From Actinophytocola algeriensis (lineage in GTDB: Bacteria; Actinomycetota; Actinomycetes; Mycobacteriales; Pseudonocardiaceae), in assembly GCF_014203735.1 (NCBI RefSeq), contig NZ_JACHJQ010000003.1, positions 915,326 through 979,325 of the forward strand: a stretch of DNA of 64,000 bases, written 5' to 3'. The stretch's first letter is position 1. Each line of letters begins with the position of its first letter. The position numbers were made by a program, and so were the translations under genes. Under the pieces are notes generated by a model. That model made no database searches. It had not been told where the DNA came from and saw only the letters and a program-made list of their open reading frames with translations. Positions 1 through 64,000 of this stretch are shown piece after piece.

Positions 1-325
1 GCTCGCCCTCCCAGTGGATCGCGACGCGGTCGCCGTTGCCGGCCTCGACGTGGCGATCGACACAGTTGTAGGCGACGTTCAGCTTGCCGCCGACGAACCA
101 CTTCGCGAACGGCGCGTTCGACCAGTCCAGCACCTGGTTCCACGGGGTCTCCCAGGTCAGCTGCTCCGCCTGCGCGGCCCAGAACGCCTCGCGATCGGCG
201 TCGGCCTGCTCGTACAGCTCGGCCTTCGCGTTCGCCTGCTGCGCGAACTCGTCACTCGGCGGGAAGGTCCTGCTCTCCGTGAGCAGGTTGTCCAGCGTCT
301 GGCCCTGGCCGGACTGCTCGGTCAT
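1..325 (-). CDS. acs: Acetyl-CoA synthetase, N-terminal part (gene runs off the left edge)
   Basis: About 108 N-terminal residues are visible, starting MTEQSGQG, and the gene continues past the left edge. The stretch KWFVGGKLNVAYNCVDRH followed by HWEGE is the conserved N-terminal region of AMP-forming acetyl-CoA synthetases, which make acetyl-CoA from acetate, ATP and CoA in the cytoplasm. ATG at 325 is chosen because a GAGGAGG ribosome site lies about 7 bases upstream. The adenylation motifs and the regulatory acetylated lysine lie outside the window, so the identification rests on the N-terminal domain alone. It is divergent from the Fic-like gene at 473, with about 147 bp between the two starts for promoters. 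Confidence 0.9.
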   Translation of the reverse strand, partial: MTEQSGQGQTLDNLLTESRTFPPSDEFAQQANAKAELYEQADADREAFWAAQAEQLTWETPWNQVLDWSNAPFAKWFVGGKLNVAYNCVDRHVEAGNGDRVAIHWEGE

Positions 326-472
326 GATGCGGATCCTCCTCGACCCCGGGGGGACTGCGTGTGTCTGCCGTGAACGGTAGTGCTCTATCACGCCTGGCAA
401 CAGCACGTACAGAGGTCCAGACCAATGAACTGGGGGTTCCCGAACGGATGTCACCCGGTAGGGTCCGTCCAC

Positions 473-1204
473 GTGACAGACCCCCTGGCGCCGCTGCTGG
501 ACCTGCCCGGAGTCGACGAGGCGGTGGCCGCCGCACGCGAGGCGGTCGACGCGGTCCACGGACACCCGGCGAACCGTCGCGGCTGGCCCGCTACCGCGGC
601 CGAGGCGTCGGTCCGCGCGTCCCGCGCGTCCGCCGCGCTCGACGGCGGCGCCGCGGACATCCCGGCTACCGGCGAGGTCACGGACCCGCACCTCGCGGGT
701 GCGTTGCGCATCGGCGAGTCCATCGGCCCGATCCTGGCGGTGTGGCAGCGCGCACCGATGCAGGCGCTGGCCCGGCTGCACGTCCTGGCGGCCGCCGACC
801 TGGCCGACGACGAGTCGCTCGGCCGTCCCCGGCAGGCGCGCTGGATCTCGAAGCGGCTGGACATCCTGGCCGAGATCGTCGCGGGCGGCACCTCGGTGCC
901 CGGGCCGGTCCTGACCGCCGTCGTGCACGGCGAGCTGCTGGCACTGTCCCCGTTCGGCACCGCGGACGGCGTGGTCGCGCGTGCCGCCGCGCGGCTGACC
1001 ATGATCGCGACCGGCCTCGACCCGAAGGGCCTGATCGTGCCGGAGGTCTTCTACCTGCGCCGCTCCGACCGCTACCGCGAGGCGGCCGCCGCGTTCGCCA
1101 GTGGCGGCGACGGCCTCACCGAGTGGCTGCTGTTCTCGTGCGAGGCCATCGAGGCGGGTGCCCGCGAGGCGACGAGCATCGCGGAAGCCGCACTACCCGC
1201 CTGA
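473..1204 (+). CDS. Fic/DOC-like protein with degenerate catalytic motif
   Basis: This 243-residue protein starts at GTG 473, with GTAGGG about 9 bases upstream. It resembles the Fic fold. An early SRASAALDGG resembles the Fic inhibitory-helix motif (S-x-x-x-E-G/N), and a later HGELLALSPF...VVARAAARL sits where Fic proteins have H-x-F-x-D/E-G-N-G-R-x-x-R. Here the catalytic histidine is replaced by serine (SPF) and the GNGR loop is lost, so AMP transfer is not expected. Such acs-adjacent proteins are often loosely called 'oxidoreductase' in actinomycetes, with no supporting motif here. The gene is divergent from acs. It could act as a binding or scaffold pseudo-enzyme, but its function is unknown. 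Confidence 0.75.
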   Translation: MTDPLAPLLDLPGVDEAVAAAREAVDAVHGHPANRRGWPATAAEASVRASRASAALDGGAADIPATGEVTDPHLAGALRIGESIGPILAVWQRAPMQALARLHVLAAADLADDESLGRPRQARWISKRLDILAEIVAGGTSVPGPVLTAVVHGELLALSPFGTADGVVARAAARLTMIATGLDPKGLIVPEVFYLRRSDRYREAAAAFASGGDGLTEWLLFSCEAIEAGAREATSIAEAALPA

Positions 1205-1331
1205 CTGATCCGCCTCCCCGCATTCAAAAGTCACGTTCCCCTGAGGTGACTGCTGACCAGGCGCAGACCTCAGCACAAAGATCCACAGGACAGCAGCATC
1301 TCGGCCACCTCTCAGGTGTGCTGGCCAGCGT

Positions 1332-2258
1332 TCAGACCGCGGTCGCGTCCAGTTTGGTCAGGGCCTGGCGGACGTGGCCGTCGGTGGCGGCCAGTACCGC
1401 GGCGGCGCGCTCCGGGTCGACGCCCGACAGCAGGTGCACGAGGGCCACCTTCAGGTCCCCGTGCGCCTCGTCCAGCGCGGCCGCGCACTCCTGTCTGCTC
1501 ACGCCGGTGGCCTCCTGCAGGATCCGCAGGGTCCGCCCGCGCAGCTTGGCGTTCGTGGCGCGCATGCTGACCATCAGGTTCGAGTAGGTGCGGCCGAGCT
1601 TGACCATCACGGCCGTCGAGAACGCCGTCAGCACGAGCTTCTGCGCGGTGCCCGCCTTCATGCGGGTCGACCCGGCGACCACCTCGGGGCCCGTGTCGAC
1701 CTCGACCAGCACGTCGATGTCCAGCAGGCCCGTCGCGTGCGGGTTGGAGAACACCAGGCCGGTGTGCGCGCCCAGCTCACGGGCGGCACGCAGCGCGCCC
1801 AGCACGTACGGGGTCCGCCCGGACGCGGTCAGGCCCAGCACGAAGTCGCCCGCCGAGGCCGACGCCGCGAGCTCCGCCGCGCCCGCCTCGTCGTCGTCCT
1901 CGGCGTTCTCCACCGCGTTCTGCAGTGCGTGGTCGCCGCCCGCGTGGTGCACGACGAACCAGTCGGAAGGCGCGTTGAACGTCGGCACCAGCTCGGCCGC
2001 GTCCACCGTCGCCAGCCGGCCGGACGTGCCGGCGCCCACGTAGTGCACGCGGTGCCCGCCCCGCAGTGCCTCGGTCGCGAAGTCCACGGCGGCGGCGAGC
2101 GCGGGCAGCGCGGCCGCCACCGCGTCGGGGACGAGACGGTCCTCGGCGTTGATCGACCTCAGGAGGTCGAGAGTCGGCAGCTGATCAAGATCCGTCGTCC
2201 GCGGGTTCCGCCGTTCCGTCGGCGATTCGACGTGTACGGCCTGTCGCGGCACAGTCAT
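1332..2258 (-). CDS. murQ: N-acetylmuramic acid 6-phosphate etherase
   Basis: MurQ cleaves the D-lactyl ether of MurNAc-6-phosphate, giving GlcNAc-6-phosphate and D-lactate, so that wall muramic acid re-enters amino-sugar metabolism. The 308-residue SIS-domain protein has the sugar-phosphate loop GAGTSGR (residues 75-81), the family glutamate in DAAELVPT (E89, the expected general acid/base), and the signature GSTRMKAGTAQK. ATG at 2258 is preferred to an upstream in-frame ATG at 2282 because GGGGGAGG lies about 8 bases before it. The upstream ATG overlaps the murR stop as ATGA, so the two genes are in any case translationally close. MurQ is the last gene of a murR-murQ unit beside nagZ-namZ-amiE. 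No MurNAc phosphotransferase transporter (MurP) or MurNAc kinase is in the window. Confidence 0.95.
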   Translation of the reverse strand: MTVPRQAVHVESPTERRNPRTTDLDQLPTLDLLRSINAEDRLVPDAVAAALPALAAAVDFATEALRGGHRVHYVGAGTSGRLATVDAAELVPTFNAPSDWFVVHHAGGDHALQNAVENAEDDDEAGAAELAASASAGDFVLGLTASGRTPYVLGALRAARELGAHTGLVFSNPHATGLLDIDVLVEVDTGPEVVAGSTRMKAGTAQKLVLTAFSTAVMVKLGRTYSNLMVSMRATNAKLRGRTLRILQEATGVSRQECAAALDEAHGDLKVALVHLLSGVDPERAAAVLAATDGHVRQALTKLDATAV

Positions 2259-2278
2259 GTTGCTGCCTCCCCCACCGA

Positions 2279-3196
2279 TCATTTACCGGTCTCCCGCGCC
2301 TTGCGGCGACCGTCGTGGCGGGTCTCCAGCCGGTGCGAGCCCACCGCGTCCCTGGTGTCGTCGAGGGCCTTCATCGAGTCGTTCAGGTGGCGCTGGGCGA
2401 CCCCGATGAAGAGGCAGTCGATGACCGTCAGCTGCGCGATCCGGCTTGCCATGGCGCCGGACCGGAACGTGGTCTCCCGCGCCGCCGTGGTGAGCACGAG
2501 GTCGGCGACCTCGCTGATCGGCGCGGTCGGGTAGTTGGTCAGTGCGACCGTCGTGGCACCGGCGCGCCGCGCCTCGCGCAGGGCCTCGACGGTGTCGGCC
2601 GTCGCGCCCGTGTGCGAGATGCCGACGGCCACGTCGCCGCGCCCGAGCACGGCGGCAGAGGTCAGCATGATGTGGGTGTCGCTCCAGGCGAAGCTGATGC
2701 GCCCGATGCGGTGCAGCTTCTGCTGCAGGTCGGCGGCGACGAACGCGCTGGCGCCGACGCCGTAGACGTCGACCCGGCCCGCCGACGCCAGGGCCACGAC
2801 GACCTTCTCCAGCACCTCGGCGTCGAGTTGCGCGGCCGTCTCCTCGACGGCACGCGCGTCGGCGAACGTGACCTTGCCGACCACGGTCGCCATGTCGTCG
2901 TCGGGGGCGATCTCGCCACCGAGGTCCCGGTCGACGCGGGCCTCGGAACGGGCGGTGTCCGCGGCCAGCGCGATGCGCAGCTCCGGGTAGCCGCCGACGC
3001 CGATGGCCTTGCAGAAACGGGTGACGGTGGTCTCGCTCGTACCGGCCGCCTCGGCGACCTCGGTGATGCTGCGACGGGCGACGGTGGCCGGGCTGTCGAG
3101 GACGACCTTCGCCACGCGCTGTTCGGCGCGGGCCAGACCGGGCAGAAGCGACCGGATTCGGACCAGCGGACTTGACTCAGTGTGTTGTGTGGTCAT
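2279..3196 (-). CDS. murR: RpiR/MurR-family transcriptional regulator (HTH + SIS)
   Basis: This 305-residue regulator has an N-terminal RpiR helix-turn-helix (RRSITEVAEAAGTSETTVTR, then FCKAIG) and a C-terminal SIS domain (VDVYGVGASAFVA; GISHTGATADTVEALREA) that binds sugar phosphates. In E. coli and Bacillus, MurR-type proteins respond to MurNAc-6-P, the substrate of MurQ. The next gene here is murQ, so the same ligand is the natural inference. Two starts are possible. GTG 3211 has no ribosome site and lies at the predicted transcription start. ATG 3196 has a weak GAGCGCGAG and is chosen. A promoter with -35 TTGTCG and -10 TAAGTT lies just upstream, inside a motif shared with the nagZ promoter (see that entry), which suggests autoregulation. 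Confidence 0.9.
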   Translation of the reverse strand: MTTQHTESSPLVRIRSLLPGLARAEQRVAKVVLDSPATVARRSITEVAEAAGTSETTVTRFCKAIGVGGYPELRIALAADTARSEARVDRDLGGEIAPDDDMATVVGKVTFADARAVEETAAQLDAEVLEKVVVALASAGRVDVYGVGASAFVAADLQQKLHRIGRISFAWSDTHIMLTSAAVLGRGDVAVGISHTGATADTVEALREARRAGATTVALTNYPTAPISEVADLVLTTAARETTFRSGAMASRIAQLTVIDCLFIGVAQRHLNDSMKALDDTRDAVGSHRLETRHDGRRKARETGK

Positions 3197-3207
3197 GGCA
3201 CTCGCGC

Positions 3208-3246
3208 TCACGTGGGAAACTTACTAACAGGCATGTGGAACGACAA
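3208..3246 (-). promoter_or_regulatory. Predicted murR-murQ promoter with motif shared with nagZ promoter
   Basis: On the minus strand a -35-like TTGTCG (3246-3241) and a -10-like TAAGTT (3223-3218) are separated by 17 bp. The 17-mer TCACGTGGGAAACTTAC (plus strand 3208-3224) covers the -10. It matches TCCCGTGGGTAACTTAC at the nagZ promoter (minus strand, 8331-8315) at 15 of 17 positions. Its orientation relative to transcription is opposite at the two promoters. I infer a common regulator site, MurR being the obvious candidate. Confidence 0.5.
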
Positions 3247-3374
3247 GGCGGCAGCCGTCGTCTGTAGACAACGCTACCCAAATCTGGGTGAAACTTCAGG
3301 TGCGGTTGTGTGGGTGTAACAACCCAGTCGATGTATCGCCGCACCTTGTTAGCGCTTCAACCAGTTTTTCTTCC

Positions 3375-5123
3375 TCATCGTGATCTGAGCTGCCAGCCGT
3401 CTGACTGAAGCTTGTGGGGTTCTTTCTCACCGTTGAGGAGCGTCCGACCACGTTCCGTGACCACGACCTGATCAAGATGCACGCCGCGCCCGGTGTACCG
3501 GGCATCGGTAGCGAATCGCCAGCGCAACGTGATCTCCGCTGCGTGTGGCAGTCGAGCTTCGACCCGCCACCATGCGCGGTGGCCGTTGCCGGAGAGTGCT
3601 TCGACCGATTCGTCCGGTGCGCCTCGGCCGTGGACGGACAGCGGGACCGCCGTCCACGTCACCCCATCGGTGCTTACTTCGAATATCAGCCGATCGGTGC
3701 TCTCCGTGTCCACAAAGGCGTCGAAGTTCACCCGAACGGGTTGCCGTGGGTGCAGCGTGACAGTCGTCAGTGACGCAGACGACGCGTCCCCGATGCCCGA
3801 GTACCACGCGTCCCGGCCGTGCCGGGGCTTCACCGCGAGCGCCTTGGCGAGTCCGCTGCTCAGCGCCTCGCGGGCGATGTTGATCGACCCCCAGTTACGG
3901 CTCGGGTGCACCCGGTTGGTGAGCAGGATCGCGAACGACCGCGACGCGGGGTCGATGACGACGTCCGTGCCGGTGTACCCGGTGTGCCCCGCGGTGCGCG
4001 GGCCGGCGAGCGCGCCCATGTAGAACATCTGGTTCAGCTCGAACCCGTAGCCGTGATCGTGACCGGGGAAGGCCTCGTTGTGGTCGGTGATCATCGCCGT
4101 GACCGTCTCCGGCCGCAGGATGCGGTGTCCTCGGTAGGAGCCGCCGTTGAGGATCGTCTGCGCCAGGATCGCCATGTCACCGGCGGTGGAGAACACCCCG
4201 GCGTGCCCGGCGACCCCGCCCAGCGACCAGGCGTTCTCGTCGTGCACCGAGCCGCGCACCATGCCGCGCGGCGGTGCCGTCTGGTACTCGGTGGCCACGA
4301 CCCGGTCCAGCTTGGACGCGGGCGGGTTGTAGCCGGTGTCGACCATGCGCAGCGGCCCGGTGATCCGCTGGGCCACCACCTCGTCCAGCTTCTTGCCCGT
4401 GATCCGTTCGATCAGCACCCCGAGCGTGATCAGGTTCAGGTCCGAGTACTCGTAGTTCGTGCCCGGGGTCGTGCGCGGCGCGATGTCCATCACGGCCTTG
4501 ATCCGCGCCGGGATGTCCGGGTACCTCGACCACAGCGGGATCCACGAGACCAGGCCGGACGTGTGCGTGAGCAGCTGGGCGACGGTGATCGACTCCTTGC
4601 CGTTCACCCCGAACTCGGGCAGGTAGGTCGCCACCGGCGCGTTCACGTCGACCTGGCCTGCCTCGACCAGCTGCATCACGGCGATCGACGTGAACAGCTT
4701 CGACACCGACGCCATGTCGAAGATGGTGTCCTCGCGCATCGGGACCTTCTGGTCCTCTGGCAGCTCGGTGCCCGCGCCGTCGGCGTACCGGACCGCGTAC
4801 CCGGCGGTCTTCCTGCTGACCACGACCCCGTCGTGCGCGACGAGGCTGACCGCGCCGGAGTACAGCGGCACGGTCAGCCTCGGGTCGTAGTTCTTCCTGG
4901 TCCACTCGTCGATGCGGGTGAGCGCCGCGTCGATCGGCGCGGGATCGAGGCCGACCGAGGCAGGTGACCCGTCCCGCAGTGCGGTGTGTGGCGACGCGTA
5001 CCCGGGTAAGGGCACGTCGAAGCGGCCGGTGACCCCGCCCCGCGACTCGGCCACGCTCACGCCGGAACCGGCCGTCACGGCGACGGCCAGTGCGAGGACG
5101 GTGACACGAAGGACTCCGGACAT
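3375..5123 (-). CDS. Secreted serine hydrolase of the beta-lactamase/AmiE family
   Basis: This 582-residue exported protein has a signal peptide (residues 5-25, ending near SVAES). Its serine beta-lactamase-type domain carries SVSK (S139-K142), YSD at 226 in place of the usual YxN, and GHTG near residue 385. A C-terminal beta-rich segment (about 440-582) looks like a carbohydrate- or wall-binding jelly-roll, though I cannot name the family. Its place after nagZ and namZ and before murR-murQ matches AmiE in the Bacillus subtilis MurNAc recycling operon, where AmiE removes stem peptide from MurNAc. An amidase or esterase role is therefore inferred from context. ATG 5123 fits AAGAGG 5 bases upstream better than an in-frame GTG at 5129. 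The gap to namZ is 19 bp, so the genes are likely co-transcribed. Confidence 0.85.
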   Translation of the reverse strand: MSGVLRVTVLALAVAVTAGSGVSVAESRGGVTGRFDVPLPGYASPHTALRDGSPASVGLDPAPIDAALTRIDEWTRKNYDPRLTVPLYSGAVSLVAHDGVVVSRKTAGYAVRYADGAGTELPEDQKVPMREDTIFDMASVSKLFTSIAVMQLVEAGQVDVNAPVATYLPEFGVNGKESITVAQLLTHTSGLVSWIPLWSRYPDIPARIKAVMDIAPRTTPGTNYEYSDLNLITLGVLIERITGKKLDEVVAQRITGPLRMVDTGYNPPASKLDRVVATEYQTAPPRGMVRGSVHDENAWSLGGVAGHAGVFSTAGDMAILAQTILNGGSYRGHRILRPETVTAMITDHNEAFPGHDHGYGFELNQMFYMGALAGPRTAGHTGYTGTDVVIDPASRSFAILLTNRVHPSRNWGSINIAREALSSGLAKALAVKPRHGRDAWYSGIGDASSASLTTVTLHPRQPVRVNFDAFVDTESTDRLIFEVSTDGVTWTAVPLSVHGRGAPDESVEALSGNGHRAWWRVEARLPHAAEITLRWRFATDARYTGRGVHLDQVVVTERGRTLLNGEKEPHKLQSDGWQLRSR

Positions 5124-5142
5124 GGCCACCTCTTATCGGTCG

Positions 5143-6429
5143 TCACCGGTAGATCAGGTACTGCTCCCGCAGCCTCGCGAACGCGGCCAGCTCGTCGCGC
5201 CACGCGCCGATCACCTCGTTGACCGTCGCCCCGGCGTCGATCATCGTGCGCAGCCGGGTCGAGCCGGAGAGCTTGTCGATGAAGTTGTCCGGCCGCCAGC
5301 CGAAGACGTCCGGGTGCACCTGCTTGGCCGTGACCAGCATCGTGACCGCTGTCCTGATCGCCTGGAAGCGCCGTTCGTCGGTGATGTGCAGCTGCACGCC
5401 ACCGCACACCTTGCCGACCCACTTGGAGAACGTCGGCGCGAAGTAGTGCTCGCGGAACCGCACACCCGGCAGCCCTGCCTGGTTGAGGGCCTCCGCCCAG
5501 CGCCAGTCGATGCCCGGCGCGCCGATGATCTCGAAGGGCCGCGTGGTGCCCCGGCCCTCGGAGAACACGGTGCCCTCGAACAGGCAGGTGCCCGGGTAGG
5601 CGAGCGCGGTCTCCGGGGTCGGCACGTTCGGGCTCGGTAAGACCCACTCCAGCCCGGTGTCGGAGAACAGGTCGTCCCGCCGCCAGCCCTTGAGCTTCAC
5701 GATCTCCAGGCTCCGCAGCCGCCCGCCCGCGTCCGCCGGCAGGAACTCGGCGTCGAAGAACCTGGCCAGCTCGCCCGCGGTCATGCCGTGCTGCTGGACG
5801 ATCGGCTTGCGGCCGACACCGGACGAGAACGCCGGGTCCAGCATCGGGCCGTACGGCGTGCCGCCGACCGGGTTGGGCCGGTCGAGCACCATGAAGTCGA
5901 TGCCGGTCAGCACCGCGGCGTGCATGGCGTTGTACATCGACCAGATGTAGGTGTAGAAGCGCGCGCCGATGTCCGCGATGTCGAAGACCAGCAGGTCGAT
6001 GCCCGCCTTGCGGAACTGGTCGGCGATCTTCGCCGCGGTCAGCGTGTAGGTGTCGTAGACGGGGATCTGGGTGCGCGGGTCGAGGTAGTCGCCCTCCGAA
6101 CCGCCCGCCTGCGCGGTGCCGCGGAAGCCGTGCTCCGGCCCGAACACCGCGGTCGGCGGCATGTTGGCGGCCACCATCGAGTCGACGATGTGCGTGTTGT
6201 CGCGCAGGACGCCGGTCGGGTTGGTCAGGATGCCGACCTTGCGGCCGCGGAACCTGCGCCAGCCGTCGGCGGCCAGCGACTCCGCGCCGGTCGTCGTGCC
6301 GCGGTGCGAGTGCCCGCGTTCCTCGTCGGCACTCGCCGTCGCCGCGCCGACACCCATGAGGGGTGCCGCCATCGCCGACGCCATCAGGAAGTTTCGGCGG
6401 TCCATGCCGCGCCTGTCTTTGCCGCTCAC
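5143..6429 (-). CDS. namZ: Exo-beta-N-acetylmuramidase NamZ (DUF1343), Tat-exported
   Basis: The 428-residue protein begins with a twin-arginine-type signal (DRRNFLMASAMAAPLMG, residues 9-26). A DUF1343 domain follows (KVGILTNPTGVLRD, then VFGPEHGFRGTAQAG, FDIADIGARFYTYIWSM, and VLDRPNPVGG). DUF1343 proteins such as B. subtilis YbbC were shown to be NamZ, an exo-acting hydrolase that releases MurNAc from the non-reducing end of peptidoglycan. The GTG start at 6429 overlaps the nagZ stop as GTGA, indicating translational coupling. ATG at 6405, directly before the Tat motif, is an alternative. With NagZ upstream and the AmiE-like enzyme downstream, the three exported enzymes can take wall fragments to GlcNAc, MurNAc and peptide. 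Confidence 0.92.
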   Translation of the reverse strand: MSGKDRRGMDRRNFLMASAMAAPLMGVGAATASADEERGHSHRGTTTGAESLAADGWRRFRGRKVGILTNPTGVLRDNTHIVDSMVAANMPPTAVFGPEHGFRGTAQAGGSEGDYLDPRTQIPVYDTYTLTAAKIADQFRKAGIDLLVFDIADIGARFYTYIWSMYNAMHAAVLTGIDFMVLDRPNPVGGTPYGPMLDPAFSSGVGRKPIVQQHGMTAGELARFFDAEFLPADAGGRLRSLEIVKLKGWRRDDLFSDTGLEWVLPSPNVPTPETALAYPGTCLFEGTVFSEGRGTTRPFEIIGAPGIDWRWAEALNQAGLPGVRFREHYFAPTFSKWVGKVCGGVQLHITDERRFQAIRTAVTMLVTAKQVHPDVFGWRPDNFIDKLSGSTRLRTMIDAGATVNEVIGAWRDELAAFARLREQYLIYR

Positions 6430-8249
6430 CAGGTCACCCCGTGGTCGAAGGGGTAGAGGACGTCAGAGGTGCCGCCGACCGGGATGTCGACCGGCAGCTT
6501 GCCCCGCGGCGAGATCTCGCCGGTCAGGACCTTCGCGAGGGACTCCATGGCGTGTGCGCGCCAGCCGTAGGTCGCGACCCAGGTCGGCGCGTCGACGTAA
6601 CCCGCGTCGTACGGGATCTGGGAGGCGACCGCGATGACCGGCTTGCCGGTCGCGAGGAGCGCGTTCACCAGGTTCCGCTGCGCGGTCCGGTCCTTGAGGT
6701 TGTTGGTCAGCACGACGACCAGGTCGGAGGTGTTGGCTGCCGCCACCGCGTTCGCGATGGTCGTCGCGTTGGGGTTGGCGCCCGTCGACAACGCCGTTGC
6801 CGTGGCGCCGCGCCGGTTGAGGCTGTCGGCGAGCCACTGCGGGCTGCGGGTGTCACCGATGCCGGTCACCAGCACCTTGCCGAGGTCGCCGGCCAGCGGC
6901 AGCAGGTTCGCGTCGTTGCGCACGACCGTGGTCGTGCGGTCGCTGACCTGCTGGACCCGCGCGATGTGGTCAGGCGTCCCGACGATGCCCGCCACCTTGC
7001 CCTCGTCCACGAACGGCGAGGTGATGATGCCGCGCTTGAGCTTGAGCAGCAGGATCCGCAGCACGCTCTGGTCGATGCGCCGCTCGGTCAGCCGTCCGCT
7101 CTCCACGGCCGCCTTCACCGAGTCGAGCGCAAGCTGCAGGTTCGGCGGCATGAGGAGCTGGTCGACACCGGCCTCGATGGCCATGACCGGGATCTCCTCC
7201 GGCGGGAACACGTTCGCGCCGCCCATGCCGAGCGCGTCGGTGACGATCACGCCCTTGTACTTCAGCTCGCCGCGCAGCAGGCCGGTGAGGATCGGCTTCG
7301 ACACCGTGGCCGGCACGCCGGACGGGTCGAGGCTCGGCACCTGGATGTGCGCGGTCATGATCGAGTCGACGCCCGCCTTGATGGCGGCCCGGAACGGCGG
7401 CATGTCGATGGCACGCCACTCGGCCTCGGTGCGGTCGATGTTCGGCAGGCCGGTGTGGCTGTCGGTCGCGGCGTCGCCGTGGCCGGGGAAGTGCTTGGCC
7501 GACGAGGACACGGTCTGGTTCGGCCGCCCGCCCTCCTGGTAGCCCTCGACCTCGGCGGTCACCAGCTGGCTCACCAGCTCCGGCCGCGACGAGAACGAGC
7601 GCGCGCCGATCACCGGGTTGTCGGGGTTGGAGTTGACGTCCGCGACCGGCGCGAAGTTCTGGTTGATCCCCATGGCCCGCAGCTCGCGGCCGTTGAGGGT
7701 GGCGACCGTCTTGGCGTCGGCGGCACTGCGGCCCGCGCCGACGGCCATGCTGGCCGGGAACTCCGTGGCAGGCGACTCGAGGCGGGTGACGTTGCCGCCC
7801 TCCTGGTCGATGGCCACGATCAGCGGGATCCGCGTGTTGTGGCGGACCGCGGCGCGCTGCAGGCCGTTGGAGAACGCCGCCATCTGCGCGGGGTTGTCCA
7901 CGTTGTCGGTGCCGCTGTTGTTGAAGTAGATGACACCGCCGACGCCGAACTTCTCGACGACCTGGGCGGGGGTGTCGACGCCGTAGTTCGCCTGGTTGGT
8001 GGGGTGGACCTCGTCGGCGCCCTTGCCCCACACGGAGACCACGAACAGCTGGGCGATCTTCTGCTCGAGCGACATGCCGCGCATCTCCGCGCGGGCGAGT
8101 GCCTCGGCCGCCGCTGCACTGCTCACCTGCGGAGTCGCGGTGCCGGCCACAGCGGAGGCCGGGTGGGTACCGCTAACCATGGCGGTGGTCGCGACCGCCG
8201 CGACCGCGACGGACAGACTGCGACGGGCGGATGTTCTGGACAGAGACAC
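6426..8249 (-). CDS. nagZ: Exported beta-N-acetylglucosaminidase, GH3 family
   Basis: This 607-residue GH3 enzyme has an N-terminal signal sequence (RRSLSVAVAAVATTAM...). The NagZ signature KHFPGHGDAATDSHTGLP contains the catalytic histidine of NagZ-type GH3 enzymes, and the nucleophile aspartate lies in VIVTDALGMGG. A C-terminal GH3 domain (about residues 400-607) is present, as in Bacillus NagZ and unlike the single-domain E. coli enzyme. It removes terminal GlcNAc from muropeptides outside the membrane. GTG 8249 is chosen for AAGGAGG about 5 bases upstream. An upstream TTG at 8270 would place that site inside the gene. It is the first gene of nagZ-namZ-amiE-like, with a promoter whose spacer holds a perfect inverted repeat. 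Confidence 0.92.
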   Translation of the reverse strand: MSLSRTSARRSLSVAVAAVATTAMVSGTHPASAVAGTATPQVSSAAAAEALARAEMRGMSLEQKIAQLFVVSVWGKGADEVHPTNQANYGVDTPAQVVEKFGVGGVIYFNNSGTDNVDNPAQMAAFSNGLQRAAVRHNTRIPLIVAIDQEGGNVTRLESPATEFPASMAVGAGRSAADAKTVATLNGRELRAMGINQNFAPVADVNSNPDNPVIGARSFSSRPELVSQLVTAEVEGYQEGGRPNQTVSSSAKHFPGHGDAATDSHTGLPNIDRTEAEWRAIDMPPFRAAIKAGVDSIMTAHIQVPSLDPSGVPATVSKPILTGLLRGELKYKGVIVTDALGMGGANVFPPEEIPVMAIEAGVDQLLMPPNLQLALDSVKAAVESGRLTERRIDQSVLRILLLKLKRGIITSPFVDEGKVAGIVGTPDHIARVQQVSDRTTTVVRNDANLLPLAGDLGKVLVTGIGDTRSPQWLADSLNRRGATATALSTGANPNATTIANAVAAANTSDLVVVLTNNLKDRTAQRNLVNALLATGKPVIAVASQIPYDAGYVDAPTWVATYGWRAHAMESLAKVLTGEISPRGKLPVDIPVGGTSDVLYPFDHGVTW

Positions 8250-8294
8250 AGCGGCCTCCTTGGCCGGCAAGGCGGGACAATCCGTAACCTCTTA

Positions 8295-8346
8295 ACCGAT
8301 AGCTGACAGCATCGGTAAGTTACCCACGGGACGATCCCGTGGGCAA
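8295..8346 (-). promoter_or_regulatory. nagZ-namZ operon promoter with two dyads
   Basis: On the minus strand, -35 TTGCCC (8346-8341) and -10 TAACTT (8322-8317) are 18 bp apart. The spacer is filled by a perfect inverted repeat, CCCACGGGA (8323-8331) and TCCCGTGGG (8335-8343). A second dyad, ACCGAT/ATCGGT with inner GCTG/CAGC (8295-8316), covers the predicted transcription start. A dyad between -35 and -10 is a typical repressor or activator position. Part of it recurs upstream of murR (3208-3224). Confidence 0.6.
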
Positions 8347-8414
8347 GCAGGTGTTCGGCCTAACCTAGCCCGCCGCACCGACAAAAGTGCGACTCGTGTC
8401 CTCACACGAAAAGA

Positions 8415-8451
8415 GCGATCCCTGTCCGCCGTAATGGCGGACGGGGATCGC
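8415..8451 (-). terminator. Intrinsic terminator at the 3' end of the 6S-like RNA
   Basis: Arms GCGATCCCTGTCCGCC (8415-8430) and GGCGGACGGGGATCGC (8436-8451) form a 16-bp stem with one mismatch or wobble and a 5-base loop. On the minus strand the stem is followed by TCTTTTCG. No such T-run follows on the plus strand, so it terminates leftward transcription. Confidence 0.75.
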
Positions 8452-8741
8452 CCAAAACAACCGCACGAGCTACACGGGTTACCAAGCGTGCAACAGTGTC
8501 GTACCTACCTGGCCTCGGCGTCCGGCGTCCCGGTACGCAGTCCCTTGACGACATGCCTCCCGCGGCTCGCTGCGCGTGGGTGCCCGGTGCTCGTGCACGG
8601 AGTGTCACCGGGGTGGACCAGGCTTCTCTTCGTCTGGCCCCTGGCCGATCGAAACTCCGCACCTCCTTTGTACCCAGTGGCGAAGGTCACTTCAAGACCA
8701 CGTTGGGGTGCACCGTTCAAGACTCCCTGGGTGGTCGACGG
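8415..8741 (-). ncRNA. Probable Ms1/MTS2823-type 6S-like RNA
   Basis: This 580-bp gap has no credible protein. It lies between a HAD-IB hydrolase gene (Rv3661 type) and the acs side, downstream of the hydrolase on the same strand. That is the position and strand of the abundant mycobacterial stationary-phase RNA MTS2823/Ms1, which binds core RNA polymerase. A promoter-like pair (-35 TTAAGG 8776-8771, -10 CACAAT 8753-8748, 17-bp spacer) predicts a start near 8741. A strong hairpin plus TCTTTT ends it near 8415, giving about 325 nt; Ms1-type RNAs are about 300 nt. The extreme 5' end GUCGACCACC (8739-8730) can pair with GGUAGGUACGAC (8509-8498) as a 10-bp helix with two single-A bulges, which closes a large internal loop as in 6S RNAs. 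The octamer GTCTTGAA occurs twice (8723-8716, 8698-8691). Identity is inferred from synteny and architecture. Confidence 0.65.
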
Positions 8742-8828
8742 CAACGCATTGTGAGCGTATTCTCCGTGTCCCTTAATCGATTGGTGACACGGCTCGTACC
8801 ACCGACCGGGTGCATTCCTTGAAATGTT

Positions 8829-9635
8829 TCAACGCTTCCTGCGGCGGTGGATGCCATACCACGTGGCGCCGGCGGTGGCGATGGCGCCGAGGCTGATCGC
8901 GGTGACCGCGACCGCCGTGCCGGACGGCTGGAAGCGCGACCGCAGCGACACCGGCTTGGTGAACTCGAGGACCGGCCAGCCCCGCTCGAGCGCCAGCACG
9001 CGTAGCCCCCGGTCCGGGTTGACCACCGTCGGGTGGCCGACCGCCTCGAGCATCGGCAGGTCGGTGATCGAGTCGGAGTAGGCGTGGCTCGCGGCGAGGT
9101 CGTAGCCGTGCTCGGCGGCCAGCTCCTTCATGGCGGTCGCCTTGTTGTCGCCGTAGCAGTAGAAGTCGATCTCGCCGCTGTACTTGCCGTTCACCTCGAC
9201 CATGCGGGTGCCGATGCTGTGCGTCGCCCCGAGCATCTCGGAGATGGGCGTGACGATCTCCGCCCCGGACGCCGACACGACGACGATGTCGCGGCCTTCT
9301 TCCTTGTGTTCCGCCACGAGCTCGGTCGCCTCGGCGTAGACCAGCGGGTCGACGATGTCGTGCAGCGTCTCCTCGACGATCGCCCGGACCTGCTGGACGT
9401 CCCAGCCGTTGCACAGCGCCGTGAGGTGCGCGCGGATGCGCTCCACCTGGTCGGCGTCCGCGCCGGAGACCGCGAACACGAACTGCGCGTAGGCGCCTTT
9501 CAGTACGGCACGCCGGTTGATGAGACCGTTGCGGAAGAAAGGCCTGCTGAAGGCAAGGGTGCTGGACTTCGCGATGACTGTCTTGTCAAGGTCGAAGAAC
9601 GCGGCGGCGCGCAGCTCTGTCACCCCGCCGAGCAT
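8829..9635 (-). CDS. HAD-IB family hydrolase with C-terminal membrane anchor (Rv3661-like)
   Basis: This 268-residue HAD-superfamily subclass IB phosphatase is of the phosphoserine-phosphatase-like type. Motif I is FFDLDKT (nucleophile Asp plus Asp acid/base), motif II is VVVSASG, the motif III lysine lies near GDNKATAMKEL, and motif IV is AYSDSITDLPML. A hydrophobic helix near residues 238-260 followed by HRRRKR suggests a single C-terminal membrane anchor. The substrate is unknown; relatives act on phosphoserine or phospholipid-type monoesters. ATG 9635 has GAGG about 10 bases upstream, and GTG 9623 is an alternative. The gene sits between two small-RNA genes, as Rv3661 does between the MTS2823 and 6C RNA genes in mycobacteria. 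Confidence 0.88.
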   Translation of the reverse strand: MLGGVTELRAAAFFDLDKTVIAKSSTLAFSRPFFRNGLINRRAVLKGAYAQFVFAVSGADADQVERIRAHLTALCNGWDVQQVRAIVEETLHDIVDPLVYAEATELVAEHKEEGRDIVVVSASGAEIVTPISEMLGATHSIGTRMVEVNGKYSGEIDFYCYGDNKATAMKELAAEHGYDLAASHAYSDSITDLPMLEAVGHPTVVNPDRGLRVLALERGWPVLEFTKPVSLRSRFQPSGTAVAVTAISLGAIATAGATWYGIHRRRKR

Positions 9636-9751
9636 AGGAGGGCTACCTCACTCCCGTCGGTTGCCGCAGGTAGTGCGTGTCGGAACGGGTTCGTTGCCCC
9701 ACTTCGAGCAAGTTGCAACCACGAGTTGGACGTAACGGGATACAGTGGGGA

Positions 9752-9850
9752 CATCCGGCGTCATGCCGGACCGGTTCAGTCCGACCCCCCGGGGCTGAAC
9801 CTCTGACGACCCCCGTCCCTCCCCCCTGGCGGGGGTCGTCCCTTCTCTTC
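9752..9850 (+). ncRNA. 6C small RNA
   Basis: Three hairpins follow a -10-like TACAGT (9741-9746): CCGGC/GCCGG (9755-9769), GGTTCAG/CTGAACC (9773-9802) and GACGACCCCCG/CGGGGGTCGTC (9806-9841). The second and third loops each contain a run of six cytosines (9786-9791 and within 9822-9827). This is the defining feature of the actinobacterial 6C RNA family (6C/B11). The last stem is followed by CCTTCTCTT and can serve as terminator. The location between the HAD hydrolase and ssd genes, divergent from the hydrolase, is the same as for mycobacterial 6C RNA. That RNA uses its C-rich loops to pair with G-rich ribosome sites of targets. Confidence 0.88.
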
Positions 9851-9953
9851 CCCCCTCTTGATGTTCAGGCCCTGAGCCGACGCGTGCCCAAACCGCGGAA
9901 GCCTACGCCTCCCCACCGACAACCACGGCTGTCGACGACCCCTGGAACGGGAG

Positions 9954-9981
9954 TTGTCCACAGCCCATCCGGTTGTCCACA
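9954..9981 (+). promoter_or_regulatory. Tandem DnaA-box pair (19-bp periodicity), copy 1
   Basis: Two exact copies of TTGTCCACA, the actinobacterial DnaA-box consensus, lie at 9954-9962 and 9973-9981 in the same orientation, 19 bp start to start. The same arrangement occurs at 33359-33386 and 40421-40448. It lies about 95 bp upstream of the ssd start. Confidence 0.7.
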
Positions 9982-10074
9982 TGTCGATCTTGCCGCGTTG
10001 TCCGGCCCCCGCCGCTCGCCGATTCTTGGGACCAGACCGGGCAACCCCGCCCGGCGAGCACCCGAGGGGGCACC

Positions 10075-11181
10075 GTGAGCACGAACCGGCCGATGGCCTT
10101 CGTGGCGGACGAGAACCTGCTCGACGACCTGCTGAAGCTGGCCGCCGCGGCCGGCTGCGACCTGGAACGCGTCCCGGACGCGGCGGCCGCACGGCTGCGC
10201 TGGCCGACGGCCCCGCTGGTCCTGCTGGACGCGACCGGTGTCGCCGAGTGCGAGCGAGAAGCGTTCCCCCGCCGTGACGCGGTGGTGGTCGTGGTCCCCG
10301 ACCCGGAACCCCAGGAACTGTGGAAACAGGCGATGGAGGTCGGGGCCGAACGCCTGATCACGCTCCCCGGCGCCGAGCCGTGGCTGGTGAGCGCACTGGC
10401 CGACGCGGCGGAAGGCCCGGCCAGCAACGCGGGCAAGGTCCTCGCGGTACTGGGCGCCAGGGGAGGAGCTGGCGCGTCGGTCTTCGCGGTGGCGGTGGGT
10501 CTGACCGCCCTGAAAGCGGGCGACAACGCGCTCCTGATCGACTGCGACCCACGCGGCGGCGGCCTGGACGTGGTGCTGGGCGCCGAAGCGGAAGAGGGCC
10601 TCCGCTGGCCCGACATGCAACTGAGCGCGGGCCGCGTGGCGGCGTCGTCCTTGCACATGGCCTTGCCGACAAGGCGAAAGGGCAACGCACGACTGACGCT
10701 GCTGTCCGGCGCCCGCAAGGGCGAAGGACCGGCTCCGGACGCGGTGGCCGCGGTCATCGAGGCGGGCAGACGCACCGGCGAGGTCGTGGTCTGCGACGTC
10801 CCACGACAACTGGACGGGGCGGCGTGGGCCGCGGTCGACCGCTGCGACCTGGCAGTGATCGTCACCCCGGCCGAAGTACGAGCCTGCATAACCGCGAAAC
10901 AGCTGGCCGACGAACTGCGAGCCAGGGGTGCTCACCCACAACTGGTTGTCCGAGGCCCGTCCCCAGGCGGCCTGAAGCTGACGGAAATAGCCGCGGCGGT
11001 GGGCATCCCGGTCCTGGCCACGATGCGCCCCGAACCCCAACTGGCCCAGTCCCTGGAACGAGGCGACTTCCACCCGAAACCGAAGGGCCCACTGTCCCTG
11101 GCAGCACGGGCGACCCTGACGGAACTGGCGGCCCAACCCCCGAAATCCCGCTCCCCGCAAGGCGAAGCGAGGGCCGCCTGA
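10075..11181 (+). CDS. ssd: Septum-site/CpaE-like ParA-superfamily protein (Ssd)
   Basis: This 368-residue P-loop protein of the ParA/MinD superfamily heads the tad locus. An N-terminal receiver-like segment (residues 1-110) precedes the nucleotide-binding domain, which starts VLAVLGARGGAGASVFA and continues with LIDCDPRGGGLDVVLG. The deviant Walker A of MinD/ParA (KGGxGKT/S) is changed to ARGGAGAS, without the usual lysines, so ATP hydrolysis may be weak or lost. Family members (CpaE; M. tuberculosis Rv3660c Ssd) localise pilus machinery or affect septation. GTG 10075 has GAGGGGG 5 bases upstream and matches family lengths. It is divergent from the HAD gene and likely starts a transcript running into tadA. 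Confidence 0.85.
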   Translation: MSTNRPMAFVADENLLDDLLKLAAAAGCDLERVPDAAAARLRWPTAPLVLLDATGVAECEREAFPRRDAVVVVVPDPEPQELWKQAMEVGAERLITLPGAEPWLVSALADAAEGPASNAGKVLAVLGARGGAGASVFAVAVGLTALKAGDNALLIDCDPRGGGLDVVLGAEAEEGLRWPDMQLSAGRVAASSLHMALPTRRKGNARLTLLSGARKGEGPAPDAVAAVIEAGRRTGEVVVCDVPRQLDGAAWAAVDRCDLAVIVTPAEVRACITAKQLADELRARGAHPQLVVRGPSPGGLKLTEIAAAVGIPVLATMRPEPQLAQSLERGDFHPKPKGPLSLAARATLTELAAQPPKSRSPQGEARAA

Positions 11182-11669
11182 TGCCATCGCCAACCAAGAA
11201 CGTCCGCCAAGCCGCCTTCCCTTCCGGCGGCAGGCGGGCAACGGGCGCCGGACAGAACACCTCGTGGCGTTCATCCATCTCGGTCCGGCGCCCGGCACCC
11301 GCGACAGAAACGTCCGCCCGCACCGCCTCCCCAGCACGCGGCAGGGCGGAACGGCGAGCGCCGGACCGGGCGTCAGTGGGCCCCGGAACCACACCGGTTC
11401 GGCGCCCGGCCGACAAACGTCCTCCATGGCCACCCCAACGGGTCGCCGGCAACGAGGACAACGCCGCCGGACCGGAAGTTCCTTCAACCGGTCACCCGGT
11501 CCGGCGGCCACCAACCTCCCTCGACCGCGGTACCAGCACTCCTGCCGCACCGAGGGACGGCCTGTGCCGGGCCGGCATCCCCGACCCGGTCCGGCACCAG
11601 GTCTTCGCACGTCCCGGCCACCGCCGGGACCGCCCGCACCGCTCGTCCCGCCGGGCGTGCGGTCACTGA
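11181..11669 (+). CDS. Uncertain ORF: disordered Arg/Pro-rich protein between ssd and tadA
   Basis: The 635-bp gap between ssd and tadA is unusual in a locus whose other genes mostly overlap. A 162-codon frame begins with an ATG that overlaps the ssd stop (TGATG), as translationally coupled genes do. The product is low-complexity and rich in Arg, Pro, Thr and Ala. It contains three spaced copies of a V-R-R-P motif (SVRRPAP, PVRRPAD, PVRRPPT), which is mild support for coding. There is no recognised domain, signal or membrane segment, and third-position GC is lower than in neighbouring genes. From 11670 to 11817 I see only the tadA ribosome site. It may be non-coding or a decayed gene. Confidence 0.3.
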   Translation: MPSPTKNVRQAAFPSGGRRATGAGQNTSWRSSISVRRPAPATETSARTASPARGRAERRAPDRASVGPGTTPVRRPADKRPPWPPQRVAGNEDNAAGPEVPSTGHPVRRPPTSLDRGTSTPAAPRDGLCRAGIPDPVRHQVFARPGHRRDRPHRSSRRACGH

Positions 11670-11817
11670 ACGCCGCGCCGGGGGACCAACGCCCCGGGCC
11701 AGACACCACCCACAGCTCCGCCCGCTCGGACAGCGGGCGGGGAGGGCCGGCGCCGGTCAACCAACCGCATGCCCCCGCGGACCGCGGCCGGCGCCGGCCA
11801 CCACGAAGGAGCAACAC

Positions 11818-12942
11818 ATGTCCACCCCTGAGCTCGTCGACCGCGTCCGCGGCCGCCTCGCAGGCAGCGGCACCGCCATCACCCGTGCCGAGGTCGCCCG
11901 CGCCGTCCGCGAGGAAAGCGGCGTCGCGGGTCACGACGACATCCTCGTGGCCACCGACCGCATGACCCAGGAGTTCGTCGGCGCGGGCCCGCTCGAACCG
12001 CTGCTGCGCGAACCCGGCACCACCGACGTCCTGGTCACCGCACCCGACGAGGTCTGGCGCGACGGCGACGGCGGACTGTGCCGCACCGACATCCGGTTCC
12101 CCGACGAGGACGCCGTCCGCCGCCTCGCGCAACGGCTGGCGCTCGCCTGCGGCCGCCGACTCGACGACGCCCAGCCGTTCGTCGACGCGTGGCTCCCCGG
12201 GCGCGTGCGGCTGCACGCCGTGCTCCCACCCATCGCCGTTGGCGGCACCTGCATCTCGCTGCGGGTGCTGCGGCCGGCAGTCCACGACCTGGCGTCGCTC
12301 CGCGCGCTCGGCACGTTCGACGACACCGTCCACCGCGCCCTCGAGGCCATCGTCGAGGCGCGGCTGGCGTTCGTCATCACGGGCGGCACCGGCGCGGGCA
12401 AGACGTCGCTGCTGAACGCGCTGCTCGGCGAGGTGTCACCGCGTGAACGAATCGTGTGCGTGGAGGACGCCGGCGAGCTGTCCCCGAACCACCCGCAGTT
12501 CGTCCGCCTGATCGCCCGCCCGCCGAACGTGGAGGGCGCGGGCGAGGTCACTCTCGCCGACCTCGTCCGCCAGGGCCTGCGCATGCGCCCCGACCGCCTG
12601 GTGGTCGGCGAGGTCCGAGGTGCCGAGGTCTGCATGTTGCTCACGGCCTTGAACACCGGCCACGACGGTGGCGCGGGCACGCTCCACGCCAACTCGCCGA
12701 CCGAGGTCCCCGCCCGCATGGAGGCGCTGGCCGCGCTCGGCGGTCTACCCCGGCCCGCACTGCACAGCCAGCTGGCCGCCGCCTTCCACCTCGTGTTGCA
12801 CATGGCACGCGAACAGGACGGCACCCGGCGGCTCACCGACGTCGGCGTGTTCGACCGCGACGGGGACACCGTCCGTGTCGTCCACGACCGCACCCGGCTC
12901 AAGACCCTCCTGGCCGCCAGGGGAGTGGAAGCACCGTGGTGA
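11818..12942 (+). CDS. tadA: Tad pilus/secretion ATPase TadA (CpaF family)
   Basis: This 374-residue type II/IV secretion ATPase has an N-terminal helical region (residues 1-60) and a CpaF core. Walker A is GGTGAGKT (189-196, K195). The acidic Asp box lies near VCVEDAGEL, Walker B is in DRLVVGEVRG, and the His box is in GTLHANSP. It powers assembly of a Flp-type pilin or pseudopilus at the inner face of the membrane. It corresponds to Rv3659c of M. tuberculosis in both sequence type and gene order. GAAGGAG lies 7 bases before the ATG. The 3' end overlaps tadB by 4 bases (GTGA). Confidence 0.93.
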   Translation: MSTPELVDRVRGRLAGSGTAITRAEVARAVREESGVAGHDDILVATDRMTQEFVGAGPLEPLLREPGTTDVLVTAPDEVWRDGDGGLCRTDIRFPDEDAVRRLAQRLALACGRRLDDAQPFVDAWLPGRVRLHAVLPPIAVGGTCISLRVLRPAVHDLASLRALGTFDDTVHRALEAIVEARLAFVITGGTGAGKTSLLNALLGEVSPRERIVCVEDAGELSPNHPQFVRLIARPPNVEGAGEVTLADLVRQGLRMRPDRLVVGEVRGAEVCMLLTALNTGHDGGAGTLHANSPTEVPARMEALAALGGLPRPALHSQLAAAFHLVLHMAREQDGTRRLTDVGVFDRDGDTVRVVHDRTRLKTLLAARGVEAPW

Positions 12943-13733
12943 GCCTCCTCCTGACCGGCTTCGCACTGCTGTGCTGGCCAGACGCCAGAGCCGGTCAACG
13001 GCTGCGCGTCCTCACAGGTCAACAGCGTCGCAAGCGCATGCGCACACCGCGTCCCTCAGGGGTGACGCTCATCGTCGCGGCGGTGGTGGCGGGCTGGTTG
13101 GCGGCCGGACCCGGCGGTGCGGTGGCGGCCGGTCTCCTCGCGGCGACAGCACGACGCCAACTCCGTGCCCGCACCGAGAACCGGGAATCCCTCGCCGCCG
13201 TCGACGGACTCGCGGAAGCACTGCGCACCCTCGTCGCGGGCCTGCGGTCAGGGGCCCATCCGGCGGCAGCCGCCGAAGCCGCCGCCGAGGACGCCCAGCC
13301 GCAGACGGTCGACACGATGCGTGCGATGGCCGCCGCGGCCCGGCTGGACGGCGACATGGCGACGGCACTGGCAGGTGCCCGGACCCCGGCGCTGGCGACC
13401 GCGCTCGCCAGGATCGCGAAGGCGTGGCAGCTCGCCCAACGGCACGGCCTGCCACTGGCGGACGTCCTCGACGCGGTCCGCGGGGACCTCGAACAACGCA
13501 CCAGGTTCGCCAGGCAGGTGCTGGCACGCATGACCGGGCCGAAGTCGAGTGCCGCGGCGTTGTCCCTGCTCCCGGTACTCGGCATCGGGCTGGGGGAGGC
13601 CGTCGGCGCGAGCCCGCTGCGGATGCTCACCGGCACCGGTCCGGGACAGGTGCTGCTGCTGGCCGGCGTGACCCTGTTGTGCGCGGGCGTCATCTGGTCG
13701 GGCCGCATCACGAGTCAGGTGGCGCTCCGATGA
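12939..13733 (+). CDS. tadB: TadB-like type II secretion F-family membrane protein
   Basis: The 264-residue inner-membrane platform protein of the Tad system has an N-terminal hydrophobic segment (SLLLTGFALLCW). A second membrane pair follows near residues 43-66. A cytoplasmic GspF-type helical domain comes next (NRESLAAVDGLAEALRTLVAGL... MAAAARLDGDMATALAG), then two C-terminal membrane helices (ALSLLPVLGIGLGEAVG; VLLLAGVTLLCAGVIW). Start GTG 12939 overlaps the tadA stop (GTGA), and GTG 12936 is equally possible. It corresponds to Rv3658c and is expected to form the TadB/TadC membrane core recognised by TadA. Confidence 0.88.
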   Translation: MSLLLTGFALLCWPDARAGQRLRVLTGQQRRKRMRTPRPSGVTLIVAAVVAGWLAAGPGGAVAAGLLAATARRQLRARTENRESLAAVDGLAEALRTLVAGLRSGAHPAAAAEAAAEDAQPQTVDTMRAMAAAARLDGDMATALAGARTPALATALARIAKAWQLAQRHGLPLADVLDAVRGDLEQRTRFARQVLARMTGPKSSAAALSLLPVLGIGLGEAVGASPLRMLTGTGPGQVLLLAGVTLLCAGVIWSGRITSQVALR

Positions 13734-14434
13734 ACACCCACAGCGTCGCGCTCGTGCTGCTGGCGGCGGCGGTGCAGCTCACCTCGCGGTCGGACGTCGC
13801 GAGGCTGCGGCTCGCATGGCTGACCGGCCGGACCGCTCATCGCCCGTGGACGCGGCTCACACCGGCGAAGCCACCTCCGCACCTCTCGGCCGCGGGCGCT
13901 GGTGTCCTGGCGGCGGTCGTGGCGGGTCCGCTGCCAGGTCTCGCGGTCGCGGTGGCCGTCTGGTGGTTCCTCCGCCGCGCGAGACGGCCGCCCAAGGCCG
14001 ACCCGATGACGGTCGCCGCCACGTGGGACCTGCTGGCCGCGTGCCTGCGGGCAGGACTGCCGGTCCCGACCGCGATCACAGTGGTGGCGGGCGAGCTGCC
14101 CGCGGAACCGGCACGGGCGCTGCGCTCCTCGGCGGAGCTCCTGGCGCTGGGCGCCGACCCGGCAACAGCCTGGGAGCCCGCCACGAGCTGCCCGGAGACC
14201 GCGCCACTGGCACGCGGCGCCCGGCGGGCGGCCCAGTCCGGCGCAGCACTGGCCGACCTGGTCACCGACCTGGCCGCCGCGGTGCGGGCAGCGGCGGCCG
14301 ACAACGCGGAGGCGACAGCCCAGCGGGCAGGTGTCCTGATCACCGCTCCGCTCGGACTGTGCTTCCTGCCCGCGTTCGTCTGTCTCGGCGTGGCGCCGGT
14401 GATCGCCGGCCTCGCCGAACGGATCTCCCTGTGA
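13730..14434 (+). CDS. tadC: TadC-like type II secretion F-family membrane protein
   Basis: This 234-residue second platform protein has an N-terminal hydrophobic helix (VALVLLAAAVQL) and a membrane pair near 45-70 (GVLAAVVAGPLPGLAVAVAV). A GspF-like helical domain (TWDLLAACLRAGLPVPTAI ... LARGARRAAQSGAALADL) precedes a C-terminal membrane helix (APLGLCFLPAFVCLGVAPVI). Its ATG overlaps the tadB stop (ATGA), so tadA-tadB-tadC are translationally chained. It corresponds to Rv3657c in gene order. The protein is shorter than proteobacterial TadC (about 300 residues), as is usual in actinobacteria. Confidence 0.87.
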   Translation: MNTHSVALVLLAAAVQLTSRSDVARLRLAWLTGRTAHRPWTRLTPAKPPPHLSAAGAGVLAAVVAGPLPGLAVAVAVWWFLRRARRPPKADPMTVAATWDLLAACLRAGLPVPTAITVVAGELPAEPARALRSSAELLALGADPATAWEPATSCPETAPLARGARRAAQSGAALADLVTDLAAAVRAAAADNAEATAQRAGVLITAPLGLCFLPAFVCLGVAPVIAGLAERISL

Positions 14435-14460
14435 ACACCCACATAGAAAGAAGGAAACCC

Positions 14461-14640
14461 ATGTTCCCCCGACCCCGATACGTCTTCCTCGACGACCGCG
14501 GCATGTCGACGGTGGAGTACTCGCTGGGCCTGCTGGTCGCGGCAGCGTTCGCGATGATCCTCTTCGGCATCGTCCAGAGCGGCTCCGTGGAGGACGGTCT
14601 CACCGGCCTGATCGACCGAGCGCTCAACTTCACCGGCTGA
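14461..14640 (+). CDS. Flp-type prepilin (DUF4244 family)
   Basis: This 59-residue pilin-like protein has a short basic leader ending in DDRG. MSTVEYSLGLLVAAAFAMIL follows, with glycine before the cleavage site and Glu at +5 next to Tyr as in Flp prepilins. A single hydrophobic helix follows, then a short polar tail. AAGAAGG lies about 6 bases before the ATG, so it is independently translated. It corresponds to Rv3656c in position. It is the likely major subunit of the Tad structure. Processing would need a TadV-type prepilin peptidase, and none is encoded in this window. Confidence 0.88.
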   Translation: MFPRPRYVFLDDRGMSTVEYSLGLLVAAAFAMILFGIVQSGSVEDGLTGLIDRALNFTG

Positions 14641-15002
14641 TGCCCGCCCACCGTCGACCGAGACGAAGGCCAGGAGACGGCGGCGGCGTCACGGTGGAGG
14701 CCGCGATAGGTCTCGCGGCGTTCGCGGTGTTCCTGACATTCGCACTGGGCGGCGCGGCAGCGGCCGTGGACCACGTGCGCTGCGTCGACGCGGCACGAGA
14801 AGCGGCCCGCCTGACCGCCAGAGGCGAACAGGACCAGGCCAGAACCGCGGCGAAACGCATAGCCCCCGAGAACGCGGAGGTAACGATCACCATGACCGGC
14901 GAACACATAGAGGTACAGGTCAGCGCGACACCGGCAAGCGGACTGCTGCCCGGCCTCCACTTACAGGCGGAAGCGTTCGCGGTCCGCGAGCCGGACGGAT
15001 GA
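14640..15002 (+). CDS. TadE-like pseudopilin
   Basis: This 120-residue TadE-family protein has a basic N-terminus, then GGGVTVEAAIGLAAFAVFL. That is the prepilin-like GxTVE motif running into the single membrane helix. A small extracytoplasmic domain (residues 45-120) follows. The ATG overlaps the pilin stop (TGATG), and its own stop overlaps the next ATG (ATGA). Minor pseudopilins of this kind are needed for Flp pilus assembly. It corresponds to Rv3655c in order. Confidence 0.82.
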   Translation: MPAHRRPRRRPGDGGGVTVEAAIGLAAFAVFLTFALGGAAAAVDHVRCVDAAREAARLTARGEQDQARTAAKRIAPENAEVTITMTGEHIEVQVSATPASGLLPGLHLQAEAFAVREPDG

Positions 15003-15736
15003 GCCACCACCTCCGGCGCCCACACCGCGGAAGGCGCCTGGCCCGCCTGCTGAGCAGAGTCACTCAGCGGCTACTGCCCACCAGGCAGGCGGGCCAGGCC
15101 CGCGGCCGGCGGACCGGCTCCGCCGCACCTGCGCCGCCCGAAGCCACGGAGAAGCACCCGACGACTACCGCTGTGCCCAGCCCTGGTGCGGCACCTGCGC
15201 CCACGACGAGCGCGGGCGGTGAGCCCGCGGTGCGCGAGGCGTCGCCCTCCCGGCCCAACGGTGACGATCCTCATGGTGACCATCCTTATCAGGAAGCGGT
15301 CCTCGTCGAGCCGAGGCGAATGGTTCGCATCCTCTGTCGGTTGGTGCCGCGGCGGCTTCCGGTGGGCCGTCCGTCGTGGGCGGGGCGCGACGAGCGGTCT
15401 GCGGATCGTGGAGCGGCAACAGTCTGGGTGGTCGGCGGGATCGCGGTCGTCATGGCCGTCATGGCCGCGGTGTACTGGTACGGCGGCGCCGTGGTGGCTC
15501 GACATCAGGCGGAAGGGGCCGCTGACCTGGGCGCCTTGGCCGCGGCGGGCACGGCGGTCGACGGTGAGCAGGCAGCATGCGCCGAGGCGCGGTGGGTGGT
15601 CGAGCGGATGGGGGCGGTGCTGCGGTCCTGCCGTCTGTCCGGTTGGGACGCGCTCGTCGAGGCCGATGTGGGCTACGCACCGTTCGGTTCAGCGGCAGCA
15701 CGGGCACGTGCCGGACCGGTCGAGCTCAACCGCTGA
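14999..15736 (+). CDS. Helicase/secretion-neighbourhood TadE/TadG-like protein with long N-terminal extension
   Basis: The C-terminal 110 residues are the usual Rv3654c-type protein. DRGAATVWVVGGIAVVMAVM forms the membrane helix, followed by a short extracytoplasmic part (HQAEGAADLGALAAAGTA). Before it lie about 135 residues rich in Arg, Pro, Ala and Thr with no fold I recognise, roughly doubling the normal length. The annotated start overlaps the tadE stop (ATGA), which favours the long form. If the true start is internal, for instance at ATG 15320 (MVRILCRL), the extension would be non-coding. It is the last gene of the tad set. Confidence 0.75.
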   Translation: MSHHLRRPHRGRRLARLLSRVTQRLLPTRQAGQARGRRTGSAAPAPPEATEKHPTTTAVPSPGAAPAPTTSAGGEPAVREASPSRPNGDDPHGDHPYQEAVLVEPRRMVRILCRLVPRRLPVGRPSWAGRDERSADRGAATVWVVGGIAVVMAVMAAVYWYGGAVVARHQAEGAADLGALAAAGTAVDGEQAACAEARWVVERMGAVLRSCRLSGWDALVEADVGYAPFGSAAARARAGPVELNR

Positions 15737-15975
15737 GACAAGTTCAACGGTCGTCCGCGCACGGTAAGCGGCATTACCAGGCCGCGGAGAGTGGTCTGGA
15801 CCGCCGATGAACGAGTCCGCGGAGTTCAGTCCCTCGTCAGACGCCGTTCGTTTCACCGTGCGTGGACGACCAGTTGTCGACTGCAAGTTTGTTCTGCCGT
15901 CGCCGTGCCGTTAAGTAATCCGTAGGGCACCCGCCGCACCGGGCGCCCAGAAACAAGGAGAGGCAAGAGCTCGTC

Positions 15976-16605
15976 ATGTTGGACATGGATACGTCAGATA
16001 GCTGGCGCAGGGCCTTCCGCGTCGAACTTCGTGCGCAGGCCGTCGGCCTCGCGTGGCGCGGATGGCCGGTGCTGCCAGGCACCTATCTGGCGGGCTCGCA
16101 GTGGGCGGGTCGCGAAGGCGTCGAGAGCATCGGGCCCGTGCCGGTGCACGCCGACTGGCAGGAGCGCATCGGCACCAAGCCGGAGCAGGTCGCGACGTGG
16201 TGGACCGGCCGGCCCTACAGCGTGCTGCTGGCCACCGGCGTGACGCTCGACGCGATCGAGGTGCCCGGTCACCTCGGCCGAGGCGCGGCCCGTGTGCTGC
16301 GCGCGGTCGGGCTGCCGGTGCCGATCATCGCGACGCCGGACGACCGCTGGACCTTCCTGGTCCGCACCGGGCAGAAGCTTGCCCGGCCACTTGTCGAGCA
16401 GGGCGATGTCGTGCTGCACGCGGCGGGCAGCTTCGTGCCGCTGCCGCCGACGCCCGTTCAGCACGGTGTCGTGCACTGGCGCGTCCGTCCCGAGGTCTGC
16501 GGCTGGCAGATGCCCGAGCCGAGCCTCGTGCAGGACGCGCTGATGGACGCGATCACCGACGCGGCGACCTACGCTCGCGGCGGTCGTCTCGTCGCCGCGG
16601 ACTGA
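15976..16605 (+). CDS. Primase-polymerase (prim-pol)-like domain protein
   Basis: This 209-residue single-domain protein is related to the N-terminal domain of bifunctional DNA primase/polymerases found in actinobacteria. The early AVGLAWRGWPVLPGTY and mid-protein WWTGRPYSVLLATG are typical. The acidic catalytic pair expected in active prim-pols (DxD/E) is not obvious: the segment VTLDAIEVPG keeps D and E but not a clean DxD. Polymerase activity is therefore doubtful. AAGGAGAGG lies rather far (about 14 bases) before the ATG. A weak promoter (TTGTTC, 16 bp, TTAAGT) lies in the preceding 239-bp gap, in which I see nothing else. It is transcribed convergently with the helicase gene. Confidence 0.7.
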   Translation: MLDMDTSDSWRRAFRVELRAQAVGLAWRGWPVLPGTYLAGSQWAGREGVESIGPVPVHADWQERIGTKPEQVATWWTGRPYSVLLATGVTLDAIEVPGHLGRGAARVLRAVGLPVPIIATPDDRWTFLVRTGQKLARPLVEQGDVVLHAAGSFVPLPPTPVQHGVVHWRVRPEVCGWQMPEPSLVQDALMDAITDAATYARGGRLVAAD

Positions 16606-17180
16606 CCAAGTCCGCAGCCGGGGTCCGATCCCCCGAAAGCCACGCCGGAACGCACCCATCCGGCACACCAGCGGTGGCATTGCGCATCCGCGCGGCACCA
16701 CCGCAACCAACCCGCCCCGACTCGGCGCTGCTCCCGCACCTTCAGCGGCCGAACGGGACGGGCAGCATGCCGGGCGCTCGCTGGAGGAGCTAGGTCTCCC
16801 GCGTCGCGACCGACACCAGGGATATGGCGGTACCCGCACCGCCGTCGGCGAACACCTGGCCCGAGGGTGACCGACACCTCGTGGAGGAAACTGCCTCCCC
16901 GTACCTCCATGAGGTGGACGGAAACCCTGCCGACATCCCGAAAAGTCGCGCGACGACCCGAGCGGTAGAGGCCGCTCCTCGCGCGCCCGGCTAACTCAGA
17001 GCGCCGGGGCTGGCATTGGCCGCCCCGGCGTTCTGTCACGTGTGGACTGTCCCACATGGACGCATGCGCGGCGCGCATGGTGGACACGTGTTGACAGCGT
17101 GGAGCTTGGGGCTGCGGCATGCCGGAACGCTGGTTCGCGGAGCGGGCCACGGCGCGGGGTCGTGACGTGGTCGGGGATCC
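16606..17180. other. Intergenic region with several strong hairpins, no gene recognised
   Basis: No convincing coding frame is seen between the prim-pol gene and the helicase gene, both of which end here. The right half is unusually structured. Arms at 16875-16887 and 16904-16916 pair over 13 bp with one G-U; GTCGCGCGAC at 16945-16954 is self-complementary; GAGCGG/CCGCTC pair at 16960-16977; and a 14-bp stem lies at 16997-17035. It could be the tail of the prim-pol transcript, a bidirectional terminator zone, or an unknown small RNA. Confidence 0.4.
16997..17035. terminator. Terminator-like hairpin between convergent genes
   Basis: CAGAGCGCCGGGGC (16997-17010) pairs with GCCCCGGCGTTCTG (17022-17035) over 14 bp with one G-U and an 11-base loop. 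There is no clear T-run on either side, but it sits between convergent genes where termination is needed. Confidence 0.5.
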
Positions 17181-19499
17181 TCAGGAGGCCTTGGATTCCG
17201 GAGTGGATGCTGTGATCGCGTCCAGGACCGTCGTCAGCACGCGGATCGCGCCTTCCTTGTGCAGGGGTTCGTTTCCGTTGCCGCACTTGGGGGACTGCAC
17301 GCACGACGGGCAGCCCGACGGGCACTCGCACGCCTCGATCGCGTCCCTTGTCGCTGTCAGCCACGGGATCAGTGCCGCGTGGGCGCGGTCGGCGAAGCCT
17401 GCGCCGCCTGGGTGTCCGTCGTGGACGAAGACCGTGGGGTCGCCCGTGTCGGGGTGCAGGGCTGTGGACACGCCGCCGATGTCCCAGCGGTCGCACGTCG
17501 CGAACAGGGGCAGCAGGCCGATCGCCGCGTGCTCCGCCGCGTGCAGGGCGCCGGGGATCTCGTGTTTGGTCAGGCCCGCTGCTGCCAGCAGGTCGTCGGT
17601 CAGGGTGTACCAGACGGCTCTGGTGTTCAGCGTCTGTTCCGGCAGGTCCAGCGGGATCTGGTCCAGCACCTGGCCCGACGGGAGTTTGCGCAGGTACGCC
17701 ACCACGTGCGAGGTCACCGCCACCTCGCCCAGGTTGACAGTCACGTCACCGTGCCGGGTTTGTTCTTCCGTCGACAGCACCGTGATGTCGATCTGTTCCC
17801 TCGGCGACGTGGACCACTCCGGGTCCTCCCGGTGCACCATCGCCAAGCCGGTTTCCAGGTCCAGGTCGTCCACCACGTAGGACGTGCCCTGGTGCAGGTA
17901 CACCGCTCCCGAGTGGACGGTCGTGAACGCGGCACCCGGGTCGACCGTGCCCAGCATCCGGCCCGAGTCCGCTTCCACCACCGCCACCTGCTCACCGCCG
18001 GAGCCGCGGATGTCCACCGACGCGTGGGGGCGTTCGCGGGACGTCCAGAACCAGCCCGTCGGACGTTTGCGCAGGATGCCGTCCGCGGTCAGGTCCTCCA
18101 CGACCCGCTTCGCCACCGGACCGCCGAAAGCGGCCAGGCACTTCTCCGTCAGCGGCAGCTCCATCGCCGCGCAGGCCAGCTGCGGGGCCAGCACGTACGG
18201 GTTGGTGGGGTCGATGACCGTCGCTTCCACCGGCTTGTCCAGCATCGCCGACGGGTTGTGCACCAGATAGGTGTCCAGCGGGTTGTCCTGCGCCACGAAC
18301 ACCACCAGCGCGCTGTCACCCGCCCGGCCTGCGCGGCCCGCCTGCTGCCAGAACGACGCCAGCGTGCCCGGGTAGCCGGCCACCACCACCGCGTCCAGCC
18401 CCGCGATGTCGACACCGAGCTCCAGCGCGTTCGTGCTGGCCACACCTAGCAGCGTGCCGTCGGCCAGCGACTTCTCCAGTGCCCGCCGCTCCTCCGGCAG
18501 GAAGCCCGCGCGGTACGCGGCCACCCGTTTGGGCAGCGACGGGTCCACCTCCGACAGTGCGTGCCGGGCCGACAGGGCGGTCAGCTCCGCGCCCCGGCGG
18601 GATCGGACGAAGGCGAGCGTGCGGGCACCCTCCACCACCAGGTCCGTCATGATCCGCGCCGTCTCCGCGCCGGCCGACCGGCGGACCGGCGCACCGTTCT
18701 CCCCGGCCAGTTCGGGCAGGAGCGGCGGCTCCCACAGCGCCACCGTGCGCGCGCCCCGTGGTGACGCGTCCTCCGTGACCGCCACGCACGGGACCCCGGA
18801 GAGCCTCGACGCGGACGTCGCCGGGTCGGAGACCGTTGCCGACGCCAGCACGAACACCGGGTCGGCGCCGTACTTCGCCGCCACCCGCCGCAGCCTGCGC
18901 AGCAACAACGCGACGTGCGACCCGAACACGCCCCGGTAGCCGTGGCACTCGTCGACGACCACGTACTTCAGCCGCCGGAAGAACGACGCCCACCGCGCGT
19001 GGGCGGGCAGGATCCCGCGGTGCAGCATGTCCGGGTTCGTGAACACCCACCTGGCGTGTGCGCGCACCCAGTCGCGTTCCGGCAGGGCGGTGTCCCCGTC
19101 GAACGACGCCGGGCGGACCTCCTCGACCTCCAGCGCCCGCACCGCGCGGAGCTGGTCGGCGCCCAGCGCTTTCGTCGGCGACAGGTACAGCGCGGTCGCG
19201 CGGCGGTCGGTGGACAGGGCGCTCAGCACCGGCAGCTGGTAGGCGAGCGACTTGCCGGACGCGGTGCCGGTCGCGATCACCACGTGCCTGCCCTCGCGGG
19301 CGTGCGTCGCGGCCTCGACCTGGTGTGACCATGGCTGTTCGACACCACACCGGGCCAGGGAAACACGCAGGTCGGACGGCACCCACGGCGGCCATTCGGC
19401 GAACGTCGCGGGTCGTTCCGGCAGGTCCCGCGCGTGCCGCAGCGGGTTCTCGCCCTGCGGCACACCGGCCAGCACGCGGTCGAGCAGGAGGCGACTCAC
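17181..19499 (-). CDS. DEAD/DEAH-box helicase, YprA/Rv3649 family with DUF1998-type zinc region
   Basis: This 772-residue superfamily 2 helicase has a Q-motif-like WSHQVEA, Walker A ATGTASGKS, motif II VVVDECHGY (DECH), motif III LASATVS, and a helicase C domain with AGRAGR. It ends with the MrfA/YprA C-terminal module, including the four-cysteine cluster CECPSGCPSCVQSPKCGNG. B. subtilis MrfA (YprA) acts in nucleotide-excision-like repair of mitomycin damage. A DNA-repair role is the best inference. GTG 19499 is chosen because family members begin near SRLLLDRVLAG. No clear ribosome site is visible, and GTG 19517 is an alternative. It neighbours the tad genes, as in mycobacteria. Confidence 0.9.
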   Translation of the reverse strand: MSRLLLDRVLAGVPQGENPLRHARDLPERPATFAEWPPWVPSDLRVSLARCGVEQPWSHQVEAATHAREGRHVVIATGTASGKSLAYQLPVLSALSTDRRATALYLSPTKALGADQLRAVRALEVEEVRPASFDGDTALPERDWVRAHARWVFTNPDMLHRGILPAHARWASFFRRLKYVVVDECHGYRGVFGSHVALLLRRLRRVAAKYGADPVFVLASATVSDPATSASRLSGVPCVAVTEDASPRGARTVALWEPPLLPELAGENGAPVRRSAGAETARIMTDLVVEGARTLAFVRSRRGAELTALSARHALSEVDPSLPKRVAAYRAGFLPEERRALEKSLADGTLLGVASTNALELGVDIAGLDAVVVAGYPGTLASFWQQAGRAGRAGDSALVVFVAQDNPLDTYLVHNPSAMLDKPVEATVIDPTNPYVLAPQLACAAMELPLTEKCLAAFGGPVAKRVVEDLTADGILRKRPTGWFWTSRERPHASVDIRGSGGEQVAVVEADSGRMLGTVDPGAAFTTVHSGAVYLHQGTSYVVDDLDLETGLAMVHREDPEWSTSPREQIDITVLSTEEQTRHGDVTVNLGEVAVTSHVVAYLRKLPSGQVLDQIPLDLPEQTLNTRAVWYTLTDDLLAAAGLTKHEIPGALHAAEHAAIGLLPLFATCDRWDIGGVSTALHPDTGDPTVFVHDGHPGGAGFADRAHAALIPWLTATRDAIEACECPSGCPSCVQSPKCGNGNEPLHKEGAIRVLTTVLDAITASTPESKAS

Positions 19500-19790
19500 G
19501 GAGCTAGGGAAGCACACGGCACCGACAACGAATCGAACCTGTGCCGGATGGTCCGCTCCGTGCGCGCCGCGAAGGAATTGCGCTGAATTCTGTATCGATG
19601 CTCTTGATCGATCATGAATCCGGAGAATCCGCAGTTGGGAGGCCGCCTCGCGAAGGCGGTGAGTCCAACCAATAGACTCCGCCGACGTCCCATCAATAAC
19701 CCCTGGTGGCGCACCCGTCTCTCCGGACGTTTGCGGCGGTCCTCGGCGATCGCGGAAACCGCGCCACATCGGGCAGACCCAGGAGGCCAG

Positions 19791-22097
19791 ATGTCCTGGC
19801 AGTACCTAGCGGCGGAAGGCGGTCCAACGCTGACCGGCGGTGATCGCGGCATTGTCGTCGTGGTCGCCGTGATCGCTCTCGCCGCTCTCGCCGTCGGTTA
19901 CGTGCTGCTGAAGGAGGTGCTGGCCGCCGGCCAGGGCACCACCAAGATGCAGGACATCGCCAAGGCGGTGCAGGAGGGTGCCGGCGCGTACCTGAAGCGG
20001 CAGCGGAACACGCTGACGATCTTCGGCGCGATCGTGTTCGTGCTCCTCTTCTTCCTCCCCGCGGACGGTTGGGGGGAACGTATCGGCAGGTCGCTGTTCT
20101 TCGTCATCGGCGCCGGGTTCTCCTTCGCCATCGGCTACCTCGGCATGTGGCTCGCCACGCAGGCGAACCTGCGTGTCGCCGCCGCGGCCCGCGAGCAGGG
20201 TGGTCGCGAGACCGCCATGCGCATCGCGTTCCGCACCGGTGGCGTGGTCGGCATGTCGACCGTCGGCCTCGGCCTGTTCGGTGCCGCGATCGTGGTGCTG
20301 GTCTACGCCGGTGACGCACCCAAGGTCCTCGAGGGCTTCGGCTTCGGCGCCGCGCTGATCGCGATGTTCATGCGTGTCGGCGGCGGCATCTTCACCAAGG
20401 CCGCCGACGTGGGCGCCGACCTGGTCGGCAAGGTCGAGCAGGGCATCCCCGAGGACGACCCGCGCAACGCCGCCACCATCGCCGACAACGTCGGTGACAA
20501 CGTCGGTGACTGCGCGGGCATGGCCGCGGACCTGTTCGAGTCCTACGCCGTGACCCTGGTCGCCGCGCTGATCCTCGGTTCCACCGCGTTCGGCGCGCAG
20601 GGCCTGCTCTTCCCGCTGATCGTGCCCGCGCTGGGCATCATCACGGCGGTCATCGGCGTGTACATCACCCGCGCCAAGGCCGGTGAAAGTGGCCTGACCG
20701 CGATCAACCGCTCGTTCTACATCTCGGCGCTGATCTCGGCGATCCTGTGCACGGCGGCGGCGTTCATCTTCCTGCCGTCCTCGTTCTCCGAGCTGGACGG
20801 CCCGAGCGACCCGAGCATCGGTGGCAACCCGGCGGTCATCGCGACCGTCGCCGTGATCATCGGCATCGTGCTCGCCGGCATCATCCTGTGGCTGACCGGC
20901 TACTTCACCGGCACCGAGTACAAGCCGGTCAAGGACGTGGGCAAGTCGTCGCTGACCGGTGCCGCCACCGTGATCCTGTCCGGCATCTCGGTCGGTTTCG
21001 AGTCCGCGGTGTACACCGCTGTCGTGATCGGTGCCTCGGTCTACGGCGCGTTCCTGCTGTCCGGTTCGCTGTTCGTGGCGCTGTTCGCGGTCGCGCTGGC
21101 CGGTTGCGGTCTGCTCACCACCGTCGGCGTCATCGTCGCGATGGACACCTTCGGCCCGGTCTCCGACAACGCGCAGGGCATCGCCGAGATGTCCGGTGAC
21201 GTCGACGGCGAGGGCGCGGCGATCCTGACCGAGCTCGACGCGGTCGGCAACACCACGAAGGCCATCACGAAGGGCATCGCGATCGCGACGGCGGTGCTCG
21301 CCGCGACCGCGCTGTTCGGCTCCTACCTGACCGCGATCACCGAGAAGGTGACCGAGATCGGGGTGGACCCGTCGGACATCGCGGCGTTCAGCCTGTCGAT
21401 CGTCAGCCCGAACGTGCTGGTCGGCGTGATCCTCGGTGCGGCGGTCGTGTTCATGTTCTCGGGTCTCGCCGTCAACGCGGTGTCCCGTGCCGCGGGCGCG
21501 GTGGTGTACGAGGTGCGCCGCCAGTTCCACGAGAACCCCGGCATCATGGACGGCACGGTCCGCCCGGAGTACGGCCGCGTGGTGGACATCTGCACCCGCG
21601 ACTCGCTGCGTGAGCTGGCCACCCCCGGTCTGCTCGCGGTGCTCGCCCCGATCGCCGTCGGCTTCGGCCTCGGCACCGGCCCGCTGGCCGGTTACCTGGC
21701 GGGCGCGATCGCGACCGGCACCCTGATGGCCGTGTTCCTGGCCAACTCGGGTGGTTCGTGGGACAACGCGAAGAAGCTGGTCGAGGACGGCAACCACGGC
21801 GGCAAGGGCTCCGACGCCCACGAGGCCACGATCATCGGCGACACCGTCGGCGACCCGTTCAAGGACACCGCGGGCCCGGCCATCAACCCGCTGATCAAGG
21901 TGATGAACCTGGTCTCGCTGCTGATCGCCCCGGCGATCGTGACGCTGTCGATCGGCGAGAGCGAGAACGGCGTGCTTCGTGCCGTGTTCGCGCTCGTCGC
22001 GATCCTGCTGATCGTCGGCGCGGTGTTCGTGTCGAAGCGGCGCGGTACCGCGATCGCGGAGAACCCGGCGGAGGCCGTCACCAACGGCGCTGCCTGA
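19791..22097 (+). CDS. hppA: Membrane-bound proton-pumping pyrophosphatase, K+-independent type
   Basis: This 768-residue integral membrane pyrophosphatase has about 16 helices and couples PPi hydrolysis to proton export. Catalytic and Mg-PPi motifs are DVGADLVGKVEQGIPEDD, NVGDNVGDCAGMAADLFE, and the C-terminal GDTVGDPFKDTAGPAINPL. The diagnostic stretch GNTTKAITKG carries Lys, with Thr three residues later, at the positions that define K+-independent enzymes (K+-dependent ones have Ala and Gly/Ala). ATG 19791 follows CAGGAGG at 5-6 bases. A longer in-frame reading from 19614 lacks a ribosome site. The 291-bp leader upstream (19500-19790) has AT-richer sequence around 19575-19620 where the promoter probably lies. 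A strong terminator follows. Confidence 0.96.
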   Translation: MSWQYLAAEGGPTLTGGDRGIVVVVAVIALAALAVGYVLLKEVLAAGQGTTKMQDIAKAVQEGAGAYLKRQRNTLTIFGAIVFVLLFFLPADGWGERIGRSLFFVIGAGFSFAIGYLGMWLATQANLRVAAAAREQGGRETAMRIAFRTGGVVGMSTVGLGLFGAAIVVLVYAGDAPKVLEGFGFGAALIAMFMRVGGGIFTKAADVGADLVGKVEQGIPEDDPRNAATIADNVGDNVGDCAGMAADLFESYAVTLVAALILGSTAFGAQGLLFPLIVPALGIITAVIGVYITRAKAGESGLTAINRSFYISALISAILCTAAAFIFLPSSFSELDGPSDPSIGGNPAVIATVAVIIGIVLAGIILWLTGYFTGTEYKPVKDVGKSSLTGAATVILSGISVGFESAVYTAVVIGASVYGAFLLSGSLFVALFAVALAGCGLLTTVGVIVAMDTFGPVSDNAQGIAEMSGDVDGEGAAILTELDAVGNTTKAITKGIAIATAVLAATALFGSYLTAITEKVTEIGVDPSDIAAFSLSIVSPNVLVGVILGAAVVFMFSGLAVNAVSRAAGAVVYEVRRQFHENPGIMDGTVRPEYGRVVDICTRDSLRELATPGLLAVLAPIAVGFGLGTGPLAGYLAGAIATGTLMAVFLANSGGSWDNAKKLVEDGNHGGKGSDAHEATIIGDTVGDPFKDTAGPAINPLIKVMNLVSLLIAPAIVTLSIGESENGVLRAVFALVAILLIVGAVFVSKRRGTAIAENPAEAVTNGAA

Positions 22098-22110
22098 TCT
22101 ACCCTCTACG

Positions 22111-22154
22111 ACTGGCCCGCTTCCGGCATGATCCGGAAGCGGGCCAGTCTTTTT
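22111..22154 (+). terminator. Intrinsic terminator of hppA
   Basis: A perfect 16-bp stem (ACTGGCCCGCTTCCGG at 22111-22126, partner at 22133-22148) with a 6-base loop is followed by CTTTTT. It ends only 9 bases before the next ATG at 22164. The next gene's ribosome site GGGGGAAAG lies immediately after the T-run. Confidence 0.9.
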
Positions 22155-22163
22155 GGGGGAAAG

Positions 22164-24356
22164 ATGCCGATGCGCGTAGTCGTCGCGCTGGTCGCCGCGG
22201 TCGCCGCGGCGGGACTGTGGCTGCCGTGGTGGTCGGCGGACCACCCGACCTACCTCGTCTCCCTGGGGGAGATGACCGACCAGGGCACGGAGCGCCTGCG
22301 CGGCGTCGACGTCGCCGGTTCGTGGGCCGTCACGCTCGTCATCGGCGCCGCTGTGGCCGCTGTGGTGGCGGCGGTGGTCCCTGAGTTCCGTGCCAGGTGG
22401 TGGTTGATCGCGGCGGCGGGGATCGCGCAGGCGGCGGCCGCCGCCGTCGTGGTGGCGTCGTGGGGGCTCGACCTCGGGTCGGCGTCGACGCTGGTCGCCG
22501 GCCTGGTGGTCGCGGTCATCGCCGTGCGGGCGCTCGCCACGGCACTGCCGCGCAGGCTGAAGGCGACGCCCGCGGTGCTGCTCCTCGTCGCCGTACCCGC
22601 CGGTTTCGTGCCGGTCGACACGCTGGGCGACACCACCGGCCGCGACCCCTTCGAACGCCTCGCGAACGCGGGGCCGTCCCGGTTGCTGCCGGTCGACGAC
22701 GGTGTCGGCCTGGCGGAGCGTGGTGCGGTCAGGACCGTGTCGGGTGTCCGGCCCGCCGTGCTTGCCCGGCTCGACGACGCACGGGCCGAGCCACTCGGCG
22801 TCGTGGCCGGACGCCTCGTCGTGTTCTCGCCCTACCGCGGCCCGGACGACGACGGCGGCGAGGTGTGGATCGCACGGCTCGGCGTCCCCGACGCGCAACG
22901 GGCCGTCGTCACCGGGGTGAACGCGGTCAGCGCGATGTCCGGGGCCGGCACGGTCCTCGTCGAGACCGGCGAGCCCCACCGGCAGACAGTGCACCGGCTC
23001 GACGTCACGCGGCTCCCGGACGGGGCGCGGATGCTCGCGGCCGAGCTGGCGGCCGTGCCACTGCCCACGTCGGGGCCCTTCGAGAACCACGAGCTGGGAC
23101 CGCACCGGCTCCGGCTCCTCGACCAGCCGCGCGCAGGCAGGGTGGCGGTGACCGGCCCCCACACCAACGACGGCGAGCGCCTGGACGTCGCGGGCCCCGG
23201 CGACGGCGGCCGGCTCGCGGCCGGTGGCCTCGACCCGGCGTGCGGCCTCACCGCGAACGGACCCGACACGTTCCTCCCGGAGCTCGGCGCCGTGACCGCG
23301 GACGGCGCCGACGGCTGGTGGCTCGCCACCGAGGACCGGCTCCTGCACCTCGCCGCGGACGGTGAGCTGCGGGCCCTCCCGCCCCTCGACCTCGGGGTGC
23401 CGGAGTCCGCGCTGGTCGTCGACGGTGACCTGCACGTCGGCACCCGCGAAGGCGTCTGGCGGCTGGCGGACCCGCGGTCGCGGCTCGAGGCACTGCCGGA
23501 ACCCGGCCGCGACTGCTTCCCCCGGCCCGAAGTGGGCGGACCCGCCCCGCTCACGCCGATCGCCGTGGCACCGCACACCCGAGATGTGCTGGACGTGACC
23601 GGGCGCCACGCCGAGCGCACGGTCAACGGCGCGATCGAGGTCGTCGCGGCCGACGGCGCACGGACACCGCTCGGTCCCCGCCAGGGCGAGGAGGACGGCC
23701 TGCTGGAGTTCGTGCCGGACGGTTCCGGCGGGCTGTGGTGGCTGGAGACCGTCGTGCCCGTGCCGGATGAGCCGCTGGCCCGGCAGCTCGTGCACGCGTC
23801 CGCCGCCGGCGTCGTGACCAGGCACGCACCGGTGGCGGGCGGCGGCGAGCGCAACAAACTCCACCCCGACCTGAGCGGTGGCGTGCCACTGGTGGGCCAC
23901 TGTCCGCCGACGCGGTTCTCCGGCCGCGGCGACGCGGCGTCGATCCCGGCCCTCGAGAACCTGAAGGGGGAGAGCGGCTGCCTGTCCCCGGTGGTCGGCC
24001 GCGACGGGCGCGGCTGGGTCCTCGCACAGGGCGGCCTGTACTGGTTCGACCCGGCGCGGCTGGGACCGGCAACGCCGGTCGTCAACGCCGCGGGGAGCGA
24101 CGACGTGCCGGTCGCCGTGGCACTCGCACACGGCGCCGATCCGGCGACCGTGCGGCTGCCGTACGCGACGCTGGCCTTCGACTCGGCGGGCGGGCTGCTC
24201 GTGCTGAGCGAGGACGTCCTGCTGGGCGTGACCGTCGAGGGCGCGGTCACCGTGCTCGCGCAGGACGGGCGGCTCCACGGCGGCAAGCTGAGCGCGGTCG
24301 AGGGCGGCGCGGTCGTCACGCTGCGCGATGGCACTCTGCACCGGCTCGGTTACTGA
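22164..24356 (+). CDS. Membrane protein with large extracytoplasmic beta-rich domain, function unknown
   Basis: This 730-residue protein is one I do not recognise. It starts with about four hydrophobic helices in residues 5-150 (VVVALVAAVAAAGLWL; AVTLVIGAAVAAVVAAVV; LIAAAGIAQAAAAAVVVAS; TLVAGLVVAVIAVRAL, then a fifth weaker one). About 580 residues with recurrent WW/DG/G-G beta-turn patterns follow (DGADGWWLATEDRLLHLAADG, DGSGGLWWLETV, RDGRGWVLAQGGLYWF), resembling blades of a beta-propeller. No catalytic motif is seen. ATG 22164 follows GGGGGAAAG by 2-3 bases; the further in-frame ATG 22170 would give better spacing. It lies directly behind the hppA terminator, so it probably has its own promoter or relies on read-through. 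Confidence 0.75.
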   Translation: MPMRVVVALVAAVAAAGLWLPWWSADHPTYLVSLGEMTDQGTERLRGVDVAGSWAVTLVIGAAVAAVVAAVVPEFRARWWLIAAAGIAQAAAAAVVVASWGLDLGSASTLVAGLVVAVIAVRALATALPRRLKATPAVLLLVAVPAGFVPVDTLGDTTGRDPFERLANAGPSRLLPVDDGVGLAERGAVRTVSGVRPAVLARLDDARAEPLGVVAGRLVVFSPYRGPDDDGGEVWIARLGVPDAQRAVVTGVNAVSAMSGAGTVLVETGEPHRQTVHRLDVTRLPDGARMLAAELAAVPLPTSGPFENHELGPHRLRLLDQPRAGRVAVTGPHTNDGERLDVAGPGDGGRLAAGGLDPACGLTANGPDTFLPELGAVTADGADGWWLATEDRLLHLAADGELRALPPLDLGVPESALVVDGDLHVGTREGVWRLADPRSRLEALPEPGRDCFPRPEVGGPAPLTPIAVAPHTRDVLDVTGRHAERTVNGAIEVVAADGARTPLGPRQGEEDGLLEFVPDGSGGLWWLETVVPVPDEPLARQLVHASAAGVVTRHAPVAGGGERNKLHPDLSGGVPLVGHCPPTRFSGRGDAASIPALENLKGESGCLSPVVGRDGRGWVLAQGGLYWFDPARLGPATPVVNAAGSDDVPVAVALAHGADPATVRLPYATLAFDSAGGLLVLSEDVLLGVTVEGAVTVLAQDGRLHGGKLSAVEGGAVVTLRDGTLHRLGY

Positions 24357-24398
24357 TCACCCTTCCCGAGATCGAACGCGTGTTCTATCCTTGGCCGG

Positions 24399-24998
24399 GT
24401 GGCGCAGCTCTCGTTCTACTCCGCGGAGGCCAACCGGCCGCACGCCGGCGACCTCAGCGGCCTGCTGTGCTGCCAGGCCCAGATGTCCGAGTTCGCCAGG
24501 ACGGCCGCACGCCTGACCCTCCGCGTGGACGAACCGTGGCGGGCGCGGCTGGTGGTGCGCGCACTGGCCGAACGGGGGATCGACGGCACGCACACGGTGA
24601 CCGGGGAAGGCGAGCACGGGGTGCGCACCGCCTTCCGGTCCGACCTGCTGCGACTGGCTGAGGAGTGGACGAAGGAAGGCGAGAAGTTCGCCCCGAACGG
24701 ACTGGCGCTCGACGGCGGTGCGTTACGTCTCTGGGTGCTCGCGGCCGGCACGTGGCTCGCGGGGAGTTACCTCCTCGGACTCGACCCCGAAGCGCCGAGG
24801 ACCTATGACACGGTGAGAGGGGCGCTCGGTGCCGCGGGACTGCCCGCTACCCTGCACGCAGGCGGGGACGAGGGCCCGGGCCTGCGGATTTCGGGCCGGC
24901 GACGGCTGGGCAGGCTCGCCGAACTGGTCGGCAGGCCACCGTCCGTGACGGCCGAGAACCACTGGCCCGCGGTATCCAGGGTGCGCCAGAGCGCCTGA
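24399..24998 (+). CDS. Conserved hypothetical protein (Rv3647c-like, WhiA/LAGLIDADG-like fold suspected)
   Basis: This 199-residue cytoplasmic protein starts at GTG 24399 (VAQLSFYSAEA). It occupies the place of Rv3647c, immediately before topA. The pattern DLSGLLCCQAQM...LRVDEPWRARLVVRALAERG, and later LRLWVLAAGTWLAGSYLLG, with a final GRRRLGRLAEL, recalls the duplicated LAGLIDADG-like domain of the sporulation regulator WhiA. This resemblance is by eye only. No nuclease aspartates are evident. No membrane segment or signal is present. Function is unknown. Confidence 0.75.
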   Translation: MAQLSFYSAEANRPHAGDLSGLLCCQAQMSEFARTAARLTLRVDEPWRARLVVRALAERGIDGTHTVTGEGEHGVRTAFRSDLLRLAEEWTKEGEKFAPNGLALDGGALRLWVLAAGTWLAGSYLLGLDPEAPRTYDTVRGALGAAGLPATLHAGGDEGPGLRISGRRRLGRLAELVGRPPSVTAENHWPAVSRVRQSA

Positions 24999-25048
24999 GC
25001 GTGCTACCCAGGTAACGGTTTGTGCCTTTCGGCCGACGGAGTCTGATG

Positions 25049-25095
25049 GTTCGCTCCGCAAGCCGCACGCGGTGCCGGATGTTCGCTCCGCAAGC
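25049..25095 (+). repeat. Direct repeat upstream of topA
   Basis: GTTCGCTCCGCAAGC occurs at 25049-25063 and 25081-25095, 32 bp apart. Each copy is followed by a related YGCACGMRGTG-like tail. It is about 100-150 bp upstream of the topA start codon, probably within the promoter or leader. Confidence 0.6.
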
Positions 25096-25137
25096 TGCAC
25101 GAAGTGTGCCGCGAGGCACCTGGGGGTAGGTATCACG

Positions 25138-25154
25138 GTGTGCAACGTGCACAC
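25138..25154 (+). promoter_or_regulatory. Perfect palindrome upstream of topA
   Basis: GTGTGCA and TGCACAC flank a 3-base centre (7-3-7 perfect dyad) 41 bp upstream of the topA GTG. It is a likely operator or promoter-associated site; no regulator is identified. Confidence 0.5.
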
Positions 25155-25195
25155 TAGCGAGCTGAGAACGAGCACGGACTAGAGAGCGGGACGGC

Positions 25196-27985
25196 GTGGC
25201 AGGTTCTAACGGGACGAAGAAGAGCGGGTCGGCGGGGGCCGAGCCGCGGCGGCTGGTGATCGTCGAGTCGCCGGCCAAGGCGCGGAAGATCGCTTCCTAC
25301 CTCGGCCGGAACTTCGTCGTGGAATCCTCTCGCGGACACATCCGCGACCTGCCCCGCAAGGCGGCCGAGGTGCCCGCGAAGTACAAGGGCGAGTCGTGGT
25401 CGAACCTCGGCGTGAACGTCGACAACGGCTTCGAGCCGATCTACATCGTCACGCCGGACAAGAAGGCCACGGTCACGGAGCTGAAGGAAGCGCTGAAGAC
25501 CGTCGACGAGCTCTACCTCGCGACAGACGGTGACCGCGAGGGCGAGGCCATCGCGTGGCACCTGCTCGAGGCGCTCAAGCCGAAGGTGCCGGTCAGCCGG
25601 ATGGTCTTCCACGAGATCACCGAGTCGGCGATCCGCGCCGCCGCGCAGAACACCCGGCCGCTCGACCAGGACCTGGTGGACGCGCAGGAGACCCGCCGCA
25701 TCCTCGACCGCCTGTACGGCTACGAGGTCAGCCCGGTCCTGTGGAAGAAGATCACCCGCGGTCTGTCCGCGGGCCGCGTGCAGTCGGTCGCGACCAGGAT
25801 CGTCGTGGACCGCGAGCGGGAGCGGATGAAGTTCGTCTCCGCCTCGTACTGGGACATCTCCGCGAAGCTCGACGCCGGTGCGGAGGCCGAGCCGCGCAAC
25901 TTCGGTGCGCGCCTGGTCTCCGTCGACGGCAACAAGCTCGCCACCGGCCGCGACTTCGGCCCGGACGGGCAGCTGAAGAACAAGGTGCTGCGCCTCGACG
26001 AGGCCGACGCCCGACGGCTCGCCGACGCGCTGACCGGCTCCGAGCTGCGGGTCTCCTCGGTCGAGGAGAAGCCGTACACCCGGCGGCCCTACCCGCCGTT
26101 CATGACGTCCACGCTGCAGCAGGAGGCCGGCCGCAAGCTGCGCTTCGGCTCCGACCGCACCATGCGGGTGGCGCAGCGGCTGTACGAGAACGGCTACATC
26201 ACCTACATGCGTACCGACTCCACGACGCTGTCCGAGACGGCGATCGCGGCGGCCCGTGCGCAGGCCCGTGAGCTGTACGGCGACGCGTTCGTGTCGCCGC
26301 AGCCCCGCCAGTACACGCGCAAGGTCAAGAACGCGCAGGAGGCGCACGAGGCCATCCGCCCCGCTGGCGAGGTGTTCCGCACGCCGGGCCAGGTCGCCGG
26401 TGAGCTGGAGACCGACGAGTTCCGCCTGTACGAGCTGATCTGGCAGCGCACGGTCGCCTCCCAGATGGCCGACGCGCGCGGCACGACCATGAGCGTCCGC
26501 ATCACCGGCACCGCCGGGTCCGGCGAGGAGTGCACGTTCGCCGCGTCCGGCCGCACTATCACGTTCCCCGGCTTCCTCCGCGCGTACGTCGAGACCGTGG
26601 ACACCGAGGAGGGCGGCGAGGCCGACGACGCCGAGCGCAGGCTGCCGCAGCTGGTCAAGGACCAGGGCGTCACCGCGACCGAGCTGAACCCGGACGGCCA
26701 CACCACGAGCCCGCCGCCGCGCTACACCGAGCCGAGCCTGGTCAAGGCCCTCGAGGAGCTGGGCATCGGCCGCCCGTCGACGTACGCGTCGATCATCAAC
26801 ACCATCCAGGACCGCGGCTACGTGTGGAAGAAGGGTTCCGCGCTCGTGCCGTCCTGGATCGCGTTCTCCGTGGTCGGGCTGCTGGAGCGGCACTTCGGCA
26901 GGCTCGTTGACTACGACTTCACGGCCGCGATGGAAGACGAGCTGGACCGCATCGCCGCCGGTGAGCAGCAGCGCACCACGTGGCTGTCCGGCTTCTACTT
27001 CGGTGGCGACGTGGGCCCGGAGGGCTCGGTCGGCCGCGACGGCGGGCTGAAGAAGCTGGTCGGCTCCGGCGTGGACACGATCGACGCCCGCGAGATCAAC
27101 TCGATCCCGCTGTTCGACGACGACACCGGTCGCGCGGTCGTGGTCCGCGTCGGCCGCTACGGGCCCTACCTCGAGCGCGACGGCGACGGGCCGAACGGCG
27201 CGGAGAACCCGCAGCGCGCGAACCTGCCGGAGGACCTGCCGCCGGACGAGCTGAGCCTGGAGATCGCCGAGAAGCTGTTCTCGACGCCCGTCGAGGGCCG
27301 CACGCTCGGCACGGACCCGGTGACCGGCCACGAGATCGTGGCCAAGGAAGGCCGCTTCGGCCCGTACGTCACCGAGATCCTGCCCGAGCCGGAGGACACC
27401 TCGGCCAAGGCGAAGAAGGCGGCGCCGAAGCCGCGCACCGGCTCGTTGTTCAAGGCGATGTCCATCGAGTCGATCACGCTCGAGGACGCGCTCAAGTTGC
27501 TGTCGCTGCCCAGGGTGGTCGGGAACGACCCGGTGAGCGGCGAGGAGATCACCGCGCAGAACGGCCGCTACGGCCCGTACCTCAAGAAGGGCACGGACTC
27601 CCGGTCGCTCGCCAACGAGGACGAGCTGTTCACGGTCACCATCGAGGACGCGCTGAAGCTGTACGCCGAGCCGAAGCGCCGCGGTCGCCAGGCCGCCGCG
27701 TCCGCGCCGCCGCTCAAGGAGCTCGGCAACGACCCGGTGTCCGGCAAGCCGATGGTGGTCAAGGACGGCCGGTTCGGCCCGTACGTCACCGACGGCGAGT
27801 ACAACGCGTCGCTGCGCAAGTCCGACAGCGTCGAGACGCTGACCGACGAGCGGGCGGCAGAACTGCTGGCGGAGAAGCGCGCGAAGGGCCCGGCGCCCAA
27901 GCGCACGACCCGCAAGGCCGGCACGACCAAGGCGCCTGCGAAGAAGGCCCCGGCGAAGAAGGCACCTGCCAAGTCGAAGTCGTAG
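25196..27985 (+). CDS. topA: DNA topoisomerase I
   Basis: This 929-residue type IA topoisomerase relaxes negative supercoils. The TOPRIM domain is RLVIVESPAKARKIASYLG, with the acidic triad in ATDGDREGEAIAW. The active-site tyrosine lies in GYITYMRTDS (Y337). The C-terminal half has actinobacterial repeats of the form N/T-D-P-V-S/T-G ... GRFGPYV (three clear copies between about residues 700 and 870). A lysine-rich tail (KKAPAKKAPAKKAPAKSKS) is typical of actinobacterial TopA, where it aids processivity. The GTG start has a modest AGAGAGCGGGA upstream. Repeats and a palindrome in the leader may mediate regulation. Confidence 0.97.
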   Translation: MAGSNGTKKSGSAGAEPRRLVIVESPAKARKIASYLGRNFVVESSRGHIRDLPRKAAEVPAKYKGESWSNLGVNVDNGFEPIYIVTPDKKATVTELKEALKTVDELYLATDGDREGEAIAWHLLEALKPKVPVSRMVFHEITESAIRAAAQNTRPLDQDLVDAQETRRILDRLYGYEVSPVLWKKITRGLSAGRVQSVATRIVVDRERERMKFVSASYWDISAKLDAGAEAEPRNFGARLVSVDGNKLATGRDFGPDGQLKNKVLRLDEADARRLADALTGSELRVSSVEEKPYTRRPYPPFMTSTLQQEAGRKLRFGSDRTMRVAQRLYENGYITYMRTDSTTLSETAIAAARAQARELYGDAFVSPQPRQYTRKVKNAQEAHEAIRPAGEVFRTPGQVAGELETDEFRLYELIWQRTVASQMADARGTTMSVRITGTAGSGEECTFAASGRTITFPGFLRAYVETVDTEEGGEADDAERRLPQLVKDQGVTATELNPDGHTTSPPPRYTEPSLVKALEELGIGRPSTYASIINTIQDRGYVWKKGSALVPSWIAFSVVGLLERHFGRLVDYDFTAAMEDELDRIAAGEQQRTTWLSGFYFGGDVGPEGSVGRDGGLKKLVGSGVDTIDAREINSIPLFDDDTGRAVVVRVGRYGPYLERDGDGPNGAENPQRANLPEDLPPDELSLEIAEKLFSTPVEGRTLGTDPVTGHEIVAKEGRFGPYVTEILPEPEDTSAKAKKAAPKPRTGSLFKAMSIESITLEDALKLLSLPRVVGNDPVSGEEITAQNGRYGPYLKKGTDSRSLANEDELFTVTIEDALKLYAEPKRRGRQAAASAPPLKELGNDPVSGKPMVVKDGRFGPYVTDGEYNASLRKSDSVETLTDERAAELLAEKRAKGPAPKRTTRKAGTTKAPAKKAPAKKAPAKSKS

Positions 27986-28027
27986 TTGGATACCGTTCCC
28001 CGTCACGAACGGGTGAGGGGGAACGGC

Positions 28028-29236
28028 ATGACCGACGTGGCGGTGTCCGACGGGTTCGACCGGCCGGCGGTCGAGGCGTGGTTCCGGTGGCGGGGGCTGC
28101 CGCTCGTGGTGCGCCGCGACGAACGCGGGTCACGCCTGCTGCAGCGCGCGGTGCCCGCGCTCGTCTTCGTGATGGTCCTCGACCCGCTGATCACGGCCGT
28201 CACCTGGCTGCTGGACGTGCCGGCGGCCGAGCTGGAACGGCGGATGGCCAACACCGCCTACGTGTTCGTGCTGCTCGCGGTCATCGTCACCGCGCTGGTC
28301 GTGCCGCTCCTCGCGGGCTGGGGTTCGTCGCGGTGGATGCGGGCGCTGTCGCGGCGCGGCCGGTGGGTGCTCGCCAGGTTCGTGTTGCTGCTCAACGTGG
28401 TCGTGCTGCCGCTCGTCGAGTGGTGGGCCGGGCTGCGGACGGGGTTGTGGCAGTCGCTCGCGATCAACATCGGCGTGACGTTGGTCATGCTCTTCGCCGT
28501 CTGGGTCGGGGCGGGCTCGATCCTCGCGTGGGGGCTGCGCAAGGCCGTCGCCGAGCTGGGCACGGTCGGCCGGATGGCGACGAAAGCGTTGCCGCTGCTG
28601 GTGTTGGTCGTCATCTTCGCGTTCTTCTCGACCGAGATGTGGCAGATCGCCGACGGCCTGCCGCGCTGGCGGTTGTGGCTGGTGGTGGCGTTGTTCGCGG
28701 TGCTGGCGGTCCTGTTCATGGCCGCGCGGCTCGACGAGGAACTCCGCGCGATGATCGACAAGGTGGCGGGGGACCGGCTCGGCGACCTGGCCGACATGTT
28801 GCGGAAGACACCGCTCGCGGGTGCCGTCGACGGCCCGCCGATCGCGCCGCTTCCCCTGGGTCGCAGGGAGCGGGCGAACATCACACTGGTGCTGTTCGTC
28901 GCGCAGCTGCTGCAGATCCTCGTGCTCAGCGTCCTGGTGTTCTGCCTGCTCATCGCGTTGGGCGCGCTCGCCATCAACGGCCCGGTGATCGACGCGTGGC
29001 TCGGTGACGGCTTCTCGAAGATCCAGGGCACGCTGTTCGGGGTCGCGCTGCCGCTGCCGCGCGCGCTCGTGCACGTGTCGCTGTTCCTCGCCGCGTTCTC
29101 CGGCCTGTACTTCGCCGCGACCGCCGCCACCGACCAGCACTACCGGGACTCGTTCTTCGAACCGCTCTTGGCTGACGTTCGAGTTTCCCTTGCGGCACGT
29201 CAGGTTTATCTCGCCCGGCGCGGAGAAGACTCCTAG
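28028..29236 (+). CDS. Multi-pass membrane protein of unknown function
   Basis: This 402-residue integral membrane protein follows topA with 42 bp between. I count about 7-8 hydrophobic helices: residues 35-55, 75-100, 115-140, 145-170, 185-210, 215-235, 285-315 and 335-365. A cytoplasmic-looking amphipathic segment (DEELRAMIDKVAGDRLGDLADML) lies between helices 6 and 7. ATG 28028 has GAGGGGGAA 6 bases upstream. No transporter or enzyme motif is seen. In mycobacteria the gene after topA is an adenylate cyclase (Rv3645); this is not one. Confidence 0.75.
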   Translation: MTDVAVSDGFDRPAVEAWFRWRGLPLVVRRDERGSRLLQRAVPALVFVMVLDPLITAVTWLLDVPAAELERRMANTAYVFVLLAVIVTALVVPLLAGWGSSRWMRALSRRGRWVLARFVLLLNVVVLPLVEWWAGLRTGLWQSLAINIGVTLVMLFAVWVGAGSILAWGLRKAVAELGTVGRMATKALPLLVLVVIFAFFSTEMWQIADGLPRWRLWLVVALFAVLAVLFMAARLDEELRAMIDKVAGDRLGDLADMLRKTPLAGAVDGPPIAPLPLGRRERANITLVLFVAQLLQILVLSVLVFCLLIALGALAINGPVIDAWLGDGFSKIQGTLFGVALPLPRALVHVSLFLAAFSGLYFAATAATDQHYRDSFFEPLLADVRVSLAARQVYLARRGEDS

Positions 29237-29289
29237 TCTGGTAGTTGGATGCGGTACGTCACCGACAGGTAGCGCAGGGAGTGGACGAC

Positions 29290-29820
29290 ATGGCGAGCTG
29301 GAATCACGACGGCACCCAGGACCCCGGGCCGCCGCCGCTCATGTCAGACCCGCTGTCCGGCCTGGTGACCGGCGGGAAGTACGACGCGGAGGCCGTCCGG
29401 GTGCGGGTGGTCGAGCCCTCGATGCCCGACATCGAGCACGTGCGCGAGGCGATGGCCTCGGTGCTCGACGAGGACTCCGAGCTGATGATGGCGATGCCCG
29501 CGACGCCGGTGAACGAGCAGCCGGAGCGGGACCTCGGCGCCAACGACCCGGACGCCGGTGACGGCGGCGAGAACGTCGGTCCCGCCGCGGCGGCCCCGGC
29601 CCCCGCCCCGGCACCTGCGCCGCCGACGCCGCCCGCCGGTATCCCCGTGCTGCCCGCCGGGCGCATCCCGCTTCAGCGCGGGGCACCGCCCCGGCCGCTG
29701 CGGCGCGGGTCGTTCTCGCCGGGGTTCGCGGCCGTCGGGCTGCTACTGCTGGTGATCGGAGTGCTCGTCATCGTGATGCTGGCGAACCTGATCGACACGA
29801 TCTCGTCTTTGTTCAGCTGA
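29290..29820 (+). CDS. Small single-pass membrane protein, Pro/Ala-rich, unknown function
   Basis: The 176-residue protein has a soluble N-terminal 75 residues (DAEAVRVRVVEPSMPDIEHV...) and a Pro/Ala-rich linker (residues 100-135). A C-terminal membrane helix follows (AAVGLLLLVIGVLVIVMLA), with a very short outside tail. ATG 29290 is preferred for AGGGAGTGG about 6 bases upstream. The layout suggests a tail-anchored protein exposing its N-terminus to the cytoplasm. No family is recognised. It is in line with the preceding membrane-protein gene, 53 bp downstream. Confidence 0.7.
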   Translation: MASWNHDGTQDPGPPPLMSDPLSGLVTGGKYDAEAVRVRVVEPSMPDIEHVREAMASVLDEDSELMMAMPATPVNEQPERDLGANDPDAGDGGENVGPAAAAPAPAPAPAPPTPPAGIPVLPAGRIPLQRGAPPRPLRRGSFSPGFAAVGLLLLVIGVLVIVMLANLIDTISSLFS

Positions 29821-29926
29821 ACCCTCAGCACTCTCAGCTTGGCCGCGTTACCTTACCCGCGCGGCCGACTGGGCGGCCGTACGCGCATCCCGGTTACCCT
29901 GGACGCGCGAGCGGGTTGGAGATGGG

Positions 29927-32038
29927 GTGGCTGGCATCATCGGGGGCGCGAGCACGGAACCGGACGGTGGCGCCAGGTCGCCGGCCGAGTCGAACGCTTC
30001 CATCACACACCGTGCGCGGAGTGTGCTCGCCATCAGGGGCTTTCGCAGACTCTGGGGCGTCACCTACCTGTGTAGCATCGGTGACTGGCTGTCACTGCTT
30101 GCGCTGACCAGCCTGGTCACCAAGATGACCGACGGTTACTCGGCGGCGAGCTTCGCGTTCGCCGGGGTCGTCCTCACCCAGCTGCTGCCCGGGCTGCTGT
30201 TCGCGCCGCTCGGCGGGCTGTTCGCGGACCGGTTCGACCGCCGCAAGGTCATGGTGGTCTGCGACGTGCTGCGCTGCGCGCTGTTCGTGTCGATCGCGCT
30301 CGTGGGCACGCCGCTGTGGCTGTTCGTGGCGAACTTCCTCATCGGCTGCTGCTCGATGATGTGGATCCCGTCCAAGGACGCGGCGGTGCCGAACCTGCTG
30401 CGCCGCTCCGACCAGGTCGAGACCGCGGCGCAGCTCGGGTTGGTCATGACCTACGGCATCGCCGCCATCACCGGCGCCGGCCTGTACGCGATCATCACCG
30501 GCATCACCACGAACCTCAACCTCCAGCCGGACCCAGAGGGCCTCGGCATGGCGAAGATCATCGTGGTGGTCGTCGGGGCGCTGTACCTCACCAGCGCGCT
30601 CCTCATCGCGACCCGCATCCCCGAGCTGTCCAGCCGCGACACCCCGCTCGCCGAGGCGCGCAAGGCGGAGAAGAAGGCCGCGGAGGAGTCGGGCGAGAAG
30701 CTGGGCTTCGGCGCGATGGTCCGCGACGCCGGCCGGTTCGTGCGCACCACACCGCTCGTCCGCGGCCTGCTCATCGGCATGGTCGGCGCGTTCGCCGCGG
30801 CCGGTGCGCTGATCGGGTCGGCGAACCTGTACGCGAGCAGCCTCCGCGGTGGCGCTTCGACGTTCGGCCTGCTGATGGTGGCCATGTTCATCGGTCTCGC
30901 CACCGGCATGGCCGGGGCACCGAAACTCGCGCGGCGGCTGCCGCACAACCGGCTGTTCGGCATCGCGATCGTGCTGGCGGGCGTCACGCTGGTACTGGTG
31001 GCGCTGTCGCCGCACCTGTTCGTCTCGCTGATCACCGTGATGATCGTCGGTGCGTGCGCGGGCGCGGCGTTCCTGACCGGCGTGACGATCATCGGCACGC
31101 AGATCGAGGACGCGATCCGCGGCCGCATCAACGCGATCTACCAGGCGCTGATGAAGGTCATCCTGGCCGGCGCGCTGGCGCTGACCCCGCTGCTCGTCGG
31201 CCTGGTGCAGCCGCACAAGGTCATCGTGTGGGGCCGCGAGATGACCATCGACGGCACCCGCCCGGTGCTGCTGGGTGCCGGGCTGATCGCCGCGCTGGTC
31301 GGCGTGATCGCGTACCGCCAGATGGACGACCGCCGCACCGAGCCGATCCTCGCCGACCTGCTGAACGCGATCCGCGGCAAGCCGCGCCGGTCGACCGGCC
31401 TGCTGGTCGCGGTGGAGGCCGACATCGCGAGCGACACCTCGACCCAGGCGCGCCTGCTCGCCGACTGGCTGAAGCGGCCGGGGGCCAAGGAGGTGCTGCT
31501 GGCCACCGACCCCGCGCTGGACGACCAGCGGCTGCGGGCGGTGCTGTCGGGTGCGCAGCTGACCGGCGCCAGGGCGCACGCGCTGGTGGCGGCGGCCGTG
31601 CGGGCGGACATCGTGGAACGCCAGATCCGGCCCGCGCTGGACCGCGGCGCGCTCGTCGTGATGGAACGGTTCGTCGACAGCCCGCTCGCGCACCTGTCCG
31701 CCGCGGCCGATCTCGACCCGGCCGAGCTGGAGGGCCTCGCCGACTGGGCGACGGCCCGGCTGCGCCCGGACGTCACGATCCTGCTGGACCGCGACCCGAG
31801 CACGCTCGACCCGACGCAGCGGCGGTCGTCGTCGACCGACCACTGGCAGGTGCAGAAGGTGCTGACCGAGATGGCCGCCGCGGACCCGGACCGGTACGTG
31901 GTGGTGGACGCCGACGGCACCCCGGAGCAGGTGGCGGTGCGGGTGCGGATCGCCGTGCAGACCGCGCTGGCCGGGCGCAGGCTCGGCAGCCTCGTGCCGA
32001 GCGATAGCCTCGCTCCGGTGGAGGTTCGGGCGACCTAG
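29927..32038 (+). CDS. MFS transporter fused to a degenerate thymidylate-kinase-like domain
   Basis: The 703-residue fusion starts with a 10-12 helix MFS domain (residues 40-475) containing the conserved loop GGLFADRFDRRKVM. A C-terminal segment (about 485-690) has the outline of dTMP kinase: VAVEADIASDTSTQARLLADW, VVMERFVDSPLAHLS, RPDVTILLDRDP. Actinomycete proteins of this layout are annotated as bifunctional MFS/dTMP kinase. Here the kinase P-loop (GxxGxGKST) is replaced by EADIASDTST, with no lysine, so kinase activity is unlikely and another tmk should exist elsewhere. GTG 29927 has GGAGATGGG just upstream. It precedes the delta' gene, where tmk-holB pairs are common. Confidence 0.87.
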   Translation: MAGIIGGASTEPDGGARSPAESNASITHRARSVLAIRGFRRLWGVTYLCSIGDWLSLLALTSLVTKMTDGYSAASFAFAGVVLTQLLPGLLFAPLGGLFADRFDRRKVMVVCDVLRCALFVSIALVGTPLWLFVANFLIGCCSMMWIPSKDAAVPNLLRRSDQVETAAQLGLVMTYGIAAITGAGLYAIITGITTNLNLQPDPEGLGMAKIIVVVVGALYLTSALLIATRIPELSSRDTPLAEARKAEKKAAEESGEKLGFGAMVRDAGRFVRTTPLVRGLLIGMVGAFAAAGALIGSANLYASSLRGGASTFGLLMVAMFIGLATGMAGAPKLARRLPHNRLFGIAIVLAGVTLVLVALSPHLFVSLITVMIVGACAGAAFLTGVTIIGTQIEDAIRGRINAIYQALMKVILAGALALTPLLVGLVQPHKVIVWGREMTIDGTRPVLLGAGLIAALVGVIAYRQMDDRRTEPILADLLNAIRGKPRRSTGLLVAVEADIASDTSTQARLLADWLKRPGAKEVLLATDPALDDQRLRAVLSGAQLTGARAHALVAAAVRADIVERQIRPALDRGALVVMERFVDSPLAHLSAAADLDPAELEGLADWATARLRPDVTILLDRDPSTLDPTQRRSSSTDHWQVQKVLTEMAAADPDRYVVVDADGTPEQVAVRVRIAVQTALAGRRLGSLVPSDSLAPVEVRAT

Positions 32039-32066
32039 GTCCGGGCCACGTAACCGGAGGCGCGCT

Positions 32067-33263
32067 GTGGGCACCGTGTGGTCGCAGGTGGTCGGCCAGC
32101 CGGAGGCCGTCGAAGTGCTGACGGCGTCGGCGACCGTGGCGGCGAAGATCGTCGACGGCACGTTCGAAGGCGGCTCGACGTCGGCGGTCGCGCACGCGTG
32201 GCTGTTCACCGGCCCACCCGGTTCCGGCCGGTCCGTTGCGGCGAAAGCGTTCGCGGCGGCGCTGCAGTGCGAGACGGGCACGGGCTGCGGCTCGTGCGCC
32301 GGTTGCCGGACGGCGATGGCCGGGACCCACGCGGACGTCCACGTGGTCGTGCCGGAGGGCCTGTCGATCTCGGTGGCGGAGATGCGCTCGCTGGTGCAGA
32401 TCGCCGCCCGCAGGCCGACCGGTGCCCGCTGGCAGGTGGTGATCATCACGGACGCGGACCGCCTCACGGAGGGCGCCGCGAACGCGCTGCTCAAGGCGGT
32501 GGAGGAGCCACCGGAGCGGACCGTCTTCCTGCTGGCCGCCCCGTCGGACCACCCGGAGGACGTGCCGGTGACGATCCGGTCGCGCTGCCGCCACCTCGGC
32601 CTGCGCACCCCGTCGTCCGCCGCCATCGCGGAGGTCCTGCAGACCCGCGACGGCATCTCGCCGGACATGGCGCGGTGGGCGGCGTCGGTGTGCGGCGGCC
32701 ACGTCGGCCGCGCCCGCCGCCTGGCCACGGACGAATCGGCCCGCACCCGCCGCGAGTCGGTGCTGCGGATCCCGCTGAACCTGCGCCGCCTGGCGGATGT
32801 CTTCGACTGCGCGGACGTCCTGGTGAAGGCGGCCGAGGCGGACGCGAGCGAGGTCAGCGGCACCCGCGACGAGGCGGAGAAGGAAGCCCTGAAGACCGCG
32901 ATGGGCCACGGCGGCACCGGCAAGGGCACGGCGAGCGCGACCCGCGGCAGCGCGGCGGCCATCAAGGAGCTGGAGCGCAGGCAGAAAAGCCGGGCGACCA
33001 GGACCCAGCGCGACGCCATCGACCTGGCCCTGGTCGATCTGGCGGCGTTCTACCGCGACGTGCTGGTGGTGTCGTCGGGCAGCGACGCGACCCTGAACCA
33101 CCCGGACCGTGAACGCGACGCACGCCAGGCCGCGGCCACGTGGACACCGGACTCGACGCTGAAGCGCCTGGAGGCCGTCCTCGCGTGCCGCGAGGCGATG
33201 GAGCTGAACGTGAAACCGAGGATCGCCATCGAGGCGATGCTGACCGCGATGCACTTCGGCTGA
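32067..33263 (+). CDS. holB: DNA polymerase III delta' subunit
   Basis: This 398-residue clamp-loader subunit is of the AAA+ fold. Its Walker A is GPPGSGRS (49-56), with Arg replacing the catalytic lysine (R55), as expected for a non-hydrolysing delta' protein. The zinc-binding cluster has cysteines at 68, 74, 77 and 80. The sensor region includes ITDADRLTEGAANALLKAVEEPP. Delta' opens the beta clamp together with delta and gamma/tau. GTG 32067 has GGAGG 6-7 bases upstream. It corresponds to Rv3644c. It is encoded right after the MFS/TMK-like gene (28 bp gap), as in the tmk-holB operons of many bacteria. Confidence 0.94.
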   Translation: MGTVWSQVVGQPEAVEVLTASATVAAKIVDGTFEGGSTSAVAHAWLFTGPPGSGRSVAAKAFAAALQCETGTGCGSCAGCRTAMAGTHADVHVVVPEGLSISVAEMRSLVQIAARRPTGARWQVVIITDADRLTEGAANALLKAVEEPPERTVFLLAAPSDHPEDVPVTIRSRCRHLGLRTPSSAAIAEVLQTRDGISPDMARWAASVCGGHVGRARRLATDESARTRRESVLRIPLNLRRLADVFDCADVLVKAAEADASEVSGTRDEAEKEALKTAMGHGGTGKGTASATRGSAAAIKELERRQKSRATRTQRDAIDLALVDLAAFYRDVLVVSSGSDATLNHPDRERDARQAAATWTPDSTLKRLEAVLACREAMELNVKPRIAIEAMLTAMHFG

Positions 33264-33264
33264 G

Positions 33265-33386
33265 TTGTCCACAGGCACGTGGCTACTCGATCGTGAAGTA
33301 GGCGCGGAGCACCCACTGATCAGCAGGTAAACCGCGACAGCGGCAGGTGGACGGGGCCTGTGGACAACCCCGCCACCTGTGGACAA
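33265..33386. promoter_or_regulatory. DnaA-box cluster: one single box and one tandem pair, copy 2
   Basis: TTGTCCACA lies at 33265-33273 on the plus strand. Two minus-strand boxes (TGTGGACAA as read on plus) lie at 33359-33367 and 33378-33386, again 19 bp apart. All three are exact consensus boxes. The 222-bp gap separates the convergent ends of holB and the surface-protein gene, so a promoter role is unlikely here. Confidence 0.72.
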
Positions 33387-33485
33387 CTCGCGATCATCCG
33401 ACCGCCGGTGTCGTACCCGTGCCGTAGCGTGGTTCGAGGGGGCCGGAGGCCAAGCCGGCCCCGTCCGGGGCCGGCTCAGCCGGGC

Positions 33486-35522
33486 TCACTTGCCGGTCTC
33501 ACCGTCCGGAGACTGGTCCTTCACCTCGGCTTCCGCAGACTCCGCCTGCACTGACTCCGTGTGCACTGACTCCGCCGACTCGGCGTTGCCGGCTTCGGCA
33601 TCCGCCGACTCCGCGTCCGCCGTTGCCACGTCGGCCGACTCCACGTCGGCGCGCTCGGCCTCGACGGGTTCCGCCTCGGTCGGCTCCGCATGGCCGGACT
33701 CAGCTTCGGCGGGTTCCGCCTCGGTCGGCTCCGCGTCGCCGGGCTCGGCTTCGGCTTCGGCAGGTTCCGCCTTCGCCGACTCTGCTTCGCCGGTCTCGGC
33801 GGCCTCCGCGTCCGTCGACTCTGCGTCCCCGGCCTCGGCGGAGTCCGCAGACTCCCTGCCGGTCGCTCCGGTCCCGGTGTCCCGCACCTGTTCCGCCGAA
33901 CCGGCGTCCGGGTCCGTCGCACCTGGGCCACCCTGCGCGAGTCGCGGCGAGCGCAGCGTCGGCAACGCCGCCACCAGCACCACGCCGATCAGCAACATGG
34001 CCGTCCCGGCCCAGAACATCGGGATCGTCTTGTAGGCCATCGTCGTGTACGCCAGCTCCATCGGCGCCCGCCCCTGCGGCTTCGGCGTCGGCGGCGGCGT
34101 GGGCTGCTCGGACGTCCGGCACACCACCCCACCCGTCGGCGCGTACGCACGCGCGACCTGCTCACCCAGCGCGACCTGCGCCAGCGCCGACGGCAGGTTC
34201 GGCAGCCCGAGCGCCTGCGTCGGCAGCACCTGCACGTCGAGCATCCGCGCCGTCGCCCCGAGCTGGAACCCGGTGAACGGCGACGTCATCGGCGTGCCGC
34301 GTTGGTCGAGCTGCGCGACCCCCAGCCGGATGACACCCAGGTCGAGGCGCTGCAACGCCTGCGTCACCTGCTGCCCGTTGGCCAGCAGGTCACCGATGAT
34401 CGGCAACGACGGCGCGCCCGGCGCGAGCGGGATGCCGACCGGGATGTCGAACTTCGGGTTCGCCGCGTCGAGCTGCCCGATCACCTTGCCGCCCTGCTCG
34501 ACCGCGAGCACCGGCGCCGTGTACGTCACCGTCGACGTCTTCTCGTCGCCGGTCGACGTGACTTGCAGCGTCGGCTGGCTGACCACGCGGATCGTGATCT
34601 CGAACGGCGTACCGGCCAGCAGCTTCAGCGCGGCGACCTGCATCGTCGACGTCGACTGCACCGCCTTGTTCGCCGAGCCGGGGATGTCCACCAGCCGCAC
34701 CACCGACCGCGCGGACAACGTGTTCGGCAGGCTGACGAGCGAACCGGCGCCGTCCGCCGAGGGCTTCGCGCCGCCGGACAGCGCGCCGCCCAGGGTGGAG
34801 AGCGGGCCCGCGAGCTTCTTGAGGCCGTCGATCACGGCCTTGTCGGCGTTCGCGTCGAGTTTGGGGGCGTCGAACACACCGGTCAGGTCCGGGGTCGACG
34901 GCAGCGTGGGGATCGCGTTGAGCAGCGACAGGCTGGCGATCTCGGTGGTGGCGTCGGCGATCGTCCCGACGCACGGGCCCACGGTGTCGCTCCACCTGGC
35001 GTGCACCTGCCCCTGGAGAGCACCGGCGCGGATGAGCGTGTCGAGCGGCGTCGACGGGAGCGTCAGCCCGTTGTGGATGGGCTGCGGGTTGTCGGGCGAC
35101 GCGGTCTGCGACAGCGCGCCGGGCGCCTGCGGGCTGCCGCCCTGGATGGCGAGCCCACCGGGCGCGGCCTGCGCGACCGACCGTTCGAACGACAGGTACG
35201 CCTCGGAGTTGACCTGCGCGGTCGCGAGCCCGAACCCGAGCTCGGCGGCCGACTGCTTGGGCAGCTTGTCCTCCATGCCGGGCACGATCGCCTTGGTGGG
35301 CGTCGAGTTCGGCAGGATCCGCACGATGCCGAGCCCGGTCCCGGCATCACCCACCGCACGCCCCGGCGGCACCGGCCCGACCGGCGACGACATCCCCGGC
35401 GACTCCGGGTCCGTCGGCGTGGGGATCGGCGTGGTGGGCTGAGCAGCGGCAGGCGCGGCGACCAGGCCAAGGACCAGCGCCGCCAGCCCCGCCGCCGTCG
35501 CGAGTTGCGACCCTCCGCGCAT
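33486..35522 (-). CDS. Exported, C-terminally anchored surface protein with acidic repeat tail
   Basis: This 678-residue protein has a signal peptide (LATAAGLAALVLGLVAAPAAA). A large extracytoplasmic region (30-470) rich in beta-type sequence and Gly/Pro linkers follows. A membrane helix lies near residues 500-520 (MFWAGTAMLLIGVVLVAALP). A cytoplasmic tail of about 155 residues is made almost only of Ala, Glu, Ser, Asp, Pro and Thr, with imperfect AEPTEAEPxEAE repeats. ATG 35522 is chosen because GAGGAGG ends 6 bases before it; the ATG at 35528 abuts that site. It resembles actinobacterial choice-of-anchor-type secreted proteins, but I cannot assign a function. Confidence 0.78.
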   Translation of the reverse strand: MRGGSQLATAAGLAALVLGLVAAPAAAQPTTPIPTPTDPESPGMSSPVGPVPPGRAVGDAGTGLGIVRILPNSTPTKAIVPGMEDKLPKQSAAELGFGLATAQVNSEAYLSFERSVAQAAPGGLAIQGGSPQAPGALSQTASPDNPQPIHNGLTLPSTPLDTLIRAGALQGQVHARWSDTVGPCVGTIADATTEIASLSLLNAIPTLPSTPDLTGVFDAPKLDANADKAVIDGLKKLAGPLSTLGGALSGGAKPSADGAGSLVSLPNTLSARSVVRLVDIPGSANKAVQSTSTMQVAALKLLAGTPFEITIRVVSQPTLQVTSTGDEKTSTVTYTAPVLAVEQGGKVIGQLDAANPKFDIPVGIPLAPGAPSLPIIGDLLANGQQVTQALQRLDLGVIRLGVAQLDQRGTPMTSPFTGFQLGATARMLDVQVLPTQALGLPNLPSALAQVALGEQVARAYAPTGGVVCRTSEQPTPPPTPKPQGRAPMELAYTTMAYKTIPMFWAGTAMLLIGVVLVAALPTLRSPRLAQGGPGATDPDAGSAEQVRDTGTGATGRESADSAEAGDAESTDAEAAETGEAESAKAEPAEAEAEPGDAEPTEAEPAEAESGHAEPTEAEPVEAERADVESADVATADAESADAEAGNAESAESVHTESVQAESAEAEVKDQSPDGETGK
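33666..33734. repeat. 24-bp direct repeat in the acidic tail of the surface protein
   Basis: A 24-base identical unit beginning GGGTTCCGCCTCGG starts at 33666 and again at 33711. The 45-bp (15-codon) period encodes the AEPTEAEP repeat on the minus strand. More degenerate copies extend on both sides, a setting where slippage can change repeat number in frame. Confidence 0.7.
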
Positions 35523-35625
35523 CGGCATCCTCCTCGACTCCCGACCAGTCCCCCGACCAGCACCTATGTAACGACGGAGGTCGTGTGAGGTGACGCCCGG
35601 GCGCCGGTTACACTATGACCACGTC

Positions 35626-35702
35626 GCCGCCTTAGCTCAGTCGGCTAGAGCGGCTCACTCGTAATGAGCAGGTCGTCGGTTCGATTCCGACAGGCGGCTC
35701 CA
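35626..35702 (+). tRNA. tRNA-Thr (anticodon CGU)
   Basis: It folds as a full cloverleaf. The acceptor stem is GCCGCCT/AGGCGGC, the D-arm is AGCTCAGTCGGCTAGAGC, and the anticodon stem GCTCA/TGAGC has loop CTCGTAA (anticodon CGT, reading ACG). The T-arm is GTCGG TTCGATT CCGAC, and the 3' CCA is encoded. A -10-like TACACT lies 13 bp upstream and a strong hairpin follows. Confidence 0.97.
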
Positions 35703-35703
35703 G

Positions 35704-35742
35704 GTCAGGCCCCGTCCCGAAGCAGTTGGGACGGGGCCTGAC
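35704..35742 (+). terminator. Hairpin terminator after tRNA-Thr
   Basis: GTCAGGCCCCGTCCC (35704-35718) pairs perfectly with GGGACGGGGCCTGAC (35728-35742) across a 9-base loop, followed by ATGGTTTCG. It lies between convergent genes (tRNA and the HD hydrolase), so it may serve both. Confidence 0.85.
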
Positions 35743-35757
35743 ATGGTTTCGGGTGCG

Positions 35758-36288
35758 TCAGGCCAGATAGGCGAATTCCCGCTGCCACGACGCGTACCAG
35801 TCCGCGAACCACGGGTGTGCCGACGACAGCGGCACGATCGAGCGGACCGTTTCCGCGTAGTACGAGCGCTGTTTCTCCGGGCGCGGGCGCGGGTGCGTGT
35901 CGAGGCGCTGGACGTTGCTCGCCCGGTCCGCGAGTTTCACCAGCAGCGCCTCCCGCGGCGCGTCGCGGAGGCGGTCGAGGTACGCGGCGCGGTCGTCGCC
36001 CTTCGTCACCCAGTCGACGAGGGTTGCCACGTCGTCGCCGAAGGTGTCGCGGACCTGCGCCAGTGTGCAGTCGGTGTCCTCGACCACGTCGTGCAGGACC
36101 GCGGCGCGGAGCAGCGACGGCGAGGTGACTCCCGCGCCGTACGCCAGAAAGGCCGTGGCCTCCTTCAGGTGTTCGACGTACGGTTCACCCGCGGGGCGCT
36201 TCTGGTCGGCGTGCCATCCGGCCGCGAACGTGACCGCGTCGTCGAGACCGGGTGGCCACTCGTCGGCGGCCGAGAAGGTGCGCAACAT
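35758..36288 (-). CDS. HD-domain hydrolase, MESH1/SpoT-hydrolase-like
   Basis: This 176-residue protein is a single HD metal-dependent phosphohydrolase domain of the SpoT/MESH1 type. HADQKRPAGEPYVEHLKEA is followed by AAVLHDVVEDTD (the HD-ED dyad) and VKLADRASNVQRLD. Small alarmone hydrolases of this type remove pyrophosphate from (p)ppGpp, so an alarmone- or nucleotide-hydrolysing role is inferred. No synthetase, TGS or ACT domain is present. ATG 36288 begins MLRTFSAADEW. It is divergent from the aldolase gene with only 22 bp between starts, so promoters must overlap. Confidence 0.82.
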   Translation of the reverse strand: MLRTFSAADEWPPGLDDAVTFAAGWHADQKRPAGEPYVEHLKEATAFLAYGAGVTSPSLLRAAVLHDVVEDTDCTLAQVRDTFGDDVATLVDWVTKGDDRAAYLDRLRDAPREALLVKLADRASNVQRLDTHPRPRPEKQRSYYAETVRSIVPLSSAHPWFADWYASWQREFAYLA

Positions 36289-36310
36289 GCCCCGAGCCTA
36301 GGAGCGGTTC

Positions 36311-37363
36311 ATGAGCGGTGTTCAGCGGTCGGTGGCGGCACACGGGCCGACGCGGCGCAGGCCGGCTTTCGTGTTGCGGCGGATGCTCGACGCCGTGTCC
36401 GAGGACGCGCTGCCCGGTGACCCGGTCGCGCGGCTGGAGCAGCGGCTCGCCGAGCTGCTCGGGAAGCAGAAGGCGTTGTTCTTCCCCACCGGCACCATGG
36501 CCCAGCAGGTCGCGCTGCGCATCCACGCCGAACGGACCGGGCGGACCACCTTCACCGCGCACCCCGCCAACCACCTCGACCTGTGGGAGCAGCGCGGGTA
36601 CGCCGTCGTCCACGGGCTGCGGTTCCAGCCGGCGGGCTTCCCCGAGCGGCTGCTGACCCGCGAGGACCTCGACGCCGTCAAGGAACCCGTCGGTGCGCTG
36701 CTCATCGAGCTGCCACAGCGGGAGATCGGCGGCTTCCTCCCGGCCTGGGACGAGCTGACGGCGCAGGTCGCCTGGGCCCGCGACCGCGGCGCTGCCGTCC
36801 ACCTCGACGGTGCGCGGCTCTGGGAGTCCCAGCCGTTCTACGACCGGCCGCACGCCGAGATCGCCGGGTTGTTCGACACCGTCTACGTGTCCCTCTACAA
36901 AGGACTCGAAGGCGTGCGCGGTGCGGTGCTCGCCGGGGACGAGGCCACGATCGACCACGCCGAGGTGTGGCGGCAGCGGCTCGGCGGCGCCATGCCCGAC
37001 GCGTGGCCGTTCGCCCTCGCCGCCCTGGTCGGGCTCGACGAGATCCTGCCGAGGATGGCCGCGTTCCGGGACCACGCCGTCGCCATCGCCAAGGCCGTCA
37101 CCTCCGGCGGTGTCGCCGACGTGCTGCCCGACCCGCCGCACACGCCGATGTTCCACGTCCGCCTGCCGGTGCCCGCCGCCGCGGCCGAGGCGGCGAGCAA
37201 GGCACTCGTCGAGGAACAGGGAGTGCACGTGTTCACCCGGGCGCGGCCCGAGTCGTGGCCCGATCGGTGTCGTGTCGAGCTGACGGTCGGTGAGAACGCG
37301 ATGGGCTTCGCGCCGGACGAGATCGCGGCGCTGTTCGCGGACGTCGTGCGACGGGCTTCGTAG
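36311..37363 (+). CDS. Threonine aldolase family PLP enzyme
   Basis: This 350-residue fold-type I PLP enzyme is of the beta-eliminating lyase/L-threonine aldolase family. FFPTGTMAQQVALRI lies at the cofactor phosphate end, HLDGARLWES provides the PLP-ring aspartate, and the Schiff-base lysine is in VSLYKGLEGVRGAVL (K197). It would cleave L-threonine or L-allo-threonine to glycine and acetaldehyde. Exact specificity cannot be read from sequence. The ATG is 22 bp from the divergent HD gene start. The next gene follows after 20 bp and is probably co-transcribed. Confidence 0.85.
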   Translation: MSGVQRSVAAHGPTRRRPAFVLRRMLDAVSEDALPGDPVARLEQRLAELLGKQKALFFPTGTMAQQVALRIHAERTGRTTFTAHPANHLDLWEQRGYAVVHGLRFQPAGFPERLLTREDLDAVKEPVGALLIELPQREIGGFLPAWDELTAQVAWARDRGAAVHLDGARLWESQPFYDRPHAEIAGLFDTVYVSLYKGLEGVRGAVLAGDEATIDHAEVWRQRLGGAMPDAWPFALAALVGLDEILPRMAAFRDHAVAIAKAVTSGGVADVLPDPPHTPMFHVRLPVPAAAAEAASKALVEEQGVHVFTRARPESWPDRCRVELTVGENAMGFAPDEIAALFADVVRRAS

Positions 37364-37383
37364 TCGCACATTACGGTGGGCCG

Positions 37384-37902
37384 GTGCCCCTGTTCTCCTT
37401 CGAAGGCAAGTCCCCGGTCGTGCACCCGGACGCGTGGATCGCGCCGACCGCCACGCTCGTCGGTGACGTGACGGTCGAGGCGGACGCGTCCGTCTGGTAC
37501 GGCGTGGTGATCCGCGCGGACTTCGGCGCGATCGTGATCCGCGAGGGCGCGAACGTGCAGGACAACTCGGTGATCCACGTCGGCAACGGCGTGTGCGAGG
37601 TCGGGCCCGGCGCGACCATCGGGCACCTGTGTCTCGTGCACGACTGCACCATCGGCGCGGAAGCGTTGGTGGGCAACGGTTCCACGGTGCTCGACGGTGC
37701 CGTGGTCGGTCCGCGCGCGCTGATCGCGGCCGGGTCGACCGTCACACCGGGGACCGAGGTGCCCGGTGAGACCGTGGCCGTCGGGTCACCCGCCAAGACG
37801 TTCCTCCCGCTCGTCGGCACGGCCAAGGCGTGGGTGGACCACAACCCGGAGATCTACCGCGAGCTGATGCGCAGGCACCGGGACGGCATCGAACCCGTTT
37901 AG
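37384..37902 (+). CDS. Gamma-carbonic anhydrase-like hexapeptide-repeat protein
   Basis: This 172-residue left-handed beta-helix protein is of the gamma-carbonic anhydrase/PaaY/YrdA family. Hexapeptide repeats run from about residue 17 to 135. Candidate metal-binding histidines are in NSVIHVGNG and TIGHLCLVHDC, at the usual three positions. A C-terminal helix (AWVDHNPEIYRELMRRH) completes the subunit, and the trimer is the expected form. Many members of this branch have weak or no CO2-hydration activity, so the substrate is open. Start GTG 37384. The 3' end overlaps the convergent GNAT gene by 4 bases. Confidence 0.88.
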   Translation: MPLFSFEGKSPVVHPDAWIAPTATLVGDVTVEADASVWYGVVIRADFGAIVIREGANVQDNSVIHVGNGVCEVGPGATIGHLCLVHDCTIGAEALVGNGSTVLDGAVVGPRALIAAGSTVTPGTEVPGETVAVGSPAKTFLPLVGTAKAWVDHNPEIYRELMRRHRDGIEPV

Positions 37903-38666
37903 GGCAGGGTGTACGGAACGGTCGTCGTGAGGCGCGTGAAGCCGAGCTTCTCCAGGATCGGACGGCTGGTCGGCAGCGCGTCCGTGCGCAGGTAGCGGTA
38001 GCCGCGCCCGACGGCGAGCTTCGTGCGGTGGCTCACCAGCGCGCGGTAGATGCCGCGCCCGCGCCACTCGGGGAGCGTGCCGCCGCCCCACAGGCTCGCG
38101 AAGTCGGTGCCGATGTGGAAGTCCACGCGCGCCGCGCACACGGCCTCGTCACCGGCGAGCGCGAGCACCGGCGCCACCGCACCGGACGGCAGCCGCTCGC
38201 GCATGCTGTCGATCATCGCGGTATGGTCGCCGCCGAACACCCTGTCGTGCACGGCTTTCACCTGCTGTAGACCGTCCTCATCGGACACTGTGACGAGCCG
38301 GATGCCGTCCGGGGTGGCGACATCGGGCACGTCGGCGACGTCCGCGACCATCAGCGCCTCCTCCTCGCCCGGCAGGAGACCGGCCTTGAGCAGGCGCTCG
38401 GGCAGGTCGGCGGGCTTGTCGTAGGCGTAGTACTTCCACTCGAAGTCGCGCCGGGCCTCGGTGAAGAACCGGACCTGCTCGGCGATCACGGCATCGGCGG
38501 TCGTCTCGTCCACATCGGACCACTCGACACCGGACCAGCCGTCCGGCGCGGAGCTCACGCAGCGGATGACCGGGCCGACCCGCTCGAACTGCCCACCGTC
38601 CAGCGTGGGCCGGACGACGTTGCGGAGCTGTGCGTCGAACGCCGCGAGCGCGGCCGCCTGATCCAT
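37899..38666 (-). CDS. GNAT-family N-acetyltransferase
   Basis: This 255-residue protein has a C-terminal GNAT domain (about 125-255). The acetyl-CoA-binding signature is GGTLPEWRGRGIYRALV (R/Q-x-x-G-x-G/A form, WRGRGIY), followed by a beta-bulge segment (YRYLRTDALPTSRPILEKLGF). The N-terminal 120 residues are partly degenerate and may be a second GNAT-like half. The acceptor is unknown. ATG 38666 begins MDQAAALAAF. It overlaps the gamma-CA gene tail to tail by 4 bp and lies downstream of the methyltransferase on the same strand (42-bp gap), which suggests a two-gene transcript. Confidence 0.85.
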   Translation of the reverse strand: MDQAAALAAFDAQLRNVVRPTLDGGQFERVGPVIRCVSSAPDGWSGVEWSDVDETTADAVIAEQVRFFTEARRDFEWKYYAYDKPADLPERLLKAGLLPGEEEALMVADVADVPDVATPDGIRLVTVSDEDGLQQVKAVHDRVFGGDHTAMIDSMRERLPSGAVAPVLALAGDEAVCAARVDFHIGTDFASLWGGGTLPEWRGRGIYRALVSHRTKLAVGRGYRYLRTDALPTSRPILEKLGFTRLTTTVPYTLP

Positions 38667-38708
38667 GGCGCGTAGTGGACCACCGGCGGCCGCGCGCGGG
38701 CAACCGGG

Positions 38709-39476
38709 TTACCTGCGTGCGATGGCCAGCAGGTGCGCGGTGGCGCCGACGAGCGCGGGTTCGCGTTCGGTGCGCTCGAGCAGTTCGAGCAGTAGCGCAC
38801 GCTTGTCCGGGTCGGCGAGCCGGTCGGCGACGTCGGGAATCCACTCCGCCATGCCCTCGACGGGGAGGAGGTCGACGAGCGTGAGGCCCGCGTCCACCAC
38901 CTCGCTCTCGAGTTCCTCCGGGCGGTGGAAGTAGCAGGTCGTGAAGCCGAACGGGTGGTGCTGGGTGCCGCGACGCGTGCCGGAGGTGAGGTCCTCGCGC
39001 AGCATCGGGGTGAACCCGGGGACGTCGACCAGGCCGCGGAGCATGCCTTCGAACATGGGTGACCAGCGGCTGATCGCGGCCGCGACGACCAGGCCCTTGC
39101 TGACGCGCCCGGCTTCGGCCAGGGCGCGCACCCGGTCGGCGCGGTCGAGCAGGTGGTAGAGCGGGCCGAGGAGGAGGACGGCGTCGCGGCTGGCGTCGGG
39201 TTCGGCCAGCGCGCGGGCGTCTCCCTCGACCGCGTCGATGCCCTTCGCACGCGCGGTGGCCACGTGCCGGGGCACCGGGTCGACGAGCCGGACGTCGTGC
39301 CCTTCCTCGGCGAGCCACGTGGCGTAGACGCCGGAGGCACCGCCGACGTCGAGGACAGTCGCGTTCTTCGGCAGGTACCGTTGCAGCAAGGCCTTGGTGC
39401 GCAACAGTTCCACGGAGTCGACGAGACGGGTGTCCTCGCCGCCGCGGTCGTAGTACTCGAGTATGTCGGCGTCCAT
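38709..39476 (-). CDS. SAM-dependent class I methyltransferase
   Basis: This 255-residue Rossmann-fold methyltransferase has motif I VLDVGGASGVYATWLAEEG, an acidic ribose-binding residue at VRLVDPVP, and motif IV region AVLLLGPLYHLLD. It resembles UbiE/small-molecule methyltransferases rather than RNA enzymes. The acceptor is unknown. Start ATG 39476. It is first of a leftward pair with the GNAT gene and divergent from the L11-like gene, with 73 bp between starts. Confidence 0.87.
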   Translation of the reverse strand: MDADILEYYDRGGEDTRLVDSVELLRTKALLQRYLPKNATVLDVGGASGVYATWLAEEGHDVRLVDPVPRHVATARAKGIDAVEGDARALAEPDASRDAVLLLGPLYHLLDRADRVRALAEAGRVSKGLVVAAAISRWSPMFEGMLRGLVDVPGFTPMLREDLTSGTRRGTQHHPFGFTTCYFHRPEELESEVVDAGLTLVDLLPVEGMAEWIPDVADRLADPDKRALLLELLERTEREPALVGATAHLLAIARR

Positions 39477-39549
39477 GGACGGACGGTAACCAGGCGCGCA
39501 CGAGTTCGCACTTGAGTTTCACGTAACGTCAATTCCTAACGTGCTCCCC

Positions 39550-39975
39550 ATGGCACCGAAGAAGAAACAGACGTTCCAGGTCACGCTGGAACTGCCCGCG
39601 GGCGACGCGCCGATGGTGGACCTCGGCAAGATGCTGGGGCAGACCGGCGTGAACCTGGTGGAGGTCAAGCGTTCCTACGACGCGAGCACGAGCGGGCAAC
39701 GCGGTGACGTGGTGCCGGTCGTGGTCACGGTCTTCGAGGACCGTTCGTTCGAGCTGCGCCTGAAGACCCCGCCGACGTCGTTTCTCATCAGGAAGGCGCT
39801 GGGCAGCAAGGGATCCGCGCGGCCGGGGCACGACAGGGCGGGTTCGCTGACCCATGAGCAGCTGCGCGCGATCGCGGAACGCAAGCTGCCCGATCTCAAC
39901 ACGACGGACGTGGCGGCGGCGATGCGCACGATCGCGGGTACGGCCCGGTCGATGGGGGTGTCCATAGTGGAATGA
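39550..39975 (+). CDS. Divergent ribosomal protein L11 (uL11) paralogue
   Basis: The 141-residue protein aligns end to end with uL11: a PKKK start, LPAG, LGQTGVN, VVPVVVTVFEDRSFELRLKTPP, then RAIAERKLPDLNT and MRTIAGTARSMGV. It is clearly not the housekeeping copy. The N-terminal helix normally reading KATPAPPVGPALGQHG is replaced by DAPMVDLGKMLGQTG, one residue shorter and without the conserved prolines. Those prolines contact the 23S GTPase centre drug site, and their mutation gives thiostrepton/thiopeptide resistance. No rplA or nusG is nearby, as would be normal for rplK. ATG 39550 is chosen by family alignment, GTG 39541 is possible, and no clear ribosome site is seen. Its stop overlaps the next start (ATGA). 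Confidence 0.88.
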   Translation: MAPKKKQTFQVTLELPAGDAPMVDLGKMLGQTGVNLVEVKRSYDASTSGQRGDVVPVVVTVFEDRSFELRLKTPPTSFLIRKALGSKGSARPGHDRAGSLTHEQLRAIAERKLPDLNTTDVAAAMRTIAGTARSMGVSIVE

Positions 39976-40355
39976 AGGTCGTGCCCCCGTTTCGTGCGCT
40001 GGACCCCGCGCTGGCGGTGGCGGAGCGGTTGCTGCCGTCGTCGCGGCTGTCCACCGTGGTCCTGTCGTTGCCGGACGAGCGAGCCGCCGCCGCGCGGTTG
40101 AACGAGGTGCTGGCCGGGGCCCGCCCGCGGTTGCGGTCCGTCGGTGGGGTGTGGTGCGTGGTCTACGTGGCTGTCGCCCGCCGCGACCCGGAGCTGGTCG
40201 TCGCGGCGGGCGGGCTCGCCGCGTTGGTGGCGGTGACGGGCTGGCGGCGGCTGAAGCGCTGCGACACGTGCGGCACCCCGTTCGTGGACCGCACGAACGG
40301 CTGCACCCGCCGCTGGTGCACGCCGCACCGCACCAGTCCGCCTCCCCGCGCTTGA
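39972..40355 (+). CDS. CGNR-like zinc-finger protein coupled to the L11 paralogue
   Basis: This 127-residue protein starts with an ATG overlapping the L11-like stop (ATGA), implying coupled translation. The C-terminal 30 residues (RLKRCDTCGTPFVDRT, then NGCTRRWCTPHR) match the CGNR zinc-finger pattern (RLRRC...F.D.s..RRWC...). The last cysteine/CGNR tetrad is missing, while an extra cysteine lies inside. A hydrophobic stretch (LVVAAGGLAALVAVTGW) precedes the finger. CGNR proteins are thought to be nucleic-acid-binding regulators. A role together with the L11 paralogue at the ribosome is only inference. Confidence 0.75.
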   Translation: MKVVPPFRALDPALAVAERLLPSSRLSTVVLSLPDERAAAARLNEVLAGARPRLRSVGGVWCVVYVAVARRDPELVVAAGGLAALVAVTGWRRLKRCDTCGTPFVDRTNGCTRRWCTPHRTSPPPRA

Positions 40356-40420
40356 CAGTGTTGGTCCCGACCCAGCGACACCCTCGGACCGCAGGCGGTT
40401 GGTGGCTGGACACGCTCTGG

Positions 40421-40448
40421 TTGTCCACAGCCGCACCAGTTGTCCACA
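40421..40448 (+). promoter_or_regulatory. Tandem DnaA-box pair (19-bp periodicity), copy 3
   Basis: TTGTCCACA lies at 40421-40429 and 40440-40448 in the same orientation. It lies in the 259-bp gap between the zinc-finger gene and the HIT gene, about 167 bp upstream of the HIT start. Spacing and orientation are the same as at 9954-9981. Nothing else is evident in the gap. Confidence 0.7.
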
Positions 40449-40614
40449 GTTCGGCCCACAGCCCTTGAATCGTGACCTCCAGCTGATAGACTGGCAAGGC
40501 GGGACGCCCCCGGGGCAGGGTGGGGGCTGCCGTACGGGCGGATTCGCGGTCGCGGCAGGTTGTTTCGCATTCGTGCGGGTGAGCGGTGCCGTGCGCTCGG
40601 GGTAACGTCCCCGC

Positions 40615-41046
40615 GTGGCGTGCTACATCTGCGACAAGCACCAGGCCGGTGACGGGGTCATCGCAGCCGACGACCTCATGGTCCTCGGGCACGTGCTGCC
40701 CGACCTGGCCGACGGCCCCGTCTACCTCGGCCACCTCGTCGTCGAACCCCGGCGCCACGTCCAGGGCCTCGCCGATCTCACCCCCGACGAAGCCGCGGCC
40801 CTCGGCCGGTGGGCGGCGGCAGCCGCACACGCGCTCCAGGCCGAGCACGTCTACTCGTCGATCGTGGGGCACCGGATCGACCACCTGCACCTGCACCTCG
40901 TCCCGCGGTACCCGGGCACGCCACGGGACTACTGGTGGCCCCGGCTCGACGAGTGGCCGGCCGCGCCGCGCGGCGGGAACGCCGAGGTCACCCAGCTCGT
41001 GGCACAGATCCGGGCGCGGCTCGATGCACCCGGCCACGACAGATAG
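40615..41046 (+). CDS. HIT-family nucleotide-binding protein
   Basis: This 143-residue histidine-triad protein has the catalytic motif RIDHLHLHLVPRYPG (H90, H92, H94 form the H-x-H-x-H triad). CYICDKHQAGDG near the start gives a C-x-x-C typical of zinc-bearing HIT proteins, where it pairs with later histidines. HIT enzymes hydrolyse or transfer nucleoside monophosphates from dinucleotides or aminoacyl-AMP-like substrates; the substrate here is unknown. Start GTG 40615, with GGGGTAACG about 10 bases upstream. The glyA gene follows 36 bp later. Confidence 0.88.
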   Translation: MACYICDKHQAGDGVIAADDLMVLGHVLPDLADGPVYLGHLVVEPRRHVQGLADLTPDEAAALGRWAAAAAHALQAEHVYSSIVGHRIDHLHLHLVPRYPGTPRDYWWPRLDEWPAAPRGGNAEVTQLVAQIRARLDAPGHDR

Positions 41047-41082
41047 TGTCGTCGCGGCACCGACCACCATGGAGGCACGACC

Positions 41083-42345
<1,263 letters not shown>

Positions 42346-42350
42346 GAGCC

Positions 42351-42407
42351 ATGCCCTGAACGACGCTTTCGGGACACTCGGCGTCCCGAAAGCGCCGTTC
42401 GGGGCAT
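42351..42407. terminator. Long bipartite hairpin between convergent glyA and GHL10 gene
   Basis: Outer arms ATGCCCTGAACG (42351-42362) and CGTTCGGGGCAT (42396-42407) pair with one mismatch. Inner arms GCTTTCGGGA and TCCCGAAAGC (42365-42374, 42384-42393) pair perfectly. The loop is 9 bases, and no long T-run follows. It is suited to bidirectional termination; its last base touches the stop of the convergent gene. Confidence 0.8.
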
Positions 42408-43969
42408 CAGGCCTTCGTGAACCGTGGCTGGCTGGCGCGGCTCTCGTTGTGCGAGCGGTCCAGCGCCGTCACCACGTACGTGTACCGCTGGCCCGGCACG
42501 GCCGTCGTGTCGGTGAACGACTGCAGCACACCCCGCTTCGCCCGCACCGACCCGACCAGGTGCGTCGCGTCCGCGATGTCACAGCGGCCGACGAGGTCGT
42601 GCCCGTCCAACCGGTAGACGCCGTACGAGGTCGCGCCGTTCGCGAGCCACCGCACCCGCACACCGTCGGCCGTCCGTGACGCGTCCGCCATCAACGGCGC
42701 CGAGGGACCACGTGCCGCCAGCCGGTCCGCGGTCGGTGCGAACGCGGGCTGGGAGTAGTGGTCCTCCTTCACGATCGTCATGTGCTGCAAGCGGTTCGCG
42801 CGCACCTGCACGGCCGAGAAGTAGACGTCGCCTTCCACTTCCGGGTAGTCCTGGTTGAACGTGAGCTGGCGGCTCATCTCGTTCGGGTCCTGCCACGGCG
42901 CAGGCTGTGCCGGGTTCGCGACCTTGTGGTTGGCGTGCCCGATGTACAGGTTCACGTCCGTCCCGGCCACGATGTCCGACCACCACGGCACGAGCTTCGC
43001 GTAGTCGGCGACCGCGAACCCGATGTTCCAGTACACCTGCGGCGTGATGTAGTCGATCCACTCCTCGCGCACCCACTTGACCGTGTCCGCGTACAGGTCG
43101 TCGTAGGTCTGCACGCCGCCCTGCGTCGGCGAGCCCGCCGGGTCGGTCGAGGAGTTGCGCCAGATCGCGAACGGGCTGATGCCGAACTGCACCCAGGGCT
43201 TCGCCGACCGGATCTGTCCCGACAGCTCGGAGATGAGCAGGTCGACGTTCTTGCGCCGCCAGTCCGCGAGCGACAGGCCGTTGCCGTACTCGGCATAGGT
43301 CGCCGCGTCGCCGAAGACCTGCCCGGCCACCGGGTACGGGTAGAAGTAGTCGTCGAAGTGGACCGCGTCCATGTCGTACTTGCGGACCGCGTCCATGATC
43401 GCGTCGATCGTGAACTCGCGGACCTCGGGAATGCCCGGGTTGTAGTACAGCTTGCCGCCGTAGGGCAGCACCCAGTCCGGGTGCACGCGTGCGGGGTGCG
43501 TCGGCACGAGCGCGTTGACGTCGGTGCCCATCGACACGCGGTACGGGTTGAACCAGCCGTGGAACTCGAGGTTGCGCTTGTGCGCCTCCTCGACCGCGAA
43601 GGCCAGCGGGTCGTAGCCGGGGTCCTGGCCCTGCGTGCCGGTGAGCCAGTGCGACCACGGCTCGAACGGCGACGGCCAGAACGCGTCCGCGGTCGGCCGG
43701 ACCTGCACGACCACCGCGTTGAGGCCCAGCGCGACGGCCTCGTCGTACCAGCGGACCAGCTCGGCCTTCTGCTGGTCCGCGGTGAGGCCGCGGGCGGAGG
43801 GCCAGTCGATGTTGGCGACGCTCGCGATCCACTCGGCACGCAGCTGCTGCTTGGCCGCCGCCGGATCGGGTGCGCACTTGGTCACGGGCTCGGCGGTCGC
43901 GACCGGAGCCGCGGCGGCGAGCGAGAAGGCGGTGGCGGCCGCGAGGACCATCGCAAGGAGTCGACGCAT
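42407..43969 (-). CDS. Secreted glycosyl-hydrolase-like family 10 (GHL10/DUF187) protein
   Basis: This 520-residue exported protein has a signal peptide (RRLLAMVLAAATAFSLAAAAP). A TIM-barrel GHL10 domain follows (about 50-420): LRAEWIASVANIDWPSARGL, LNAVVVQVRPTADAFWPS, FHGWFNPYRVS, MDAVHFDDYFYPYP, and ITPQVYWNIGF. A C-terminal fibronectin-III-like domain comes last (GVRVRWLANGATSYGVYRLDG...YTYVVTALDRSHNES). Family members (YngK type) are thought to act on glycans of the cell surface. Substrate is unproven. ATG 43969 directly precedes the signal peptide; the ribosome site is weak. It is convergent with glyA and divergent from the MarR operon. Confidence 0.88.
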   Translation of the reverse strand: MRRLLAMVLAAATAFSLAAAAPVATAEPVTKCAPDPAAAKQQLRAEWIASVANIDWPSARGLTADQQKAELVRWYDEAVALGLNAVVVQVRPTADAFWPSPFEPWSHWLTGTQGQDPGYDPLAFAVEEAHKRNLEFHGWFNPYRVSMGTDVNALVPTHPARVHPDWVLPYGGKLYYNPGIPEVREFTIDAIMDAVRKYDMDAVHFDDYFYPYPVAGQVFGDAATYAEYGNGLSLADWRRKNVDLLISELSGQIRSAKPWVQFGISPFAIWRNSSTDPAGSPTQGGVQTYDDLYADTVKWVREEWIDYITPQVYWNIGFAVADYAKLVPWWSDIVAGTDVNLYIGHANHKVANPAQPAPWQDPNEMSRQLTFNQDYPEVEGDVYFSAVQVRANRLQHMTIVKEDHYSQPAFAPTADRLAARGPSAPLMADASRTADGVRVRWLANGATSYGVYRLDGHDLVGRCDIADATHLVGSVRAKRGVLQSFTDTTAVPGQRYTYVVTALDRSHNESRASQPRFTKA

Positions 43970-44163
43970 TGGAGCAGTTTGTCGCCTGCGCCACACTTGT
44001 GCCAACCGTGAGAATGTAACGAGTTGCGCTCGTCCGCCGCGTGATGTTCACCGCCGGGTACGTCCCACATGTCCACTTGTGGAAGTTTGTGCAGGTCAGC
44101 AGAGGTGCCCTGGGATCGGCGTCACACCTTATCCGCTTGCCTGCGCAGTTGGACGAAGCGCAT

Positions 44164-44197
44164 GCTTGTATCGACCAACTAATTGGGTGATGCAAGC
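44164..44197 (+). promoter_or_regulatory. Nested dyad operator upstream of the MarR-MFS operon
   Basis: A fully symmetric two-tier dyad is seen. GCTTG (44164-44168) pairs with CAAGC (44193-44197), and inside it CCAA (44175-44178) with TTGG (44183-44186). All spacings match (6 bases on each side, 4-base centre). It ends 16 bp before the MarR GTG and 4 bp before its ribosome site AGGAGG. A MarR-family autorepressor site is the natural reading. Confidence 0.8.
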
Positions 44198-44213
44198 AAT
44201 AGGAGGACGGGTC

Positions 44214-44744
44214 GTGGTCGTTGCGGGGACCGACTCCGAGCCGGCCGTGCTGACCGAGGAGCAGATCGAGGCGGGCCGCAGGCTCGCGAGCGCGATCTTC
44301 GGCATCGGCAAGCAGCAGGCGACGCTCGGTCACAAGATGAGCAAGGCCGGTGTCGACCGGTCGACCATTCTGCTGCTGAAGACCCTCGTGCACCAGGGTC
44401 CGAGCCGGTCGAGCGCGCTGGCGGCGGCGATCCACTCGGATCCGTCGACGGTCAGCAGGCAGATCGCCGCGATGGTGCGGGACGGTCTGGTGGAGCGGAT
44501 GGCCGACCCGGAGGACGGCAGGGCGAGCGTGCTCGCCCCGACCGAGGCGGGGAAGGCACTCCTGGAAGAGCAGCGCAGGCGGCTGGGCCTGGCGCTGGCT
44601 CGCGTAGTACAGCAGTGGGCGCCCGAGGACGTGGACAGGTTCCTCGATCTGCTCGAACGGTTCGTGACCGATCACGAGCGCCAGCTGCCCACGATGATCA
44701 ACGAATGTGTGGCCTTCGCCGCGCGTTCCGAAGGGGAGAAGTAG
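44214..44744 (+). CDS. MarR-family transcriptional regulator
   Basis: This 176-residue winged-helix regulator has a MarR DNA-binding core HQGPSRSSALAAAIHSDPST with VSRQIAAMVRDG following. The wing is VERMADPEDGRASVLAPTEAG, and long dimerisation helices lie at both ends. GTG 44214 is chosen for GGAGG 7 bases upstream. It directly abuts the MFS exporter gene (stop at 44744, ATG at 44745), the classic layout of a drug-responsive repressor with its efflux pump. The perfect dyad at 44164-44197 is its likely operator. The inducing compound is unknown. Confidence 0.93.
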   Translation: MVVAGTDSEPAVLTEEQIEAGRRLASAIFGIGKQQATLGHKMSKAGVDRSTILLLKTLVHQGPSRSSALAAAIHSDPSTVSRQIAAMVRDGLVERMADPEDGRASVLAPTEAGKALLEEQRRRLGLALARVVQQWAPEDVDRFLDLLERFVTDHERQLPTMINECVAFAARSEGEK

Positions 44745-46415
44745 ATGTCCGAGTCAACCTCGCGCACTGTGCCCGAGGTGCAGGGGGAGCGGGGCGGCGT
44801 CCTGTCGCACCGCCAGATCATGACGATTCTCGCCGGGCTGCTGCTCGGCATGCTGCTGGCCGCCCTCGACATGACGATCATGGGCTCGGCGACCAAGACG
44901 ATCGCCGACCAGCTGCACGGCCAGACCATCCAGGCGTGGGTCACCACCGCGTACCTCATCACGTCGACGATCTCGACGCCGTTGTACGGCAAGCTGTCCG
45001 ACATCCTCGGCCGCAAGCCGATGTACCTGACCGCGATCACGCTGTTCCTGGCCGGCTCCGTGCTGTCGGCGATGGCGACCTCGATGTACGAGCTGGCCGC
45101 GTTCCGCGCGGTCCAGGGCCTCGGTGCCGGTGGTCTGATGTCGCTGGCGCTCGCGATCCTCGCCGACCTCGTGTCGCCACGGGAACGCAGCAAGTACCAG
45201 GGCTACTTCATGGCGGTCTGGGGCACGTCCAGCGTCCTCGGGCCGGTGATCGGCGGGTTCTTCGCCGGGGCGGGCACGATCTTCGGCGTCGACGGCTGGC
45301 GCTGGGTGTTCCTCGTGAACGTGCCGCTCGGCATCGTCGCGCTGTTCGTGGTCGCGCGGTTCCTGAACGTGCCGCACGCCAGGGTGAACCACCGCGTCGA
45401 CTACTGGGGCGCGGCCGCGCTCACCGTCATGCTGGTGCCGCTGCTGATCGTGGCCGAGCAGGGCCGGGTGTGGGGCTGGGACTCCGGCGCCGCGTGGGCG
45501 ATGTACGGCCTCGGCGTCGTCGGACTGGTCGCGTTCGTGTTCGTGGAGCGGCTGATGGGCGACGAGGCACTGCTGCCGCTGCGGTTGTTCCGCAGGCCGG
45601 TGTTCTCGCTGACCAACATCATCAACTTCGTGATGGGTATCGGCATGTTCGGCATGATGATGTCGCTGCCGCTGTACCTGCAGATCGTGAAGGGCGCGAC
45701 GCCGACCGAGTCGGGTCTGCAGACCCTGCCGATGACCGCGGGCATCCTCGTGGCGTCGATGGGTTCCGGCATCCTGATCTCGAAGACGGGGCGCTACAAG
45801 CGGTTCCCGATCGCGGGCCTGTTCATCGTGTCGGTGTCGATGTTCCTGTTCGCGCAGATCGGCGTGGACACCCCGCTCGTCTCGACCATGCTGATCATGG
45901 GCCTGGCGGGCCTGGGTCTCGGCCTGTGCATGCAGACCCTGATCCTGGCGATCCAGAACGACGTGCCCGCCAAGGACATGGGTGTCGCGACCTCGTCGGC
46001 GACGTTCTTCCGGTCCATCGGCGGCACCGTCGGTACCGCGGTGTTCCTGTCGATCCTGTTCGGCCTGGTCGGCGAGAAGATCGCGGGCGCGTTCACCGCC
46101 GTGCGGACCGACCCGGCGTTCCTCGCCGCGGCCGGTCAGAACCCGGAGTTCGCGAAGATGCTCCAGGGTGGCGGCGGCGGTCTCGACCTGAACAACACCG
46201 AGTTCCTGAACAGCCTCGACCCGACACTGGCCAGGCCGATCCTGACCGGCTTCGCCGAGTCGATCGACACGGTGTTCATGGTCGGCGGGTTCGTGACGCT
46301 GGTGGCGTTCGTGCTGATGTGGTTCCTCAAGGAGACCCCGCTGTCCGACAAGTCGGGCATCCAGCGGGTCGCCGACGACGAGGCAGCGGCGGCCGCTCCG
46401 GCGATCGCACACTGA
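44745..46415 (+). CDS. DHA2-family (EmrB/QacA-type) multidrug MFS exporter
   Basis: This 556-residue proton-driven drug exporter has about 14 membrane helices. Helix 1 carries LAALDMTIMGSATKTIADQL (the D1-type motif). The helix 2-3 loop is GKLSDILGRKPMY (motif A), and the helix 5 region has MAVWGTSSVLGPVIGGF (motif C-like, GPVIGG). A long extracytoplasmic loop rich in Gly and Asn (about 465-500, QGGGGGLDLNN) lies before the last helix. It starts immediately at the marR stop. Substrates cannot be predicted. An intrinsic terminator follows 15 bp after the stop. Confidence 0.93.
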   Translation: MSESTSRTVPEVQGERGGVLSHRQIMTILAGLLLGMLLAALDMTIMGSATKTIADQLHGQTIQAWVTTAYLITSTISTPLYGKLSDILGRKPMYLTAITLFLAGSVLSAMATSMYELAAFRAVQGLGAGGLMSLALAILADLVSPRERSKYQGYFMAVWGTSSVLGPVIGGFFAGAGTIFGVDGWRWVFLVNVPLGIVALFVVARFLNVPHARVNHRVDYWGAAALTVMLVPLLIVAEQGRVWGWDSGAAWAMYGLGVVGLVAFVFVERLMGDEALLPLRLFRRPVFSLTNIINFVMGIGMFGMMMSLPLYLQIVKGATPTESGLQTLPMTAGILVASMGSGILISKTGRYKRFPIAGLFIVSVSMFLFAQIGVDTPLVSTMLIMGLAGLGLGLCMQTLILAIQNDVPAKDMGVATSSATFFRSIGGTVGTAVFLSILFGLVGEKIAGAFTAVRTDPAFLAAAGQNPEFAKMLQGGGGGLDLNNTEFLNSLDPTLARPILTGFAESIDTVFMVGGFVTLVAFVLMWFLKETPLSDKSGIQRVADDEAAAAAPAIAH

Positions 46416-46429
46416 CCCGGGGAGGTGAG

Positions 46430-46460
46430 GGCCCCGCGCACTCAGGGGGTGCGCGGGGCC
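46430..46460 (+). terminator. Terminator of the MarR-MFS operon
   Basis: GGCCCCGCGCAC (46430-46441) pairs perfectly with GTGCGCGGGGCC (46449-46460) across a 7-base loop, followed by TGCCTCTTCG. The stem is long and GC-rich, the T-run weak. Confidence 0.8.
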
Positions 46461-46526
46461 TGCCTCTTCGTCACGTCCCGTGGATCTTCGTGCTGAGGTC
46501 CGCGCCTGGTCAGCAGACGGACCAGC

Positions 46527-47027
46527 CTAGTGCGGGTAGACGCCGCCCGCGTCCTTGAGCCGCTGGTAGGAGCGGACGATCTCCTTCTCCGCCTCGTCGC
46601 GGCCCACCCAGGTGGCGCCCTCGACGCTCTTGCCCGGCTCCAGGTCCTTGTAGACCTCGAAGAAGTGCTGGATCTCCAGCCGGTGGTACTCGGCGAGGTG
46701 GTGGATGTCGCGCAGGTGCTCGGTCCTCGGGTCCTCCGCGGGCACGCACAGCACCTTGTCGTCGCCGCCCTTCTCGTCGGTCATGCGGAACATGCCGATG
46801 GCCCTGGCCTTGATCAGGCAGCCGGGGAACGTCGGCTCCTGGACGAGCACCAGCGCGTCGAGCGGGTCACTGTCCTCGCCGAGGGTGTTCTCCACGAAGC
46901 CGTAGTCGGCCGGGTACTGGGTGGCCGTGAACAGGGTCCTGTCCAGGCGGATCCGGCCGGTGACGTGATCCAGTTCGTACTTGTTGCGCACGCCTTTGGG
47001 GATTTCGATCGTGACGTCGAACTCCAC
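46527..47027 (-). CDS. ppa: Inorganic pyrophosphatase (soluble, family I)
   Basis: This 166-residue family I pyrophosphatase has the signature [12 protein letters not shown], whose aspartates bind Mg2+. The start is [20 protein letters not shown], with [12 protein letters not shown] before the signature and [11 protein letters not shown] after it. It removes cytosolic PPi to drive biosynthesis. The window also encodes the membrane PPase hppA, so the organism has both energy-conserving and non-conserving routes. GTG 47027 follows GAGGAAAACC. It is divergent from dacB (79 bp between starts), as ppa and dacB are in M. tuberculosis (Rv3628/Rv3627c). Confidence 0.96.
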
Positions 47028-47106
47028 GGTTTTCCTCGCTCAAATCGGCTCGTGTCTGGGTGCCATCTAGTGTGGACCACTGCTGGTTACCGATTGGGGA
47101 GGGCAC

Positions 47107-49602
47107 GTGCCGCAGTCCGGGGATGGGGACCTCTGGCCGACGACCGACGACGACTCCTCGTCGGCCCGGGCCAAGGACGCGGAAACCCACGAGTTGCCGG
47201 TCCCTGACCAGCAGAAAGAGCCAGCTGAGCAGGCGGAGTCGCAGCCTGCGCCCGCCGAGGACGCCGACAGCGAGCCGGACACCGAGGCCCCGGAGACCGC
47301 CGGCGAGGGGCGTGACGAACCGCACGCCCGACCTGAGCAGCAGATCACCCAACCGGTGTCGTGGCCGGTGGCTGATCTGGAAAGACAGGCGGCAGAGGAC
47401 CCGGTCAGATCTTTCTCCCGCCCACTCCCCAAATCGGCGGACGCGAAGACCGCCATCGTGAAACGCCCCGCCTGGCCGCCTTCGAACGAGGAAAAGGCCA
47501 CTCCGGACGCGGCGCAGGCCGAGTCGGAGCAGGCGAGCACCGACAAGGACACGGACACGAGCGCGGAGGGCCTCGGCCGGCCGAGGAGTACCGGCGGCGA
47601 CTCCCAGCGCGACGCACCGAGTGCCGGCGGCTCCGACGAGCCCGGCCCTGGCCGGCAGGAGACCCAGGGTGCCGCGGCGGGTGCTTCCCGGCCCAGCGCC
47701 GGTGACGACGAGCGGACCGGGCGCCAGCAGAGCAGCGAACCGGGCCCCCGGCCCGCCAACGGCGTGCGCAACGAACCCGGCGGCGGTGCGGGTGACCGCC
47801 GTGAAGAAGGCGCGCGACGCAGGCCGGAGGACGCCCCGACCAGCTTCGTCCGCCCGGTCAGTCCGCCGCCCCGGAAGGAATCCGCCCCGCCGAGCTTCCT
47901 CCGCCCGGACAACCGCCAGGAGAACCGTCCGCACAACCGCCAGGACACCCGGCCGGACAACAACGAAACGAGCTTCGTCCGCCGCCAGGAGCCCCCGAGC
48001 TTCGTCCGCGCGGACAACTCCGCCACCACCTTCATCCGGCGCGACAAGAGCTTCACCGACAGCACCACCGTCAACCTGAGCCGCCCGGAGCGCCCGGAGC
48101 CCGACCGCCGCGCCGACTGGCCACCTCCGGAGCCGGCCCGCGCCGCACCCCGGCGCGTCGGCGCGCACCCGGAAGCCGACGAACCGGAATCCGAGCAGGA
48201 GCAGACGAAGACCAGGAAACCCCTGCTGATCGCGGCCATCTCGATCGCGGCCGTCATCGCGATCGCCGCGGGCGTGGTCTTCGGCATCCCCGGTGTGTCC
48301 GACAAGCTCGGCCTGACCGGCGAGGACCCGGTCGCGATCGCCCCGCCACCGTCGCCGGTCAGCTACACCCCGGCGCTGCACGGCCCCGACGCCGCCACCC
48401 CCGGCCCCACCCGGCAGGGCGTCGAGCAGGCACTGTCCGGCCCCATGGCCAGCTCGGCTCTCGGCAACGTCAACGGCATCGTCATCGACCCGGCCACCGG
48501 CGAGACGCTGTACGAGAAGAACGCGGACGGCGCGACCACCCCCGCCTCCACCGGCAAGATCCTCACCGCCGCGGCGGCGCTGCTCAGCCTGGACCCGACG
48601 GAACAGCTGGCCACCATGGTCGTCGAGGGCGACCAGCCCGGCGAGGTGATCATCGTCGGCGGCGGCGACCCGACGATCTCCTCGCTGCCGGTCGGCGAGG
48701 AGTCGATCTACCCGGGTGCGGCGCACCTCTCCGAGCTGGTCGACCAGGTCAAGGCCAGTGGCGCGCAGGTCCAGACCGTCTACATCGACCAGAGCCGCTA
48801 CGCCGCGCCGGGACTCGCGCCGAGCTGGCTGCCCGCCGACATCGGCGCGGGCTACATCGCGCCGATCGTGCCCGCCATGCTCGACGGCGACCGGCAGGGC
48901 GACCCGACGGAGAACTACGTGGCCCGCACGACCGACCCCGGCGCCACGCTGGTCGACGAGTTCGCCGACCGCATCGGCGCGTCCCCGGCCGGTTCGATCG
49001 AGAAGAAGGCCGCCGCGGACGCGAAGGTGCTCGGCGAGATCAGGTCCGCGCCGGTCACGCAGCTCGTCGACAACATGCTGAACCGCTCGGAGAACACCCT
49101 CGCCGACGTCCTCGCCCGCGAGGTCGCGGTCAAGGCGGGCGAGGAGCCGAACTTCGACGGCGCGAGCAAGGCGATGCTGGACATCCTGCGCGAGAACGGT
49201 TTCGTCGTCGACGGTGTGACGTTGCGCGACGGCAGCGGCATGTCCGAGGAGAACAAGATGACCGCGCGCCTGCTCGCCGAGGTCCTCGCGGTCGCGGCCA
49301 GCCCGGACGGCAAGGACCCGCGCACCGCGAAGCTGCGCCCGCTGCTCGGCGGCCTGCCCGTCGCGGGCGGCAGCGGCACCCTCGCCGACCGGTACACCGA
49401 GGGCGAGTCGGCCGCGGGCAAGGGCTGGGTGCGTGCCAAGACCGGTTCGCTGACCGGCATCAACTCGCTCGCGGGGATCGTGCTGGACAAGGACAACCGG
49501 CCGCTGGTGTTCGCGTTCCTGACGAGCGGCACGGTGTCGACGTCCGCGCGGCCCGCACTGGACAACGTGACCGCGGCGTTGCGGGGTTGTGGCTGTCAGT
49601 AG
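47107..49602 (+). CDS. dacB: D-alanyl-D-alanine carboxypeptidase (PBP4/DacB) with long disordered cytoplasmic N-terminus
   Basis: This 831-residue class C penicillin-binding protein trims peptidoglycan stem peptides or cross-links. The C-terminal PBP4 domain (about 430-831) has SxxK as S481-T-G-K484, an SxN-type DGSGMSEENK, and KTG at 778-780 (RAKTGSLTGIN). A single membrane helix at about 374-393 anchors it. The first 370 residues are charged, Pro/Glu/Arg-rich and predicted disordered, much longer than in typical DacB (whole protein 400-480). Between residues 245 and 311 a short motif T/P-S/T-F-V/L/I-R occurs five times (TSFVR, PSFLR, TSFVR, PSFVR, TTFIR). Start GTG 47107. Confidence 0.93.
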   Translation: MPQSGDGDLWPTTDDDSSSARAKDAETHELPVPDQQKEPAEQAESQPAPAEDADSEPDTEAPETAGEGRDEPHARPEQQITQPVSWPVADLERQAAEDPVRSFSRPLPKSADAKTAIVKRPAWPPSNEEKATPDAAQAESEQASTDKDTDTSAEGLGRPRSTGGDSQRDAPSAGGSDEPGPGRQETQGAAAGASRPSAGDDERTGRQQSSEPGPRPANGVRNEPGGGAGDRREEGARRRPEDAPTSFVRPVSPPPRKESAPPSFLRPDNRQENRPHNRQDTRPDNNETSFVRRQEPPSFVRADNSATTFIRRDKSFTDSTTVNLSRPERPEPDRRADWPPPEPARAAPRRVGAHPEADEPESEQEQTKTRKPLLIAAISIAAVIAIAAGVVFGIPGVSDKLGLTGEDPVAIAPPPSPVSYTPALHGPDAATPGPTRQGVEQALSGPMASSALGNVNGIVIDPATGETLYEKNADGATTPASTGKILTAAAALLSLDPTEQLATMVVEGDQPGEVIIVGGGDPTISSLPVGEESIYPGAAHLSELVDQVKASGAQVQTVYIDQSRYAAPGLAPSWLPADIGAGYIAPIVPAMLDGDRQGDPTENYVARTTDPGATLVDEFADRIGASPAGSIEKKAAADAKVLGEIRSAPVTQLVDNMLNRSENTLADVLAREVAVKAGEEPNFDGASKAMLDILRENGFVVDGVTLRDGSGMSEENKMTARLLAEVLAVAASPDGKDPRTAKLRPLLGGLPVAGGSGTLADRYTEGESAAGKGWVRAKTGSLTGINSLAGIVLDKDNRPLVFAFLTSGTVSTSARPALDNVTAALRGCGCQ

Positions 49603-49649
49603 TGCCATCGACACGGACGTTTCACGTCCGGTCGGGTAGCGTCGATGTC

Positions 49650-50726
49650 ATGAGCGCGGCGGCTGACCAGGAGAACGAGACCAGGTCCCCGGTGGACTGG
49701 GGCATCGCTGTGGCCACCGCACACAAGCTGATCAAACCGGGCCCGGCAGTGCCGATGGAAGAGGCGGAGCAGGCCGTCGCGCAACTGCGCGACGCGACCG
49801 ACGTCGCCGAGAACCACGTGCGCGAGCTGACCGGCCTCGGGCTGGACCTGCCGCTGCACCCCGGCGAGGTCGTCGACCGGCGCCGGTGGGTCGAGGCCGC
49901 GGCGGAGGGCCTCGCCGCGCTGACCGACGGCGCCCTGCCTTCCGGCCAGAACCGCCCGATGGGTGGCGTGCTCGCGGGCAGCGCCGGCGTCCAGGCCGGC
50001 ATGGTGCTGGCGTTCCTCGGCGGCCGCGTGCTCGGCCAATACGACCCGTTCGGCGGCGACCCGCAGGGCGGCAGGCTGTTGCTGGTGGCGCCGAACATCA
50101 TGGCCGCCCAGCGCGCGCTCGACGTGCCCGACGAGGACTTCCAGATGTGGGTGTGCCTGCACGAGTGCACGCACCGGCTGCAGTTCACGGCGGTGCCGTG
50201 GCTGCGCGACTACTTCGCAGGCGAGGTCGCGTCGTTCCTGTCCGGACTGGACGAGACGGCGACCGGCGCGCTCACGCGGCTGCCGGAGATCCTCAAGCAG
50301 ATCCGCAACCGCGCCGACGACTCCGACGCCAGCCCCGGCCCCATCGGGCTGATGGAGGTGCTGCAGTCGCCGCGGCAGCGCGAGGTGTTCGACCGCCTGA
50401 TCGCGCTGTCGACGCTGCTGGAGGGGCACGCGGACCACGTGATGGACGCGGTCGGCCCGTCCGTCGTGCCGAGCGTGTCGACGATCCGTGCCCGGTTCAC
50501 GCAGCGCCGCCGCGGCGGCGGGGTGCTCGACCGGCTCCTGCGGTCGCTGCTCGGGGTGGACGCGAAGGTCAAGCAGTACGCGGCCGGTGCCGCGTTCACC
50601 AGGTACGTCGTGGACGAGGTCGGCATGACCGGCTTCAACCGCGTGTGGGAGTCGCCCGAGACGGTGCCGCTGCGGGCGGAGATCTCCGACCCGGCGACGT
50701 GGGTGCGGCGCGTCCACGGCCGGTGA
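49650..50726 (+). CDS. Zincin-like metalloprotease-fold protein (DUF2342, Rv3626c-like)
   Basis: This 358-residue protein is of the actinobacterial zinc-dependent metalloprotease-like family found before tilS. It has the motif VCLHECTHRLQF (HExxH form HECTH) and downstream LLEGHADHVMD, a plausible third metal ligand region (E or D/H). Substrates are unknown; some relatives are named F420-biosynthesis-associated proteins without proof. ATG 49650 (MSAAADQENE) is chosen over longer upstream frames that run into the dacB 3' end. The stop overlaps tilS (GTGA). Order dacB-this-tilS-hpt is conserved in mycobacteria. Confidence 0.88.
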   Translation: MSAAADQENETRSPVDWGIAVATAHKLIKPGPAVPMEEAEQAVAQLRDATDVAENHVRELTGLGLDLPLHPGEVVDRRRWVEAAAEGLAALTDGALPSGQNRPMGGVLAGSAGVQAGMVLAFLGGRVLGQYDPFGGDPQGGRLLLVAPNIMAAQRALDVPDEDFQMWVCLHECTHRLQFTAVPWLRDYFAGEVASFLSGLDETATGALTRLPEILKQIRNRADDSDASPGPIGLMEVLQSPRQREVFDRLIALSTLLEGHADHVMDAVGPSVVPSVSTIRARFTQRRRGGGVLDRLLRSLLGVDAKVKQYAAGAAFTRYVVDEVGMTGFNRVWESPETVPLRAEISDPATWVRRVHGR

Positions 50727-51721
50727 CCCGGTTCGCGCCGGTCGCCCGCACCCGGCAGGCGGTGCGGCAGCTGCTCGACAAGGCAGGCCCGGTGTCCGAT
50801 GTGGGCGTCGCGGTGTCGGGTGGTGCGGACTCGCTGGCGCTGGCCGCGGCCAGCGCGTACGTCGCCGCCCGGCGTGACCTCGTGGTCCACGGGCTGATCG
50901 TCGACCACCAGCTGCAGGAGGGCTCCGCGGAGGTCGCGGCGGCCGCGGCGAAACAGCTGCACGGCCTCGGCTTCGAGGACGTCCGCGTGCTGACGGTGTC
51001 GGTGACCGGCCGCGGCGGCCCGGAGGCGGCGGCCAGGTCGGCGAGGTACCAGGCGCTGCGTTCCGCGGGTTTTCCGTTGGTACTGCTGGGACACACGCAG
51101 GACGACCAGGCCGAGACGGTGCTGCTCGGCCTCGGCCGCGGTTCCGGCCCGCGCTCGGTCGCGGGCATGCGCGACCTGGACTTCCCTTGGGGACGCCCGT
51201 TTTTGTCGGTGCCCCGTGCTACCACTGTCGCAGCGTGCGCGGAGCTGGGTCTGACCGTGTGGGACGACCCCCACAACGTCGATCCGGCCTACACGAGGGT
51301 GCGGCTGAGGAGGGAGGTGCTGCCGCTGCTGGAGGACGTGCTGCAGGGCGGGGTGGCGCCCGCGTTGGCGCGGACCGCGGCGCAGCTGCGTGACGACACT
51401 GAGGCCTTGGACACACTCGCGGCCCGGCTCCTGGAGTCGGCGCGCGCCGAGGGGGAGCTGGCGGTGCCGGTGCTGGCGGCGGAACCGGCGGCGCTGCGGC
51501 GCAGGGCGCTGCGCAGGTGGCTCCTCGATGCCGGCGTGCCTGAACTGACCGACGCGCACCTGCGCTCGGCGGACGCGCTGATCGGTGAGTGGCGGGGTCA
51601 GGGCGCTGTCTGGTTACCCGGCAACTTTGCGGTGAGCCGGGCCCGTGGCAGGCTTCGGGTAACCGCGTGGGAGCCAGGAGAGGGGACCGGGTGTACGGCG
51701 ACGACATCGCCTCCGTCTTGA
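50723..51721 (+). CDS. tilS: tRNA(Ile)-lysidine synthase
   Basis: TilS converts cytidine 34 of the tRNA-Ile2 anticodon (CAU) to lysidine, changing both charging and decoding to isoleucine/AUA. The 332-residue protein is an N-type ATP pyrophosphatase with P-loop [12 protein letters not shown] (SGGADS at 32-37), [10 protein letters not shown], and [10 protein letters not shown]. It lacks the long C-terminal domains of E. coli TilS, as usual in actinobacteria. GTG 50723 overlaps the preceding stop (GTGA). The 3' end overlaps hpt by 31 bases in a different frame, so the last 10 residues are encoded within the hpt 5' region. Confidence 0.94.
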
Positions 51722-52245
51722 TCACCGAGCAGCAGATCCAGGACAAGATCAAAGAACTCGCGAAGCAGGTGGCCGACGACTACCCGGAGCGTGGCGACCG
51801 CGGTGACCTGCTGCTGGTCGGCGTGCTCAAGGGGGCGGTCATGTTCATGACCGACTTCGCCAGGGCGCTGCCGGTGCCGGTGCAGATGGAGTTCATGGCG
51901 GTCAGCTCCTACGGGTCGTCGACCTCGTCCTCCGGCGTGGTCCGCATCCTGAAGGATCTCGACCGCGACATCGCGAACCGGCACGTGGTGATCGTCGAGG
52001 ACATCATCGACTCTGGCCTGACGCTGAGCTGGCTGCTGAAGAACCTGGCGTCCCGCAACCCGGCGTCGCTGGAGGTCTGCACGCTGCTCCGCAAGCCGGA
52101 CGCCGTGAAGGTCGAGGTCCCGGTCAAGTACGTGGGCTTCGAGATCCCGAACGAGTTCGTGGTCGGCTACGGCCTGGACTACGCGGAGCGGTACCGGGAC
52201 CTCCCGCACATCGGCACGCTGGACCCGAAGGTCTATTCGTCGTGA
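51691..52245 (+). CDS. hpt: Hypoxanthine phosphoribosyltransferase
   Basis: This 184-residue purine salvage enzyme converts hypoxanthine or guanine plus PRPP to IMP or GMP. The PRPP-binding loop is [14 protein letters not shown] (E103, D104, D107). The flexible-loop [11 protein letters not shown] and the base-binding [20 protein letters not shown] are also present. GTG 51691 lies inside the tilS 3' end, preceded by AGGAGAGGGG, which fixes the start despite a longer open frame. The 31-bp overlap implies coupled expression. Its stop overlaps the first espG-like gene (GTGA), tying the type VII accessory module to this operon. Confidence 0.95.
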
Positions 52246-52988
52246 CGCAGTTCCTCACGCCGGTGGCCCTGGACTTCCTGTGGGAGTCCGTGGCCGCAGG
52301 CGAACTGCCGTACCCGCTGGAAGCCAAGTCGCACGGCGAGACGATGGACCAGCGCGGCCTGCTGCGCCACCGCGTCTTCGAGGACCTGCGCGCCCAGCGG
52401 TTGATGGACCCCCAGGGCCGCCTGGCCCCGCACGTCGAGGACTGGCTGACCCTGCTGGCACGGGGCACGCACAGCGTGGACGCCGTCTTCGAGGGAGTGT
52501 CGGCCCTGTCCACAGGCGACGGCCACAGAGCACTGCTGGCGACACAGACCGGCCAAGGCCTGAGCCTGCGAGCCATAGACCCGAGCGCCGTGGTGTCGTC
52601 GGTGGTGGCACTGCTGCCCCCGAGCCGCCGCGGCTCGGAACAGTCGATCACCATCCCGGCCGCGGACCTGACCGCCATGGCCAAGGGCAGACCCGCCGGC
52701 CGGACCACCACGGATCGCCAGGTCCTGAAAGCACTGTCCGAACAGCCCAAACTGCGGGCAGGCCAACTGGCGGTCAACACCCGCAACCCCATGGGCGGCC
52801 GCACACGCTCCCCGGTCGTGTCGTGGTTCGACACGGAGACGGGCCGCTACCTGACCTACACGAGGAAGGGCGTCGACGGCACGGACTGGATCACCATCGC
52901 CCCGGCCGACGCGGCAACCCTCCGCCACCACCTGGGCGAACTGCTGACCAAGGCCACCCCGGCCGCTGAGGGTCCTCATCGCAGGTGA
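52242..52988 (+). CDS. EspG-family ESX secretion-associated protein (copy 1)
   Basis: This 248-residue protein is of the EspG family, cytosolic chaperones that bind PE-PPE heterodimers and deliver them to type VII (ESX) secretion. The N-terminus [20 protein letters not shown] and the C-terminal [17 protein letters not shown], with [19 protein letters not shown], are shared with the second copy at 55428. GTG 52242 overlaps the hpt stop. The two copies bracket a small secreted-type protein and a PPE-like protein, the expected clients. No EccB/C/D/E or mycosin gene is in the window. Confidence 0.87.
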
Positions 52989-53104
52989 CGGGTGGCCCTT
53001 TGTGCTGATTGCGTCCCCGTGTGTGATCCGCGTGCGTTAATCTCAACAGCGGTCACGCGCCGCACAAGAGGGGTGTGCGCGCCGAGTAACCAGGGGAGCG
53101 CAGG

Positions 53105-53473
53105 GTGTACGAGGCAATCGGAGGCGCAGTAGCCGCCTTCAGCAATGCCGCGATGAGCGGCCAGGTCTCCATCGAAGCAGAAGCCGCCGCCGACGCGCTG
53201 AAGAAGCTCGGCAAGGTCAAGGACCAGATTTCTGTGCTGGTCCGGAACGCCCGTGGCGGTGCTTCCGACGTGCAGTTGGGCGCGAACCCCATCGGGCAGG
53301 CCATGGCTGTGAAGTCCATGGGCCGCTATGACGGCGATGACTCCTTCATGGCCGCCCTCACTCTGCTCGCGGATCAGACGGCAAAGGCCGAGACCGCGTT
53401 GAAGCAGTGCATCGCGAACTACGTGGACGAGGACGAGCTGCACCAGGCCACCTACAACCGGACGCAGCAGTAG
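53105..53473 (+). CDS. Small ESX-type (PE/WXG100-like) protein with YxxxD motif
   Basis: This 122-residue helical protein has no signal peptide. Its position just before a lipoprotein gene and a PPE-like gene fits a PE-type or WXG100-type partner. Helical N-terminal region AAMSGQVSIEAEAAADALKK is followed by heptad-like helices. Near the C-terminus YVDEDEL provides a Y-x-x-x-D, the general ESX secretion signal, and KQCIANY precedes it. No WxG is seen in this protein. GTG 53105 follows GGGGAG at about 8 bases. The preceding 116-bp gap probably holds a promoter. The stop overlaps the next GTG start. Confidence 0.75.
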   Translation: MYEAIGGAVAAFSNAAMSGQVSIEAEAAADALKKLGKVKDQISVLVRNARGGASDVQLGANPIGQAMAVKSMGRYDGDDSFMAALTLLADQTAKAETALKQCIANYVDEDELHQATYNRTQQ

Positions 53474-54051
53474 TGCTTTCTGTGTTGAGGCGAAGTGTGA
53501 CGGCGGCCGTCCTCGGCGTTGCCACGCTCGGCGCCCTCGTCGCCTGTGACAGTGCGACTGAAGGACAGCCCAAACCGACGGAAACCGGTTCGCAGTCGTC
53601 GGAGACGTCCTCCGAGCCGACGACGTCCGAGTCCGAGGAGCCGGAGTACTCCCTGGCGCGGTTGTGTGAACTGCTCTCGTCCGACGAGGCCGAGGAACTC
53701 GGGGGCTCCGCCGAGGGCGAGAAGGGCAACAGCCTCAGGGACGGCCACGCGATCTGCACCTGGGAGAACGAGACGTCTCTCATGGTCGGGTTCCAGGAGG
53801 GTGTCACGACAGCGAACGTGGACACCGGACCGTCCATCACGAACACACCGACCGAGATCGACGGCCTGCCCGCCGTGCAGTCGTTGAACACCGACACCGT
53901 GGTGTCGTGTGACGTATTGGTCGACTTGCCGAGCGGGCGGCTGGTTCACGCGACAGCCGGGGTTCTGTCCGCGGGCGAGGGCAAGTACGACCCGTGCGAG
54001 GTCGCGAACCAGATGGCGAACCTGATCATTCCCAGGGTGAAGGACCAGTAA
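53473..54051 (+). CDS. DUF3558-type lipoprotein
   Basis: This 192-residue lipoprotein has the signal VLGVATLGALVAC, in which LVAC is a good lipobox with lipidated Cys at about residue 25. A Ser/Thr/Glu-rich linker (TETGSQSSETSSEPTTSE) follows. The DUF3558 domain has two likely disulfide cysteines (HAICTW, VVSCDVL), with DPCEVANQMANLII at the end. Such lipoproteins recur in Pseudonocardiales next to ESX accessory genes. Function is unknown, perhaps in surface capture or assembly. GTG 53473 overlaps the previous stop (TAGTG); GTG 53482 is possible. Confidence 0.82.
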   Translation: MLSVLRRSVTAAVLGVATLGALVACDSATEGQPKPTETGSQSSETSSEPTTSESEEPEYSLARLCELLSSDEAEELGGSAEGEKGNSLRDGHAICTWENETSLMVGFQEGVTTANVDTGPSITNTPTEIDGLPAVQSLNTDTVVSCDVLVDLPSGRLVHATAGVLSAGEGKYDPCEVANQMANLIIPRVKDQ

Positions 54052-54064
54052 GGGGGAGCTTCGA

Positions 54065-55426
54065 ATGGCACCGAACAACGAGCAGCAGCCGCACTACGAC
54101 ACCCACCGGTACGCGGGCGACCAGGCAGCGGACACGCGCCGGGTCATGAACCACATGCCGGACGAAGACCGGTCGACGACCCAGGAGATCCGGGAGTCGA
54201 TCAACGCGAGCCAGTCCGCCGAGCTGGCGCCCGAGGTGCGGATGGGGGAGGACCGCGCCATCGGGGACACCCCGAACTGGGACGCGTTCGACAGCGAGCA
54301 GCTGTACAACTTCGCCACCCAGAACAACGCCCCCTCGACCGCCGACAACCTCGGCCGGGCGTTCAACGAGGGTGGCAACAGCCTGGCCGAGGCGGCCAAC
54401 GCGCTCTACGAAGCAGTGCACGCCCTGGACGGTGCCTGGACGGGTGTCGCGGCTGACTCGGCGAAGACCGCGCTGTCGCCGCTCGCCCAGGCCGCGGGTG
54501 GTGCGGGCCAGACCGCCCAGATGATGGGCGTCCAGATGTCGCAGCAGTCGCTGGCCGCCACGGAAGTGCGCAAGCTGCCGCCCGCGCAGAAGCACGACAA
54601 CCAGCAGTCCCTGAACGCGATGATCGCCGGTGGCCCCGCGGCCATGCAGGCGGACATCAAGGCCCAGAAGGACGCCGCGGACGCGGTCAAGCGCGAGCAG
54701 ATCTCCTACCTGAACGCCTACACGAAGACCATGAGCGCGGTGGACGCGCAGACCCCGTCGTTCGTCCCGCCCAAGGAGCGGATCGGTGGTGGCGGCGTAG
54801 GCGGCGGCAGCCTCCCCGGCGGCTCGGTGGTCATCCCGGGCACCGGCAACCAGCAGGTGTACAACGGGGGCACGACCACCGGCGCCCCGACCGGGAAGTA
54901 CACCGGCGTCGCCGGTCCCGGGGACGCCGCGTCCGGCCATGGCTACCTCGGCGACCCCAACCAGACCGACCAGAGCGGCTACGCCCCGCTCCCCAGCGGC
55001 CTCGGCACCGGCACCTCCGGCTACAACCCCGGCCCGACGAACCCGTCGCCCACCTTCGGCCCTGGCGGCGGTCCCGGCGGCGTGCCGTCGACCTCCGTGC
55101 CGGGCGCGGGTGCCGGTGGCTTCGGCGGTGGCTTCGGCAGCTTCGGTGGTCCGGGCGGCGCAGGTGGCGCGGGTGGCGCCGGGGCAGGCGCGGGCTCGGG
55201 CAACCCCGGCGCGACCGGCCCCAAGGGCATGACGCCCGCCGGCATGGCGCCGGGCGGCCGCGGTGGCGCGGGCGGCGGCATGGGTGGCGCTCCGCGCGGC
55301 AAGGGTGACGGCGAGGAGGACCAGGAGCACGAGCGTCCCGCGTACCTCGTCGAGGGTGACCCGGAGAGCGCCTTCGGCAACGACCAGCTGACCGCCCCGG
55401 CGGTCATCGGCGGGGACGACGAGTGA
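54065..55426 (+). CDS. PPE-like ESX substrate with Gly/Pro-rich C-terminus
   Basis: In this 453-residue protein, residues 75-230 form a PPE/WXG100-type helical domain (NWDAFDSEQLYNFAT ... NALYEAVHALDGAWTGVAAD), with W-T-G as the W-x-G turn. From about residue 235 onward the sequence is a low-complexity Gly/Pro/Thr region typical of PPE-type C-terminal domains, ending in an acidic EEDQEHERPAYLVEGDPESA. No signal peptide is present. GGGGGAG lies 7 bases before the ATG. The neighbouring EspG copies are its likely chaperones and the small protein at 53105 its likely partner. Confidence 0.83.
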   Translation: MAPNNEQQPHYDTHRYAGDQAADTRRVMNHMPDEDRSTTQEIRESINASQSAELAPEVRMGEDRAIGDTPNWDAFDSEQLYNFATQNNAPSTADNLGRAFNEGGNSLAEAANALYEAVHALDGAWTGVAADSAKTALSPLAQAAGGAGQTAQMMGVQMSQQSLAATEVRKLPPAQKHDNQQSLNAMIAGGPAAMQADIKAQKDAADAVKREQISYLNAYTKTMSAVDAQTPSFVPPKERIGGGGVGGGSLPGGSVVIPGTGNQQVYNGGTTTGAPTGKYTGVAGPGDAASGHGYLGDPNQTDQSGYAPLPSGLGTGTSGYNPGPTNPSPTFGPGGGPGGVPSTSVPGAGAGGFGGGFGSFGGPGGAGGAGGAGAGAGSGNPGATGPKGMTPAGMAPGGRGGAGGGMGGAPRGKGDGEEDQEHERPAYLVEGDPESAFGNDQLTAPAVIGGDDE

Positions 55427-55427
55427 C

Positions 55428-56162
55428 GTGCAGCAGGAACGGCTGATCAGCCCGATCGCACTGGACTTCCTCTGGGAAGCGCTCGACGCGGGCGAACCGC
55501 CCTACCCGCTGGAGGTCCAGTCGCACGGCGCGACGATGGACAGCCGGGCCATGCTGCGGCGGCGGATCCGGGAGGAGCTGGTCGCGAACCAGCTCCTCGA
55601 CAACTCCGGCCGCCTCGAGCCGCGGCTGGAGGACTGGCTGCTGGCGCTCGCGAACCCGGACCTGAGCATCGACTCGGTCTTCCTGCCGGACACCGGCGCG
55701 CCCGCGGTCTCCGCGCTGGCCGCGAGCGGCCGGGGTTCCGCGGTCCTGGCGGTCCAGCAGAAGGACGGTCTGCGGCTGCGGTCCATCCCGCGTGACGGGC
55801 TGGTGTCCGCGATCGTGAGCATGCTGCCGCCCGCCAGGCGCGGCTCGGAGACCTCCATCTCGCTGCCGTCGAACGAGCTGGCGACGGCCGGGGCGCGAGC
55901 AGGTGGCCGGAGCAGCGACCAGGAGACCCGCAAGGCGCTCGCGAAGCTGACCGCCATGCCGAACCAGCGCGGCGGGCAGATCGCGGCGAACAGCCGCACC
56001 GACATGCGGGGCCGCCGCCGCAGCCAGGTGCTGTCCTGGTTCGACAACGAGTCGGGCCGCTACCTGACCCAGACGAAGAACGACTGGGTGACCATCGCAC
56101 CGGCCGACGCGGCGACCCTGCGGCACCGCATCGGGGAGATGGTCGCGTCCGTCACGTCCTGA
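55428..56162 (+). CDS. EspG-family ESX secretion-associated protein (copy 2)
   Basis: This 244-residue paralogue of the gene at 52242 shares [35 protein letters not shown] and [19 protein letters not shown] with it. GTG 55428 starts one base after the PPE-like stop, so translation is probably coupled to that gene. The two copies have diverged in the middle (about 80-130), the region that contacts PE-PPE clients in mycobacterial EspG, which suggests different clients or a division of labour. It is the last gene of the module. A hairpin follows before ftsH. Confidence 0.87.
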
Positions 56163-56214
56163 CCAGCGCTTTCATCTCGGGAACCGATTCGACCCCTCCG
56201 CCGTTGGACCTAGG

Positions 56215-56251
56215 TGGGCACCGCTCGCGTACTTCGCGCAGTGGGTGCCCA
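56215..56251 (+). terminator. Hairpin between the ESX module and ftsH
   Basis: TGGGCACC (56215-56222) pairs with GGTGCCCA (56244-56251). An inner CGCG (56226-56229) pairs with CGCG (56235-56238). No T-run follows. A -10-like TACCCT for ftsH lies just downstream (near 56263). Confidence 0.5.
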
Positions 56252-56346
56252 GCCATGGGCGGTACCCTGGGTGGACCGGAGTGCCTCGTCCGGCCAGGTA
56301 TCACGTGCTGTCAGGGAGGGTCGGGCCGCTCCGCGGCCGTAAGTTG

Positions 56347-58668
56347 ATGGACCGCAAGCGCCTGCTTCGCAACCCACTGGTGTGGATCCTGGTGGTGTTG
56401 CTGCTCTACTTCTTGATCAGCATGCTGTTCGACGACACCCGCGGTTATACCGAGGTGCCAACGTCGAAAGCCACGTCGCAGATCACCGGCGGCAACGTCG
56501 AGAAGGCGGAGCTCGAGGACAAGGAACAGCGACTCAAGCTGACCCTGCGTGACCCGATCGACCAGGACGGTCAGAAGGTCACCCAGATCATCACGCAGTT
56601 CCCCGCCGCCGCCACGGGCGACATCTACCGGCAACTAGAGGACCAGGTCGACAACAAGACCGAGTTCAACACGACGGTCACGCAGGAGAACTTCCTCACC
56701 CAGATCCTGATCTTCCTGATCCCGCTCGGCCTGTTGCTCATCCTCCTGATGTGGATGATGAACAACGTCCAGGGCGGCGGGAACCGGGTGATGAACTTCG
56801 GCAAGTCGCGCGCCAAGCAACTGCCGAAGGACATGCCGAAGACGACGTTCTCGGACGTCGCGGGCGCCGACGAGGCCGTCGAAGAGCTGTACGAGATCAA
56901 GGACTTCCTGCAGAACCCCGGCCGCTACCAGGCCCTGGGCGCGAAGATCCCGAAGGGCGTGCTGCTGTACGGCCCGCCGGGAACGGGCAAGACGCTGCTG
57001 GCCCGCGCGGTCGCCGGTGAAGCGGCCGTGCCGTTCTACTCGATCTCCGGCTCGGACTTCGTCGAGATGTTCGTCGGTGTCGGTGCGAGTCGGGTGCGCG
57101 ACCTGTTCGAGCAGGCCAAGCAGAACGCGCCCTGCATCATCTTCGTCGACGAGATCGACGCGGTCGGCCGCCAGCGCGGCGCCGGCCTCGGCGGTGGGCA
57201 CGACGAGCGCGAACAGACCCTGAACCAGCTGCTCGTCGAGATGGACGGCTTCGACGCGCGCGGCGGCATCATTCTCATTGCCGCCACGAACCGGCCCGAC
57301 ATCCTCGACCCGGCGCTGCTGCGCCCTGGCCGGTTCGACCGGCAGATCCCGGTGTCCGCGCCGGACCTGACCGGCCGCAAGAAGATCCTGCAGGTGCACT
57401 CGAAGGGCAAGCCGTTCGACCCGGACGCCGACCTCGACGGGCTCGCGAAGCGCACCGTCGGCATGTCCGGCGCCGACCTCGCGAACGTCATCAACGAGGC
57501 CGCGCTGCTCACCGCCCGCACCAACGGCACGATGATCAACAGTGTCGCGCTGGAGGAGTCGGTCGACCGCGTGATCGGCGGCCCGGCACGCAAGAGCCGG
57601 ATCATCTCCGAGAAGGAGAAGAAGATCACGGCCTACCACGAGGGCGGGCACGCGCTCGCCGCGTGGGCGATGCCGGACCTGGAGCCGGTGTACAAGCTGA
57701 CGATCCTGCCGCGTGGCAGGACGGGTGGGCACGCGCTCGTCGTCCCCGAGGACGACAAGCAGCTCATGACCCGCTCCGAGATGATCGCGCGCCTGGTGTT
57801 CGCGCTCGGCGGCCGTTCGGCCGAGGAGCTGGTGTTCCACGAGCCGACGACCGGCGCGTCGTCGGACATCGAGCAGGCCACCAAGATCGCCAAGGCGATG
57901 GTCACCGAGTACGGCATGTCCGCCAGGCTCGGCGCGGTCAAGTACGGCAAGGACGAGGGCGACCCGTTCCTCGGCCGGTCGATGGGCCACGCGCCGGACT
58001 ACTCGCTCGAGGTCGCGCACGAGATCGACGAGGAGGTGCGCAAGCTCATCGAGGCCGCGCACACCGAGGCGTGGGACGTGCTCAACACCTACCGCGACAT
58101 CCTCGACAGCCTCGTGATCGAGCTGCTGGAGAAGGAGACGCTGCAGCGCAAGGACCTGGAGCGGATCTTCGCCGGCGTCGAGAAGCGGCCGAGGATCACG
58201 GCGTTCAACGAGTTCGGTGGTCGTACGCCGTCGGACAAGCCGCCGATCAAGACCCCCGGTGAGCTGGCGAAGGAGCGTGGCGAGCCGTGGCCGCCGGTCC
58301 AGGAGGAGGCTCCGACGCCGGTGCGTACCGCACCCGGTGGCGGTGAGCTTCCTGGTGGTCCGCCTCGGCCGAACCCGGAGCCCCCGGGCAGCAACGGCGC
58401 GGGCCCGAACGGCCTGCCGCCGCGGCCGGGTGGCTACGGCCAGCCGTACCCGCCTTCCGGTGGCTACCCGCCGGCCGGTGGTCCCGGTGGCCACTCGGGT
58501 CCGCCGAACTACGGCGCGCCCCCCGGGTGGACCCCGGCGACGCAGCCTCCCGGCAACAACCAGCCGTGGCGTCCTTCGTGGGATCAGCCACAGCCCGGCC
58601 CGTCCGACCAGGAACGACAGGACGGTTCGGACCGCCGTGACGGTCCCGAATGGGATAGTGGTCGCTGA
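56347..58668 (+). CDS. ftsH: ATP-dependent zinc metalloprotease FtsH
   Basis: This 773-residue membrane-anchored AAA+ protease degrades misfolded membrane proteins and regulators. The N-terminal helix ([18 protein letters not shown]), an extracytoplasmic domain and a second helix ([15 protein letters not shown]) are followed by the AAA domain. It has Walker A GPPGTGKT (209-216), Walker B IIFVDEID, and SRH with RPGRFDRQI. Protease motif HEGGH is at 431-435 and the third ligand Asp lies in [13 protein letters not shown] Pro/Gly-rich tail of about 150 residues (from about 620) is typical of actinobacterial FtsH but has no known fold. ATG 56347 precedes [10 protein letters not shown]. It heads a run into the folate genes, as in mycobacteria. 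Confidence 0.96.
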
Positions 58669-58712
58669 CGAGGGTCCTACGAGGACCTGAACGGCGACCG
58701 GAGGCGAAGGCT

Positions 58713-59333
58713 GTGACGGCTAACGGGTCCCGGAGGGGCCCGCTGTACACCGGCGGGTCTGTCTTCGACCAGGAGCGCGCCGAGAAGGCGGTCCGGGAAC
58801 TGCTGCTCGCATGTGGCGAGAACCCGGACCGCGACGGCCTCCAGGACACCCCCGCGCGGGTGGCCAGGGCGTACCTGGAGATGTTCGCCGGTCTGTACAC
58901 GGATCCGGACGAAGTGCTCAGCAAGACGTTCGACGAGTGCCACGACGAGCTGGTGCTGGTCACGGACATCCCCATGTACTCGACCTGTGAGCACCACCTG
59001 GTGCCGTTCCACGGCGTCGCGCACGTCGGCTACATCCCGAACGAACAGGGCAAGGTCACCGGCCTGTCGAAGCTCGCGCGGCTCGTCGACCTGTACGCGA
59101 AGCGCCCGCAGGTGCAGGAGCGCCTCACCACGCAGGTCGCGGACGCGATCGAGGACAAGCTCGACCCGCGCGGCGTGATCGTGGTCGTCGAGGCCGAGCA
59201 CCTGTGCATGGCGATGCGCGGCATCCGCAAACCGGGCGCCCGCACCACGACGTCCGCGGTGCGCGGCCTGTTCCGCAGCTCGTCGACGTCCCGCGCCGAG
59301 GCGCTTGCGCTGATCAACGGACGCAGCCGGTGA
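58713..59333 (+). CDS. folE: GTP cyclohydrolase I
   Basis: This 206-residue enzyme catalyses the first step of tetrahydrofolate synthesis, GTP to dihydroneopterin triphosphate. Zinc ligands lie in [14 protein letters not shown] (Cys, His, His) and HLCMAMRGI (second Cys). The substrate loop [20 protein letters not shown] and terminal [10 protein letters not shown] are standard. GTG 58713 has GGAGGCGAAGG upstream. The stop overlaps folP (GTGA). This is first of folE-folP-folB-folK, all overlapping. Confidence 0.96.
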
Positions 59334-60157
59334 TCCCTACGCTGCCCAGCCCCGGCCGCTGTGCCGTGGTGGGCGTACTGAACGTCACCCCGGACTCGTT
59401 CTCCGACGGCGGCCGCTACCTCCACCTGGACGACGCCCTGGTCCACGGTGTCGAGATGTGGACCGACGGCGCCGACCTGGTGGACGTCGGCGGCGAGTCG
59501 ACAAGGCCGGGCGCGGACCGCGTCGCCCCCGACGTCGAGATCGCCCGCATCCTCCCGGTGATCCGCGGCCTGTCCGCCGCGGGCGTGGCGGTGTCGGTGG
59601 ACACGACCCGGGCCCGCGTGGCCGCGGCGGCGGTGGCGGCGGGCGCGACGATCGTGAACGACGTGTCCGGTGGCCTGGCCGACCCGGACATGGCCCACGT
59701 GGTCGCCGAAGCCGGTGTGCCGTGGATCCTGATGCACTGGCGCGGCTACTCGAGAAACATGGACTCCCTGGCCACGTACGACGACGTGGTGAAGGACGTC
59801 CGGGACGAACTGTCGGCACGGGTCGACGCCGCACTGAAGGCGGGGGTGCCGGAGACGGCGCTGGTGCTGGACCCCGGCCTGGGCTTCGCCAAGAAGGGCG
59901 ATCACAACTGGGCACTGCTACGCCGCCTGGACGCCCTGCTGGACCTGGGTTTCCCGGTCCTGGTGGGCGCGTCCCGCAAACGTTTCCTCGGCACACTGCT
60001 GGCGGACAAGGAAGGCGCCCCGCGCCCACCCGACGGCCGCGAGGACGCGACGGCGGCGATCTCAGCGCTGGTCGCGAGAGCAGGTGCGTGGGGCGTGCGG
60101 GTGCACGACGTACGCCGGTCCCTCGACGCGGTGAAGGTGGTGGAGGCACTTGGCTGA
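59330..60157 (+). CDS. folP: Dihydropteroate synthase
   Basis: This 275-residue TIM-barrel enzyme joins p-aminobenzoate to 6-hydroxymethyl-dihydropterin pyrophosphate and is the sulfonamide target. Signatures are [64 protein letters not shown], and the phosphate-binding [11 protein letters not shown]. All appear intact, with no obvious sulfonamide-resistance insertion. GTG 59330 overlaps the folE stop. The 3' end overlaps folB by 8 bases. Confidence 0.96.
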
Positions 60158-60524
60158 CCGCATCACGCTGACGGGCCTGCGGGTACGGGGCTACCACGGC
60201 GTCTTCGACTACGAGAAACGCGACGGCCAGGACTTCGTGGTCGACGTGACCGTGTGGCTGGAGCTGGCGGAGGCCGCGGCGACCGACGACCTGAAGCACA
60301 CCCTGGACTACGGCGCACTGGCCACGAGAGTGGCGGAGATCGTGGGCGGCCCGTCCCGGGACCTGATCGAAACGGTGGCGACGGAAACCGCGGAAGACAT
60401 CATGAACTGGGACCCCCGCCTCCACGCGGCGGAGGTCACCATCCACAAACCGGATGCCCCGATCCCGCTGACCTTCGCCGACGTCGCGGTGACGGTCCGC
60501 CGCTCGCGAAAGCGCATGGGATGA
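60150..60524 (+). CDS. folB: Dihydroneopterin aldolase
   Basis: This 124-residue tunnel-fold enzyme converts dihydroneopterin to 6-hydroxymethyl-dihydropterin and glycolaldehyde. Motifs are [18 protein letters not shown] (catalytic Tyr near the family position), [23 protein letters not shown] and [12 protein letters not shown] with the catalytic Lys. The start is a rare TTG at 60150, fixed by GGAGG about 5 bases upstream and by the folP overlap. The stop overlaps folK (ATGA). Confidence 0.95.
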
Positions 60525-61018
60525 CGCGGGCGGTCCTGTCGCTGGGCTCGAACATGGGCGACCGCCTGGCTTTCCTGCGCCTGGCGGTGCAGGGCTTCGC
60601 GGACGTGCTGGAAAAGGCGTCCCCGGTGTACGAGACGGCGCCGTGGGGTGTGACGGACCAGCCGGACTTCCTGAACGCGGTGCTGGTCGTGTCGTCGCCG
60701 GAGCTCGACGAGTGGGGTTGGCTGCGGCGCGGCCAGGCGCTGGAGAAGGCGGCGGGTCGCGTCCGCGAGCAACGCTGGGGCCCGAGGACACTGGACGTGG
60801 ACGTGGTGACGGTGGCCGGGGTGACCAGCGAGCACCCCGACCTCCTGTTGCCCCACCCGGGCACGCCCAGCCGGGCGACGGTGCTGATCCCGTGGCTGGC
60901 GGTGGACGCGGAGGCGGAACTCCCGGGCCACGGCCGGGTGGCGGACCTGCTGGCCGCCCTCCCGCCCGCGGACCGGGAAGCGGTCCACGAACGCGAGGAC
61001 CTGCACCTGATCCCGTGA
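60521..61018 (+). CDS. folK: 2-amino-4-hydroxy-6-hydroxymethyldihydropteridine pyrophosphokinase
   Basis: This 165-residue HPPK transfers pyrophosphate from ATP to 6-hydroxymethyl-dihydropterin, making the FolP substrate. Motifs are [32 protein letters not shown], and the ATP/Mg motif [12 protein letters not shown] (DVD aspartates), followed by [18 protein letters not shown] 60521 overlaps the folB stop. In mycobacteria DUF3180 comes next on the same strand; here an opposite-strand MerR gene intervenes. Confidence 0.95.
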
Positions 61019-61110
61019 GCCGTCCGCACCGGACGTCCTACCTGCCCGGTCGCGTCGGGAGTCCGGGCGCAACCGTCCTGTGTGGCCCGCGATCACGGCT
61101 CGCGCGTCGG

Positions 61111-62013
61111 TCAGCTCCTCAGCGCCGCCACCAGCCACTCCGCGTTCGGCACCTGCTCCGGCCACTGGGGCCAGCCGTTGATCGTCGCCATCAGTTGCCA
61201 GTAGCGCTCGGCGCGGCCGTCCGTGCTCAGCGCCATCCGCTCGGCCACCTCCTCCCGCGACGCACCGAACGCCGCGACGATCTCCGCCGCCAGCTCCTGA
61301 CCCGTCGCCGAGCCCGGTTCCTCGCCCGCCTCGCGTGCCACCGCGGCCCGTGCGGTCCAGCCCTTCCACTGTTCCTGTGTCTCCGGCGATGGCATGTCCA
61401 TCGACTCGCCCGCCTCGCGTGCTTCCGCGTGGCCCTCGCTCATCGCGCGGATCCGGGCGCGGAAGTCCTTGTCCTGCACCAGTTCCGCCAGCTCGATCCA
61501 CGCCTCCAGCTGCTCGGGGGTGGGGTCGTCCGGCAGCACCGGCTTCGCGGAGCGCATGCCCGCGTCGAAGTCGGGGTTGATGTCCAGCCCCGCGTTCACC
61601 TCGTTCCAGAAGTCGTCGATCAGCGCCGCCCGCTCCGCGTCGGTCATCGTCGCCAGGTTCTTCATCAGTCGCACCTCGTCCAGCTCGGCTTCGGTTCTCG
61701 CGATCGCGCGCAGCACGGCCCGCCGCAGCCGCAGCACCCGGATCTGCTCGTCGAGCAGCGCCACGTGCCTGCGGGCCAGATCGGCCACGGACGACTTGCC
61801 CGCCAGCGCCGCCGACGCGTCCGGCAGACCCAGCCCCAGCTCGCGCAGCGTGCGCAGCAGCTCGAGCCTGGCCAGCGACTCACCGTCGTACAGCCGGTAG
61901 CCGGCGTGCGTGCGGTCCGCGGGCGGCAGCAGCCCTTCGTCCGAGTAGAAGCGGATCGTGCGCGTGGTCAGGCCGGTACGCCTGGCCAGCTCGCCGATCG
62001 TCAAGAACCCCAT
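61111..62013 (-). CDS. MerR-family transcriptional regulator
   Basis: The 300-residue regulator has an N-terminal MerR winged helix (LTIGELARRTGLTTRTIRFY, then DEGLLPPADRTHAGYRLYD) and a coiled-coil dimer helix (residues 75-115). It has a long C-terminal effector region (115-300) rich in Glu, Ala and Trp, which I cannot place. ATG 62013 is chosen because its promoter predicts a transcript starting at about that base (leaderless). ATG 62022, with GGAAGG upstream, is the alternative, but that site lies inside the operator. It interrupts the folK-DUF3180 synteny on the opposite strand, suggesting insertion. It may control itself and the divergent DUF3180 gene. Confidence 0.87.
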   Translation of the reverse strand: MGFLTIGELARRTGLTTRTIRFYSDEGLLPPADRTHAGYRLYDGESLARLELLRTLRELGLGLPDASAALAGKSSVADLARRHVALLDEQIRVLRLRRAVLRAIARTEAELDEVRLMKNLATMTDAERAALIDDFWNEVNAGLDINPDFDAGMRSAKPVLPDDPTPEQLEAWIELAELVQDKDFRARIRAMSEGHAEAREAGESMDMPSPETQEQWKGWTARAAVAREAGEEPGSATGQELAAEIVAAFGASREEVAERMALSTDGRAERYWQLMATINGWPQWPEQVPNAEWLVAALRS

Positions 62014-62051
62014 GCGAGACATGCTGAACCTTCCAGTAACTGGAGAGTCAA
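62014..62051 (-). promoter_or_regulatory. MerR-type promoter with 19-bp spacer and dyad
   Basis: On the minus strand, -35 TTGACT (62051-62046) and -10-like CAGCAT (62026-62021) are separated by 19 bp, the over-long spacing that MerR regulators untwist. The spacer contains a perfect dyad TCCAGT-A-ACTGGA (62032-62044). The predicted start is about 62014, one base before ATG 62013. Confidence 0.75.
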
Positions 62052-62073
62052 TCCTCGCCGGTACCGTGGCGTC

Positions 62074-62553
62074 ATGCACTTCACCCGGGCCCGCGATCTC
62101 GTCACAGCCGGGCTCGTCGCCGCCGCGGTGGTCTACCTGCTGGTGCGTGTCCTCTATGGACAGCTGCCGCCGCTGCCGACGTTCGCCGGTGTGACGCTGC
62201 TCGTGCTCGCCATCGTGGAGACCGTGCTCGCGTTCTCCCTCCGCTCCCGCATCCGCAACCCTCGGCAGGGGCGGCCGGTGCACGCGCTCACCGCGGCGCG
62301 GGCCGTCGCGCTGGCGAAGGCCTCGTCACTGCTCGGCGCGATCATGGCCGGGGCGTGGCTCGGTGTGCTCGGTTACGTGTTGCCGAGGCGTGCGGAGATC
62401 ACGGCCGCGGCCGACGATCTGCCCAGCGCGGTGGTCGGTGTGATCTGTTCCGCACTCCTGACCGCCGCCGCTTTGTGGCTCGAATGGTGCTGCCGCACAC
62501 CGCGTGACCAGGACAATCAGCCGCCTGAACGGCATTCCGGGTCGGCCGGCTGA
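62074..62553 (+). CDS. DUF3180 membrane protein (Rv3605c-like)
   Basis: This 159-residue protein has about four membrane helices (LVTAGLVAAAVVYLLVRVL; FAGVTLLVLAIVETVLAF; SLLGAIMAGAWLGVLGYVL; AVVGVICSALLTAAALWL). It matches the small DUF3180 family that follows folK in actinobacteria. HALTAARAVALAKASS between helices 2 and 3 is a conserved cytoplasmic stretch. Function is unknown. ATG 62074 begins MHFTRARDLVTAG. Because the MerR gene and its promoter lie just upstream in the opposite direction, expression may be separate from the fol operon here. Confidence 0.88.
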   Translation: MHFTRARDLVTAGLVAAAVVYLLVRVLYGQLPPLPTFAGVTLLVLAIVETVLAFSLRSRIRNPRQGRPVHALTAARAVALAKASSLLGAIMAGAWLGVLGYVLPRRAEITAAADDLPSAVVGVICSALLTAAALWLEWCCRTPRDQDNQPPERHSGSAG

Positions 62554-62610
62554 CATCCTTTGCGAATCGTAATGGTCTCGTCCTTATAACGGACCGGTAC
62601 GGTGTGTGCC

Positions 62611-64000
62611 ATGAACGCCCGCCGAGACTCCTCCGATGAGCCTGAGGCCGGCTCGTCCGGCGGGCGTGTGCTACTCGCGGGCGCCGTGCTCTTCGCGCTC
62701 GCGGCCACCGGCCTGCTGGTGCTGACCGACGAGGAGAAATGGCTCCGCCTCGGCATTGTCGCCGCGCTGTGGGCCGCGCTCGGCGGTGCGTTCGTCGCCG
62801 CGAGGTACCGCAAGCAGGTGGCCGACCAGCGCGAGGCCGCGGCAGAGCGGCAGAAGATCTACGAGCTCGAGCTCGAGCGTGAGGTCGCGGCCCGCCGCGA
62901 GTACGAGCTGGAGGTCGCCGCCGAGGCGAAGCGCCAGGCGGAGGAGGAGGCCCGCGACGACATCGCGGTGCTGCGCGACGAGCTGCAGAAGATGCGGCAG
63001 ACGCTGGAAAGCCTGCTGGGCGGTGAGTTCCTGGTCGAGCGGTACGCGCTGCGCGCCGAGTCGACCCGCATGCGCTCCCTCGGTGACGACCGCGCGATCG
63101 CGGTGCCCGGCGACATCAAGCGCCTGACCGCGGCCCGGTCCGAGCAGCCCGACATCGTCGTCCCGCCGGTCGTGCGCGAGGCCGAGACCGAGATGATCGA
63201 GCGGATCCGCGAGGTGCACCAGAAGCCGCGCCGCGAGCCCCACCGCGAGCAGCCGCCGCACCGCCCGGAACCGAAGGTCGCCGAGTCCCGCCCATCGTCG
63301 GGGGCCCGCCGCCCCGAGCGCCCGGCCCGGCCCGATCGGCCGACGCCGGAACCGGTGCAGCCCGCGAAGCGCGCCGAGCCCGTGAAACCGGCGAAGCGCG
63401 CCGAGCCCGCGCCGCCCGCGAAGCGACCCGAGCCGGCGCAGCCCGCGGCCGCGGCACGGCAACAGGAGCAGCCGACGCGGTACGTGGAGCACCCGGCCGA
63501 GGTGTCCGACCGCTGGTTCATCCCGGAAGGCCTCGCCGATTCCGGCGCCATGCCGACCGCGGCGCCCTCGGCGCGCCGCCAGGAACAGCAGCGCCGTGCC
63601 GAGCAGCCGCGCAGGCCCGAGCCGAAGCGTCCGGCCGACCCACCGCCGCGCCGGGCCACTCCCGGCTGGGACGACGGTGAGCCGGAGTGGGGCCCGTCGT
63701 GGGAGACGCGCCGTGAGGAGTCACCGAACGGCGCGCCGTTCGGCATGACGGCCGAGCAGACCAGTTGGCTCGCGCAGTACAACCAGCCGCAGTCGCCGGG
63801 CGAGCCGACGTACTCGAGCCGCGCGTACGTCCCGCCGGTGCGGCCGGAGCCGTCGGAGAGCACGCCGGAGCAGGTGCTGACCGACCGGCCGAGCAGGCGC
63901 AGTGCCGAGTACCGGTCGGAGGAGCCGCCGGCGGGTCGGCGGCACCGGGCCGAGGAGTCGGGCGGTGGGCGCAGGCGCCGGGCCGAGGGGCAGCCGTCGT
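62611..64000 (+). CDS. Rv3604c-like membrane protein with coiled coil and Pro/Arg-rich tail (partial)
   Basis: This frame is open from ATG 62611 to the right edge (463 codons, no stop). Two hydrophobic helices (VLLAGAVLFALAATGLLVL; RLGIVAALWAALGGAFVAA) lie in residues 20-65. A charged coiled coil (75-140: ADQREAAAERQKIYELELER and onward) follows. A long Pro/Arg/Glu-rich, presumably disordered region holds short repeats such as PAKRAEP. Position after DUF3180 and composition match M. tuberculosis Rv3604c (DUF6779-type proteins). Function is unknown. A -10-like TATAAC lies at 62585-62590, about 20 bp before the ATG, suggesting its own promoter. Confidence 0.8.
   Translation, partial: MNARRDSSDEPEAGSSGGRVLLAGAVLFALAATGLLVLTDEEKWLRLGIVAALWAALGGAFVAARYRKQVADQREAAAERQKIYELELEREVAARREYELEVAAEAKRQAEEEARDDIAVLRDELQKMRQTLESLLGGEFLVERYALRAESTRMRSLGDDRAIAVPGDIKRLTAARSEQPDIVVPPVVREAETEMIERIREVHQKPRREPHREQPPHRPEPKVAESRPSSGARRPERPARPDRPTPEPVQPAKRAEPVKPAKRAEPAPPAKRPEPAQPAAAARQQEQPTRYVEHPAEVSDRWFIPEGLADSGAMPTAAPSARRQEQQRRAEQPRRPEPKRPADPPPRRATPGWDDGEPEWGPSWETRREESPNGAPFGMTAEQTSWLAQYNQPQSPGEPTYSSRAYVPPVRPEPSESTPEQVLTDRPSRRSAEYRSEEPPAGRRHRAEESGGGRRRRAEGQPS

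Follow-up and report, generated by a model that had tools for sequence, protein, structure and literature searches.

A second uL11 gene with an altered drug-contact loop and a MerR-type promoter in Actinophytocola algeriensis

In the 64,000-nucleotide stretch of the Actinophytocola algeriensis genome analysed here (contig NZ_JACHJQ010000003.1, positions 915,326 to 979,325 of the forward strand; hereafter the window), we identified a gene for a diverged paralogue of ribosomal protein uL11 that has lost three prolines of the drug-contact loop and stands directly behind a conserved promoter of the MerR type. This second L11 may be a spare ribosome part deployed under antibiotic attack. The explanation that we favour, and to which we give slightly less than an even chance, is that the gene encodes an inducible uL11 that would replace the housekeeping protein and provide tolerance to thiopeptide-type inhibitors. 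A conditional L11 replacement with thiopeptide tolerance had been among the roles proposed from an earlier, sequence-only reading of this DNA, and it has gained support, as a predicted role, from the lost drug-loop prolines, the MerR-type promoter and the close resemblance of the operator arms to those of a TipAS-MerR gene.

The paralogue and its drug-contact loop

The paralogue gene (39550-39975, + strand) encodes 141 amino acids and was assigned from its Pfam domains, its TIGR01632 score, its clade and its dN/dS values. The protein is full-length and matches both L11 Pfam domains above their cut-offs, PF03946 (N-terminal) with 3.5e-13 and 49.5 bits against 32.9, and PF00298 (RNA-binding) with 1.2e-23 and 83.7 bits against 21.4, so the uL11 scaffold described earlier is indeed kept. 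With TIGR01632, the NCBI equivalog model L11_bact, it scored 138.3 bits, just below the cut-off of 141.85, and the gene was therefore filed as a paralogue and not as rplK. The 9.73-Mb genome contains two L11 matches, the stronger of which is rplK on contig C9, adjoining nusG-like and rplA-like open reading frames (neighbour names assigned by eye). The window gene is therefore additional to a separate housekeeping rplK, which bears out the earlier claim of an extra copy, a claim that depended on finding another rplK in the genome.

A survey of 60 related genomes, four of which had no L11 match at all, revealed a second L11 in 13, and every one of these extra copies is related to the window gene (identity 62-83 percent). 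A search of the 84,980 species in genome_contigs, based on the N-terminal region, retrieved 128 relatives of the paralogue; 80 of these, together with the window copy, make up the set of 81 used below. The 80 come from Amycolatopsis, Prauserella, Kutzneria, Kibdelosporangium, Actinophytocola and Pseudonocardia, from Dactylosporangium and Actinoplanes-type genera, Allonocardiopsis and Murinocardiopsis, and from Phytoactinopolyspora and one Rhodococcus. In a quick tree of 143 columns (81 paralogues, 30 rplK copies and one L11 from a thiopeptide cluster), a single branch (SH-aLRT 99) separated all 81 paralogues from rplK, with 58 of 109 inner forks open; the window copy was closest to copies from Actinophytocola (Pseudonocardiaceae).

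Mean identity between paralogues and rplK was 0.45 in the N-terminal domain (NTD) and 0.49 in the C-terminal domain (CTD), leaving out of the means the genome's own rplK, which has extra N-terminal residues in its reading. Because the divergence runs along the whole length, the changes go beyond the drug site, and many NTD positions that are invariant in rplK are altered besides the prolines. The CTD motifs TPP and GTARSMG are near-invariant among the paralogues.

It is in the drug-contact loop that the changes are most uniform. At positions that we take to be those of E. coli uL11 numbering, P22, P23 and P26 are replaced by V, D and K in the window paralogue, and one residue, N19, is deleted. 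Among 14 paralogues retrieved with a generic L11 profile, position 22 is V in eight, M in three and A in three, and never Pro; position 23 is D in 12 and E in two; position 26 is always Lys; and 12 of the 14 copies retain P20. The set of 81 had V (56), A (17), M (6) or T (2) at position 22 and Pro at position 20 in 50 copies. It was drawn with two peptide patterns, one of which includes D/E23 and K26, so that its counts of D (63) and E (18) at position 23 and of Lys (81/81) at position 26 are biased: 75 of the 81 carry D/E23 with K26 by construction because the pattern contained them. The other six, found without that pattern, also have Lys at position 26. Our weighing of the explanations is unaffected by this bias, since the replacements recur in the 14 copies found without bias. 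Pro occupies all four positions in each of the 30 rplK copies examined, a comparison set taken from the L11 loci of this genome and of the surveyed relatives and picked out by the motif PPVGPALG, which is present in all 30.

The thiazole rings of thiostrepton stack on the prolines of the uL11 NTD, and mutation of these prolines lowers thiostrepton binding and gives resistance (excerpt of PMC5960728). The reported loss of the drug-site prolines holds for P22, P23 and P26, together with the deletion of N19, but P20 is often kept. The proline-rich helix had been described as lost from the N-terminus; three of the prolines are replaced, but the N-terminal domain is present.

The MerR-type promoter and candidate regulators

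A conserved element of 31 bp, which the sequence-only reading had not mentioned, emerged when upstream regions were aligned: TTGA at -35 and TAnnnT at -10 are separated by a 19-bp spacer, in whose centre lies a dyad. In the window, alignment and scans place this promoter/operator at 39512..39542 (+ strand; TTGAGT-N19-TAACGT, dyad TTCACG-taa-CGTCAA), ending 7 nt ahead of the start codon of the paralogue. It was the only match to the element in the window, and 100 shuffles gave none. A strict scan (TTG, 19-bp spacer, TAnnnT and at least four of six arm pairs) found the promoter upstream of 58 of the 81 paralogues, and in none of 1620 dinucleotide shuffles or 30 rplK upstream regions. Among the 23 paralogues that failed the scan, three (L186, L194, L170) show the site by eye with weaker symmetry, leaving 20; three Pseudonocardia copies among the failures have the dyad with a different -10. 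MerR-family promoters have spacers of 19-20 bp, and MerR factors bind a palindrome in the spacer (excerpt of PMC9909328); the element has this arrangement, with its spacer of about 19 bp and the dyad centred between -35 and -10. The end of the promoter is 6-8 nt from the start codon in 41 of the 58 and 30-40 nt from it in 17, and the shorter distance suggests that the paralogue mRNA is leaderless.

Two further observations were made during the upstream comparisons. Five copies of Actinoplanes type (L206, L209, L211, L213, L215) lack the MerR-type site; what they have in common upstream is a different long conserved sequence, in which CACACTAAGGAGCT precedes the start codon. Separately, a conserved gene of about 295 codons at L101, L103, L105, L219 and L240, in genomes G020, G032 and G006 and two of Amycolatopsis type, stands behind a MerR-type operator whose sequence is similar; we take the gene product to be a DUF2268-type putative protease.

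A genome-wide search for the element (up to three mismatches) returned two matches in the 9.7-Mb genome and none in a reversed control. The second match is the promoter of a gene on contig C11 (48138-48890) that encodes a MerR domain with a TipAS domain (TipAS 2.4e-27), a protein related to the SkgA and TipA structures. The operator arms of this gene and of the paralogue are identical at 11 of 12 positions, compared with six, seven and eight of 12 for the three other MerR genes of the genome with recognisable promoters. This survey covered 29 of the genome's 30 MerR genes (28 stretches), the 30th being the TipAS gene found by the genome match; in relatives it covered 23 of 23 genes in G025 and nine of 22 in G014 (13 left out). 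Besides the TipAS promoters, it yielded six recognisable MerR-type promoters across the three genomes. In Streptoalloteichus tenebrarius (G006), the contig of L203 encodes a close homologue of TipA (5.5e-53 to TipA 2mbz) about 2.9 kb upstream of the paralogue, and the two operators read CTCACG-CGTGAG (TipA homologue) and CTCACG-CGGGAG (paralogue). Thiopeptides are sensed by TipA (excerpt of PMC9909328). If the inducible replacement is real, the paralogue could be a gene that sensors of the TipA class naturally act on.

As a general rule, we rejected a TipAS protein as the sole regulator. In G014, G020 and G035 the dyad of the TipAS promoter reads TTGACG-CGTCAA and differs from the paralogue operators there, which are CTCCAG-type (by eye), and two of the 14 paralogue-bearing genomes (G022 and G025) gave no TipAS match. 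A genome of the same genus (G003) has the TipAS gene and lacks the paralogue.

A second candidate regulator is encoded within the window, a 300-aa MerR-family protein (61114..62013, - strand; Pfam MerR_1 3.3e-19) with its own 19-bp-spacer promoter (62021..62051, - strand; dyad CTCCAG-tta-CTGGAA). Its TipAS Pfam score of 0.0021 is below the cut-off, its C-terminal part resembles TipAS only weakly (hhalign probability of 71 across 37 columns), and the structure-search rows cover mainly the HTH part. Relatives of this protein are encoded 17-25 kb from the paralogue in G001, G002, G020 and G025, and in G025 the best operator match is that of the 300-aa MerR gene (11/12), as it is by eye in G020. 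In this genus we rejected it as the sole regulator, as its operator (CTCCAG-CTGGAA) agrees with that of the window paralogue (TTCACG-CGTCAA) at six of 12 arm positions. We conclude that the paralogue is probably under MerR-type control by a regulator that may differ between genera, because the operator fits other MerR proteins in other genomes.

We infer that a MerR-family regulator, together with its inducer, would untwist the 19-bp-spacer promoter, which once switched on would yield a leaderless paralogue mRNA, along with that of an ABATE/CGNR partner where one is present. Since the RNA-binding motifs of the CTD are kept, the paralogue should occupy the H43/H44 stalk base. Poor thiopeptide binding is expected of an N-terminal loop that lacks P22, P23 and P26, and ribosomes carrying the paralogue would bind drugs of the thiostrepton/micrococcin type poorly and go on translating.

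A uL11 made in times of stress might instead retune the factor-binding site and so change how its ribosomes respond to EF-G, L7/L12 or RelA; the stringent response would then be dampened, or translation slowed, independently of any drug. The uL11 NTD region overlaps the factor site (excerpt of PMC5960728), the altered NTD positions extend well past the prolines, MerR-type control would suit many chemical or redox cues, and ABATE/CGNR proteins have been proposed to be stress-induced regulators (excerpt of PMC2954205). However, the drug-contact loop holds the most uniform changes and the operator is common with TipAS-type genes in two genera, and we consider such retuning unlikely.

The zinc-finger partner and the genomic setting

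The paralogue overlaps by four bases (ATGA) a gene for an ABATE/CGNR-related zinc-finger protein of 127 amino acids (39972-40355, + strand), assigned from Pfam and an alignment. The overlap with a CGNR-type zinc-finger gene had been noted before; the shared ATGA stands, but the protein is merely CGNR-like, with a zf-CGNR score of 22.1 bits, short of the 24 required, and WCTPHRT in place of the absent CGNR (or CQNR) motif. C97, C100, C116 and H119 are invariant in 30 aligned partner sequences, the fourth invariant ligand candidate being His. A partner was detected at 31 of the 81 paralogues, the window included (matches that include one split and one fragmentary), and at none of the other 50; it is present in eight of the 13 relatives with a second L11. 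The pair is therefore conserved in part and often absent, and with a fewest-change count of 15 for the partner, on a poorly resolved tree, the weight that the sequence-only reading placed on the pairing is reduced. In one Amycolatopsis (L150, 10254-10780) the zinc-finger match runs across two frames and is perhaps a decaying copy.

The overlap or close spacing with a putative nucleic-acid-binding gene, and the 45-49 percent identity to which the paralogue has diverged from rplK, would also be in keeping with a non-ribosomal, L11-derived regulator that works as a repressor, decoy or drug sponge and whose target is an mRNA resembling the GTPase centre or a partner, possibly the zinc-finger protein. 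We regard this as distinctly unlikely, given the 50 paralogues at which no partner was detected and the near-invariant TPP and GTARSMG motifs of the CTD.

The replacement that we favour would serve defence and not self-immunity, because no thiopeptide-type genes were found near the paralogue (open reading frames across about 20 kb; methyltransferase, GNAT and HIT neighbours scanned) or near the genome's own YcaO gene, where none of the nine proteins scanned has a dehydratase domain. The genes of the YcaO locus were called with a simple codon-composition script, and the Pfam scan was of this genome's locus. This single YcaO gene (L337; G000:C6:252000-271000; about 813 aa) keeps odd company, being adjoined by genes for an FcoT-like thioesterase, an AMP-ligase and a BTAD regulator. 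A self-immunity role, whether for a present thiopeptide pathway of the same cells or as a remnant of one, gains something from the L11 paralogues inside thiocillin-type clusters (excerpt of PMC10704990; pBac115) and from the YcaO gene present in 13 of the 14 paralogue-bearing genomes. We rejected it, with a slim chance left to it, since the neighbourhood is not a biosynthetic cluster, the own YcaO locus lacks a dehydratase among the nine proteins and the chromosomal place is common to different genera: a glyA-like gene follows the paralogue in 10 of 14 loci compared and a gamma-carbonic-anhydrase-like gene precedes it in six of 14 (gene names by eye). At L234 (G080), the usual place between the carbonic-anhydrase-like and glyA-like genes has an operator-like dyad and no called L11 open reading frame, possibly a recent loss of the paralogue.

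We give least credence to a drifting duplicate with no selected role, which would account for the patchy distribution (13 of 60 relatives) and the frequently missing partner, since none of the 3109 sequence pairs with dS 0.3-2, which are not independent of one another, reached a dN/dS of 1 (median 0.36, highest value 0.82), the paralogue is monophyletic and its promoter is conserved.

If the inducible replacement is real, it would let cells tolerate an entire class of antibiotics by swapping the target on induction, outside producer clusters, and could account for the intrinsic thiopeptide tolerance of many soil actinobacteria. The set of paralogues would also offer, as an experiment made by nature, a view of which residues in the uL11 loop EF-G and RelA function can spare. 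A broader proposal, which we offer more tentatively and think rather doubtful, is that an inducible, chromosomal ribosome-remodelling defence is widespread in soil actinobacteria and does not require thiopeptide production; it would combine MerR/TipAS-type sensing with the D/E23 and K26 uL11 swap, and the ABATE zinc finger would aid the exchange or tune the response.

Comparison with known systems

Plasmid pBac115 carries an L11 gene within a thiazolyl-peptide cluster of the thiocillin/thiostrepton family; we take this L11 to be of the TclQ type and the cluster to be that of micrococcin. In the one sequence compared, the cluster L11, presumed to be an immunity protein, keeps P20, P22 and P23 and has Thr at P26. 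The TclQ and TclT paralogues of B. cereus are likely protective, their ribosome interaction not being determined (excerpt of PMC10704990). As here, the TclQ/TclT proteins of thiocillin/micrococcin clusters are a second L11 beside rplK, with P26 changed (one sequence) and a presumed immunity by target replacement. The window paralogue is likewise an extra L11 with substitutions of drug-contact prolines. However, the TclQ-type protein compared still has P20, P22 and P23 and is encoded inside a thiazolyl-peptide cluster, whereas the window paralogue has lost P22, P23 and P26, belongs to its own actinobacterial clade, has a MerR-type promoter and has no thiopeptide biosynthetic cluster alongside. 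For this reason we do not class it as a TclQ-type member and suggest only that it may work like one.

Among the literature matches listed, judged by title and abstract opening, none describes the uL11 paralogue or its promoter. Hits to rplK serve as a resistance indicator across producers in an excerpt of PMC9290621, in which two Amycolatopsis strains are marked minus for this indicator, and L11 is merely named as the thiopeptide target in excerpts of PMC11406533 and PMC11762266.

The partner resembles Jann_2411 of the ABATE-CGNR family (3h0n) in having an ABATE-like part and a treble-clef-type zinc finger. It differs in its length (127 residues, compared with 188), in WCxxHR for the CGNR motif and in His as the last likely ligand.

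With the TipA regulon the paralogue shares a MerR-type promoter with a 19-bp spacer and, in two genera, near-identical operator arms. In contrast, an L11 paralogue is not described as a target in the excerpts on that regulon, and the regulator of the paralogue seems to differ between genera. The zinc-controlled alternative L31 and L36 proteins (PMC13343924) are likewise conditional ribosomal-protein paralogues beside a main copy; here, the protein is a different one, a MerR-type promoter takes the place of zinc control and the change falls on a drug site.
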